Shown piece after piece: positions 1-64,000 of a DNA stretch of 64,000 nt. This DNA is from Owenia fusiformis (taxonomy: Eukaryota > Annelida > Polychaeta > Sabellida > Oweniidae): positions 26,590,166-26,654,165 of the forward strand of contig CAIIXF020000011.1 in NCBI GenBank assembly GCA_903813345.2, given 5' to 3'. Under the pieces are notes generated by a model that searched no databases, was not told the DNA's origin, and was given only the letters and a program-made list of their open reading frames with translations. The position numbers and the translations under genes were made by a program. Numbering within the stretch: the first letter of the stretch is position 1; every line of letters begins with the position of its first letter.

Positions 1-151
1 TCGATTTGATGAAACGCTCAGATGAACCCTGACGGTAGATGGAGAAGTGTTTAACTTTATATGTAACAGTGAAAAATATGTTTGTGTGCAACAGTTCGAT
101 CGTTAACGTACCACTGTAAAAACTGATTTCCGAATATATTTTATTGTATAG

Positions 152-2558
152 CATTTACAAGTGACGTATGGACTGCTGGTAACCCGGATGATGCAGGAGA
201 TTGGAAATGGAACAACACTGGAGAATATTTCTTTAATGGTACGACCCTGCTCTCCATCAGGTAGCTTCCTTTTCCTATTTATCTAGTACATGTTTGTTGT
301 GTCTTCCCATGCATAGACGCAGCATCCTTATCTAGATAGATCTCCTCCAATAAAGTGTGCTGAGATTGTTGCCGGTCAGATCGACGAGACAAAAATTACG
401 AATCCCATGATTACTATCTATGAACTCACATTTCGTCTTTTTAAATTAACAGATACACTAATTGGGCCCCCTTGGAACCAGATAATTCGGGAGACAGGAT
501 GCAATTGTTGGGAGCAAGTAACTTTCTCTGGGATGATACACCGGGCACTGACACTAAAGCTTACATATGCGAGAGACCTTTCCTAGGTTAGTATACATTT
601 CGCCTGAGTCACATTTGATCTACGGCAATCGTACGGCGGCCGTAGCTTCTCAAAATCAAGAAAAATATGCATGCATAAGATATAGGGATACGCAGTACGA
701 TATAGATTTTCTATATCGATTTTGTGAAGTCTCGGCTACGGTACGGCCACCATACGACCGGCATAGATCAAATGTGACTGAGGCGTTCACGACCCACTAT
801 GCACTATTGATTTCACTCCCCCGATGGACTATAATCATGCCGGTTCATATTTGGACTTTTTATATCCATAACATGTACGTGGTGAGAAAACTACTTCTGA
901 GACTGGAACTATATAAATTGACTTCATTTCCGATACCTACAATTTTCTAAATTTTTTCCTTAATTTCGGAAATTGATGACAAATGTGATGAATTTTAACA
1001 ATCTTCATCTTAATATACCGATAAGAAAGAAAGAAATCCACATTTTCATAAAAATCGTTTCGAAGAAAGATATGGTTTGCATACTGTAACTATTTGGAGG
1101 GACATCTGAGAGGGCCCATCCTTTCGAAAGTATCGATTGAGAGAGAATCAATGCATATTTGATAAACCTAGGAAATATGAAGATGATCTCGACAATTATT
1201 TCCTCTTTACGCTTATTCTAAATCACTTGACTTTTTATAGGTGGTACTGGGGGTCCGCCAGGGACGGGTGGTCCGCCTGGTACTGGGGGTCCGCAAGGAC
1301 AACCCGGTTCTGATGGATCCCCGGGTATACCTGGAGAACCAGGTCTGCCTGGACCACCGGGCAATAGCACAGGAGGTGGGGGACCAGGATTCCCTGGTTT
1401 GGTTGGTCCGCAAGGTCCAAGGGGGTTAGCTGGACCACAGGGTTAGTACGTTTTTACAAACCATTTACACAATTATCAAACACTAATGTTAACTCATGCA
1501 TTATATTAAGTCAATTAAGTCATTTTGTCAAAATATTGTTTGTTGAGTGCCGATATCAATTTCGCACAGGTCCCCCGGGAAGGCGGGGAGAAGACGGTAG
1601 AAAAGGAATGGATGGTGCCCCTGGAACCCCCGGAAGGAATGGCCTTCCAGGGCTACGAGGGCGGCCAGGTTATCCCGGACCCCCAGGACGTATCATACCA
1701 TTCTTCGGATCACCCGGACTCTCTGCAAACCGTGTATTTCCAAATCCATTTGCCCAGAGTCCAGGAAGATCGCAGGCCATGGTTGGCGATCCTGATGCTA
1801 ATGACGACTCTATTACCAAAGCTCAGATTACAGGTGATCATATCCATACACGCAACAGTTGGGTCTCTGCATTCGTCATGTATATTTACTCTGATTGTGG
1901 CATTTCCCTTTATATTAATTGATGTCGACTAATATGAAAAAGTGCCTGCTTCAGACACATTCACGTCCCGGGATTCACGTATGGGACATCCATTTCCTAA
2001 GTTTGGAGTTGAAATCTGTATTCGGGGGAGGATGTTATACCAGTACGACATCTATTAAACAGAGCATTCTGTAAATCCATCATTGTATGCAGCTTAAAGT
2101 TATAGATTGCCCAAAATCACCTCACAAGCACAACTAATCATGATCGTGTAGGTAGCTATATGTAATAAGGCAAGCGAGAAAGTTAATAGATTTTTAATTG
2201 GAACTGTACAAATTATGGTCACCTGTCCAATTCCCACCGGCATGGATGTAGACTGATCATTCTCAAAATTCATTTCGTTCGTGTTTAATTTTTTGTAAAA
2301 TATTGCCATTGCTAAAGTCAATTCCAGTTGTATTTACAGTGGCACATTAATTTCCGACGATCCACCTCATCTATTAATTGTTTGTGGTATTTTGCAGGCA
2401 AATGGAGGATAATGGAAATCTTAATGGTCATACTTTTCGGGATTGTTGTAACCATAGCAACGATCAAGACGATCGCAATGTGCAGAATGAAATCAAGGAT
2501 CCAAAAGTTGGAGAAGCAAGTTGACTTGAAAAAAGATGAAAATATCTCTATGTATTGA
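152..2558 (+). CDS. C-type lectin / collagen-stalk / transmembrane protein (5' end missing)
   Basis: Five exons can be joined in frame: 152-260, 453-586, 1241-1441, 1570-1833 and 2398-2558 (stop TGA). All have AG/GT borders, and the last three junctions are phase 1, splitting a Gly codon. Exons 1-2 encode the end of a C-type lectin domain: [11 protein letters not shown], then FLWDD (WND-like) and YICERP with the last conserved Cys. Exons 3-4 encode about 40 Gly-X-Y triplets with one break that holds an N-glycosylation site (NST), then a linker. The last exon encodes a hydrophobic helix of about 25 residues and a short charged, coil-prone tail. The likely product is a type I membrane protein with an outward lectin head on a collagen stalk, perhaps for carbohydrate recognition or adhesion. 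The usual inner Cys pair of the fold (in EDC and WNDxxC) is absent and EPN reads EPD, so sugar binding is uncertain. Earlier exons lie left of the window. Confidence 0.8.
594..690 (+). repeat. Dispersed repeat, copy 1 (in lectin intron)
   Basis: The stretch from about 594 to 690 is closely matched, with substitutions and small gaps, at 6722-6812. Both copies share the phrases GTCACATTTGATCTA and CGTAGCTTCTCAAAATC. Neither copy has inverted ends or a coding frame that both keep, so the family is unknown. The first copy sits in the intron between the lectin and collagen exons. Confidence 0.6.
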
Positions 2559-2729
2559 TCGTTATTGTATTTCGGTAATATAAAACAACTCGGATTTCTT
2601 GAGAACTCGAAGTTCGTATAGATACTGTACATGATATGCTTATTAGAGTATACAGACTAAGAAGTTATTTTCGTGATTTCTATTGTCACTGCTACCCACC
2701 TAGTTACACAGACGTATCGTCAGTGTATC

Positions 2730-2760
2730 ATGGCTGAACTACTTCCAGGATTTGAATTTG
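2730..2760 (+). other. Mini-exon in left arm of element A (start codon + splice donor)
   Basis: ATG plus nine further codons reading MAELLPGFEF, then a single G and the donor GTAAGAT at 2761. The ATG lies 43 bp inside the element tip. The exon length (31 nt) and phase equal those of the right-arm copy. No downstream coding exon is left inside this element, so the exon could only be used if it spliced to something outside. Confidence 0.55.
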
Positions 2761-3152
2761 GTAAGATATTTTTATTTCTCGATTTACATCTACTTATAAG
2801 TCACGATGTGGATTATAATTTGGCTCGAAGTTATGGGAGATAGTCTAGTTTGAGAATGCGTCGATCGTTTTAGGTTTGGTGTGTTAACGAAGACGCATTT
2901 CACATATTTAGTCCGTCGCTTTTGTTACACTGACGATCGGCATTAATATTGCCAATATTACACTGATATTGGTCGTTCGTCAGTGTAACAAAAGCGAGGG
3001 ACTAAATACGTGAATTGTATCTTCGTTAACATATAAAACCTAAAACCATCGACACATTCTCAAACTAGACTATCTTCCTTAACTTCGAGCCAAATTATTA
3101 TCCACAACGTGACTTATAAGTAGGTGTAAATCGGGAAATAAAAAAATCTTAC

Positions 3153-3183
3153 CGAAACCTAGTCCCGGAAGTAGTTCCGCCAT
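3153..3183 (-). other. Mini-exon in right arm of element A
   Basis: Mirror copy of the left mini-exon on the minus strand: MAELLPGLGF, then G and GTAAGAT. It is the same 31-nt length despite several substitutions. The 5' part contains ATGGCGG next to ACTTCCGG, which resemble YY1-type and ETS-type promoter sites found at many animal gene starts. Confidence 0.55.
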
Positions 3184-3687
3184 GATACACTGACGATATG
3201 TCTGTGTAACTAGGTGGGTAGCAGTGATTGTGGGTATGAAATCATTCCAACGGCAGGTTAATGCCTGTGGATAGTGAGTGTGGGTAATTGATTAGGAAAG
3301 AGAATATAGACACTCCGTTACAGGTATATACAGTATTTACAAATATATATATTTACAATTATGGAAAACTAAAAAATCTTATGTGAATACACTGTAAATA
3401 CGGTTTAAATACAAAAAGTCTTGCACAGACTACGTTTTTGACGATGTTGTTTGAAATCGCATTCATTCATACAAATCAAACTACCACCGTGTTTCTGAAA
3501 AAGTAGCGTAACTAGAACCAATCACAATTTACAGATGGAGTCAGAAAACATAGATGACTCAATTTAAGAAAACATACTAATGAAGAAGCCTGTGGATGTC
3601 TGTAAAATAAACAATTAAAATACGAATCCCCTTCTACATAATGGCAAACTACTATTTTCCACATTCAAGACACAAGGTATTAAATCG

Positions 3688-5388
3688 TTACAATTGTGTT
3701 TCCTCACTCTCATTGTTTATAATAGCCATGCCAGTTGGCGTCTCATCATCGTCTAACTCAGGTGTTTCCTTAAAACTACTGATAGATTCCTCGTCGAAAT
3801 CAATCGTTAAAACATTTTCGTTTTCAATCATTTCATTGTTGTCATCGTTACCATAAGTTTCCGGTGGTGGAATGATGCAGTCGTCATATGGTCCTGCAGT
3901 AATCATAACATCTGATCCAAAGCTAAAATTCCCTTGTACATCGGTGTCATATTTTGAATCAATGATGTCATAGTTTGATTCAATTATGTCAATGTTTGAA
4001 CCAAGTGCGTCCCGGTTGCAAAATACAGTTTGGACTGAGTCTGTATTATTTGAAGAGTTTATGTTGTTATTTCTAACAGGTGCTATGCTATCATTGTCAG
4101 GAACATTGTCTGTTGGCGTCTCATTTGTTACATGTTTGTCCCTTGCATCTCCGACCGTAGTGTAGTGTGCATGTGTTACTGCTGTATCGTCATGTACAGT
4201 GTGATCACGATCTTCCATATTTTGATTATCGTCCACAGTTAAATTTTCCGCGTTGGCATTAGCGATAACAGTATCAGTTACAGTCTGAATTGAGGTATCT
4301 GCTTCATGATTGGCATTTGTACTGTTTTGGGTCAGTGGAGTGTTTCGATCTTTTTTATTTATACGCCTACAGCAATAACATAGGATCAATTTTAGTTCCT
4401 TTCTGAAAGACCGTGCACTTAAACAATACAAGGAAAAATTGAAAGCATTATTGGAGTAATATAATAAGTTGACAATTTGCCACAGTATATGCACCCAGCC
4501 CTCGTATTCTGTCTTGGGGGCCCTGCCAAATACATTCCACTGTCCTATGATCATAACGAGCAGTGGCGTGGTGGTGACCACGAACACAACGCTAGCGGCG
4601 ATGAGCATAATAGTAGCGTTAGTGAGGCGGTATGGAACACGATGTTTTGAGTTACGAGTGAATACAGAGGCCGTTAATGACTGTCTTTGAACACGGGAAT
4701 GAACAATATGGGTAACAAGGATAATGTTTCCGATTATGATGATCGAACTTGGGAGAACTGTAACTAAAAGAAAATCAACCCAGACGTAGATCTCATCGTA
4801 GAAAACCCCATAAGACGGTTTCATGTAATAACATTCCTTATGTTCAAAGTTAGTCTCGTCTGATGATTCTACCCCGAACATCCATATGAAGTGACAGTTC
4901 ACTACTAGGAATATAAACAATAGAATCCCCAAAGATGTGGCTGCTTTTGCTCGAGAGCAAATTATCTTAACCTTAAGTGGTTTGGTAACAGCGAAGAGTC
5001 TTTCAATAGTCAAAGCACATAGTATCCAAGAGTCAAACTGACTAAACACATACAGGAGGTAGATAAACAACTTGCATGCGACATCGGAAGCAGTGCGAAT
5101 GTCGTACTGCGTGAAGGCGACCAGCCAACGTCTGAGAAGACCTGTGTATAACACAATGATGTCAGCAATAGCCAATACACAAAGGTACATGCTGGAGCTT
5201 TTCCTTCGCATTTTCGGTTGCAACATGATTATGATGACAAAGAGATTACCGAATGTCCCAAACGCCAAAATAAACGGGGGAACGTAGTGCATAAATCCAT
5301 CTGCGATTTTTGTCAGATACGCCACATGTTCTAATTGGATGGAGTCATCCTTATTGGGTGGCATAAGTGTCATTTGACTTTCGTTCAT
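3688..5388 (-). CDS. Rhodopsin-family (class A) GPCR, peptide-receptor-like
   Basis: A single uninterrupted 566-codon frame encodes a seven-helix receptor. Helix 1 has GNLFV (residues about 36-56) and helix 2 has LAIADIIVLY. The helix 3 Cys is in DVACKL and the G-protein motif is ERLFAV in place of DRY. The ECL2 Cys is in KECYYMK and helix 5 has the Pro in VLPSSI. Helix 6 has TTTP where CWxP is usual, and helix 7 reads NNAFNFSLYC in place of NPxxY. That helix 7 form is typical of invertebrate FMRFamide-type and related neuropeptide receptors, so a peptide ligand is likely though unproven. A Cys pair-rich segment (CYCC) after helix 8 could be palmitoylated. The long C-tail (about residues 350-566) is Asn/Asp/Thr-rich and probably disordered, with many possible phosphorylation sites. 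The ATG is preceded by in-frame stops. Intronless GPCR genes are common and may reflect ancient retroposition. Confidence 0.88.
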   Translation of the reverse strand: MNESQMTLMPPNKDDSIQLEHVAYLTKIADGFMHYVPPFILAFGTFGNLFVIIIMLQPKMRRKSSSMYLCVLAIADIIVLYTGLLRRWLVAFTQYDIRTASDVACKLFIYLLYVFSQFDSWILCALTIERLFAVTKPLKVKIICSRAKAATSLGILLFIFLVVNCHFIWMFGVESSDETNFEHKECYYMKPSYGVFYDEIYVWVDFLLVTVLPSSIIIIGNIILVTHIVHSRVQRQSLTASVFTRNSKHRVPYRLTNATIMLIAASVVFVVTTTPLLVMIIGQWNVFGRAPKTEYEGWVHILWQIVNLLYYSNNAFNFSLYCLSARSFRKELKLILCYCCRRINKKDRNTPLTQNSTNANHEADTSIQTVTDTVIANANAENLTVDDNQNMEDRDHTVHDDTAVTHAHYTTVGDARDKHVTNETPTDNVPDNDSIAPVRNNNINSSNNTDSVQTVFCNRDALGSNIDIIESNYDIIDSKYDTDVQGNFSFGSDVMITAGPYDDCIIPPPETYGNDDNNEMIENENVLTIDFDEESISSFKETPELDDDETPTGMAIINNESEETQL

Positions 5389-7334
5389 CCTTTATGAGCT
5401 CCTTATGTTATCATCCAAAATAGTATCGCTTGGTGTTTTTGTATATATCCAACAGTTGGTTCATTTGAAATCGTTAACATGTTCATTCAGTGTGGTTGGC
5501 TCCAGGCTTAGAGTAGTAACTATAGTACATCTTCTGGTGACCAGCACAATTTCCAATCTCGTTGTCTGAAGCCGTTGATTGTATGCCTCTGACATTGCAG
5601 AGTATACCACCAATAATAGAACGATAACCGCACTCATCCAGGGATGGAGTCATCTGAAATTGAGAGTCGATCGTAGGTACCCTAGGCTTTAACTTGTACT
5701 GTCAAGGCTATATCATTTATTAGGTGTATAATAAATCGGAATAAATCCCACAACTTCTCTATGTAAAACACCCATGTAGACTTATCCAGTACTATTATGG
5801 TTTTTTTTCAAATTTTTCCACATATGGATTATATAAATGTTGAAGTATATTATCCAATTTATCTTATTTCAAATTTCATCTTCCGTGTTAGCCATTAAAA
5901 GTATGCAATGATTTTCCAATCTCCTAGTTTCACCTGTTAATGAGGCTATACTATAATTTACAAAACACAGTTGTCAACTGTAAACTTAATAACAATATTG
6001 TACCAATTACATCATTTTTATTAGTCGTATTATGTTTGCCATCTGGTCATTCAATTATCTTACAAGTTGTTCAAGCGTTTGGTACAGTATATATTTGAAT
6101 GTCAGCATCGTTCATTTTAGTATTAAAACAGCATGTTCGCATGTGTTGTGATTATTGAGGTCAAAAATGATTGCCAAAACACCTGTTCTGTTCAATAGTT
6201 AAAAATAATTGAAAATATGTTTGCTCATTTTCCGAGTTCATTCTGAAAGAATAAATTATATTGTTTTGTTTTGACAACTTAATTAACGTATATACGAGTA
6301 AATATAGGATGTTTTTTGTTGTAAGCAATTTCCTGATTTGCAACTTCTTTCAGTAGTATCATGGTTGGACCCGAGCTCGGGGCTTTCTTTAATACAAATT
6401 GCCCATTGTATCGGTTGTAAGTATCCATAGTGTAGGTTCATTTATATAATGACCAGCGTTCTGTGTCCCGTAGGAGTCGGTAAATAATCTCTATAGTTTC
6501 CAATTCCAATTTGTTATATAAGTAACAACAATTACACGCAGACAATAGTCAATAGCTGCTAGATTCCTTTTATGTTTTTCTGTTAATGCCAATGTACCAA
6601 CTAACAGGCTATGGCCATTCCTTGGTATTTACATACAAATTTTAAAAGCGGATAATCCAAATGCGTCCATTGACTCGGCATATACGTACAAGCGTGATTT
6701 CCTCGTGATTCGGTGCTTTTCAATAATTAATGCCTCAGTCACATTTGATCTAGGGCAACCGTATAATGCGACCGTAGCTTCTCAAAATCGAGAGAAATGT
6801 GCATCATAAAATTTAATTTGTGGAGTTTGGCATCCCTTGGATGCATTATCCTAGAGTAACAATACCAGTCTGTTTGATTTAGTGTAGAAATAAATAATAT
6901 TTGCGCCTTTTTCGTTTTTTTCAGCTTGTTTTGAAATATATGTTATTACCCCTATTAGGAAACATATCAATTTGCGATAAAACTTAAATGGTTGCTTTTG
7001 GGATTGGTATATCCCATATGAAGCCTACCAGAAATTAAAATCAGAAAAAATCCTGTGCATTGTGGAAAAAATCTGAAAATTTACGACCCATTTTGATAAC
7101 TTTGGCCTATAAAGGCCGAGTAATGCCCAAAAAGTCCTAATTTATTTTCCTGGTGCCCCCTGGATCCGCCATCCGCCAGGGTTGAAGCCCCCATAGTTAG
7201 TTATATTGTAGTTTTACCCAAGTGTGATATGTTAAACCTGGGCAAACAATCAACATTGGTTTATTTTTGAAGTTTAGCATTTATAGAAACGATTCAAATA
7301 GAACGCTTTTGCTACGTGAGTGATGTCACGATTG
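5389..7334. other. Intergenic, no gene seen
   Basis: Upstream side of the GPCR. The sequence is AT-rich with no frame longer than about 60 codons and no splice-flanked exon I could support. It holds the second copy of a dispersed repeat (6722-6812). The GPCR promoter presumably lies just above 5388, but I see no clear TATA box. Confidence 0.5.
6722..6812 (+). repeat. Dispersed repeat, copy 2
   Basis: Matches 594-690 in the same orientation with scattered differences. The phrase GTCACATTTGATCTA and the later CGTAGCTTCTCAAAATC are shared. Confidence 0.6.
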
Positions 7335-7935
7335 TTACGCGAAATCTGGCATATATTCATGGTTGCGTAGTATTTGTGATACGGGTGAATATGCCATACT
7401 CACCTGCAGTATATGGCATATTCCGCAGTTGGGTCGGGTGTGGCATATTCCGCAGTGAATATGTGATACATTGATTTCAGTGAATATCCGATACTCAACT
7501 GCGGAATATATCATACTCACTTGCGGAATATGCCATATGCCGCAGGTAAGTATGACATATACCGTAGGTTAAAATGTGATACAGAAAGCCTTGATTTGAT
7601 TGGTTACGAGAATCGAATCTAAATGTAAAACTACGCTGGATTACCAATTGTTAGTGCTTCGAGTACCAATATACTGGATTTATTGAGTAAGTTTATTACG
7701 TGAGATTGCTGAGTGATACTTCTGCATTAGTTCACATACTCAATACACTTTACTGTTGATTCAGTAATCATAATAATAATTCAAGTTATAAACTTTTACC
7801 CGGTTCATTCAATCGATGCAAACTCGACAATGCACTTCCGTATTTTTCATTGGTAAGTGAGTATGCCATATACCGCAGCTGAATCTGCCATACACCGCAA
7901 GTAAATATGCCATATTCGTTTTGGAATATGACATA
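7335..7935. repeat. Cluster of short palindromic motifs (GGCATATTCCGCAG type)
   Basis: A motif close to ATGCCATATACCGCAG, and its complement, recurs about ten times in both orientations. One group spans 7340-7575 and a second 7855-7935. Neighbouring copies are often linked by GTGAGTATG or its complement, so many pairs form near-palindromes around TATGGCATA. Spacing is irregular and copies are diverged, unlike a normal microsatellite. Short reading frames here are by-products. Confidence 0.6.
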
Positions 7936-8125
7936 TATTTGTTTCGTGTTTAGCGCGTAACAACTTGCAAAATATCTTTGATACATGGCACATAAGATAT
8001 GACATTTTATTATTGACATAGTGTGTATTTTTTTCAATCTTTGCATTTGGTATTAAAAATGTTGCACTGTATAGTGGGATAATATTAATTTATGATTAAA
8101 AAATTCAACGTTTCTTTGAAAAATG

Positions 8126-8445
8126 GCGGGAATTCAAGGAGGATTGGCTCCCAGAATCGAAGTCGATATTTTCCAACAATGAAAACGCAGAAATGTAGTT
8201 ATTTTCTGAAATTATAACCGATTATAAATTCAAAATAAACAGTTCAAAATATTCGAAACAATGTCTCGATCATTTCTTGTGAGTTTTGGAATTTTTCGTT
8301 AGGAAATAAGACCAAAATTCACAATTCAAATGTTGAAGTGAACAAAATGGCGGTCGTTGGAATTCAAATTTTGTAGCACGACATGCCCATATATGGGACA
8401 GAATATCGATGTTGCACTCTGGGAGCCAATCCTCCTTGGCGTATC
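8126..8445. repeat. Inverted repeat, arms about 45 bp
   Basis: AAGGAGGATTGGCTCCCAGA near 8138 is repeated as its complement near 8420-8440. The match continues into a GATATTC-like segment on each side, with about 230 bp between arms. I see no target duplication. It may be a decayed MITE. Confidence 0.5.
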
Positions 8446-9778
8446 TGAGAAATGAAAAGCTGCCAACTTTTTTCCGGCAACATAACCAGAAATCCATACA
8501 GAAAGTCAGACATTGGCTTATCTTCTAATTGCCCCATTACTGAGATTGCTTATCATCGCTAGCATCGTTACCCGTGAAACTTATACTCCTCTCCTACAAT
8601 TCACTATTAGGGCCTGCTACTCTGAGTACAGAGTATTGTATTACAGCATGCTAGCAGCATAGACGCTGGATGATTTTGAGGTTATACATAGTGGCACTGT
8701 AACTCAATAACTTGTGTCCCTGATTCTGAATAAATGTAATAAAGAATGCCTGCAGTTAAAGTTAAGTTTTACATGAGACCTAATTCTATCACAGTAACTT
8801 CCTTCACATGTTCGATCGCCAGTAAAACATTCACACAAAATGACAGAATTAGGGAAAGGAACAAGGAAAGCTCCATAAATGTATGGGGATAGGGAGGTCA
8901 TGGGCTAACAGTGCAAGATCTTAACGTTTTGTATTTGAATTTATAGCTAGAATAATGGGTGCATTTGACTTTTTAACCCAAATTGATGTTTGATGCACTA
9001 AAAAGTTTTACTAATTGCTTTAGTTGTTTTGACGATTTATATAATAAATTCATAATGCACAAAAATCCCGGACTAAAATCAGCTGTTCTTCAGTCTGGTT
9101 TGTTTTGGTACACTTTGTATCTAATGTACTTAGTCTACTAAATTGATTTCAAGAACTGGTATACGTGAGATTTAATGCAGGATATTTCATACAGACTATA
9201 AACTACCACCTTTGATTAAAGTGTGTATGCTGATTTGCGCATTCCCTCACTTTCTTCAAAAAAAATAGAGAATAATTTCAAAATTACATGAGGAGAAACA
9301 CACTCGGACATGTGCCACAACATAGTATATATTCAGTCTTATTTATAATATATTTCACTCTGGAATTAGGCACAATGATGGTTGTATTTTATTTACAAGT
9401 AGGCTACATCTTGTTAGATGTGAAAACAGCATCAAGTTTCAACAGAGCTGCTTGGAGCACTTCTAATCAGTTGTGTTGACAGCTCTCCTACATTAGCGGG
9501 TCTATTACTGATAAAGAAAGTGTCCGCTCTTTTCTGGAAATGATTTTTTTCTAAAATAAATTCATGACAAATACTTTAAAAACTTTAAAAGTTCATTGCG
9601 ACCATTCGAGTCATTCGAATGTGAATCTTAAATTTGATTGGTTTAATTGTGTAATGCATTTTTACCTATACGATTCGAATTTTGCACTATTCGATTTGTG
9701 TTATTTTGACGTTCGCAAATTCGACGCATCGGGTTCTTCAGTTTGGAGGGAAGAAAATTATTTAAAAAACCTACAAAA
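8446..9778. other. Intergenic, upstream of F-box gene
   Basis: No conserved coding sequence or well-formed element recognised. The stretch presumably holds the promoter of the F-box gene; the 5' UTR should end at 9778. Confidence 0.4.
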
Positions 9779-12700
9779 ATGGAAAAACTTTCAGATCCAG
9801 TTTTGCTGCACATTCTCCAGTATCTGCCCATTGAGAACCGAATGATGGTGTCATGCTGCAACAAAAGATTCCTACGGCTGTGTTTTGACAAGTTTTTGAC
9901 AAGGTTTTTATCAGAAGGGAAGTGGTCCTAATTATCGCACGGTCCTAATTATCGCACGATTGTCCTAAATAGCTAAAATATGCACCCACCATCTTTTAAA
10001 CCAGTGTTACGAAAAACAGTTCAACACCATTACTCCCAATCTTCATGATTTATTCATATATTTAGAAATATCTCTTCATTTTTGAAGAATTGTTTACTTC
10101 CGCCATTGTCATAAATGCTTTTGCGCAAGAAGTGAAATTCGTCTGACAAATTTTGACCCCCTCCAAATAAAGACAGAAAAGTAAGTGTATAATGTATATT
10201 TTGTTGATATTTTACACTAAAACTGATAGAAAAATGATTACAGCATATGTATGTATCTGTTATAAACAGAGAAATGTATACAGTATCGTGAAATGACATC
10301 TGAAACACAACTGTGCGATAATTAGGACGACTGTGCGATAATTAGGACCACCGCACATGCGAGTCTAAGGGGTCTTAAAGTGTAAGCGTTCGGAGATTGA
10401 GAAATGTCAAACACTACTGAGATTTTAGAGGAAAGGTTGATCTTTCGTCTCATATTCTCAAAGTAAGTTGAAGTTATCATATATGAAATCGTCAGTAGTT
10501 TCCCTGAGTACCCGTGCGATGATAGGACGACTTCCCCAATTTCTCAAGATTCACAGGCACATACAGTTGGGGACATAAATAAATGACAGGTAGATTTGCT
10601 GAAGTGAGGATTTCCAATGTTAAAAATAAGAGAATTTACAAGAGGCCATAAATCAGTGGATGAGATTATACAAAATGTAAAATATACAAATTTTAAGGGA
10701 TATTTATCTAGACAATATTGGAAATTATGGGCTTTCAGACCACCATAATTAGGAAATGGTGATCGAAAATCGACCTGTCATTTATTTTTGTCCCCAACTG
10801 TAGTCATATAAATCCGACCATCGTATGCTTTATTTGTCATTATTTTTTGATAATTTGGATATTTATTTTTTGTTATTTTCTTGCATACTAGGGTCGTACA
10901 CACTTGTCGGTTGTAAATTGAGGGAAATGCTTTCCTGGCCTGTTTAGGCAACCAAAATCACACAAATTATGTATTAGAATATGCTCTTCATCGATAATGT
11001 ATTTAATCCTACCTTACATATGTCAAACGCTTGATAATTGAAGAAGTATAAGATTTTTTCTGGAAACAAATTTTTTCGCCATGTGTAGATGCATTCTGGG
11101 TAATGATTGTGTAAAAGTAAAACTCTAGGTGAAGCGAAAAACAAAATTACCACGGACGTCAAGTACGTTTCTGGCGAAAGCTGGAGCATAGATTATTTAG
11201 AGGACTGGAAACAAGATGGCAGTCTATTTCAATTCTGGCAGTTCATTTTGGCCTATTTCTCACTATTGACTCAGTTGTTCATCTAGTTTTACTTACCTTA
11301 GATGCTTAGTAATCTATTTAGTATAAATTTGTTTCCAAAATTATTGTAATTTGCGATAATTAGCACTAAAAGTACTTTGAACAGATCAGCTGCCATTTGC
11401 TTGGCTTAATCGTACCAGTCCACAAAAACAGTGAAATCATATTAAAGATACCAATTAAACTTTAAAATTGAGGCAGATGCGATACAAAAAGACTCTATTA
11501 ATACAGATATACAGGTTACAGTCACCAAGATGAGCTAATTTCAGGCGAGATTCGGGAAATAAAAAGGTAGGTCATTCTGGTTTCCAGTCCTCTAAATAAT
11601 CTATGCTCCGGCTTTCGCCAGAAACTTACTTGACGTCCGTGGAAATTACAATAAATAACGGCAGCCATATTGAGATCGAGATTTCAACTCGAAAAAGTTT
11701 ATCATCGTCTTATGACAATTGAATCGCCTTCTCAGACACCAAGGAGGGTGAAGAAACCGAAAACAGATATGTTGGTAATAAATAAATATGATTTCGTTCT
11801 GGTTGCATGATTTCACATTTAGACTGTATTCAGTGACCTTGAGTGACCTTGAGAGCCATATTGGAAATTGGTTCAAACATATACGAAAATGATTACATTT
11901 CTTCAATTATCAAGTGTTTCCTGTGTTTAAGGTAAGATTTAATACATTCTGGTTGAAGCATTGGATTCATTATCTTATCTGTGTAACTTTTGTTGGGCAT
12001 AGAGGGCAGAAAAGCATTTACCGCAATATACTGGGCTTAATATCCTCGACGCAAATGTTGAAAACAAAAATAAAAAACAAATATCCAAATCGTCAAAAAG
12101 AAACGTGAAACAACAACATTAAGTCGAGTTCACTTGACTACAGGCACAGGAAGTTGTATCAAGTCCTTCTTGGGCCTAACAGAGCTTTTCGCACTTCCCC
12201 GCTCTCAGAACAGATGTAATCTGTTCTGAGTACATCTGTTCTGAGAGTGGGGAAGGGCAAAAAGCTCTGTTAGGCCCAAAAAGGACTTGATACAACTTCC
12301 TGTGTTCACAGGCCATGCTCAGATTTTTATTACGAACGACCTCCACGAAGTGGGCGGTACCCTTCGTACTATGGAATGGGCGTTGACCATTCATGTGACC
12401 TAAGTTCCGCCTTTATTAGCTTTGGCAAATCATTGAGGCAACTGCGAAGTTGTCAAATGGTGTGATTGTGATCGAAGATATGACGTATCACATAAATCTA
12501 TGACTTCAGTCACATATTTACAAAAGCAACTTAAGCAAACAAATAATGGAAATGTCACACATTATATTATGACGTCATAACAATCAATATTACCTCACCA
12601 ACAACAAAAACCAACAACAAAAGACCAACAAAACAATCATTTAATTTGTTCATTGTCATTCTCCATGGTATTTTCATAAAAGTGGATCAGTTTTTACCAG

Positions 12701-15700
12701 AGCATTATGCCCAGCATGTGGCCTTCGTATTTTCTCATGAAATTCACTGGATTACCTTGTTTGTTTGTTTTGTTCACAGGTGCTCCCTCAGGGTAATAAA
12801 ACCAGTCTTTTGTATATGCCATTTTAACTATTCCATCAAACACCAAAAGCAATCATCAAAGGTATACTGCTTTAGAGTAAGTTAATGCAGTATTAAAGTT
12901 CAGAGACACATATTATACAGTGCGTATCAAAAAAAAACGCAACAGATTGTTATCTTGGAAAAGCACAAAACCAGTGAAAACAGCATTGATTTCATTCAAT
13001 GCACCATAAAGCCAGGTGTCTCCTCTTTACAATAATATATCATTCATTGATATTTGGTCATGGTTGGGTGAGTAATCAATCCATTTGCAAAGTGGGCCAA
13101 AATTAGCTTCGGGCCAAGTTATAAACATTGCAAAAGTCAGTGTACGGAGCCCAATGCAATAGTCACAATAATTCAATTCAGGGGAACTTCCATTGGCACT
13201 TAGCCCTTGCACTGATTTTTTCAATATCTAAAACTTGGTACAGAGCCGATTTTGACCCACTGTGCAAATGGAAGGATTTCTCACCCAACCATTACCACAT
13301 GTGAATGAATGACATGTCATTGCAAAGAAGAGAGACGTGGCTTTATGGTACATTAAATGAAATTGATGTAGTCATCACTAGTTTTGTGATTTTATGAGAT
13401 AACTACTTGTTGCGTTTTTTTTTGATAAATAATTTAAAAATGTTTCTGCAATTATTTTCTTATCTTTCTCTTTTGCAGGGAGACCAAACTTGGTGGCTGT
13501 TACAAAATGTCAGAGACTCGCTTTAAAGCATACATAAAACAAAGTAACAATGGCCAAGACATAGAAATCTTGAATCTCAACCATGTGTATTGGATGACTC
13601 GACAAGCCCTGGTCGCCAAAATAAAAATGTGTACAAATCTACGAGAGTTATATGTAATTGGAACAAAACTAATTTCAGTAGATATTGGATCAATTCTGAC
13701 TTTATTACCAAAACTGACCATCCTCTCATTTACCTTTAGAAAAGGATCAGACTTAGAAGCAGTCAATTTTACAGGGTGTGATGTAGTTCTGTCTCAGTTG
13801 GAACGACTGTGTTTACAGGTACATTACCCGAACCCTAATGATAAAGAGTTGGAAATTGTAGGTTATGATGGGGATATAGGGGAACTACATTCATTCATAG
13901 ATATGTGCACGTCACTCTCTGAGATTCACATAACTACAGGTAAGTTGAACTTTTTATCATCGCAACATTTGTGATGTAGTCAGAGTCATTTTTAATTGAA
14001 ACAAAATCTGGGTGTATCGTTGTTCGTTTAACTTCCATGCTTTACTTTGAACAATCAATGGAAGTTAGAATGAAGTTAAAAGTAAAAGTTTTGAGTAATT
14101 TATTCTCAGACTAATTGTAAGGCCTGAGTCAATCTTGAATCGCGCAGTGCATCCTTCACAAAGTACTCATAATTTAAAATGTTTGTTGAAGTTTAAGTGA
14201 ATATTTTCTTTATATTTTTAGGGATCTGCCACAAGATGCCTGATGAAACATTTAGTTTTATGGTGGAGACAAACGCTTTGAAAAACCTCTGTGTGTATAC
14301 TCAATCTTTTGAATGGGATGTCACAACTTACATGATGTTCAAAGGACTTGCAAAATCAGTCGGCAAACTGAAAGTCCCGTGGAAGACATTCCACATACCC
14401 AGCTTCTACCTCTCAGAAATGAAATCAGACCCTGACATAAAGGATATCTTACAAAATAGCTCAAAACTTACCAGCCTTGATATTGGAAATTGTGACATAT
14501 TTTCATCATTACCATGTGAAGAAATCCCAATATCAGATTCAGTAGAACTTGAATTTTTACGAGTCAATAGCTGGGGTCTGGACAGTAAAGACCTGCAACA
14601 GCTGCTATCAAACTTTTCACAGCTGCGTTCATTAAGTCTTTCAGAGTGTTTTGTTGTTTTAGTGGAGCGTGGAGTGAATAATGCTAGCATGGATGGCATT
14701 GAAGCAATACAAAAATATGCTCCTAATCTGGAATACTTGAATCTCTCAGACATTTGCAACCCTCTGCATCATAGAGATCTGGAAACACAAATTCAATGTG
14801 CAGATGCTCACACCACTGTCCCAGAGATTGTCAGCAAATTAAAAAGTTAGTTAATGTTTTGGAGCTGTAACACTGCTGGTTTTACCTAATTTGCTATAGT
14901 AGTTCTGATGATGATAAACATAAGCTCTATTATGTCACTACCACAAGTGGTGACATATTGTAATATTATCCTATTTTTGTGGACAGTGTTCGGTGAGCAG
15001 TTGTCAGCGTTTGGAGTTCAGTGTCTGTAGCAAATGGCAGGTGGTGACATTTTGCATGTTTATGCCTTGATATATTACTGCTTTATTTGAGTATATTACT
15101 TCCTTTCCTCAATATACAGAATTCTTGTTGGAAATTGTGAAGTTATTTGTGAGTGCTTATCAGTCTTTTCTCCTTGGTAAAGTGCTTGAAAGTGCCACAC
15201 TTTAATTTTCTCTAATCGCAGTAAGATAATAGTACATGTATTATATGAATGAGGCCCATTTTTATGTCACGACTCACCACCATACATGTATTTACACAAT
15301 AAGATATCAATTGATGAATATTTAATGCAGAGCAGCTGTAGAGTATATTTATAAACCTTTGCAATATCATCTAAAATAAAACGATTGATAATGTTGTTTT
15401 TTAGATATATACAGGATGTCAAAAAACAACGGCACCCCCCTCTACAGCAAAAAGTACTTAATATTACACGGTGTGTCATATCTCATTTTAAAGACAATTT
15501 AATTCTGGAGTTACCTGAGAAATTTCAGCTTTATATCATATAATTTTACAGATTTACAGCTGATTCTTAGTAGTTGGTAATCCGCCAGTTGCTGCTCAAA
15601 CAGCAGCTTATCTGGATCGATATGATTTCAATGAAAATTCAGATAAAGGTGTAGCATTGCATAATCCTCTAAGCACTTTCCTCGAATTCTTCAGAAATAC

Positions 15701-18700
15701 ATCCTCACTGTATCTTTTTTCAAGAGGCACTTCGTCCATCAGTTCCTATACCCGGTTTTTCAGAACTGAACCCATATGTTCAGTGCAGTTGAAATCTTAG
15801 CTAATTCTTTCATATTCCACTTTCTGAAGATTTGACCTTTAACCAGTAACAGAGCAGCAAATAAGGTACCAAAGTAGCAAACTTAAAAACAATGTAGCTT
15901 TTTAATATAAAGTTTTATTAAATGAAATTTGAGGAGTAACTCCAGAATTAAATTATCTTTCAAATGATGTATGACACAATATGGAACATTCAGGACTTTT
16001 TGCTGTAGAGGGGGGTGCCGTTGTTTTTTGACACCCTGTATATGTGCTCTTCTTGGAATCTCTCAATATCTTACCTTTTTAAATTTCAATTTGGAAACAA
16101 TTAACACTGTGTGCTCTCATTAGAGAATACTATACTTGATCAATAATGTTTTATGTTTCAGAACTGAAAGGACTGGCTCTGCCACTATGTCACTTAGATC
16201 AGCAAACAAAGACAAAAGAGGACATCTTTAGTCGGTTAACGAATGTGATACATACCAGGGAAAGTAAAAATTCAAAAAATGCAGCTGAAAACAATGAGAA
16301 AAGTATGTTTGTTTTAATGTCTTGAAACCATTCTGAGAAAAATCACTTTGTAATTGAGTCTTTATGACAGAATAAACACTCAAAAGTTTGTATTTGAAAC
16401 CAGAGTGTGCCTTAGACCGTCCCATTATCTGTATATCTGAGGCCCAGGAATACATTTTGAAAGCCCAGGCCTGTAGCCAGGGGGGTTCGATGGGTTCGAG
16501 TGAACATCCCCCCTGGCCAAAAATTCTTTCAAAATCATGCAGTTTTTCATCATTCTGAGCACATTTTAAGTGATCTTGGCCATTTTTGGACCAAAATTGT
16601 CAAAAGTGAACCCCCCTGGAAATTTTCAAAAAGTGAACCCCCTTGGCAATTCCTGGCTACGAACCTGAAGCCCTTAAGGGTACTGAGTTTTATTATTGTA
16701 TTACAGGTTCATTTATTGTATTTCAGAAGAGGTCGTACCTTCATGTATGGAGATGCTAGTCAATGGATGTCCAGAAATGCAAGAGTTTGAACTAGCAAAC
16801 AGTCATTTTACATCCTCCCTACATAGAAGTCATCGCACTGGTGGGCAGATCAGTCCTAGCAATCACAAATTTAACTATTGGTAAGTAGTGCTCTCTGTAA
16901 TGTTATTATGTCGCCACGAGAGTGTTAGGCAGTCAGTGGTCAGCATCTGTAACAAATAGCTGGTGGTGACAATTGTTAACACTGACAATGTTATATCTGG
17001 AGTTATGGTATATGCACAGTGTTCTTAAGTTCTTAAGTGAGTGCAAAATGTTCATTTAGTTGAACAATTACATAATTTTTAGTTACAATTTGGTAGTATT
17101 AATGCTGAGTAATGAAACGTTTGTATTGATAATGATATTTTTGTTGCATACTGTTGACAATGACTAATGACCCTGGGAACATCTTAATTTTTCAGTGATG
17201 GTGCACAAAATGTCCTTGCAAGTGAACTCGTCTATATATCTAAATGGCACCAACTGAGACGCCTTGTCCTGTCAGCAATTCCCAGTGAGTATAATTACGC
17301 ATATTTCATATCAAACTAAAATGACAGACTGTTATTGGTCAGATCACATCACATGTAGTTTTTTTTGAAAAATAAATGGACCTATTGTAAAGATAAATGG
17401 TGCTTTATCAAACATAACTTCAAACATAACTTCTAACCCCATATCTGTCCTATGCTTCATCATTCCCACCCCTCATCTGTGTCCCTGTCTTTGATTTAGA
17501 TGTGGATTCAGGGCAGTTCCTTGTGGAAATATCAGAGAATTGTCCAAACATCAGTGAGCTGTTGATTGCCTTCCTGGGTGCGACAGATGTGTGTGAATAC
17601 CAGCTAGCTCTGAACAAGGCTCTACCTAACATGCAGAACCTTCAACTGTTCAGGTAAAATCATATACTTGTATAGGGGAAGCTTAGCTACACATTTTCTA
17701 AAAAACTTGTACATTAATGTTTAGGTTTATGGTCCTCTATGTATTGTTTGCTTGGCTGATTTAGTATAAAGGTATGTGGAAAATAATTGTAATTAGATCC
17801 CTGGAAAAGTGAATTGAGAGTGGGACAGTAATCTCCAAGGGTCAAACTATTACAAGCTTACATACAGGTTGGCTTGAATAGCTTAACCTGCCTGTTAAAA
17901 ATTCAACAAGGTTTCCAATGTTCAGGGAATAATCATAAGGAGTGAACTTTTATATTACATTCCTAATATCAACTTTGTATGATAAATGAGGGAGAGAAGT
18001 TGACCATCAATATAGATCTTGGTTTCAAATACAGGGTGTATATAAAGTCTCCTTATACAGACTTTGTATTTAATTGCAACATTATGGACACCCTGTACTG
18101 TTGGTGATCACTTTTGAAATAATGCTTGTACAATAAATAATAATTGTGAGCTATAAATATCTCAAATGCGTTTATATTTTATTTTTTAGATTGGAGCAGC
18201 CTAATTTTGAGCTGAGCCCCGCGTTTTGGATTGCTTTGGGACACTGCAAAGGTTTACAGAGATTTTGCTGCATCGCCAAAGACAGCAAGTTTATCATAAA
18301 GCATGTTATAAGATTTGTGGAACAGGTGAGTTGTGTACATTTTTTTTGTTATGGCACCACCATAAGTGGTGACATATTGTTATAGTCTCCAACTTTTTTG
18401 GGGATGGTGTTTGGAGGTTGATGGTTGGTGTTAAGTGTTCGGCAGGCGGTGCTTGTAACAAATGGCAGGTAGTGGCATTTTGCATGCTAATGCCTTGTAT
18501 ATCATTTAATGGTATCTGTTAATTAATGTCTCTCATAAGCCACACTGTCTCGGGCAATATTTTAGAAATCATGTTAATTTGAAATATCCTTTTTACCACA
18601 AATCTGTCTTGAGATGAAAATAAATCAATAAAGATAATATAATTATTATTTAGTGTGATATTAACATGTAGGAAGTCTCCCTGGCTGTTTTTCATGAGTG

Positions 18701-19714
18701 ATCCTTTAAATCAAAATGGCTGGTCAATTCAAAATGGCTGCCATTTACAACTTTGGTCATATTTAAATAAAATGTTTTCTAGGTTTACAACCACTCTGTT
18801 CAATGGGGCATTTTGATCAAAATTGCTGCTTGTATCAAAATGCCATTTGGCTATGTCCTGATGGATGATTTGATAACTTATGTTTTTATTTTGTAGGATT
18901 TGTTTGTTACTCTATGACTCTATGAAGTTGCTTATGTTCTTGTCTTGCCATTTTGTGATTTAGCACAGGGTGCCCAAGAACATTACATTTGGTGATTTCA
19001 TACAGTACATGATTTCATGATAGGACAGGGTGTCTCATAAGTCTGAATGGATCATATTTATTAGGATTCTAAGTGAATATATGATTTGACAAGTAAATAC
19101 AGGGTGTCCAGAATATCATATTTAGTTCATAAATATTGGCTTTCATGGTTTATTCCTTACAGAGCTACCTGAATTGAAATGGAAAGTATGAATTATTTTT
19201 TGTTGTTTTCAGTGTAAGCAACTGGCAGCTCTGCAATTGTTTTCGGGATCAACAGTTATTGCAGGGAAACACTTGATGAAAGCACTTATATCAAGGTAAG
19301 TACATGTTCTATAACATGCAGGGTGTAGTATATGATATCACACTGTACAGATCTTCCACTGTGTTGTCAAGTTAACTTTATGACAGAGCAACTAATACTA
19401 GTCCCAACAGGAATAATAGAACAGTATATGTACCAGTAATTCAGTATTGAAGTAGAGGTGTCAAAGTATTTGCTTTAAATTATATTGTAAAAAAGTTTAG
19501 TCCAAAAAATGTTTCCAATTTTGTGACAATTTAATTAAAATTGTGATTTGCATGATGGGACATCCATCTACTGAATGTTGTTTTTACAAATAGTTCATAA
19601 ATAAATTTGCTTGATTCGTCTGAAGAGGTAATTAATAATATTATGATCTGAGGGTTGCAGATATGTCTTTTTCTCTATAGACATGTTAAGCACTGTATGC
19701 TGACACTCGTTTAA
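9779..19714 (+). CDS. F-box / leucine-rich-repeat protein (FBXL-like)
   Basis: Ten coding exons join in frame to 666 residues: 9779-9903, 13479-13939, 14222-14845, 16162-16302, 16727-16880, 17196-17284, 17500-17653, 18190-18325, 19213-19295 and 19681-19714 (TAA). Every junction has AG/GT borders and matching phase. Exon 1 is an F-box: MEKLSDPVLLHILQYLP, then a Cys-rich second half. F-boxes bind SKP1 in SCF ubiquitin ligases, so the product probably selects substrates for ubiquitination. The rest holds leucine-rich segments such as LRELYVIGTKL, LTSLDIGNCDIF, LRSLSLSECFVVL, LEYLNLSDI and LRRLVLSAI, spaced as in a curved repeat domain. A polar insert lies at the end of exon 4 (ESKNSKNAAENNEK). 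I cannot assign a vertebrate orthologue. The ATG at 9779 opens the F-box. The short last exon (11 codons) is the weakest part of the model. Confidence 0.82.
9916..10542. mobile_element. MITE with iterated terminal motif TCCTAATTATCGCAC
   Basis: The left end has two tandem copies of GTCCTAATTATCGCACG at 9924-9958. The right side has two inverted copies at 10312-10350, and a further inverted, diverged copy within GGGGAAGTCGTCCTA (complement) ends near 10540. The outer boundaries match as GGGAAGT(G/C)GTCCTA. No convincing target duplication was found. It lies in intron 1 of the F-box gene only about 12 bp past the donor. Confidence 0.65.
10564..10801. mobile_element. Tc1/mariner-like MITE, TA target
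   Basis: Ends CAGTTGGGGACA and its complement enclose 238 bp and are flanked by TA on both sides (10562-10563, 10802-10803). The inverted match extends through a ATAAATGACAGGT-type segment. There is no transposase frame. Confidence 0.75.
11150..11642. mobile_element. Inverted-repeat element, 6-bp TSD
   Basis: Arms of about 60-65 bp begin CCACGGACGTCAAGTA and continue through a GCATAGATTATTTAGAGG segment. The 493-bp element is flanked by AAATTA on both sides (11144-11149, 11643-11648). No coding capacity is visible and the superfamily is uncertain. Confidence 0.72.
12145..12304. mobile_element. Short hairpin MITE
   Basis: 160 bp that folds almost end to end: CACAGGAAGTTGTATCAAG is repeated as its complement at the right end. 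The centre is a second hairpin built on CTCAGAACAGATGTA repeats. No clear target duplication is seen. It lies in intron 1 of the F-box gene. Confidence 0.65.
12927..13425. mobile_element. Tc1/mariner-like foldback MITE, TA target
   Basis: Ends TCAAAAAAAAACGCAAC and its complement are flanked by TA. The inner parts of both arms also match in inverted orientation, including the AATCAATCCATTTGCA side and the CACCCAACCAT side. About 500 bp, no transposase. It ends about 50 bp before F-box exon 2, so it sits close to that exon's branch region. Confidence 0.7.
14932..15062 (+). repeat. Intronic repeat family, copy 1
   Basis: A segment of about 130 bp, from ATGTCACTACCACAAGTGG to GCAGGTGGTGACATTTTGCATG, recurs in two other introns of the same gene (about 16903-16990 and 18349-18500). 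A partial inverted copy lies near 45922-45956. The copies share GTGGTGACATATTGT and TAACAAATGGCAGGT-type phrases. No coding frame is conserved. Confidence 0.6.
15412..16038. mobile_element. Tc1/mariner-like MITE, TA target
   Basis: Ends CAGG(A/G)TGTCAAAAAACAAC and complement, continuing through a GGCACCCCCCTCTACAGC segment, enclose 627 bp with TA on both sides. Arms of about 100 bp match with scattered gaps. There is no transposase. It lies in intron 3 of the F-box gene. Confidence 0.75.
16466..16667. mobile_element. CAGGCCCGTAGCCAG-family element, 5-bp TSD (copy 1)
   Basis: Ends CAGGCCTGTAGCCAG and CTGGCTACGAACCTG enclose 202 bp rich in runs of G on the left and C on the right. AAGCC is duplicated exactly (16461-16465, 16668-16672). 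The family recurs at 32825-33014, about 50423-50562 and about 52095-52186. A CAGG terminus with a 5-bp duplication would suit a hAT5-type transposase. Confidence 0.75.
16903..16990 (+). repeat. Intronic repeat family, copy 2
   Basis: Shorter, diverged copy of the 14932-15062 repeat, with ATGTCGCCACGAGAGTG and then TAACAAATAGCTGGTGGTGA. Confidence 0.5.
18032..18095. mobile_element. Very short TA-flanked MITE
   Basis: CAGGGTGTATATAAAG and GGACACCCTG ends enclose 64 bp between TA dinucleotides. It belongs to the same loose ACAGGGTGTC end family as 15412-16038. Single ACAGGGTG-type ends also occur near 18965, 19025 and 19099. Confidence 0.45.
18349..18500 (+). repeat. Intronic repeat family, copy 3
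   Basis: Full-length relative of 14932-15062 in intron 8 of the F-box gene: GTGGTGACATATTGT near the start and TAACAAATGGCAGGTAGTGG near the end. Confidence 0.6.
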
Positions 19715-20034
19715 CTGTTATTGTATTCTATGTGTGCAAATACATACACAATGTGATACTATAAGTTATTCAATGATTCGAGTGAAATACAGAAAATATT
19801 CTGCCCGAGAAAGTCTGTATTTCAGGAGGCGTTTGCGCAGAATACATTTAATTAAGTCATGTGGACCAATCAGATTGCAGGGAATTTCAACATCATGGAA
19901 TAAATTTGTACATTGAATTTTTAGGGTAGGCAGGAAGAGGGCTGGATTCAGTGTGATTGTCTATCCCATCCTTGGAGATTCAGCAACTCTGAAACAACAT
20001 ATACACAGATTACCTCATTGTCACTATTCTCAGA

Positions 20035-20300
20035 TCACCATGTATTCAACTCAAGTTGCTCAAACATCCACTGATGCATGGTGGGAGGCCTAATATGGAC
20101 ATTCGGTACATACAGGATGGTCACTCATCACTATGTATTCAATTTGAATACTCCATACAGTCCCTGGCGCATGGTGGGAGGCCTAAAGGAAGGCAACGAA
20201 TACACCGAATGGACTGCTATGAAGAATGCAAAACTTTTACAAGGCAAATAGACAACATTGAAATGATTATGATGATGACAATCCTTTAATGGGAATCGTG
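20035..20300 (+). repeat. Possible LINE 3' remnant with internal duplication
   Basis: Two copies of GCATGGTGGGAGGCCTAA lie about 90 bp apart (20075 and 20169), each with an upstream ATGTATTCAA. The stretch ends in a short ATGATGATGACA run, as some non-LTR elements do. The short frame at 20056-20289 has Arg-rich, Cys-containing sequence (MDCYEECKTF). No reverse transcriptase is present, and the assignment is weak. Confidence 0.3.
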
Positions 20301-20662
20301 TATGGTTAGTGCACACCTAAACTTGCTAAAGTGTACACTGGCTCAAAGCATCCAGTTTAAAGTGTCCAGATTGATTACAATTTAGTGGTTAAAATTGTAG
20401 CTAATGGGATAACAAAGGTGGATGTTTGCATTTTTTATTGCTTTTTGATATTATATTGTTATATTTATCATAAAAATGATCTTAAAATGATTAACGTAAC
20501 AGGTCATTATAAATATTAAGATATATATCATTTATATGCTCCAGTTGTGCAATTATACCCATAGTGGAATTAAAATATACTTTTGTATACATTTTTACAT
20601 TTACTAGTATTTGTAATTTAATGTAATTTTTGAGATGTGCAATGGGAACAATAATGCATATA

Positions 20663-20840
20663 CAGTAAAACCTGTCTAATTGAACACCTCTCTCTAGTGA
20701 ACACCTCTGATTTTTAAACACCACTTCAAGACACATTTTACATTGACTCCTGTATGAAATCCCCTCTCTGTAGTGAACACCTACCTACAGTAAACGCTTT
20801 TTGTTGTTCCATAGGTGTTCACTATATAGAGGTTTTACTG
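20663..20840. mobile_element. CAGTAAAACCT-ended MITE, TA target
   Basis: CAGTAAAACCTGTCTAATTG at the left and its near complement ending GGTTTTACTG at the right are flanked by TA. The interior repeats GTGAACACCT-like words. This end type is seen in pogo/Tigger-like MITEs in many animals. A decayed relative lies at about 46435-46642. Confidence 0.65.
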
Positions 20841-20898
20841 TACATGTACCCCACTTAGTAAGTGTAGAAACCCAAATTCACTAATGAGCCTTGTCTTA

Positions 20899-21307
20899 GG
20901 GGAGGCATCAAAAGTTCGATGTCGGATCGGAAACTAAATAAATCTAGTTTTGACTCAGACCCCCCCTCCCCCCAAAACTAAATACCGTGAAAGTTGATCG
21001 CTTACTTCCGGTTTGAGAATTTGAAAAATTATTGCTAAACACGATCTAGTTTTTGTTAATTCCTATCGTAATTTGCGGCTTTTAACAACTATTGATAGAA
21101 TAGAATCCATTGGAATGATTCTGACGAAGAAAGCATCAGGTAAAATCTTTATTTTTAAACCATTCCAAGGCATTCTGAGTTGAAATTGCCAAAAATTTGA
21201 AATGTTGAAATGTGTCGGATAGCAAACTGAAATTGGTTTGAACCCCCTCCCCCCCTAACTAAATTTATTTAGTTTTCTATCCGACATCGAACTTTTGATG
21301 CCTCCCC
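20899..21307. mobile_element. PIF/Harbinger-like MITE, TTA target
   Basis: Ends GGGGAGGCATCAAAAGTTCG and complement enclose 409 bp. The 3-bp flank TTA is present on both sides (20896-20898, 21308-21310), which fits the TWA target of PIF/Harbinger. Inner arms carry matching C-rich tracts next to ACTAAAT words. No coding sequence. Confidence 0.75.
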
Positions 21308-21349
21308 TTACTGTGTGTTACTGTGTCTTGTGTTTTACTTGTTAGTATC

Positions 21350-21480
21350 CCGCTGAACATAGTTTGAGTAGGGATATAGAGAAGCCTTTGTTTGTCCATC
21401 CATCTGTTCTTCTGTTCATATGTCTTCTGGGGAATAACCAAAATTCTTGTTGCCAGATATGGTTCAGACTTTCAGGCTAA
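21350..21480 (+). repeat. Dispersed 'stop-and-start' repeat, copy 1
   Basis: GTTTGAGTAGGGATATAGAG followed by TTTGTCCATCCATCTG resembles 52925-52990 (CAGTGGGGATATAGTGAAG) and, inverted, 49190-49265. The family is unknown, and the copies share a CCATC/CTGTC-rich tract. Confidence 0.5.
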
Positions 21481-21503
21481 TACCTTTTTGGTACAATGCT
21501 TAA

Positions 21504-23393
21504 CTCCTTAACGCCTGATCCTCAAAGTGGTTAAAATTGGTGAAATGTGCATTAAATTTTAATTTAAATGCTTTTTATTCAATATTATACAAATATATGA
21601 CTGTCATACATCAAAATGAAGAGAATTACCCATATTTCTCATTTTTACCTAATTTGCATAAATTATGCAAAAATAATGATGTCATAGTGACGTCACAAGG
21701 CTGAAATTGAGCATTTTATTTCATTAAATTGAGTCATATCTCTACAGTCAATACAGTTTTTCTCAAATACTGCTCAATTATTGCAATTTTGAAAAACATG
21801 GATTTGTTCTTCTTGATTTAAGCTTTAAAATGGTATATTACATGATGGGTATAAGGAAGATTTGGTGTAACTAGATTATGCTAAAGTTTGCGATGCCGAG
21901 CCAAAAATTCCAGGAATCGTGGAAAATCGAGGAAAATTATGTCGAAATGTTTAATTGAAATATGTAATCTATAACAAATAAACTTATAACTTGAATAATT
22001 TTTATCATATTATAGGCCATACTAAGGGGGATTGCTCATATACTGTTTTTGCCTAATTTGCATATATTATGAAAATATAGCGATGTCATAAGATGACGCA
22101 AGAACGATTTGTTCCGTCAACTAAATTCCATATTCAGGAATAAATAATTTTTATTACCTGAGATTCAGTTGATAAATGTTTAATAACCCAGTTCTGTTTC
22201 ATAACAGCTTTAAAATGATAAACTACATGAAGCATAGAAAAATAATATACTGTCACTGTCACGACTCACTAGAATAAACCAAAGACGATCTGCGATAAGG
22301 TACTGATATTTGACAAATCGATGAAAATCATGACTCTACAATGTTTTGAAGAAATAATAGATGTATAAAGATGTGTTAAAAGCAAATTTCTGCTTGTGAA
22401 TGTCTGTTTGTTCATGTACTCATTATGTTTGATTGCTAATAAACCAGATAGATCATGAACATGCAATTAATCCCCAAACTGCTTGGCCTTCCATGGGTTT
22501 CCCCAACAAAGGCTTCTGATACACCCCCCCCCCCTGAATCCCTATGCTCCCCCCTGAATTCCTATGCCCCCCTCCCTATACTACTCAACATTTTTCAAAA
22601 TATTTTTGTGTTGATTGTCCTACACACCTTGCAACAAGATTTTAATGTGCCATGACATCTTACAGTAGCTATAAGAGTGAGGAAAGACGAAAAATAGTGA
22701 AAAAATAAAGCTTTTCACCTATTATCGCCCACTATAAAATCGGCCATAAAAATTAACAGAGTGAATTCATCTGCCATTCAAGGTTTTGTAGGTGCATAAA
22801 GGTAGTAAAATTAACAATATAGTAACCCTTTACACCCTATATATGTGTTTCAATTGGAAATATTGATGAACTGATCTCACAAAGCATGGATATTGAGAAA
22901 ATATTTTTAGATATGAAAATTGAATTTTTCTCAGAAATCGGGCCTTGATTGACTTGAATGAAAACGAACATTTTCTAACCTTTTTCATCAATCTAGCTCA
23001 TCTTCTCTACGTCTGCTGATACTCCTAGTATTATAATACTTGAAACTAGTTTCAAAAAGTGCATCTGTTGCCCCTAGATGGCTTGATATTTCAATAATTA
23101 TATTTTAAATTTCGCGGTTCAGCCTCTTGGTCGAACCGGAAATCAATAATTTCAAAAATATTTAATTTTTTTCTTTTGCATTATTTTTTGGTCAACAACA
23201 ACAAAATTGGTCAAAATAAGTGAACAAAGCAGTATTCTATGAATGTATTTATATTTATTTCACAACTTTATATAACAATTATAGGGAAATAGCGTGGAAA
23301 GATGCTATAGATATTTTGGTAAGATTTTTCTTTATCGGGTGACGTCATAAACCCGTCAAATCGATCATATATGATCGATTAGGCATGACGGAG
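21504..23393. mobile_element. Candidate piggyBac-like non-autonomous element, TTAA target
   Basis: TTAA occurs at 21500-21503 and 23394-23397. Just inside, the ends CTCCTTAACGCCTGATC and (complement) CTCCGTCATGCCTAATC agree at most positions. The interior is AT-rich with no transposase. It includes an imperfect direct repeat around TTGCATAAATTATG (about 21650 and 22060) and a perfect palindrome TCGATCATATATGATCGA at 23361-23378. The inverted ends are short, so confidence is moderate. Confidence 0.5.
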
Positions 23394-23556
23394 TTAAGAA
23401 AGAATTTCCAAGATGGCTGCTCCATTCAAAATGGCCACCATTATTTTATAAAACTCAAATAGTTGACAGATTTGGTTCAAATTTTATATGACATATGACT
23501 TCAGAAACCTAAAACTCAAAATATCTATGACTGCTGTCCCCAGCTCTGATTTCGGT

Positions 23557-23643
23557 GATTGGCTAGTATAAAAGGTTTGAGGGTAGCATTTTGTTCCAGA
23601 CACTCTCTAGTGTAAATTATCCTAACTTGAGTAAAAATGTGTG
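23557..23643 (+). promoter_or_regulatory. Core promoter and first exon in left palindrome arm
   Basis: An inverted CCAAT box (GATTGG, 23557-23562) is followed by TATAAAAGG at 23567-23575. ATG-TGT-G lies at 23637-23643, followed directly by the strong donor GTAAGT. Spacing suits transcription starting near 23600. The right arm keeps TATA, ATG and donor unchanged. Confidence 0.55.
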
Positions 23644-25264
23644 GTAAGTAAATTTGCTATGGGCAGTTAAAGAGGCGCCATCTATTCATTTTCAAACAGG
23701 GGGTAGGGGTATAAAATAATTTTTAACACATTTTAATAGTAAAATGACATTGAAATACTAATAAAATCTTATCAAAAACATTAATTACAATCAGTATGAA
23801 TTTTCTTGTAAGGATTAGGGTGAAAATAAGGGCATATCTTGAAATTCACTACAGGGACGCCACCTATTTTCATACTTCTACCACATGTAATAACTTATTT
23901 TAGATTCGTTAAGGTACGAAATGTACTGAAAAAATTCATTCTGAAGGACCTATATATGTTCATATCACATACTTAAAATTGGATCAATAGCTTTTGTACT
24001 GGCAGAGAAAAAAATTATTGAAATTTAAAATTTTGGCATCGTGCAGGATAGGGGTGACCATATCTCACATTATTAACTTCCAAAATATGGAGCATATGTA
24101 TCTCAAATGTACTCAAAATGGTGTATGTACTCTTGCTTTGTCATAATATTACTAATAAGAAGTAGAAAAATGATTGTACATTTTAAAAAATATTAATTCT
24201 CATTTTGACTTCTGACGTCCCAGGGGTGACCATATCTCACCTTAATAACTTCCAAAATATGGAGCATATGTATCTCAAATGTACCCAAAATGGTGTATGT
24301 ACTCTTCCTTTTTCATAATATTACTAATAAGAAGTAGAAAAATGATTGTACATTTTAAAAAATATTAATTCTCATTTTGGCTTCTGACGTCCCAGGGGTG
24401 ACCATATCTCACCTTAATATAATAACTTCCAAAATATGGAGCATATATCTCACATGTGTTCAAAATGGTGAATGTACTCTTGCTTTGTCATAATATTACT
24501 AATAAGAAGTAAAAAAAATAATTGTACATTTAAAATAATATTGATTCTCATTTTGGCTTCTGACATCCCAGGGTCGACCATATCTCACCTTAATAACTTC
24601 CAAAATATGGAGCATATGTATCTCAAATGTACTCAAAAAGGTGTATGCACTCTTGCTTTGTCATAATATTACTAATAAGAAGTAGAAAAATGATTATACA
24701 TTTCAAAATTTTTAATTTTAACTTCTTACGTTCCTGGGTAATCATATCGCACCATATAAAAATAATAATAACTTCTAAGATACGTAACATATAATCCTCA
24801 AATATTCTCAGAAAAGTCCTGTCTTTTTCATATTACGAATGAAATGTAAAAAAATGATTGCATTTTTTTAAATTTTAATTTTAGCCTCTGGTGTCCCAGG
24901 GGCTATCTCACCTTGATAACTCTCACAATATGCAACATATGCATCTCAAATGTGTGCTCAAAATGGTCTTGTTTTGTCATATTTATTGAGAATCATGAAA
25001 TCAACAGTTCAGAATCAATGGATTTTGACTGTCTCCTCTACAGCTACATATAATTCAGGGCAAATAATATCTGCTTTCAAATATTTGCATCTGCTCCCCA
25101 AACACCCTTTACAAGTACAATTGATGAGATTATTCCCTTGCATACATCTGTACATTGGACCCAACATCTTTTGTAATCCATACAGGAATCCTTTTAGCCT
25201 GTCAATAGTGGGAGTACTTTACTCCATTTATGAAGTAATGGCAACTGCTAATGTAAGGTGTTAA
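23637..25264 (+). CDS. Hypothetical spliced small protein in left palindrome arm
   Basis: Exon 1 is 23637-23643 (ATG TGT G). A candidate exon 2 at 25044-25264 follows a long pyrimidine tract and CAG, and joins in frame to give a 75-residue product. It starts MCATYNSGQIISAF, then KYLHLLPKH, and ends in a stop at 25262. The intron would contain the whole ~172-bp array. A donor-like AAT-GTAAGG at about 25252 could make exon 2 internal. The mirrored copy keeps the frame over the first 20 or so codons, which argues for coding. I do not recognise the protein. Confidence 0.35.
24051..24910 (+). repeat. Tandem array, ~172-bp unit, left arm
   Basis: Units begin GGGGTGACCATATCTCAC at 24051, 24223 and 24395, with diverged starts near 24570, 24735 and 24896. 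Each unit holds AACTTCCAAAATATGGAGC and a TTGCTTTGTCATAATATTAC segment. The innermost copies are the most diverged. Confidence 0.8.
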
Positions 25265-25835
25265 TATGTTATTCTGTGGCCTGCAATATATGCACCTTGG
25301 ATTATACACTGAATTAAGGGATTTTGAGTATGTAAAATATGGGAAAAGGAGCTCTTTGTAATGATAAATCTTTCTAGCCACATTAACATTCTCTAGTTTG
25401 TATGTTTGTCATACAACATACATTGATTGTAATGAAATATTAATCTATGATTGTGATGTCCCACACTTCTAGGGTCCCAAAGAAGAGATTAGCTTTTGGA
25501 ACAATTGCATTATTCTTGGCACGGTAGGCCATACAGTGAATACAATTGTTGAGATTGGGCAATAACAATATAGCACAACATGACAAACCATGCAAACTAG
25601 AGAATGTCAATCAGGATTAGAAGTGACTTATCGCCCTTGTAATTTAGCAGTGGGACAGTTTGGTGTATGTTTGGGCATAAATGCGCCTTTTGGGCCTAAT
25701 CTTTCAGGATGTTTTCAAAATTTCGGGTCAGATTTGGGGTTAAGGGGCCAATTTTTGTAAATGAGGCTAGGCTACTCACACTACTGATAGGCTACCAGTA
25801 TACAAAAGATGTTGCATCCAAGGCATGCAAAAGAC

Positions 25836-27355
25836 TTATCGTCCATTGTTCCTGTAATATACGGAGTGTTTGGGGAGAAGATGCAAATATTTGAAAGTAG
25901 ATCTTATTGTCTCTGGGCTATATGTAGCTGCATCCTTCAGGGGAGACAGTCAAATTCATAAATTCTGAACTTCTGATTTCATGAATCCAATAAATATGAC
26001 AAAACAAGACTATATTTATACCATTTTGGGCACGCATTTGAGATGCATATGTTGCATATCGTGAGAGTTATATCAAAGTGAGATATAATTGCCCCTGGGA
26101 TGTCAGATTCAGAAGCTAAAATGAAAATTTCAATTAAAAAAAGGTGTAATAATTTTTTTACATCTCATGAATAGCATTATGACAAAGCAAGACTATATGC
26201 CCCATTTTTTGGTATATTTGAGTTGTATATGTTACATAATTTTAGAAGTTATTCAGGGACGTCAGAAGCTAAAATTAAAATTTTTTAAATGTATAATCAT
26301 TTTTTTTACTTCTTATTAGTATAATATTATGACAAAACAAGAGTACATACACCATTTTGAGTACATTTGAGATACATATGCTCCATATTTTGGAAGTTGT
26401 TAGGTGAGATATGGTCACCCCTGGGATGTCAGAAGCCAAAATGAGAATTCATATTTTTTTAAAAATGAGCAATCATTTTCCTACATCTTATTAGTAATAT
26501 TATGACAAGACAAGACTATATACACCATTTTGTGCATATTTTAGATACAAATGCTCAATATTTTGGAAGTTATTAAGGTGAGATATGGTCACCCCTGGAA
26601 CGTCAGAAGCCAAAATGAGAATTAATATTTTTTAAAATGTACAATCATTTTTTTTACTTCTTATTAGTAATATTATGACAAAGCAAGAGTGCATACACCA
26701 TTTTGAGCACATTTGAGATACATATGCTCCATATTTTGGAAGTTATCAAGGTGAGATATGGTCACCCCTGGGACGTCAGAAGCCAAAATGAGAATTAATA
26801 TTTTTTGAAATTGTACAATCATTTTTCTGCTTCTTATTAGTAATATTATGACAAAGCAAGAGTACATACATCATTTTGAGTACATTTGAGATACATATGC
26901 TCCATATTTTGGAAGTTAATCATGTGAGATATGGTCACCCCTATCCTGCATGATGCCACAATTTTAAATTTCAAGAATTTTTTTCTCCCCCGGTACAAAA
27001 GCTATTGATCCAATTTTAAGTATGTGGTATGAACATATATAGGTCCTTTAGAATGATTTTTTTCAGTACATTTCGTACCTTAACGAATCTTCAATAAGTT
27101 ATTACACGTGGCAGAAGTACGAAAATAGGTGGCGCCCCTGTAGTGAATTTCAAGATATGCCCTTATTTTCACCCTAATCCACACAAGAAAATTCATACTG
27201 ATTGTAAATAATGTTTTTGATAAGATTTTATTAGTATTTCAATGTCATTTTACTATTAAAATGCGTTAAAAATTATTTTATACCCCTACCCCCTGTTTGA
27301 AAATGAATAGATGGCGCCTCTTTAACTGCCCATAGTGAATTTACTTACCACACAT
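25836..27355 (-). CDS. Hypothetical spliced small protein in right palindrome arm
   Basis: Exon 1 is 27349-27355 (ATG TGT G, donor GTAAGT). Exon 2 is 25836-25927 after GATGCAG. Joined, it reads MCATYSPETIRSTF, then KYLHLLPKH, and stops after 32 residues. The left copy continues much further, so one copy is truncated or extended. The shared start has no gaps. Confidence 0.3.
26090..26945 (-). repeat. Tandem array, ~172-bp unit, right arm
   Basis: Mirror image of the left array. GGTCACCCCT occurs near 26411, 26588, 26760 and 26932, with further diverged copies towards 26090. Unit length and order match the left arm. Confidence 0.8.
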
Positions 27356-27416
27356 TTTTACTCAAGTTAGGATAATTTACTCTAGCGAGTTTCTGGAACA
27401 AAATGATACCCTCAAA

Positions 27417-27425
27417 CCTTTTATA
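27417..27425 (-). promoter_or_regulatory. TATA box, right palindrome arm
   Basis: TATAAAAGG on the minus strand, at the same distance from ATG-TGT-G (27355-27349) as in the left arm. The CCAAT-like site is altered here (GATCGG). Confidence 0.5.
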
Positions 27426-27659
27426 CTAGCCGATCACCGAAATCGGAGCTGGGGACAGCACGACTGCAAGTACCGCTTTGGATATTGAAGGCAACTGGTG
27501 AGTCTAAAAAGCTTTTTAAGAATTCTTGCTATATGTGAAGGCAGCCAGTCATTTTGCAATATATAGATACGTTAAGTTTATTGTTCCATTCAAAATATTT
27601 ACAAACTTTATTATAACAATGTGATGGAGAGCCTATATTGTTTTAGAGCTGTTTCTTGG

Positions 27660-28060
27660 TATGAACGTTTTGGGGCATTCTGGGCAAAAAAGTGAACATT
27701 TCGAGAACATCCCATCCTAAAATCCCATCTGTTAAGTCTTGTCTATGTGTTTCAAGGCAAACCATTTGACGCAACAATTAAAAATTTCAGGGATGTTTCT
27801 TTGTATGTTAATCTGGAAGTGATTAGATTTTCGGAATTCTGGGTAAATGTTAAAGTGGCCATTTTGAATTTTCAGTCCTAAAATCTTGTCTATAAAATCT
27901 TGTCTATAAAATCTTCACATTTCCAGGCTAACTGTTTGACGAATTGAGTGCAAATCTTCAGGGATGTTTCATCATCTAAAAATCTAGGACTGATAAGTTC
28001 TTTGGCATTTTAAGGTAAATTGGTGTCCATTTTGGACTTTCCTTCCCAAAACTGTATTTT
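27660..28060 (+). repeat. Degenerate tandem repeat, ~165-bp unit
   Basis: GGCATTCTGGGCAAA (27673), GGAATTCTGGGTAAA (27834) and GGCATTTTAAGGTAAA (28005) start three diverged units. Each includes a TTTCAGGGATGTTTC-like segment where complete. Confidence 0.5.
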
Positions 28061-29906
28061 ATATTGTTCACATCGTGTCTTGTTACTCTGAAATTTGTTT
28101 CCTTTGGTACAAAAATTCATGGATAACATTTTGAAATCTTTGATTAATTGAAAGATGGCAGGTTAGCTAAAAGTACAAAAATCAATGAACATAGATGAAC
28201 AGCTGTTTTATTTGCTATAGCCAGTTATATTACAACGATAGATGTTCTTGATATGCTGTGAGGCCTAGGAATTGATCAGCATCTCATTTATGCTTCAACT
28301 GGATAGAACTGGTTTTAACAAAGTGCAGTAAAATCATTATATAGGAAATACCTCATTCTCATGCACTATTCAGTTTGCCAGAAAGACATACAAAAGACAT
28401 AGCCAATATAACTTGGAGAGGAAGTTTGTTTTGATTTGTTTATAAACTCACAACCTAATACTAATACAGTCAGAGCTGTCAAGTAGGTAAGGTATAAATG
28501 TAAGTCTATATTAGGATATTTAAGCTTTTCAGTTTTTGAGTTAAGTATATCTACATGTACATGGGGATTGCCACCCTAAATAGTATATTTCTCCCAGTTT
28601 TAACCAGAGTAAATAACAATTTATATTTTTATGTTTTTATATTGTTTGGTGCACATGTCATGATCGAGTTGTTACTAACTATTCTGTTCAATGAAGTGAT
28701 CGTCTCAAACATTTTGCTCTATTTTATTTTATATGCAAACCCTGTAAGTTGTACTAAAATATTTTGAAGTGTTGAAAATGATTTTTATGCTTTAAAAGGA
28801 AAGTAAGGAAAATTGTCTTAGATCACCACCCATTCACTATAACAAAAGTGATCATGAAATTCATATTGTGGAACTTGGGTTTCAACTGTTTCATGGTTTG
28901 TACTTTGTTCTTTTGTAAAAAGTTTCCTATTGAATAGTTCAATGTTCATGTCATATTGTATGCCCCAAGCATAAGCTATAGTAATTGACAATAACCTATT
29001 GATAAAATGCCAGTGTGCTAAATTAAATGATGAATACATATAATGTATAAATATTAATGTGAACAGTATTTCACAGGGAATAGAGCAAATCCTTCTTAAC
29101 ACAATATGTAGTAGTAGTCTGAAATAAAGACTTTAAATGTGGGAGTTGAGAACACATATACATATTTGAAACATTTTTAGCAAGGGACTGCACTCGTGAT
29201 GTCATTAACTATTTAGATGTCAGGAAATGTCAGGTGTCTCAAATTATACTCCCAGTCAAAGTCGAAAAGGTTGTTAATCTTTGGAACTTCATTTTCTAGA
29301 TTTTGTTTGTTTTTAAAAGTGCAATTACATGTATATGATGATGTCATATTTTAACACCATGACTATGTATTTCATTGTATTGTGATGATTAAATGGGTTT
29401 TTAAGAGAGGTCATGCTCTTGAGCATTGGAATCAAATCTTGTACTTTCAAACAATAATTTGAGAGTTTTTCTTTTGAAGAGAAGTGGAAACCAATTATCA
29501 TTATCACTGTCAATCTAATATCCGAATAGTGAACTTGTAAATTAACATTGAAAAATCAATACAATATTTATTACATGCATTAGTCAATAATGCTGTGTGA
29601 ATGGTATGCTAGGAGATCCTGGACTGTACTAATCATGAATACATTCTACTATTTCAGGGGAACAAACCCTTGATTTACAATAAGAAACCCCATTCAACAT
29701 CCAGGGCCTTATTGTGTATACTGCACCAATACAACATTACCATGACAACATAGCTATTGCATCATTTAGAGAACACCAATCAAATGATGATGTTCAACAA
29801 CAAGAGACTCACATTTACAGGAAAGGAGGAACAAGAAGTGTGATGATGTGAAAACACATAACTAAACAATCTTAACATTAAACTGAAAATAATCACCGAA
29901 AAGAAG
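28061..29906. other. Intergenic, upstream of bestrophin
   Basis: No conserved coding sequence. A TACTATTTCAG at about 29647-29657 could be the acceptor of a non-coding 5' exon running into the bestrophin ATG at 29907. The true promoter is not evident. Confidence 0.35.
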
Positions 29907-32900
29907 ATGACAATCACATACACAAATAAAGTTCCTGATGCAAGACTATGTGGCTTCCCCAGGCTGTTGCTGCATTGGAAGGGGAGCATATACAAGCTCA
30001 TGTACAAAGAGATGATGTTATTTGTGGGCCTTTATACAACATTCAGTCTAATCTATAGATTGGCTCTACCTGAACATCATAAAAGGTGAGATAATTCTTC
30101 ATCAAAAGTTATTTTCTAAAAAGCCAGTTTTGTCATATTGTATTTATTTTACCATTTTACTCCTGTATAATTATTAATAGCTGTAATTCTCAACCTTAAT
30201 TACTCTAAAATATTTTTTAATTCATAAATTCATAAATGTGGCTAAGGAAAGAAGGTAATAGAATGGTGTTTCTTCGAAACTGGCACTCTTATAATATGGA
30301 GTTACTTACTATTGTAAATTGAGCCCGGATCATATACAATATCATTCATAGCATAACTGTCAAAATGATTGGTAGCAATATGGTGAACTAATTAGTTGAA
30401 CATATTTTTCACCAGTCATCCAAAGGTTCAGAAAAATTATACATTGTTAACAATTTAATCGTTTAAAACATCAAAATGTTGTGTGGTATTCAGAAACTAG
30501 CCAGTGAAAATTTGAATAAACGAAGATGGTAAGCAAGAGACGTAAAGATTTAAATAAAAGAATTTAATGAAATTTAGTAATTTAATTAAGAAGTGGAAAA
30601 TTTTTGAGGCAAAATTTTATCAAAAGATGCGAAATTTCAAAAACTAGAAATTAGCAAATATTTATAGCCAAAAACTTCAAAATCGCAAAACACAAAATAT
30701 AGTAGTGTCAAATATTATTTGGAGTACAGTATCCACAATGTTTTAAGGTCTCTCAATATTGTAATTGCACAAAGGAAAGTTTCAAAAGTTGAAATGATTA
30801 ATAAAATAGATCATATACTTTTAACTATTTTTGGGTGTATTTACTGATTATTTATAGATACCTTTTTTAAAATTAACCAGACTTTCCTTTGTATTAGAAC
30901 GGTGGTGTATATGTCATTTTGTTCCAACAAGGTTCGGATAGATATTTTATTTCATTCCCAAGAATTGATAGAAAATAAGAAAAAACAAATGCACCACTAA
31001 AGAACAAAAATTGTTTACTGAAACAATTGTATATGTATAAATAATTTTCACATAAAATTGTTGTCAAATAATGACCATTACATAAAATAAGTGTTTTTGA
31101 TTGGTTTAAGAGAAAAGCAATGTTTATATCGCTACAGATGGTGTATATACCGTATGTTTATATCCCTACCGATCCTTTGCAAAAAATCTAGTGAAGTTAA
31201 AAGTGGGAAAGACAGGGATTAAGTGATTTTTGTCTGTTTTAACAAGCAGACCTACAAAATTTCTTACAACAATTTCGTTTCGTTGGTGGTCAAAGGATTT
31301 GATTTCTTAAGTCTCACTAACTCATGTATTTTCGAGAATTTTTCCTTTCTGTATCTCAAAATGTTTTTCCAGGGTTAAAAGTGTAACTAATTAATACATG
31401 GAAATTGCAGATTCCTTTCAGATAGAACATACTTTTCTTCTTAATTTGATACTAATATTTAAATCATTTTTGAGACTACTGATTTTTAAATTTTAATATA
31501 AATAACTGTGGATTATGGTATGGGAAGGCAGTAAATTAAATGGGCTGTATATATCTGTTAGATGTCCCTTATAAAATCTTGGATAGAATATTGATTGTTT
31601 GATCTTTTTAGTTGAGGGTAAACTTTTTATCCGAACCATAATTCTCAAAGTTGTTCAGTTTGTTAATTTTTTTAAATACTCCGAAACATTCTGTATTATA
31701 AAAACATTTAGGTTGATGGTATATGCTCACATGGGCTTTCAACTCTAATTGAAAACCCATGATGCTAATAAGCTGATATATTGTTATGTCACTGGTGATC
31801 CACTCGATTACGCTGGTAACCAAAACGGTTCGTTTTGGTAACAAAATGTCGGAACATCCGGAAGGTACGATTTTTCTCGTTTCCTTATTTTACACGTTGT
31901 AGGCAGAATTCCCACGACATTTTTTAACACAAACGTGTATCAGTATCATATGTTTAAGAAAGTGTATATATTTGCGAACAAATAGTTCATAAGACAACAG
32001 AATCGTCGATTTACTTCCTCACTTAAGTTACATAAACGGTTTGGGTTAAAAGTGCAGATCTTAACTGTTTTTGGAAAAACCGTTTATGTAACTTAAGTGA
32101 GGAAGTAAATCGACGATTCTGTTGTACTCTGAGCTATTTTTTCGCAAACATGTGCATTTTCTAAAACATATGATACTGATGCACGTTGTGAGAAAAAACG
32201 TCGTGGGGATTCTGCCTACAACGCGTGAAATAAGGAAAAAAGAAAAATCGTGCCTTCGACGTTCCGACATTTTGTTACCAAAACGGTTCATTTTGGTAAC
32301 CAGCGTAATCGAGTGGATCACCAGTGTATGTATGGAGAAGATATGGCTTGACCTAATACAATGCCATTTATAGCCCAGTTGCAAAATATACACCAATCTA
32401 ATTAAATTTAAAGTGGGTCAGACAGAGATTTTGGTGATTCTCTCACTTACATATTATTTATTTGTCTGTTATACACAAAAAATGATACCCACCTCACTTT
32501 GCATAACTTGGTTGTACATTACCATATAGACGTGTCCTTTGGCATATTTAAACCAAAGCAATAGCTGACTTAAAGAGAGAAATTATAAGGAAGATCAGGG
32601 CCATATCTCAATGTGTAAGGGTAATGAACAATTTTGCCCTTAGAATTCAAGTTTGCCTGCAAAGGAGTGTATGTAATATGGATCATATATTGTAACGCTC
32701 ATAGAAGACCCACTTGAGCTATGCATCTGAAATTTCTAGATGTGCTTTTGCATTATTACATCTTCTTTAAATGTGCCAAAGGACAATTATGTTCATAGAC
32801 ATACAATTTATGCAACGTAAGACGCTTGCCCGTAGCCAGCTTTTACCAGGAGGGGGAGCTTTTTTCCAGGGGGGGGGGGGGCTTTTTCACAATTCTGGAT

Positions 32901-35900
32901 AAAAATCATGCGAAAAATTCTCAGAATGGTGCAAAACTGCAAGGTTTTGAAATAATTTCTGGCCAGGGGGGGGGAGCTTCCGCTCCCCCAGCTCCCCCTC
33001 TGGCTACGGGCCTGAGACGGGTGTCATTTTTTGTGTCACCCTGTACTAACCATTTAATGTAAAAAAGATGTGAACATTTTGCCTCAAGTTGATTTGACAC
33101 TTTTCCTTTAGCCTTTATTCAAATTTGCAATACAGCTCAAACGATTGCAATGCAGTAACAGGGATAGACTACCCTTTGCATTTGTTCAACTTTGCTTCTC
33201 AAAAGAGAGCTTCATCTTGGTAGTTTATAACTAGACTCTGTGCGCAGGGTATGCACTTTACTTTATAAGATTAGATGTTCATGTTTGTCCTTAATGCAGT
33301 ATATTAAAGGGACCAATGTTTGCCTCACTGCATTGCAGTAATATTACTCATGTTTCAACATTCAATTCATACATTCATTGTAGCTTCAAAGTAAGAAAAG
33401 ACCTCCCCCAAGTGCTCATAGATGGTATTTACTCACTTATGGCACTTTGCAAATGAACTCCTTGTGGCGTGGAAAAAATGACAGGCTAAAATATTTGTGA
33501 AAATAGTTTAGAATAAGAATAACAGTAACTAGCCCTTTAATGCTTTGTGGTATTTTGAAAATTATACCAAATCATTCAAATGTACTCATGTTGTGGATAT
33601 AATCCATTTGGTACTATTGTTTAACAGTGTACCTCAAATAACCCTTCTACAATTTTAACAAAGAGAAGCTTGACATGGCTAGATGGCATGCTATCTTATA
33701 GAATGTTATGCATCTATACTTGCCCTGGATGTAGATAATTGAAATATTGGATTCCTGTTGTTCCTGTACACGAAATATATTCTAGTCACACTAATGTCAG
33801 GACATACCTTTTTTTAATGATTTCTTACTACTACTCAAAATTCCTTTATTATACCCATACATGATGTACAGTTAAGTCAAAGTACCATATTCCTGCTTGA
33901 TTTCTCTATATTCCATTATTATAGTCACAATTTATTTCAGGGTTTAATTCCAGCTGATGAGATGGAAATAGTAAACAGAAATCAGCTGGTTTTGTTCAGT
34001 GCAGTTGGCCTTTATTGATTAAATATTATTGCTCTTTGCCCTTAAATAAAATCACATACGTTTCCTTGTTTATGATATGAAGGGGAGGAAAAGTGGAACA
34101 ATTTCAATGAGAGGAAATGCTTAAAAACTTCAGATCTCGTTGTTTGAATTTATCAATTTTACAATATTATTACATGTAGAATTTTTTTTATTGTATTTAA
34201 TAACTTGAAGATAAATAAAATTTTATTTCTGTTGGATTGATCCTCATTGTAATTTGCCTTTATTTGTGGGAATGCTCATGGAATGCATTCAGAGTTTGTG
34301 CCAGAGTTTACCAATTAAAGGGCACTTAAAGGATGAATGTAAGGAATCAATGCTAAGAATTTTACATTGCAGAAAACCCTCTGTAAGTAGAATGCCTATG
34401 TCACCTTACCTCGGAATGTTGTTCCACTCAGGAGGTGTTCCAGTTATGGAGCTTTTTAACCATTTATTTCATACATACGTACAATAATTCACATATAAAG
34501 ATAAATGTTAAAAACAGTATTGTCAAACTTACTGAGGTTTATTTAACGTTAAGTCAATCCAGGTCAGGGGATTCTCACTTTTAAGAGGTGTTTCATTTTA
34601 TAGGCTCTACTGCATTTTTTCTCGTAACATTCCTTACCATTCTCATCATGCCTATTTCCTATTTTAGATCAAGTTTGGACTTTATTTGGAGCAAATTTTT
34701 TAATTTATACCAATTTCATGTTTTACCATATAAATAGCAAATCTTTATATTAAATTTGGGATGAACAACATTTTTATTGAAAATATTGCTCAAATATTGC
34801 TTATTGCTTATTAGACTATTCGCTTGAAAGGCCATTTTGTTATAAACTTCCCAATGAAGGTGAAATAGTTTTTCACCTCCCCGAACCCCATTGCACTTTC
34901 AATCTATTCAGAATGAACCATAAATCATGTCATTTTAATATTAGAGATATATTAATTAATTAATGATTTCATATGTTGCGCAAATAAATCATGCATTGAT
35001 CACCACATATTGCTATGGTTACTGAGGATGCAAGCTTTGGGTTTGATCGGAGTATCATTTGTAGATGGAATTGATAGCGAGACAGGAGATTGATAGCTGC
35101 TATGTTTAAAAGAAATATACCAAATCTATTCAGGCACACACACACTGGGGTTTATATGAAGCTTATTAATTTGTCTTTGCCTAACATAAAGGAAATTGGT
35201 TCTGGTAATTGAATAACCCCTGCTAATAATACGTCATCAGTTGAATTCTTTGTTGTGTAATATAGAAAGGAGAAGATTGAAATTAAAAGAAAGTTAAGTT
35301 TGTAGCCATTTAATGAAAGTGCCAGGAAGATAAACTACATAATAAAAAGAAATAAATAAAAAAGTATGTTCCAACATGAAGGTATTTTAAGTATTGGCTA
35401 GTTTATGTTATAGAACCCTGTATTGTATCTGCTCTTCCCTTCCTTAATTTCCCAAATTCCTGCAATAATAGTGCAATAAATTGGAAGAAGTTAAGTCACG
35501 CAATGATTCCTGGATATTAGTTCTCTCCCTGGAGTCGCAAAAAGAGCTGTTAAAGTGATAGATCAAACTGAAATGGGTTGTCTCTTTGGGTTTATGTGAT
35601 TTCTCATTTCCTTGTGTTCGATCATAGATTTGGTATATTTTATTCTGTGTTTCAGCCAATTATGTAAGGATTTTTAAGTCGTGAGTGAGAAGCTAAAGGC
35701 GCTAAAGTGGCCAAGAACATTTTAGATTCTAGAATATTGAAACACTATTTTAGAATGTACAACCTGCACTGAATTCGAATTATTGAGAATTCTAATTCTT
35801 ATTTGCAGATCCTTTAAACATATGATATATATGATTCGTGATTCGATCCATATTATTTTGAATTGCAGATCCTTTGAGAAGGTTGTGATCTACTGTAAGG

Positions 35901-38900
35901 GATTTGCTGATTTGATCCCGATCTCATTTGTGCTTGGATTCTATGTGTCCATTGTCGTAACAAGATGGTGGAACCAGTACATGAACATCCCTTGGCCTGA
36001 CAGGTAGCCACAATTATTTTTAAGAATTGGAATAAATTAATTGGTCAATTGGTCTAGTTGAAAGCCCATGGTTAAATCTAGTGCACTCTTGACAAATCAT
36101 GATCATTTCCTTATATGGTATGCTTTTCTTCAGAACACTATATAAGTAATGGATGATTTTCAAATAAAAACCAATGTTTCCCAAACATATTTATTTTAGG
36201 CTCATGATCAACATTGGTACAATGGTGCATGGGTGTGATGAAACAGGTCGTATAATACGGCGCACCCTTGTCCGATATCTCCACATGTCACTGGTGATGA
36301 TCATGCAGAGTGTCAGCACCACTGTCAAGAAACGCTTCCCAACTGTGGACCATCTCGTCGCTGCTGGTAGGTTTCGGAACAGTTTGAGAGGGGGGAGGTT
36401 AATATGTTCAGTTCCCAATATGTTTTTTATTGTGTAAATGGGGCTATATACCAGGGGTCCATTTCAGGTACGTTTTTTTTTATAATTTAAATTCAAGTCA
36501 TCCTACTATAAAAATGATAATCAAGAATTTGTGAGAATCTCAAGTTATGGCAATGCCAGAAGTTGAACCCTGGGATATAAAACTGAACAAACATTTTTCA
36601 GATTTTACATTTTGTTGATTTTATGAGGTTTGTCAAGAGATTTTATCTTAACCCAGAGTGTTCCTTTTATCCATTAAGTTCTGTTTTGACAAGATGGCAA
36701 TTTTTCATCCTCAACATAGTCTTTCATTTCATATAATCACCAACATCAAAAACACCTGATTATTGTTGCATATTAATTGCACTTGTAATCCACTTATAGG
36801 TTAAGATGGATCTTTAACCTCAAAACATTTTTATTATTAATTCCCTGTTTCTATTCCAGCTTATCATTTTCTTTTCTTTCAGATGAAGTCTTTCTTCATA
36901 ACATTTATAATGTACATAGTGTCTTCTTAATTATGTGCATGGCTTTGTTATATGTTTACCATATAACAATGGCTGAAATCAGCAGTCAATAGTGTGATTT
37001 TAGCTGTATTAATGGTATACTTTCCCATGAGGTACACTCATGTTCTACTCAATACAAGTACCATATTTATACTCAGTTACCTCATTTAGAATTGTCACAC
37101 TCAAGTACAGCCTAGCAAATGTTAAAGCATATAGTCTGGATGTCAAATACAAAGTTATTCTGAGTCCTTCTACTCTCCATCAGTGACTTTCACTAATGTC
37201 AATTAATTGTCAAATTGTCGTGTTACCCCTTTTCAAACTGTCAAAGGCAGACCAACAGCCACTTAAATGTGGCATAAATTAGCCCCACTAAGTGCAAACA
37301 AGAAAATTAAAATAGATATGTCACAAACTCCCCTCATGTCCAGGACCATGTGATGGCACACTCTCCAAGCAGCTGCCATATGCAATATTTGCCACTGGGT
37401 TGTACTTTCACAAACACTTGTACTAAATGAACCTTTCAATGATTGCAGACAAACTTACAGTTATGCATAATGATGCATATTTGGCAGAGAAGCGGTAACC
37501 ATGGCAACCATGCAAGAAGAATCTGGAAGAATCTATTGCTGATATTACTTCATCAAAGAAAAAGCCAATGTTGTTTCATGCAGAATTAATGCTGATGTTA
37601 TTTTTGCCCAGTTCACCACTACCAGTGCCCCCTATAGGTGCCCCATTGAACTACCATGAGTCTACAAAGGTACAGTATTTCAAACATGGTGAAACATGCA
37701 AGAAGTCTATTTTTTAAGTAATTCTTCCAAAATGGGCGGGCAGTGAACCAAGGTAGGTACATTTATTATTTAAATGTTGTCATAGCAACATAACATCCTA
37801 GCGACATGTTGCTATGGAAATAAAGATTGTATTCAATTCTCTTGATCCTTGTTTCTCTTATAGGTGTCATGACAAAAGAAGAGAAAAAGATCATGGATGA
37901 GCTGCCAACATCACATAATAAGTACTGGTTGCCGTTGATGTGGTTTTCATGTCTCGTGACGCAGGCGAGGCAGGAGAAACGTATCAAAGATGATATCTCA
38001 TACAACAGCTTGCTTCAGGTATGTAAACCTTAGATGTGTTGGTTTAGGAATCTCATTATATCAAATCACAAACATGTACTCGTATCCGCAAAGGGGTTGC
38101 TTAATGCACAAATTGGTACACCGCTTATAATACACTATTTTAAAGCTGTTGACTTTGGGATTTCCGAAATAAGTTTTCAAAAAATGATCCCCTGGTTTTT
38201 CAAAGTCAGCTCGTTTCCATGGCAACCATTTTGATTTAATTTAACACTGACTTTGTGGGTTACCACCTTCAAAAAAAGTTTGGGACTGTTGCCTAGGTGA
38301 CATTGGCAACTAACATTTAAACCTTGGACTAAGTGTTTTTAGTCATGTCATGTTTGACATTTTCAGGGTCTCCATGACTACAGGGGCTGTTGTGGTATGT
38401 TGTACAGCTATGACTGGATCAGTGTACCGATTGTATACACACAAGTAAGGCTTTACATATTCATGTCTATTTTTACTGGTCCTCACCTGATTATTTCCTC
38501 GTGACTGACTAATTTTTTATCACTAAATGGATATTACCTAGTTAACATATGGTTATCTTGAAGATGATGAAAACAAAAATGTCCTCCAACGGAAGTTCAT
38601 CCATTTTGTTATAAAGTCTTTATAACCAAGTGGGAACCAATGATTTACTTTTAACCTTTAAGGATACAAGGGTACCAAATACCTTTCATTTCTATAAAAA
38701 TTGTATGTACATGTATCTAAATATATCAAATACATATAGATATCTGTACATGTATTTATACTTGATGTAGTGATCTGGTCCATTTTGTTCACTGCACTCT
38801 GCTTAGTAATGCCCCATTGGATGGTTTTTGTGATGTCCCCTACAAAGGATGATGACTTTGGTGTTTTCTGTAGGTCACAACACTCGCTGTGTACATATTC

Positions 38901-41543
38901 TTCCTTGCAAGTATATTTGGACGTCAGTTCCTGGACCCTGCCCAGAATATAGAGGGCTACGAAGTTGACCTTTATGTGCCAGTTTTCACAATGCTCCAGT
39001 TCTTCTTCTACATGGGGTGGCTTAAGGTAATATGTCACATAAACTTGAAGCGACATTGATTAAATAACTTTGGTAATATACTGTATTTAAAGATGCACTC
39101 ATCGACTTATACAAATTATTATGGCTTATGCAATGTTAGTTTATGATAATATGTTGAAATCTACCCTTGCATCACTTGCTGGCAGAAGATTGTGTATTAA
39201 AGTTTTCTTCTTGCTATTATTGGGCTAGGTAGAGGCTTTATGTAAAATGACAGTATTTTGGAACACAAATGAAGTATATTATTGGGATTGAAATACTAAA
39301 GATGTGAATGGAATTGAGTATAGCATTGATTTGTACTCCCACTAGGTGGCAGAGGTGTTGGTGAATCCATTTGGGGAAGATGACGATGACTTTGAAACTA
39401 ACTGGATTATAGACAGAAATCTACAGGTAAGAAACATATCGGTATCACGTGTCTATGTATATGTATATGGCTCAGTGATCATACAGTATGTCTAATATTT
39501 TCATGTCTCTCATATGTGCCAATATCTATTATCTGTCCATATCTCCGGTGTGTCCATGTATCTCATGTGTCCATGTCTCTCATTTGTCCATGTATCATGT
39601 CACATTTGTCCACTTTTCAAATGTATCCATATCTCCCATGTGTCCATATCACTCCCATGTATCCATATCTCTCATGTCATCGTACACTATGGCCAAGAGC
39701 TCATATTGTATCTTATGTGTCCATAATCTATTTATCTCGTGTGTTCATATCCCTCATATGTTCATGATACATAATGTCATCTGTCCATTTCTTTCAGGTG
39801 TCCCTGTTTGCAGTAGATGAAATGTACATGAACTTCCCAAAGCTTCAGAGAGATCCATTCTTTGAAGAGGATCACTTTCAGGAACCTGACTTGCCATACA
39901 CCAAAGCCAGCATTAAGACTAAGATGAATGACTTTATGGGTTCAACTGCCCATGTCAGGTATTATCAGACAAGGCCTTATAGTGTTTTAATTTGTAAATT
40001 AAAGGATTTAAGCACTGGACTCAATGCATTGTGGGCTGAATCATTCCTCTTGAATGTGTTGTTTTCAAATCTTTACATGACCGTGCAGCGGGAATGCAAA
40101 GTTTAGGAAACATGCCTGAGTGGAATGAATTAAGTATTTGAAAGAATTTAAGCCCTGGACTCAGTGTAATGTGGAGTGACCAAAACTTGAGGGTGTTGCT
40201 TTCCATAATGTGCATGAGATGCGCAGCGTAGAGCGTTAAGGAATGATCATTCCACGATGCATTGAGCGTTGAACGTAAATTATTTTCGAAATCAGTCAAA
40301 AAACAAATTTTTGCAAGAGTCATGTGTTGGACTTATAGTCTTTTCACACATTGCAAAATATTTAAACGTACTGCCATGTCACTTAAAAGATACAAAATCA
40401 CTAAAGAAACATGTTTTAAATGAAACTTTTTGCAAGGCCAAGGGTCAAGTTGGCAAAGCGTCAATTTCAATCTGTAGAGTAAAGTTGCCATCTTGAAAGG
40501 AATGACCTTGGATATGGCAATTGCACTGCATTTATATGAAATATTGTATTTGGATTTGCTGGAATTGAACACACCTTGCCTAGATATGCGTGAAATAACC
40601 GTTCTGAACAAATATCTGAAATTAAAAGATCCCTCAGGTTTTGATTTATTTTAAAGTTGTTCTATTTGTGGACTTAACTATCGAATATATCATTAAATGT
40701 GCATGAATGATTGAGCATTAGTTGTATATTTCTATTTTCAGTTTATCGGAAGATGACACTAGATTTGCACCCATGGAAGGAATCCCAGAAGGCTCTGGTG
40801 GAATAGGTGGCGTTTTAAATCTCCCGTCACAGACCATGAATCATTGTATGCCATCGAGACTTCCAAATAATATACTTAATCTAGAAGGTGACAATTTCAG
40901 CTATCTAGAATCTAAACAAAACTCACGATTGGACATCCAAAATATAGAGACTCCTCGACCAAATGTTTCAGCATTGAAAAGACTAAGGCTTGGAACCAAT
41001 GAGTTTGTCAGCAACCACGTCACACCAGCTGGAAGTTTCACATCTATATTGCGTAGCCCGAAATCTTTACATTCGGCAAGGCTCTGTATTGATGATGAAA
41101 AAGAGCCAGTACATCCAAACACTTACCGCTTTCATACTCCAGAGAGCAGCTCTGTTTTAAGTCCAAGTGGGTCTAGTGCCATACAAACACCCAATGGAAG
41201 TGTAGCTCAAACACCGAACGGGAATCTCATGCAGATTAAAGATCTATTGGCTGACACTATTGGTCGCTTCACAGTCTGCCCGACTCCAGATGGCGATACA
41301 AACGCCCTGGCTGGACCAGGTTTACCTCAAACTCAAAATGAAATTGCTGACAATCTTGAAGCTGAGGTTTGTCTCATGGGTGAGGGTAGCGGAGCCTCAG
41401 TATCAACTCCTCTCAATGCTGTAGACCAATCAGAAGGCAAGGATTGCGGAAATAACGAAGATATGAATAATTGTACCGTGAACAGCATGGTTCCATTGTT
41501 GGATAATATTGAGGCTGGTTCAAACGGTGCAGAGATGGTATAA
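29907..41543 (+). CDS. Bestrophin family Ca2+-activated chloride channel
   Basis: Nine exons join in frame to 636 residues: 29907-30085, 35869-36003, 36200-36366, 37864-38018, 38367-38444, 38874-39026, 39346-39426, 39798-39958 and 40742-41543. The protein starts MTITYTNKV, the near-invariant bestrophin N-terminus. Residues line up with the human BEST1 numbering: pore-neck I76, F80 and F84 within IPISFVLGF, then TRWWNQY and WPDR. The Ca2+-clasp acidic run EDDDDFE falls at 300-306, followed by [11 protein letters not shown]. Bestrophins form pentameric anion channels in plasma or intracellular membranes, opened by Ca2+. The last exon adds a tail of about 265 residues that is Ser/Thr/Asn-rich, has a small repeated QTPNG motif ([16 protein letters not shown]), and is not conserved with vertebrates as far as I can see. 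Intron 1 is 5.8 kb and hosts two transposons. Which paralogue it matches cannot be told. Confidence 0.95.
31790..32326. mobile_element. Foldback DNA transposon, CACTG ends, 5-bp TSD (element B)
   Basis: A 537-bp element with long arms starting CACTGGTGATCCACTCG and complement. It is flanked by TATGT on both sides (31785-31789, 32327-32331). Between tip and ATG lies the near-perfect palindrome GGTAACCAAAACG-GTT-CGTTTTGGTAAC. The inner arms meet at 32040-32110, where ACCGTTTATGTAACTTAAG is mirrored. There is no transposase. It lies in intron 1 of the bestrophin gene. Confidence 0.88.
31846..31864 (+). other. Mini-exon in left arm of element B
   Basis: ATG TCG GAA CAT CCG GAA G (MSEHPE), then donor GTACGAT, 56 bp inside the tip and phase 1. 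The right-arm copy starts at 32270 on the minus strand and shares ATGTCGGAAC, but has lost two bases and has GC in place of GT at the donor. Confidence 0.5.
32825..33014. mobile_element. CAGGCCCGTAGCCAG-family element, 5-bp TSD (copy 2)
   Basis: Ends CTTGCCCGTAGCCAG and CTGGCTACGGGCCTG, with AGACG on both sides (32820-32824, 33015-33019). The interior has G-runs of 10-12 that may form G-quadruplexes. Confidence 0.75.
39490..39770 (+). repeat. Degenerate minisatellite (TGTCCATATCTCTCATG type)
   Basis: About fifteen diverged copies of a 16-18-bp unit close to TGTCCATATCTCTCATG fill the end of intron 7 of bestrophin, running up to the acceptor at 39797. The overlapping Cys/Ser/His-rich frames here are by-products. 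Confidence 0.7.
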
Positions 41544-44500
41544 CTTACTTTAAACAATTAAAAGAGTGGTAACAGATGACTGAAGTTCTCTAGATTTGAT
41601 CCAAGCTCTCATATATCTTACAATTCTTATGTCATTTAGACGAAGTGTGACTATCAAATATCAGGCTTCACTTATACATTATTTAGAGCTGAGATCATCA
41701 AAATTTTTACATGCCAGTCACCAATTGCCAAGACAATAGATAGGCCATATTACTTTCCACACGGGTCGGGTACTGGAGAATATATTTGCCAAGTTAAAGG
41801 CATGAGATATATATTACTACACTCATGCAAAAAACTCAAATCTGCCATGCCACTGTATCTTTTTCATTTGATCTTATTTGGAAATTATGTTTTTAATATC
41901 TTAAGTTTAGCATAAATCAGTTATGTAATGGTCAGTTTATATAAATCAGTTATGTAATGGTCAGTTAATATGTGGTGTTTATCCCATATCGTTAACTCAT
42001 CACATAATTCCATGCATAATATTTATGTATGAGTATACACTTCAAAAGGATGTATGAAATGTTATTGTCATTACAATTACATATACTGTATAGTACTGAA
42101 AATTGTTTATTGCGTAAAGTTATACTTATTAGTTATCATATATTATTTCTGAAGCACAGAAATGCATGTTATTATATTACTCAATATTACATGTATAGTA
42201 TATTAATAATTACGTTGCTATGGTTTCAGTAATGTTATTGCAATTCTATTTTGATATTTTGCCATCATTGCAAGCTCTGTTATTATATAACAAGTGTGAA
42301 TACCGGTTTACATGTATATACCAACATGGATGATATTGAATAGGGGTCCTGTCGGTTCTGTATGTAATGTATTATTAATTGACTGAATTGCATGTCAGCA
42401 AGTTTATTGCATATAGATGATATTGAACAAGACTTCAGCCAATGAATTATAGCGCGCTGCCACCAAGTATATATCTTTACAGTTTGTTATACACTTGGAT
42501 GTTAAATAAGATCTCTACTCAAAATGTATATTACTTTATTTTGCTATTGTTTTGTACAATTCTTGAGGTTGATTGTCAGAATTAAGTCTCAAGATTAAAG
42601 ATTATTATTTAAGATTATCTTTTATTGTTTTATGAGTGAGAAAGTATTCAGTTAACCTAATCTATTAAAATATTTTTAATGCATTCTGTATTTAGTATTC
42701 AAATCGAGGGACTAAGGCCTATTTGTTGAACTGGATATTCAAAGGGAAATGACTTTTTTCTCTTACTCGTAAAATCCCAAAACAAAATGAAAGAAATCTT
42801 GAAAGAATGCAAGAAAAAGGCTTTTTATTGATCGGGTAAGCTCTAATTTTAAGTAGGTATTTCATTTCTTAGGGCAGACCGTACTTAAAAATATAATTTA
42901 TTTCTTAAATGCATGTTATCTTAGTAAATATAGAAATATAAAACATAGAAATACATTACCACTAAGAATTAAAAATATTGTGTATGTTTATTAAATGTGA
43001 AGCTATCAAGATTCAGGGGACACGTGGAATTCCTACTGAAGAAGTGAATTATTTTTTCAAAACTTTAAATTCTAGATACTGCTTGTAATACCTTTATACA
43101 CACATAAATGCAAAAAGTAGTTTTTTACAATTTATTCCATTTAGAATACTGTTTGTATTACACAGAACTGTACTTTACAAATAATGCATGGACTAAAGAC
43201 GAGTTTGTAGTCCTCTCTGCCTCTCACATCAACAAATACTTTAATACACTAAACACATTGTATCACCATACACTATTGTATGTATCCTTTATATACTTTG
43301 ATTCATGTATTTAACAGTCACATATATGACAACACACATGCAGATAATCACAATCTAATTCTAAATAAGTGAACATTTCACACACTGTTCACGAAAATAA
43401 ATCTCTATAATAAAATAACAATTATATCTATGATAAATATCCAATATAAATACATTTTCTTTGTTCATTACATCCTTTATCTTGCAAGGAATCTAGAGCC
43501 AGATATATCAGATACCCATGTACTGAGACACAAAATAGAATACAGTGAGTATACTGACTGAGTGCATGTTCTAAGAACACTGACTGAGTACACTGTATGA
43601 GTGCAGTGGCTATGTACGCTATGTACACCAGCTGAGTACATCAACCAAATGAGAACACTTTCTGAGTACAATGGATAAGTTTAAGTCTGAGCACAAAGAC
43701 TGAGTATACTGAGTAAACTAAGGTCTCTGATGAACAAAGCTTTAAGAAAAAATGAGATTCATATGCAAACATCAGCTGTTAAATAGATATTTATGTCATA
43801 AACATATTTCTCTTTAAATAAAAAATTTGAATCCAAATAATAAATTTGAAAAATCTTCATCCTAGGTTTCTGTTCTACATGTAGATCTACACCTACATAG
43901 TTCATGTGTTCATTGCTATAATCAACGACATATACAAAGAAGGTTTACTATTTCAGGGTCAACTATTAACTGCCACATGTACAAATAAACCTCAAGGTCA
44001 ATATGCATGTATTTATATCTAATGAAGATTTATATTATTTGACAGTCACCAGTTGACGAAATGAAATCTGTGTGCTCTCTAACACAGTCTGAAAATGTTA
44101 CGATATCTTAAAATTTTTAGATGGGACACTTACAAATCCCTGTTAAACTGAAGTTTTCTTTAATACTAAACTAATTACGCAAGCAGGCTAACACATCAAA
44201 ATATAAAATATTTGAGCTCTAAATGAATTGATCTGTCATATTAGCAATTAGATAGTAATAGAGCTCTAAATGCATGAAATGAAAATATTTACCTTTTAAG
44301 CAGTTTTAACGAGAGGTTTAGCTTGCTGGATAAATTCTACTAGAGCAGCTGTAAGCTTGAAGAGAAAGTGCACAAACATTAGTGCTGAACTCTTCAGAAT
44401 GGACGGAATACAAGTAATAAACATTTACTGAGACAAAAAGTACGCACAAATGGACAAACAGAAATTCACAATATTTATACAGCATACTTTGAACTTTAAA

Positions 44501-45265
44501 ATTGAAAAATGCAAAATATATTTTTGTAAATTTTCCATTCACAAAATTAAGTGTCTGTGGAAAATAGCTCTTTATGTTGGCATACAATAAAATAGTTGTA
44601 AGTATATTCAGTGAAAATACATTGCAAAATGTTATTTTGACTTTGCCTTGTTTGTCACACTTTTGTCATCCTCATAAATGGTGGACAGAATTCCTTTAAA
44701 AATTTGTGTTTGATAGCAGCTAAAGTACATTGAATATTGATGACAAATACCCCCATCAATCAAACCCCTTCAAACAATCTTGAGTACAGCTCTCCTTAGC
44801 GGCATCTAACTGTTGAACATAGATTGGTCTACATTGTCCCATTATTACAATTCTAAAGTTTTCACTCTACATGTACATACTGCACTTAGACTTTAACTCA
44901 TTGATTTTTCTAGTGAACACACAACACCACTTTAAGCAAGACAAGTTGGCAAATGTTTGAATAAACACATAGTCCAGAAATCATTATTGTTGACCTTATT
45001 AAAATGGGAGTGACAAACAAAGTTTAACGAACAAGTCAACAAAATTAAACAATTCTTGACTGAACATACACACTTACTGCATTCTCAAAATTGTTCTGAG
45101 CTACTTTTACTAATTAAGGATGCAATTTACATCACTTGATGCTAAAGAATCTGGTCCCAATTGATATAAAACTAAATAAGCCATCCTCACCCATGAAGTT
45201 ATATTGACTTCATAAAATCTCAGTGGCATCACAAAAATATTGTCTACTACATAATATAGATACTT
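41544..45265. other. Bestrophin 3' flank and intergenic
   Basis: AT-rich, with no supported exon. A 30-bp tandem doublet (AATCAGTTATGTAATGGTCA) lies at 41917-41967. A degenerate CTGAGTACA-rich stretch runs from 43540 to 43720. ATTAAAG and AATAAA-like words are frequent, so the bestrophin poly(A) site cannot be chosen. Confidence 0.4.
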
Positions 45266-45530
45266 TTCATGAATAATCATCATTTTATAAAATAATCATC
45301 ATTTTCTACAATAGTAATCATAATCTTATACAATAATCATCATTTTATAAAATGATCATGATTTTCTACAATATTCATCATACTCTCATAAAATTATCAT
45401 CATTTTCTACAATATTCATCATAATCTTATAAAATTATCATCGTTTTATAAAATAATCATCATTTTCTACAATATTCATCATAATCTTATAAATTCATCA
45501 TCATTTTATAAAATGATTTTCAGTTCGTAG
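45266..45530 (+). repeat. AT-rich tandem repeat (ATAATCATCATTTT unit)
   Basis: Alternating words ATAATCATCATTTTATAAA and TTTTCTACAATATTCATCAT repeat about five times with a period near 50 bp. The repeat lies just downstream of the end of the minus-strand OSCP1 gene. Confidence 0.7.
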
Positions 45531-45647
45531 AATAATTAACTGGTGGGATGTGAACTTTTGTAACAAATGTTTTTTCGATGATACCACCAATCCAAATCAC
45601 TTGTTCTTTATAAGGCAATCGACTAGTCTACAGGGGGAGGGTTGTTC

Positions 45648-48600
45648 CTAGGCATTGTCCATGAGGTCAAGTAGGTCATCCTCATCTCTCCCTTGGCTAT
45701 CATCCACACTCATCTCTCCCATGATCTTACTCAACTCTGCACTTTGCTTTTTCTGAAATGTTTTATGTAAACTGAATTGGCTTGAATTCTTCATAGTTAG
45801 GCTAGCATTAGGCATAAGAATACAATCCAAATAGATATCATAAAAGGTATTAACATGCAAAATGTCAGAACCTATCATTTGTTATAAACACCAAATGCTG
45901 ACCGCCAAATGCCATCCACAAAAAAGTTATGTCACCACTTGTGGTTGTGACATAAAAATGTGCTTTTCATAAAGGTTGCTTGGACTTTGTACTGGAACAC
46001 CACTCTAATGAGAGGAACATCTCCATAAGTGGAACTCTTTTCCAAGTCCAAGTGACTTACATGAAATGGACCTCTGTGAGTAGCTCACATCCAAGTGAAC
46101 ACTTTTTAGAGGTACTAAATGCGTTGCAACCCCCTCTGTTCTCTTTCTCACACACATTTGGGAAAGATAGTGGTCGAGGGAGAGACTTGATGGGAAACCT
46201 ATTATTATGTACATACAACGGGCAGCACTTACCTTCCTAGCATCAATATTGATTACTTTAGATCCCTCTTCTTCTGGTGGTCTCATGGCCTCAGCCTCTC
46301 TGGAAACACATTGACATATAATAGAATAGAATGAAGTATGCCACATATAATATACGCTACTGATTAGGCATCCATGTGGCATACAAAATGTTTTGTAATA
46401 AGGGGGTTTCCATAATGAGCTGTCCATTTCACTCTACTGTATTACCATTTATATTGAAAATATAAAATATGAAAATTGTAAATTGGAACACCTTTGCAAG
46501 TGAACAATTCCTAAACTGAACACTTTTTTTTCGCAATTCCGTGACCCATTGACATCATGTTAATTGAACCTCTAAATAGAACACCTCCTAAGTGGAACAT
46601 TTTTAGTGGAATGAAGGGTATACCACTAAACACACATTTTACTGTACACACATCCCTTAAAATAAAGAAATAAAAACCTAGCATAAACTTTATCAGCAAA
46701 CTCAAATTGGGCGTCAAAACTCAGGATACTTGAACACTGCACTAAACTTTATCAGTAAACTCAAATTGGGCGTTAAAACTCAGAATACAAGTACACTGCA
46801 CTAAACTTTATCATTAAACTTAAACTGGGTGTTAAAACTCAGGATATAAGTACATTACACTTACTTTTCCTCTTCATCTGTATTGAAGAGATTGAGCCTG
46901 AACTCTGACTTTCCAGATTTCTTCTGCTGGCCTCCAATAAGCTGTGACAGCAGATCTAGTTGAGCTTTTGCATTGGGATCTGGATTGCTGGTGTCCTATT
47001 AAAGTTTAACAGTTATTGCATCAGGCAAGAATCAGAAACAAATTATGTGTAATGGGAATTTTGGAAACATGTTTTGAAAAAAAATTATGAACCACAAATG
47101 CAAGCAGAACAACATAGGGAGCTGAATAGAACTTCAAAATTTTAATCTTTCTTTTAAAATTGGCATTAAATCAGAATTTCTTTTTTTTGGCAACTTCCAA
47201 GTACATATCCCTGATATCTTCCATGTAATGGGCCTGGATTTAACCAATCGTAAAATAGCAAGCATGTTTGTTATGCAATAAATTCAGATATTTCCTCCCA
47301 TGTGGAATCTTCAGGCCACTAATTAAACATTTATTTCTCCATAAACCCAGAAAAGCAAAATCTCTTATTCAAAATAAATGACACTCACCACTTCTCTTGA
47401 AGGTTTACTGGTGACTTTATTAGGTAGGACAGTTGTTTCTGAAGGCTTAGCCACACCATACATATTTGTACCTAGCTTAGTTACTCTGTCACCTAGGAAA
47501 ATATCAATTCAAAACATCATAATACTGGACAACATTTTAAACAAAGCATTGACATACAAAATGCCACCACCCATCATTTTTTACAGATGCTAAACCCAAA
47601 CTGTCAAACACCAACCACTTAACATCAACTGGTTCAAGTGTATGCACGGGATGTTTTTACAATTGACCAAATTAGGCAATAACATCATGTGACATGGTAC
47701 AAGATGCATAAGAACTGTTTATAATACAATTAAATTATGTTTAGCATGACAGCATATTAGATTTAACAGACAATATCAGTTTGAGATATTTGAACTCCAT
47801 ATTGCATACCTTTTAAATCTACAGATCCTTCACGTTTAGAGCTGACATAAGAGCCACCTGGTGGGAAAGATTCTGTGTCTGTCTCTTTACCCGAAGCATT
47901 GAATAATCTAGAATTACAAAATTGAAGAAATAAACAAACAATGTCTTAGCAATTGCTCTATAATACAATAAGAAAATTTCATATGCAATCACAAATAGAT
48001 CTTAATTCATGTATATAATAGATAACTAAATTATAGAGATTTTTAAAAATTCTCCCTGATGTTGCCATCTAATTTGGCAACATTTGGAATTTTTTTTCAA
48101 TTTGCCTAATTACAATGCTCGCCAAAATATACACAAATACACTATTCTACACTTGTTGATCAAATAATTTATCAAAGTTTTAATACATTTTATACTGAAC
48201 TTACAGAGAATTATTTATTTGAACCATTTTCATTTTTTTTACCGTATAGTTCCAGGCACTTCTCCGCCCCATGGGACAGGTCCTTTAGTAGCCAGGGCAA
48301 ACCTGCCATTGGAATTTTGCACTTTATCTTTTAAGAAAATTGAAACCTAAAAAAACATTAAATCATGATAAAATTCCAAGTTCAGAAGGACACAATAAAC
48401 ATATGAAAGACAATCAACAGGGGTTTCATTAGTAGCAGGCAAGAGGTGATTTTCACTGGTTGTTTCCACAAATTCGCCTGTTGTTTTTAGGGACTTTTCC
48501 ATGTTAAATTCATGATTTCCATTAATTTTGCCTGTTGTTTTCATTCATTTAGACTGTTGTGAGAAATTCTAGTGAAACCTTGTCAATCAGTCAACTACAG

Positions 48601-50808
48601 GTATATGTATACACCTTCTCTAAATGAAGAAATGAGAAGATACTATTATCAATAAATAAATGTCCTTATAGATGTTTCCATATAATCATAGATGTAAACA
48701 GTTTATAAAAGAATGATTGATACTCACCCGTATATGCATATCTTGAAAAAAGTGTAATAAGGTCTGTCGTATAAGTTGAAATTCTCCAGTATTTAAATTA
48801 CCAAAAGTCTGAAAATAAGAAATATAGCGAGTCTTACTAGAAAAACAGCAATTAACTACATGTAACATTTTATATCATATTTTATCAGAATCAATGATAA
48901 TTTTGAATATAATATAGGACTAATGGAAATAATAAGGCTGTGATATGCCTCCTTAGGAAAAATCTATTCCCATGACAGAGGTCCTTTGCCTTTGGCATTA
49001 GCCTATATTATATGGACCAAATATGTTATTTAAGTTATCAAAACAACACATTATTTTCATGAAATGGTAACAATTTTGAATTCAGTCCATTTAAAAATCT
49101 CGAGAAGATATTCTATACCCATCTTGAAAATTTCTTAATGTCCCGAAGACATTAGAAGATAAAAGTTGAACCAAATATTGCCCAAACAGACGAATGGGAT
49201 GGATGGACAAACAGAAGGATGGCTTTACTTTATACCCCTACTCAGACTTTGTTCTGTAGGATAATTATAATGCCAAAAATCAAAATCAAAATTACGAAGG
49301 AATTACATACTGTCCTGAGGTAGAATATAAAATAGAATTATTCATGAAAATGTTTCATCTAATAAAATATAGATGTCAATAGTAGTCATTTGTAAAAATG
49401 AATATTACTCTTTTAATAGATGGCACTAGTGTTTGATCAATAACTTCCTTAAAAGCACATGGCAATATTTCGCAATACACAAATGACTGCCATATTTATT
49501 TCAAATGCTCCTTTTGAAATATTCAATTGATTCAACAAAATCAAATCAATCAGAAATGATAAAACAAATTGAAAAATATCAAAATATTATTTAAAATAAA
49601 CAGGATTGATGTGAACTGAGCAATTAGTATGAAAATCCTGAAGAACAACATTCATCCAAAAAGTATGTACTATAATTCAAATCAACATCACCAGAAAATG
49701 TGATCTAGCCCCAGTACAATAAACCCAAGATGACCCATTTCATTGTCATCAGGTAGAGTTAATTCTTACCTGCAGCCAATATGGCTACAGAGATGTGATG
49801 ACCCGGGGTATGATTTACATGAATTACACTCCACAGGCCTCCAGGGAATTGCAACGCTCTGGCTGGCCTATGTCTGATCTTCTCCTGATGACAATGCAGA
49901 TTAGCAAATAATGTACAAATTACCGTAATTTGTGGAAAACTTTGGTCTTATTCTTCAACAAAACCTCAATTTAGAACTGCCAGTGGAGACACATTCCTTT
50001 TAATATTGAAGCGACTTTGCCCTAAAATAGCAGTTAATCCATCCACCAGCAGTTGAGTTCAAAAATGCTAGCCAAGGCATAAAACAATAATCTCAGTCTC
50101 ACCTGTATAAGAAGTCTATAAACATGTTCTACTTGCTGTCGTATAGTTGGTGAGTCCTGGACCAAGGCATGTATGGCATCTATGTGATTGAGGGTGACTA
50201 GCAATATATCACTGGGTCTCAAACAAAGAGATACTTGGTACTTGAATGCCATTGTCATAAGGTCATATAGCTGCAATGGAAGAATGAAATGTATCAGCGA
50301 AAAGTTAGCAGTGGGTTGCAAATTCAACCGACTGCAACTTAAAAATAATTAATTTGATGTATTTTTAAAAACTTGCCTCTCCTGACTCAACTAGCTACTA
50401 GCGGCACCAATTCTTCATGCAAGCAGGCCAGAAGCTAGGGCCTCCCCCCTCACCACGGCCACAATTCTAAGCATTTTTCCTGTGATTTTGGGCTAAGTGA
50501 ACCCCATTGGAATATTTCTGAAAAGTGAACCCGTCCTCTTGCCAAAAGCTGGCTACGAGTCTGGTTAGTTAGGAGTATCATTTTTTCTGATGGAGTACAA
50601 TGCATGTCAAATCCCATTAAGATTCATGCAGCTTGATAAATTTGATCACTTACTTTGTCCATGCTGGCAGCATTCAATTTCATGATTGAAGCATGGGCTA
50701 GTCTGTCAAATGCTGTTCTCATTGCCTTCTTAGAGTATAAGGCTTGGGGTTTGAAGAATTCCTCCATAAACCTCTTGTTGTACATTGTCCCTACGATATC
50801 ATGAATGA
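45648..50808 (-). CDS. OSCP1: OSCP1 (organic solute carrier partner 1) homologue, N-terminus missing
   Basis: Nine exons join in frame on the minus strand: 50654-50808, 50103-50270, 48728-48808, 48243-48346, 47810-47907, 47389-47492, 46865-46995, 46233-46299 and 45648-45752 (TAG). They give 336 residues. Signature segments are RFMEEFFKPQALYSKKA, YDLMTMAFKYQVSLC, TGEFQLIRQTLLHFFQD, VSIFLKDKVQ, NGRFAL, GPVPWGGEVPGTIRLFN, DRVTKLGTNMY, EFRLNLFNTDEEE, VINIDARK and the acidic C-terminus DEDDLLDLMDNA. OSCP1 (NOR1/oxidored-nitro domain protein) is a conserved, largely cytosolic protein linked to organic-solute transport and to cilia; its mechanism is not settled. The first exon found starts in phase 1 at a point about 50 residues into the usual protein, so one or two 5' exons are missing. 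I could not find them up to 64000, so they lie beyond the window or in a gap. Confidence 0.93.
46435..46642. mobile_element. Decayed CAGTAAAA-type MITE
   Basis: Begins near TCTACTGTATTACC and ends CACATTTTACTGTA, with GTGAACA/GGAACACC words inside, as in the element at 20663-20840. A further related stretch at 45985-46115 repeats the GGAACA words. Boundaries are uncertain. Confidence 0.4.
46682..46860 (+). repeat. 60-bp tandem repeat, three copies
   Basis: TAAACTTTATCAG(C/T)AAACTC starts units near 46683, 46742 and 46802. Each continues to a TTAAAACTCAG-type end. The array touches the donor of OSCP1 exon 46865-46995. Confidence 0.75.
49190..49265 (-). repeat. Dispersed repeat, copy 2 (inverted)
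   Basis: The complement of GATGGATGGACAAACAGAAGG, followed by TACCCCTACTCAGACTTTG, matches the arrangement at 21350-21480. Confidence 0.45.
50423..50562. mobile_element. CAGGCCCGTAGCCAG-family element, decayed (copy 3)
   Basis: CAGGCCAGAAGCTAGGG at the left and GCTGGCTACGAGTCTG at the right enclose the family's AAGTGAACCCC words. The target duplication is no longer visible. Confidence 0.55.
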
Positions 50809-52094
50809 CTGAAAGAAGTCAATAGCAATGATTAGATTATGGAACGCTAGATATATGAATAAAGTGTGAAATTAAAATATAATGAAAGTATAATATGATC
50901 AGGAAACAATTTTTTTTAATTTCCCTTGCTGTTTTTAATTGTTTTGAATTGTCAAAAATTCTCATAAAACTCCTGCAAATGAATAACTTTTTTGAATAAG
51001 AAATACAATAAAAAGTCTTTAGTGCTAAAAGTTCGCATGACCGCAAGACCCAAATTCATGACTGAAGTTTTCAGTCTGAGAGCGAAGTGTGTGTTCCATT
51101 ATAGAAACTGAATATGTGAAATAATCAATCACATTTGTATACAATGGCTTTTGTAAATAGTATTTGCTTACTAACAGTCAGAATCTAGAACTATTATAGT
51201 ACAATGTGTCAAAAGAATAGCTCTCTATTTTACCCATTGTGTATTATTTAAAGGTATATCATATAATACAGGGTGACAGGTTACATTGAATGATGGTTGT
51301 TATTTTCAAAATTGAGGATGGGAACCTTCCATAAACTCATTATCTTGTGTCACTATCATACAAAAGCTTTCACCAATAGAATGCAGTGTTGAGGCTAATA
51401 AGAATTCCATTAAAATTATATATGTATCATGCAATTCATATCACCCTAAGCTTTACTGCTGGGGTTCTTACCCAGCTCAGTAAAACCTCAAAAAGTAATA
51501 CTGAGGTATAAAGGGAGTATTTCTAAGGTGACATGTGTATAATCTTAATATGAATTTCAAAAGTGACTTCATTAATGGCAAGGAAAAAATCAAAATTGAT
51601 TGATCGCCTCTGCCATTTCTAAAACACAAGGAAACAGTGATCACATATCCTGATCCTTACCAGTGGACACTCTTTTTTGAAACCATTTTGTGGAAAATAA
51701 CTGCACCATTTGTCATCTCATTAGACATAGGATTATGAAAACAACATTAGGTATAATTTTCATTATTTTACACTCAGTATAAATATGTGTTATTGAGTCA
51801 CAAAATGGCTATCCATAAAATGAAATGTATTAATAATGACTATCCATAAAATGAAACATATTAATAATGAAGAATACTGAATCAATTTCTAAGTCAATAA
51901 AACCTAACTGGAAAGTTAGCTTAACCTTGGAGGCATATAAAGAATGCATAATATACTAAATGCCATTATTTGCATATGATAAGTAATACAAAACCTGCAA
52001 ATAAACGGAACGTTTTACATTATACTTTCAATAATATACTTCAGTGTTCTCAGGGTTCCTAGTAAATTACCTTAAAGGCACACATGTTAATTTA
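50809..52094. other. OSCP1 upstream intron or flank, no exon confirmed
   Basis: No homologue of the missing OSCP1 N-terminus was found. An open, ATG-led segment on the minus strand ends at the donor near 51661 in a phase that would fit the next exon, but it does not resemble OSCP1. A 37-bp tandem doublet (ACTATCCATAAAATGAAA) lies at 51801-51870. Confidence 0.35.
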
Positions 52095-52186
52095 TCATTT
52101 TGGCCAGTTTTGAACCAAAATAAAGTGAACCCCCCTGGAAATTTTCAAAAAGTGAACCCCCTTTGGCAAATCCTGGCTACGGGCCT
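52095..52186. mobile_element. CAGGCCCGTAGCCAG-family element, 3' part (copy 4)
   Basis: AAGTGAACCCCCCTGG through CTGGCTACGGGCCTG. Only the right half is recognisable; the left end is lost. Confidence 0.6.
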
Positions 52187-52454
52187 GAATGATTGTGTTG
52201 AGCGTTTCGATTAAGGATATTGGGATTACCATACACATATGTACATGATCAGGGTTCTCAAATTTTTAAAACGAGTGGAAGAAAATAATGTTGCAAGAAT
52301 TGAGATCTCAACCGTGTAAAATAAAAGAACTGGCATTGTATTTTGGTTTACTACTTTGATGTGATGGGAGCTTAACTGAGTATTACAAAGACTAAAATAA
52401 AACATCTAATATTACATTCTTGATTAAGTCTCATTTGTTTCGATATTACATTAT

Positions 52455-55118
52455 AGTAGATGGGTTAACTGCATTTTAGGGGGTCTGGACTTCAATCTAT
52501 GATGCAAACGTTTCCTTTGACATGAGAGCACCTTAGGACCATAGAAACAAATTTATCCAAAGACACACGCCAGATGGCGCTTTATATTGGAAATATTCAC
52601 ATTTTTCAAAATGGCCGCCAAAAATGCAACGGAGACAATATATTTTATTCTATGCATGATAAAATGATACGATTGGTTCCTAAATATACATTTTGTGGGT
52701 GAAGAATCAATTTAGTATGGGTTTGAGTCTTAAAAATAAGGAACTTCCTCTTTATATTAAAAAATATGCCTTTTTCAAAATGGCTGCCAGAGATGTAACA
52801 AATATGATATCTTCACTTGTATGCATGCTACAATAGTAAGATTGATGTCCAAGTATACATTAATGGGGTGGTAGAATCAATTTGATAAGGTTTACAGTCT
52901 TTATTTTCCCAATGAAGAAAGTTCAGTGGGGATATAGTGAAGCCCTCTGTCCGCCAGTCTGTCAGTCCATCGTCTGTCTTAAATATGATTTTGCAATTAT
53001 TTTCAGATTCCTTCAAACTATGGCCATATATACTCAATTAAATTGAAGATGGTGTTATTTTTATGATTAATGCCTCAGAAAATTCAAAATGTCCCAGAGA
53101 AGGAGTTGATTACCTATTACTTACTAGATATCTCGTCAAGGTATGGTTACATTATATTAAGTTAGATCTCAAATTATTTATTATCTAAATATGATTTTTA
53201 CCATTGACTAAATGGTCACCAAAATGTTTAAATCAGCAGAAATTCTGATATTGTACTGTATGTCTATTAGTTAACAAACATTTTCACTTTTTTATTGAAA
53301 ATGTATGCCGTTTTCTCAATGGCTGTGGAAAATAATACAAAAATTATATCTAACGAGGGTTCTAAAAGTAGAATAGTTTGAAAGAGTAGTTTTGAATGTA
53401 TAACTTTGCGATGACGGAAACTATGCTGAAAACAATGGATAGCATGGTTTTCAACTTCAGCGCATTTCAAATGCCATCCCCTTTTAATTAATTGTTGATA
53501 TAAAATGAAGTGCCAAGGTGGGATCCTAATCCATAATTTTCCAGAAAGCTGGATAGATATTTTACAATCATGGAGACTTCACTTGAAAGAAAACACATTG
53601 TTTTAATAATAAACACTGTATTTATGGCCAGGAAGTACTCATGGTGAAAGACATATTAATGCGGTTTAAAATCTTAATCTCTTAAATGTTCAAATGAAAA
53701 AAATAAGAATATTTTTCTCAATGTATCAATATTCAGTGCTGTATGTGTGTACATACAAGTAGGCATTTTTCAAAATGACTTATTTAAAACTCAATAGTTT
53801 GAAAACAATCTTTATTTCAGATACAAAATAGTAATATGAAATGTGAACCAATAAAAATTAAGAATATTCAAGTTTAAGGGAACTTTGTAATACCCTGCAA
53901 TGTTATTTCACCCGAATTAGCCACCTGGTGGGGAAATGGTAACTGCCTACTCGCATCTGAGTAATTAAATAGGTTTTACATTTCTAAAAATGAAGATTTT
54001 GAAGCCAGTTTTATGAAATATTATGCCCAGAAGCAAAGAAACTTTTAGCAAAGATACAATTTTTGTTAGCAACGATACGATCTTTGTTAGCAAAGATATA
54101 ATCTTTGTTATATTTTCAGCTGCGTATATTTCCAATATAGTGAAAACTTTTATCTCACAAGATCTAATGAAATAGATTCTCCCATCCCATAAATATAAAA
54201 TGTTGACACCTGCAATCGTATCAATGTAGCATGTACTGATGTGAAGATATCATGATTGTTATATTTCTGGTGGCCATTTTTAGAAACACATAATTTCCAA
54301 TAAGGTGAAAATTCTTATTATGACAGACTCCAAACCTATTTAAATGGATTCTACAACCCAATTAATGTATACGTTGACACCACTCTTATCATTGTAGCAT
54401 GCTTAGAAGCGAAAATATCTTCTTTGTTATATTTCTGGCAGCCATTTTGAAAAATGCATATATTTTGAATATAAAGTGCAAGTGCTGAATTTACAAGACT
54501 CGAAACCTAATTAAATAGATTCTACAACTACATTAATGTATTTTTTGACACCACTCTTATAACTGTTACAGTAGCATTCACAGAAGCAAAACTATTGTCT
54601 CTGATGTATTTTTGGTGGCCATTTTGAAAAAATGTATATATTTCCAATAAAAAGCGCCATCTAGCTTGTGTCTTTGGATAAATTTGTTTCTATTGCCCTA
54701 AGGTACTTCAATGCCAAAGGGGACATTTGTAAGATAAGATATCTTAATTTGTAAGTATTCGTAAGGTAAGATATCTTCTTTGTTATACTTCTGGCAGCCA
54801 TTTTGAAAAACGCGTGTATTTTGAATATAAAGTGAAAGTTCTTAATTGTCAAGACTCAACATCTAATAAAATAGATTCTACAACAACATCACTGTATTTT
54901 TTGACACCAATCTTATAATTGAAGCATGCACAGATGCAAAGATATTGTCTCTGGTGTAGTTTTGGCGGCAATTTTGAAAAATCCGTATATTTCCAATATA
55001 AAGCGCCATCTAGCTTGTGTCTTTGGATAAATTTATTTGTATTGCCCTAAGGTACTTCCATGCTAAATGGGACATTTGCATCATACAATGAAGTCCAAAT
55101 GTAGTTAACCCATCTACT
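52455..55118. mobile_element. 2.7 kb inverted-repeat element with ~174-bp tandem units, 5-bp TSD
   Basis: Ends AGTAGATGGGTTAACTGCAT and near complement (AGTAGATGGGTTAACTACAT). ATTAT is duplicated at 52450-52454 and 55119-55123. Each arm contains a CCAAAGACACA(C/A)GC segment and a GATGGCGCTTTATATTGGAA segment, then units marked by CAAAATGGC(C/T)GCC (left) or GGCAGCCATTTTGAAAAA (right). Right-arm unit marks fall near 54270, 54441, 54615, 54795 and 54967, a period of about 174 bp. A copy of the 21350 repeat (52925-52990) is nested inside. No transposase frame. Confidence 0.75.
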
Positions 55119-55284
55119 ATTATTTCCCTTGTAGTGCAGATTCTCATGATTAAAAATAACAAAAAGAAGGAAGTAAGATGATGTTTAATGTTTAGCTTAT
55201 AGAATGCTTTGAGGTGTTTTTCTTAAAAGACGTCACAACCTAATGCTAGGTGAATGTCTCTCTTTTTTAGTCTTGGAAGCTGTC

Positions 55285-55375
55285 GACCCCCCCCCCCCTC
55301 ATCTACTTCACAAACAACACACATTGTGCATGTTGTGGGAGATGTGTAGTAGGAAGGGGGGGGGGGGTGCAAGAG
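55285..55375. repeat. Poly-C / poly-G hairpin
   Basis: A run of 12 C is followed by CATCTACTTCACAAACAACA, a short loop, its imperfect complement and a run of about 12 G. The two homopolymers can pair as hairpin stems or form a G-quadruplex/i-motif. It may be a tiny foldback element. Confidence 0.55.
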
Positions 55376-56559
55376 CTTGTAGCTAGACATAAAGCTGGTC
55401 ATGCGATATGAAAATAACCAATCAAGCACATTCAGTAGCAAAGCATTGTGGGCCATACATGCTTCAGAATTGCAATCTAACTTAAGAAAGATTACACCAA
55501 AATCAATTCAACTTTATAGGAATTAAAGGCTTCATACATCAGAAACTTCAAGACAATATTGATCAGAACATCTAAAGCTCATTCACTACAACCTGTATCT
55601 TTTATAAATAAACATTGATGATACACTGACTGTATTCTTATTCTTATGTTTGATCTTTGGAAGCCATGCTTAGCAGAAAAACCATGGGAGTAAATGGGAG
55701 AATAAGTACTGGTAATTGGGACTAATACTTCCATATATTGGCATATATGGGGACGTGCCGCTAAAATAGGTCCCTTCATGTGGTTCTCCTTTTTTTAATA
55801 AAAACCCCTTTTTCCTGATATACCTAGATGTGGGTGATAATTTTTATAATCACACTAAACATGTTTGACAGCCAAGGTTGACGATTTTTTCCCTGAATTC
55901 CCAGGAAAATCTTAAAGAATATAACTCCCTTAACTGCTCCTGATCCTTGAATCCTGTATTGTTTCTGAAAAAATCCCTAGAAGTGGGTCTATGTTTGAAA
56001 GAAAAACCCAAAATATGGGTCCACTTTTTGAATAAAAGCGTTATTGGACTTTAAAGAGAAGTGAAGGTAATCCACAAATATACCCATTGCATGGAATAGG
56101 TTATTTTCTTTGGTATAATGAAACATTTGAGCTAAAAAATGATGTGTGGTGTTTTCTAAAGATTTTTATGAGCATGCTCCCCCAAGCTGGACAAATATTT
56201 TGATGACCATCCGTGTTATTTGGTGATCTTTAAATCATTATGAGCTGGGACAATGGCATTCTACTACAGTACCAGTCAGGATTTTAGAACATGTAATCTT
56301 ATATGAAAAACAGACAAAATTTTAAACTCCTAATGAAACAATTAACAGGAAAGAATAAGATTATGATATTTAACATGGCAACTCATCCTTCTAAGTCAGA
56401 ATGAGACAGTATGAAAATGTGATGAGTATAACTGTTGAATATAGAGATCTTAATACAGTAATACACTTTACATTGTAATTAGAAACCCTCTCTGCTATAC
56501 AAGATATCCAGATCACTGGGGATGAACTGGAAACGAGGGAGGTTTTGCCTCGTATCAAA

Positions 56560-57146
56560 ATGGCGGCGCGTGAAAAAATTTCATTCGGTAAGATTTTTGT
56601 TTTTTACAATTTTCGTGCTTTTATCCTTCAAATTAAAACTTAATATTTGGCAAGTAAATAGTTCATAAGTTCCGGTTTTATAATATGATTACAAATTAGA
56701 AATCAATACAGACATTGCTGAGCTATTTACATTTCAATTCTCTCACTTAAGAAACGAGGCATGTTTCTCAAGGAAACGAGGCAACTATATAGCATTCTTA
56801 AGAATGAAACGAGGCAACCATATTTAATTAAAAATGTTTTGTTTTTATTACAGTACGGGGCCTACAAAAAGAAGCGTCCCTGTTCAAATGCTATTTCTGT
56901 AACACAGGAAACGACAACGTTGCTGATATTGTATTCCATATGATGCAACAGCATGATGGTAATCTCTCTGTACGGAAACGAACGTTAGATGAGAAAACAG
57001 GTTCATTTGTATACACTTCTCATCATTTTGGCTTTGCCATTGAACGTGTAAGAACGCTTAAGAAGGAAGGGCATATTGTGATGATAAATTCTGATATGCA
57101 GTTGAGAATAAAACGACGGATCGAGAGAGAATCAAGTAAATACTAA
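56560..57146 (+). CDS. Single C2H2 zinc-finger protein encoded by element C
   Basis: Exon 1 (56560-56587) lies inside the left terminal repeat and reads MAAREKISF plus one base, followed by GTAAGAT. Exon 2 (56854-57146) follows a T-rich tract and CAG and joins in phase, giving 106 residues. One zinc finger is visible: C22-x2-C25-x12-H38-x4-H43 (KCYFC to QQHDG). After it come a basic stretch (SVRKRTLDE), an aromatic YTSHHFGF segment and an Arg/Lys-rich C-terminus (LRIKRRIERES). DNA binding is likely, perhaps to the element's own GAAACGAGGCA repeats. An alternative end exists: donor after 57135 and acceptor at 57484 would swap the last two codons for 14 others ending at 57528. The ATG sits in CAAAATGGCGGC, a perfect YY1-type start-site motif, so promoter and start may coincide. 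I do not recognise the family. Confidence 0.6.
56751..56816 (+). repeat. Subterminal GAAACGAGGCA cluster, left
   Basis: Three direct copies of GAAACGAGGC start at 56751, 56773 and 56806, just inside the arm. Related words AAACGAGG (56531) and CCTCGT (56548) flank the mini-exon. These are plausible protein-binding sites. Confidence 0.7.
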
Positions 57147-58372
57147 CAGTTTGATTGTGTTTTGTTGGATAGCAACTGAGTTTCTATATGGTATGCCTTT
57201 GGGCGAATGTTCCTCTTTATAAAGGCGCACATGAGTGTTCATTTCCTTTTAACTGATGTCGCAAAACTTGTAAATGTTTTATACTTGATCGCAAATGGAG
57301 TTATGAATTGCCAGAAATGTAAAATTATTTTGACTACCCTGTACGAGGTATGCATATAAGGAGTTATTAATGTGCCCTAAACCAGGGTCCCTCTACATCC
57401 CGCTCTACATGTACATGTAGCAGTATAAGCTGCTATCAGATATATTCTTTATAGTAATGGCATTTTCTTTATTTTCATTTTCAGGTGTAAACATCTCAAA
57501 TTCTGATTTTGTAAATGAGCAGTTGTAAAGTTGCAGCAAAGAAAAGTCTAACTGTACCAATTTAGTTAAGCTACATGTTTTTAAGGACAGAAAATGTCAA
57601 TGCACTTCACTCGATTCATTCTTTGCTGCAGCTTAAAATTCATGCTAAGGATCGGAGTTATACTGTTTTATGTTTTAAATATTTCGAAAACGTTAAATAG
57701 CATTGCTTTGAGTGTCAATTCCAATAAACGAGCCAGCTATCCGAGCTATCAATGGTAGCGCATATATCGTCAAAATGTTCTCTCAAATAAGAAAAATCTC
57801 GTTCAAAGAAGTGTTATTTTAATAGGGAGCGTAAGCTACACGTATTTTAGAAATGGCGAACGTAAACGTGAAATGACCCCTGGGAACTATAGTTCCGTTC
57901 TGGATAGACTTATACAAAGACCCAACTAAAACAGTTTAACTGATACCTTTGTAATCATTCATGCAAATAAAGACGTTGAAGACAAGAACTAGTTCTCTGA
58001 AGATTGCAATTTTACACGTTTACGTACACTTCTCTTTAAAACATATGTCGTTAAACCTCCCTATACTAATCGTACGCAAATGGGGTATTGCTGTTGCTCG
58101 AGATGGCTATATTTGATAGAATATAATTCCAGATACGATAAAAAACGAATGACCATGGTAATAATTAAATGACTCGCCTATATTACTATATTCATCCATG
58201 TTGTCTTGCTCTGAAAGATAAATGACCAATGTAGCGCTTTATGAACAATATGGTTATTCTTTTTAACTCTTACATATATAATCATGTATATCGTGTAAAA
58301 CGTAATCGGTCGTATGTGACCAGAACGGTGGAAATAAGATCATTAAATGTAGACACTACACTAAAGAATAGT

Positions 58373-58440
58373 TGCCTCGTTGCAAGTCAAACATTGCCTC
58401 GTTTCATTGTTACAAAATGTAGACAGGTGCCTCGTTTCCT
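58373..58440 (-). repeat. Subterminal GAAACGAGGCA cluster, right
   Basis: Inverted copies at about 58373, 58394 and 58428 (TTGCCTCGT on the plus strand), mirroring the left cluster. Confidence 0.7.
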
Positions 58441-58601
58441 AAGTGAGAGAATTGAAATGTAAATATCTCAGCAATGTCTGTATTGATTTCTAATTTGCAA
58501 TCATATTATAAAACCGGAACTTATAAACTATTTACTTGCCAAATATTAAGTTTTAATTTGAAGGATAAAAGCACGAAAATTGTAAAAAACAAAAATCTTA
58601 C

Positions 58602-58629
58602 CGAATGAAATTTTTTCACACGCCGCCAT
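58602..58629 (-). other. Mini-exon in right arm of element C
   Basis: ATGGCGGCG start and TTC-G end with the GTAAGAT donor, as in the left arm; one Arg codon (CGT) reads Cys (TGT). No minus-strand zinc-finger exon follows, so this copy has nothing to splice to within the element. Confidence 0.55.
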
Positions 58630-58680
58630 TTTGATACGAGGCTAAACCTCCCTCGTTTCCAGTTCATCCCCAGTGCAGAT

Positions 58681-61600
58681 AAATATATGACACAAATAGA
58701 TGATCCGCTTTACAATTACTATGCTATGAAAGCCAATTTATTATTTACATAATGGTTCTTTATTGATTATCTGATCATTTATCCAAATTAAGTTGCACAG
58801 GCATTGTCCTCAATTGCTAGTTATTTCCATAAGCGTCTTATCTATAGGAAATGTTGGATACAAGAAACAATACATGCACGCAGTGTCATCGAAAGAGCCA
58901 TGATTGTTAACTGTATTTGGACAAAAGGATGGGATCTCTCAATGTTGGTTTAACATGTATGTGCCCAGTAAAAATGTGCACACTAGTGGAGATTTGATTT
59001 TAGAAAATGTCACTAACTTTATTGTAAAAGATAACTTAATATGTCAAGGTAAAATTGTCTCCAGATTCTCTAAATTAAGTCATATCTCTCATCGTTATCC
59101 TCATTAATTTGTAGCTAAGCATCTCGGCTAGCTATCATCATAAGATCTGTTCGAAATGAGAAACATACAGATGGTGCCTATTACAAAGCAGGGTTTAACC
59201 TGTTTAACTGCTTTGCTACAAAGCATTTTGTCTAAAAAAATTTGCAATCCTTTGTTAAGAAGCTTTTATTTTTAAAATACTTTGTAACGAACACAGCAAT
59301 TAAACCTGGTGTGTGATTCTAACCAATTATGTTATGACCTACATTTAAAATTTCATTTCATTATGGGCTTTCAAGTTGCTTTAATTGTGCAATTATTTCA
59401 TATTTTTCAGCATTTATATAAGGTGTGTATATATTGTACGTCAAGTCTGTCTTTATTTCCTAGCTAATTTATTTTACTTCCCATTTTCTCATCTCAGTGT
59501 CTCGAAAGCCCATAATAATACATCCATATTGTTATAATATTGTGCGTAAGGGAAAGTAACATTTATCTTTTATGATTAATCTACTTCTTTATTTCATAAT
59601 GTTAATTAAACAACAAAACATACCTAATGTGCAATAAACTTTAGTCACAAGATCTAATTTAGCCAATCACACAATAGATCTAACTATGATTTTATGGGAT
59701 TGAACATCTACCTGTCCTTGAGTAGTTATTGAAGAAGGCTGAGTCAATAATCTTAAGAGTAGATTCCTTGACATCCTTGCAATGTCACATTGTTTATACA
59801 ATTGAAGTAGCGACATTAAAAAACACATTTCTGGTTTCATAAATAAGGCAATGAAGGTAGATATTTAAGGTTAGGCTAACAGAGATATTTCTAATGTTCC
59901 AAATAAAAGCAGATTTGACAGTTGAAATAATCTTGATTAAGGTGGATCACTTTTTCAACTTTTTCTCAGATCTTAGTGCTAATTAAAGGAAATAACCACT
60001 TACATGCCATTAACTTCAGCTCAATCCGTCAACATTTAGACCCCCCTACCGCTTTTTTTTACGCCCATTTGCTACCATGTTAAGAGATGGTACTTTGCCA
60101 CATTTCTGAGAAAATAATTGTTTGAGCAATCTTGATGCATGTTCATGATTCTAATTTGAAAAAAGTAGAATTGTGTTTAGTAATTGGAAATTAACATATT
60201 AAAGCACGGTTTGATTTTGATAGTTTAATGGTGGTTGGTAAAATCATTTAATGAAATAAATCTAGAATAAAAAAGAGTTTTATGACCCATTTTCTATTCT
60301 AATTTCAAACACAGACAAATATGTAACCAATCAATAGTCTGGCATCTTTTCTTATTATAAACAAGTGCGTGATAGAGGGGTTGCCATTTTAGTAAAGGGT
60401 GTAAATACGTTTTTGTGCTTGATACAGGGTATATTTAATGGAAAAGGTTAAATTATGATGTTGAATTATTGGTGTCTATCATATATTTAAGAACTGCCAT
60501 CTACCCAATATCATATACTTTGGATAAGATTTACAATCTCTAGATCTTAGTCAATGGCATGTTGCACCTCAGCCTTTAATTGGCTATATTCGCGACTATT
60601 AATTTTCGTGATTTTTACACAATCGCGAAAAGCACGAAACTAAATTGCACGCGAAAAATATCGGGAGTACAGTACATTGAAACCATACACTCATATATTT
60701 CATAAGAATTTGCAATCAAGCCTAACAAATCTATTGGCAAAATATTAGAAGGTCAGCAAATGTACACATGCTAAAGTGATGAAACTTTAATGAATTTTAA
60801 TTTTGCCTATACTGAGATGTGTTAAACTCTATTTGGGTTAGATTTATTGCTACACCCTCTACTTACAGCCTTCACATGCCCCCTATCGGCTATCACCCGC
60901 TTCAAAATCATAACAGGTTCCTTTATATCTTCCTTTATCTTCTGTTTAAGAAAAGCTGTTGGCTATCAGCTGTATTTTTGTCAATCAAGATTTCTCTTCA
61001 TCTGTGAATTACCCAGCGAGAAACCAAAATGGCAATTTTGATGGAAAGACACAAAGTACCAGTCAAAATCTCTGAAGATTTCCGGGCAAACAATGGCAGC
61101 TCTCCCAGTTAGGTTTTAGACTGTCTTCTCATATTTTGTCAATTTTATTCAATTTCAAGTATTGTTTAGAGTTGTGCGTTCAACATATTCGAGAAGTCAA
61201 TAGCTATCAGTAATAAATTTGCAGATTTTGCTCGCATTTATGTAAGCTTTTCTCTTTTGACGGATACTTTGTGTCTTTCCCTAAAATCATGACAGGTGTA
61301 ACTGATCTACTGAAATCAACTTCAAGTGCTTACTACTATCTCCCAATGTGAGCTACATCAGTGCTTTTTGTTGAGAAAATATGTAAGTTATTAGCCGCTT
61401 CTTTGCCGATCAGGATTTAAATTCTCTTTATCTGTCATGTACCTAGCAAGATTCAGAGATTTTGACTTGTACGTCATGTCTTTCCGTCAAAACTTCCATT
61501 TTGGGTTTCTTGGTAAAGAGTATCTTCTCAATGTATAATGAGAATTTGCTGTTCGGCACAGAAGCACCTTTTAATTTTTTTTATTTTAGCAAGGAGGACA

Positions 61601-63210
61601 CTAACACAATTTTGAAGCGGTTGATAGCGGGCTCTAAAGGCTGTTCTAACAGATCAGTCACAGCCTCTGAAAGAGCTAGATCTAAGGCTCTAGCTTTAGG
61701 CTAGTCTAAGTCCTATAGATCTAGTAGTCTAGGCCTAGAATCATAGCCCAGGCATAGGCCCGTAAAATTGTAAAGAAATAAAGCTTACAGCATGTTCTAT
61801 AAGTGAATTTGACTCAATGTTATACATGTTCAGGGCCTATGCCTAGTATAGTCCCGCAGGACGAAGAAGATAGAATGTAAAAATCAAATTGAAAATCAAA
61901 ATAATCGAACGAAAAAAGATTGAAAAAGTTGAAAATTCGATTTCGATTCAATTTGATTTTCTGCCATTATAAATGCAATACTGTACTTACCAACATGTTT
62001 CTCGGATATATATGTTGTTCTTACTTTATCTTCGCCGAAGATCAATGTTTATTTATATATAACAATCGAATAATCGACATAATTCAAACTCATCACTACG
62101 ACACCCGGGCTCCATTTAATTCAACACGCACTTAAGACGGGCCCCTTGGACCAAGCCTAGCTAAAATATATCACTGGAGTTTTTCGTAATACATGTAGGT
62201 AGTTTCTGATCGAATTTTTGTCAAATCAAAAAATAAATTATTCGGCAATAGGTTATTAAGATGAATATTGGCGAGAGGTGTACACTGACAAAGAATGGTT
62301 GAAATAACTCCATAAACGTCAAAGATCTAGGAAAAAACCGATGAAAATCTCCCCTAAAAAGGACCCCTTCGAAAATGGCATTCTCCATTTAAGGGCAAAA
62401 AGGCGGAGTTATAAGTGGACTGACACTTTTCTTAAATGGAGAAGTCTCGATGGATCTCGCTTAAACTCCGCCCCTTCTCCGTGAAAAATCACGTGAATTC
62501 CGGCTTTTGATGGGGCATATCCGGGCATCTCGGCTTCGAACCCAATCAGAAGTTTCAATTTTGACTGGCGCCGCATACATTATCTCAAGTCTCACCCAAT
62601 ATTTTTATGTATACGTTAAAAATTGCACAATATTGAAATCGCATGTTTTTCAAGAACATTGTCACTTTTGAATAATGACCACAGTACTAGGTAATAGGTA
62701 CGATTGTGTTTAGTTCCATTAATTTCTAATTTATAAGTATTTCTAAAGCTATAAAAAAAATAAACATAAAAACAAAGATTCTATGATGAAAAATATTGAA
62801 TATAAGTGACTTAATTTAAAGTACACCTGCCTATTAATCTCATGATCTTGTGCCAATTATCATGTCAATGTTAAGACAACAGGCAGGTGGTACTACTAGG
62901 AGTACTGCAATATTGCCTCCTCATCATATTGAAGTCAATACATAGTCTACCTTGCATCAAACCCATAAAAAACTAAACAGCTTATAGTGTCACCCTGCTT
63001 GTAGATCTATTTAAAATACAATGTTTGTTCATTTATTCAAATTATTCATAAAAATGGTGCAAATGCAAGATCTAATTTCATTGTTGGCAATTCAGAGGCC
63101 TAGACCAAAAACGTTGATAATTGCATCAAAGGGGAGCATATCAGTCGGTGATATATACCGCCTATTGTGATGACATACAGCTGACTTGCACATCGCTGGA
63201 CTGCCATTTC
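58681..63210. other. Intergenic, no gene seen
   Basis: No conserved exon. A MITE-like stretch with TTCGCGA and TTTTCGTGATTTTTAC words lies at about 60585-60670. 60950-61090 and 61385-61510 are diverged direct copies (CTGT(G/C)ATGTACC side) and also contain an inverted GGAAAGACACAAAGTA pairing at 61045, 61260 and 61490. 62380-62600 is more CpG- and GC-rich, with a CCAAT word, but no transcript start can be shown. Confidence 0.4.
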
Positions 63211-63701
63211 CAGGCCTGTCAACTGTCCCGCAATTTACTTATTTGTCACGCTTTTGCTGAAGAATTTGAATTCACGCCAGTTATTTTTGCGTGACAGAAA
63301 ATGTCACGCAAATACGCATTTTACCTGGTAATTGTCAAGCAAAAATATTTCTGTAGAAAAATTTATAAAAAAGATCGTCTACACAGCAAAAATATGAACG
63401 CCGGAAAAAATGTACGCATTTCGTTCGGACTTTTCACGCAAATTACGTATATGTCACGCATTCCGTTCGAAAATTTTCGTCCCTACCCCCCCCACCGTTG
63501 ACGGATGTTTTAAACGCGAGTGTAGCGAGCGCGAAAAATTTGAGGTGTTCAAAATTTGGCAAGATGTAATAAAATTTAAACCAAGGTATTCAAAATTTGG
63601 ATCAAGGTGTCCAGATTTGGACCAAGGTCTCCACATTTTGAGGGGAGGTGTTCAACATTTCCAAGTCACTCATGTTAGGTGTTCCCAAGTTGACAGGCCT
63701 G
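63211..63701. mobile_element. hAT-like MITE, CAGGCCTGTCAACT ends
   Basis: CAGGCCTGTCAACT and AGTTGACAGGCCTG enclose 491 bp. CATTTC is present on both sides (63205-63210, 63702-63707). The interior repeats TGTCACGCA words on the left and GGTGTTCAA/AAATTTGG words on the right. The duplication is 6 bp by eye, not the 8 usual in hAT, so the superfamily is tentative. Confidence 0.65.
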
Positions 63702-64000
63702 CATTTCATTCTCCGAGTGATCTTTTCCAGATATAACCAACTAGCCTGAAACTTTGGCTAACCTTAGATTTAAGGGAACCTTGGGCATAGCGGCCCTAAA
63801 AATTTAATTTTGTTCTGTATTGGGTAATTTCTTATTTGTCAATCATCACGCACTTTGATGTTCCACTTTATTAATGGGTTGTGGTTTACATTTTTCGAGT
63901 GTTTTATACTTGCCTAGGACTATCTTCTTTGATTTTTCAATGGTGTGTTAGAGAGGGTGGGGCAAAATGGCCCACCCTCTGTTACATGGATTTTAAAAGC

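Follow-up and report, generated by a model that had tools for sequence, protein, structure and literature searches.

A terminal repeat with a predicted promoter and first coding exon in a CACTG-ended DNA transposon of Owenia fusiformis

ProtoRAG has a CAC terminus, P elements make 8-bp target-site duplications, and MuDR and Mutator-like elements make 9-bp duplications. To our knowledge, no coding first exon has been found within Mutator-like terminal repeats. The terminal repeats of ProtoRAG, the lancelet RAG transposon, are described as promoters in both directions that are bound by YY1, which is repressing there (PMC7481187). MuDR and Mutator-like elements are described as having long terminal repeats with promoters and transposase-binding sites (PMC3310237). 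For the P element, the account cited here gives 31-bp terminal repeats, a THAP domain (i.e., a zinc-coordinating N-terminal DNA-binding domain), binding sites beside the terminal repeats, and internally deleted copies that can encode a short DNA-binding protein (PMC7776569). ISL2EU, of the PHIS superfamily, is a eukaryotic DNA transposon described with a YqaJ domain in an ORF separate from its THAP/DDE transposase and with 2-bp AT duplications (PMC4482050).

Here we describe an element within a 64-kb window, the whole stretch of 64,000 nucleotides of Owenia fusiformis DNA that was analysed. Its family (family 1) and a diverged family 2 make 5-bp duplications, which is the ProtoRAG/Transib length and differs from the 8 bp of P elements and the 2-bp AT of ISL2EU; a YqaJ domain, as known from ISL2EU, is present in relatives L028 and L029. 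ProtoRAG resembles these families in its 5-bp duplications and in the YY1 motif GCCATCTTG of its repeat, which is present in reverse, as CAAGATGGC, in the family-2 start site (PMC7481187). Unlike ProtoRAG, the families described here carry a start codon and first coding exon within the repeat of both arms, and the large proteins have an N-terminal C2H2 finger and a YqaJ domain instead, with no RAG-like match by sequence. A zinc-coordinating N-terminal domain, predicted binding sites near the ends, and internally deleted copies that could encode a short DNA-binding-type protein are shared with the P element, and long terminal repeats with MuDR, with promoter and binding sites predicted in the window element. 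Repeats that act as promoters are thus already known from Mutator and ProtoRAG; the additional feature here is a coding first exon with its donor in both arms.

Anatomy and copies of the window element

The initial annotation had recognised an inverted-repeat element at 56514-58675 with a start exon in each arm, and our data bear this out (Table 1). The arms are 96% complementary over 255 nt, the element begins with CACTGGGGAT and ends with ATCCCCAGTG, and CAGAT flanks it on both sides. Both arms contain CAAAATGGCGGC, an open 28-nt exon 1 and a GTAAGAT donor. That start codon, first exon and donor lie within the arm and join the finger exon in phase also agrees with the sequence, since the 56587/56854 junction is in phase in the left arm and the acceptor ATTACAG precedes 56854. 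The predicted product comprises 106 aa with intron 2 retained and 117 aa with intron 2 spliced. Among the frames listed, we found no convincing minus-strand frame for a gene driven by the right arm.

Table 1. Features of the CACTG-ended element and its flanks, in window positions
Feature	Position	Strand	Description
Whole element	56514..58675	+	2,162 bp; derived by internal deletion from a DNA transposon with CACTG ends, based on terminal repeats and copies elsewhere
Left target-site duplication	56509..56513		CAGAT
Right target-site duplication	58676..58680		CAGAT
Left terminal inverted repeat	56514..56768	+	255 nt
Right terminal inverted repeat	58421..58675	-	255 nt; carries mirrored exon 1
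Exon 1	56560..56587	+	28 nt (MAAREKISF plus one base); ATG within YY1-like AANATGGCGGC; followed by donor GTAAGAT
Mirrored exon 1, right arm	58602..58629	-	ATG and donor intact; no partner exon identified
Exon 2	56854..57135	+	C2H2 finger C-x2-C-x12-H-x4-H, then basic region
Intron 2	57136..57484	+	contains stop codon of unspliced finger frame; acceptor placed from exon 3 of sister copies
Exon 3 remnant	57485..57523	+	first 39 nt of exon 3, then deletion junction
Outer inverted pair of ACGAGG sites, left arm	56533..56553	both	directly 5' of ATG
Inner left array	56754..56814	+	three ACGAGG sites, steps 22 and 33 bp
Inner right array	58375..58435	-	three ACGAGG sites, steps 33 and 22 bp
Outer inverted pair, right arm	58636..58656	both	ACGAGG sites

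A genome search with one arm and intron 1 gave 273 candidates, 40 of which were scored, all 40 at an identity of at least 97%. Exon 1 together with its donor has 131 genomic matches with at most two mismatches (69 forward and 62 reverse), compared to none for a reversed control. When left ends of family 1 were aligned, the ATG was present in 15 of 16 and the exon-1 donor in all 16. Nine family-1 copies had both flanks read: six have exact 5-bp duplications (CAGAT, CTTAA, CACTG, TATAT, CGCGG, and AACTG), two have duplications with one mismatch (CTATT/ATATT in C8 and TATGA/CATGA in C12), and in the C434 copy no target duplication was found. The copy L015 has two right ends, 648 bp apart (6562 and 7210); its duplication was read from the outer one, which alone matches the left duplication. 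A tandem array with a unit of approximately 146 bp, each unit containing CAAGATGGCGGC, lies inside the element copies L015 and L019.

The C5 copy (L035) matches the window element from end to end (97.0%) and has its own duplication, CTTAA, which indicates movement of the deleted form after its origin. The window element has the properties of a non-autonomous cut-and-paste element, namely terminal inverted repeats, a mostly constant 5-bp duplication, and loss of most parental coding sequence (exon 3 is cut after 39 nt and the large exon is absent). We also observed that the whole or most of 57598-58186 is inverted relative to L002-L006 and L016; an internal inversion has therefore occurred in family 1.

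The parental gene

The element had been annotated as a self-contained unit with a complete finger gene. Our data do not support this, since the stop codon of the finger frame lies within intron 2 and is thus not the end of the parental gene. The intron-2 donor, GTAAATA (after 57135), is present in nine of the ten copies that span exon 2, while L016 has GTATTCA. All 98 exon-3 query residues are found in the sister copies C434 and C3 and also in C8 (with one in-frame stop), 82 residues are found in C9, and pieces are found elsewhere. These data indicate that the finger is the predicted exon 2 of a longer parental gene, of which the window copy is an internal-deletion derivative. The four finger ligands are invariant in five aligned relatives; the window finger scores 18.1 against Pfam zf-C2H2_2, under the cut-off of 26.9, and the AlphaFold model of the finger exon is of low confidence (mean pLDDT 51.5).

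Further parts of the gene are found in the C12 copy, which is approximately 41 kb long and has other mobile elements inside. Its left end and finger exon are in L017 and its exon 3 is in L032 (86% identity over 57 residues, one stop), while in L031 a frame of 204 aa, which shares 40% identity with residues 11-231 of the large L024 frame, runs straight into a family-1 right end, with one stop in the longer match. A search with 189 residues of the L031 piece found no second family-1 copy of the large exon (the next best match was L024, 41%), and no complete family-1 parent was found in the sequence searched; the full gene is therefore reconstructed by combining one fragment of the large exon with a diverged relative. 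The diverged relative, L024 (G000:C11:19848800-19858700), contains exon 1, the finger exon (38% identical to that of family 1), an exon-3 homologue (55%), a frame of 1,221 aa, and additional short exons. No right terminal repeat was found in approximately 9 kb downstream of the large frame, so only the left end of L024 supports the layout described below, and L024 may be an immobile or domesticated copy. The 1,221-aa frame of this gene (L024 and L040) is uninterrupted. In IMG/VR, seven stretches fit the pattern for a relative of this frame and none was confirmed.

The exons downstream of the finger also bear on the proposal, raised in the initial annotation, that the gene was captured; in this reading, a finger exon from a host C2H2 gene would have been trapped behind the exon of the arm. 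Weak matches to host C2H2 genes (including L013 and L014) would fit such an origin. However, exon 3 in the sister copies and the large-frame piece inside the C12 copy continue the gene, the region 3' of the finger is conserved together with the finger, and in both family 2 and L024 the same finger exon follows exon 1 with phase and position unchanged. We regard capture as exceedingly improbable. The host C2H2 sources considered, C8:38067665 (L013) and C7:2726275 (L014), were rejected as long multi-finger frames with other surrounding sequence.

Diverged large frames with a YqaJ-like region, each approximately 30% identical to L024, are present at L028, L029, L030, and L033 (up to 1,467 aa). 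L028 (1,438 aa) and L029 (1,467 aa) exceed the Pfam YqaJ cut-off of 22 with 35.7 and 26.5 bits, respectively, and three of the five members of the large-protein family match YqaJ; the YqaJ-like region of L024 has no Pfam match. This region was aligned in five rows, two of which are incomplete; its E, D, E-x-K, and Q positions do not vary, and we take these to be the catalytic residues of YqaJ-type nucleases. The C-terminal region contains a D-x-x-H, a pattern known from the RNase H core of P elements, that is invariant in five relatives, and has no Pfam or solved-structure match by sequence (0 matches for its profile at E up to 10). By sequence, the L024 large protein likewise matched no solved structure, and the YqaJ-like profile gave only two weak unrelated matches. 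No exon-bearing CACTG end was found in the few hundred bases upstream of L028 and L029. We consider the large protein a putative transposase. Since a YqaJ nuclease occurs here with no recognised transposase domain, the large proteins may represent a so far unclassified catalytic type.

A literature search for a transposon with YqaJ, a zinc finger and terminal inverted repeats found nothing, the repeat databases Repbase and Dfam being outside its scope. It is conceivable, although we lean somewhat against it, that these elements form an undescribed animal transposon superfamily with CACTG ends, 5-bp duplications, and a giant protein that joins a C2H2 finger to a YqaJ-type nuclease and an RNase-H-like region. 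In such a superfamily the repeats would combine a docking array, a YY1-type promoter and the first coding exon, and end binding would control both movement and expression.

Exon-bearing ends and motif arrays in diverged lineages

In family 2 (L020 and L036-L039), which starts with CACTGGTGATCC, two motifs form a palindrome ahead of CAAGATGGCTGC; next come an exon of 28 nt whose donor is in phase 1, intron 1 with further motifs, and the finger exon. At the left end of L024, CACTGCTACC and a palindromic pair precede ATGGCGGAA, after which come an exon of 31 nt whose donor is likewise in phase 1, the TACACNGACG motifs, and the finger exon. A CACTG terminus, an inverted motif pair 5' of the ATG, a phase-1 donor, and inner motif arrays at matching offsets are therefore common to family 1, family 2 and the left end of L024, while the fingers of these diverged lineages are only 33-40% identical and the exon-1 peptides differ. 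On this comparison, the exon-bearing layout is older than family 1. That diverged lineages have such an end in common makes the observation more interesting than could be known from the window on which the initial annotation was based.

We read 17 family-2 arms (9 left and 8 right-type) and found the ATG in all 17, GT in 16, and GTAAGA in 13. Exact 5-bp duplications flank five of six family-2 end pairs (AATTA, GTAAG, ATAAA, TGAAT, and ATCTG), and the sixth has a 6-bp duplication, AAGCTT. The AG expected just 5' of the finger exon is missing in L020, L036, and L037, so these copies may not splice there. Directly 3' of the finger exon, L020 contains a palindromic stretch (L020:4501-4592), as do L036 and L037. 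Short elements of approximately 0.5 kb were also observed, with 59-bp family-2 ends that terminate at the start codon region or shortly before it (e.g., C6:11151795 / 11152328).

We asked whether the ATG, donor and open frame of the arm could be present by chance and without a role, with the arm conserved purely as a transposition signal. Variation within family 1 is compatible with this, since exon 1 (0.67%) varies more than the arm upstream of the ATG (0.28%) and the remaining surrounding arm varies by 0.52%; we therefore rejected exon-1 conservation as proof of coding. The mirrored exon, for which no partner exon was identified, points in the same direction. However, family 1, family 2, and L024 all have an ATG set in a YY1-like site, an exon of 28-31 nt followed by a donor in phase 1, and a finger exon joined in phase, while their exon-1 peptides differ. 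Together with the near-invariance of ATG and GT in the family-2 arms, this makes chance a very unlikely account of the exon.

The initial annotation had noted about ten copies of a motif near the ends. We counted 10 ACGAGG sites near the element ends, 1 inside the element, and 6 elsewhere, i.e., 17 in 64 kb compared to 6.4 expected. AAACGAGG has seven matches in the 64-kb window, all seven inside the element (0.73 expected), and AANATGGCGGC has two, one per arm (0.02 expected from shuffles). Plus-strand ACGAGG sites are at 20, 241, 263, and 296 in left-type arms of family 1 and at 20, 241, 274, and 296 in right-type arms, with a minus-strand site at 35 in both. We compared 26 family-1 arms, a count that omits eight loci repeating others and any arm with different bases in the first 17 (the left arms of C434 and L027). 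Of these, 13 have the left set and 6 the right set; in another 3 the right set is displaced by 1 bp (L023, L027, and L034), and the remaining 4 match neither set (L017, L031, and the right arm of each of L019 and L026). The motifs occur independently of the finger-coding exon, whereas the initial annotation had anticipated an enrichment in copies that encode the protein: the left arms of L002-L006, which have no complete finger exon, carry all five sites.

The array is far beyond chance and recurs at matching positions in the two other lineages. The corresponding motifs are at 25, 246, 268, and 302 in L024 and at 34, 254, and 309 in family 2 (L039, left), which corresponds to offsets from family 1 of 5, 5, 5, and 6 and of 14, 13, and 13, respectively. 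L024 contains four TACACNGACG motifs in 9.9 kb (0.04 expected), all four between its end and the finger exon. The motifs differ from family to family and have an ACG core in common, and the inner steps of 22, 33, and 55 bp are multiples of 11, about one helical turn. In our reading, a single protein would contact the ACGAGG-type motifs along one face of the DNA. When inner sites were placed at random, the family-1 geometry was matched in 12 of 1,000,000 trials for L024 and in 831 of 1,000,000 for family 2; since the positions were picked after looking and families 2 and 3 share an intron block before the first inner site, kept ancestry rather than independent origin is the fair reading of these values. 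The introns of family 1, family 2, and L024 are themselves weakly alike (z 1.4 to 2.4), so the matched motif positions may in part reflect shared descent.

Predicted activity of the ends and selection on the finger exon

We consider it quite probable that the locus as a whole is best explained as a deleted copy of a transposon whose terminal repeat is at once promoter region and first exon and whose large protein binds the ends. Since only 46 bp lie 5' of the ATG, transcription of the parent would start within these 46 bp, near the YY1-like site that overlaps the ATG, or outside the element. AANATGGCG fits the YY1 motif quoted for ProtoRAG, and YY1 sites downstream of the start are described as common in mammalian ribosomal-protein genes (PMC554972). 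Exon 1 of the parent would be spliced to the finger exon, followed by exon 3, which is acidic, and by one of very large size, and the finger exon would encode the N-terminal part of the large protein, the putative transposase whose relatives have a YqaJ-type nuclease domain.

We infer that the motifs are binding sites of this protein, which would bind, probably via its finger, to ACGA-core motifs in both arms, i.e., the inverted pair at the start site and the array approximately 220 bp inward. Binding would join the ends for transposition and could also shut off transcription; a motif pair at the likely start site makes such self-repression plausible. The terminal repeat would then combine the roles of promoter, first exon and docking array. 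The conserved geometry (a start-site pair, an array approximately 220 bp inward, and steps of 22/33 or 55 bp) predicts how the protein is placed on the ends. Furthermore, each end would be a mobile cassette of promoter and exon, which a rearrangement could fuse to new exons. The window copy keeps the ends, the sites and the first two exons and could thus be moved in trans; if expressed, it would yield no more than a fragment of 106 or 117 aa, a possible competitor of the full protein.

Purifying selection on the finger exon, for which the initial annotation had proposed a search, was not detectable in 33 distinct changes from 16 copies, a sample small enough to be compatible with weak selection. 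Across exons 1 and 2, 23 of the 33 changes alter or stop the protein, compared to a neutral expectation of 24.9 (sd 2.4; P of at most 23 such changes, 0.28). Exon 2 is spanned by ten copies, five of which have an open frame (the window, C5, L015, L012, and L017, which has no ATG) and five a broken one (L016, L018, L019, L026, and L027). L002 and L006, a further two of the 16, have a stop within the part of exon 2 that they keep.

These data also bear on whether the finger-only form has been kept by selection as a repressor, a small protein that binds the ends and blocks transposition or transcription. The retention of a DNA-binding-type exon alongside motif sites and the open finger frames of both the window and C5 copies are in line with this, and there is a precedent in the small non-autonomous P copies described as encoding the 207-aa KP repressor (PMC7776569). 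On the other hand, half of the copies that span exon 2 have a broken frame, the fraction of protein-altering changes is close to the neutral value, and the window and C5 copies differ in exons 1 and 2 mainly by amino-acid changes. A selected repressor is therefore unlikely, and we favor the reading of the window copy as a non-autonomous deletion derivative. The deletion junction of the window element is found at only three genomic places, one of which (L034) has no visible finger exon. L034 (G000:C11:26656600-26661400) is a partial copy that lies approximately 9 kb from the window element in the opposite orientation and is possibly the result of a local jump.
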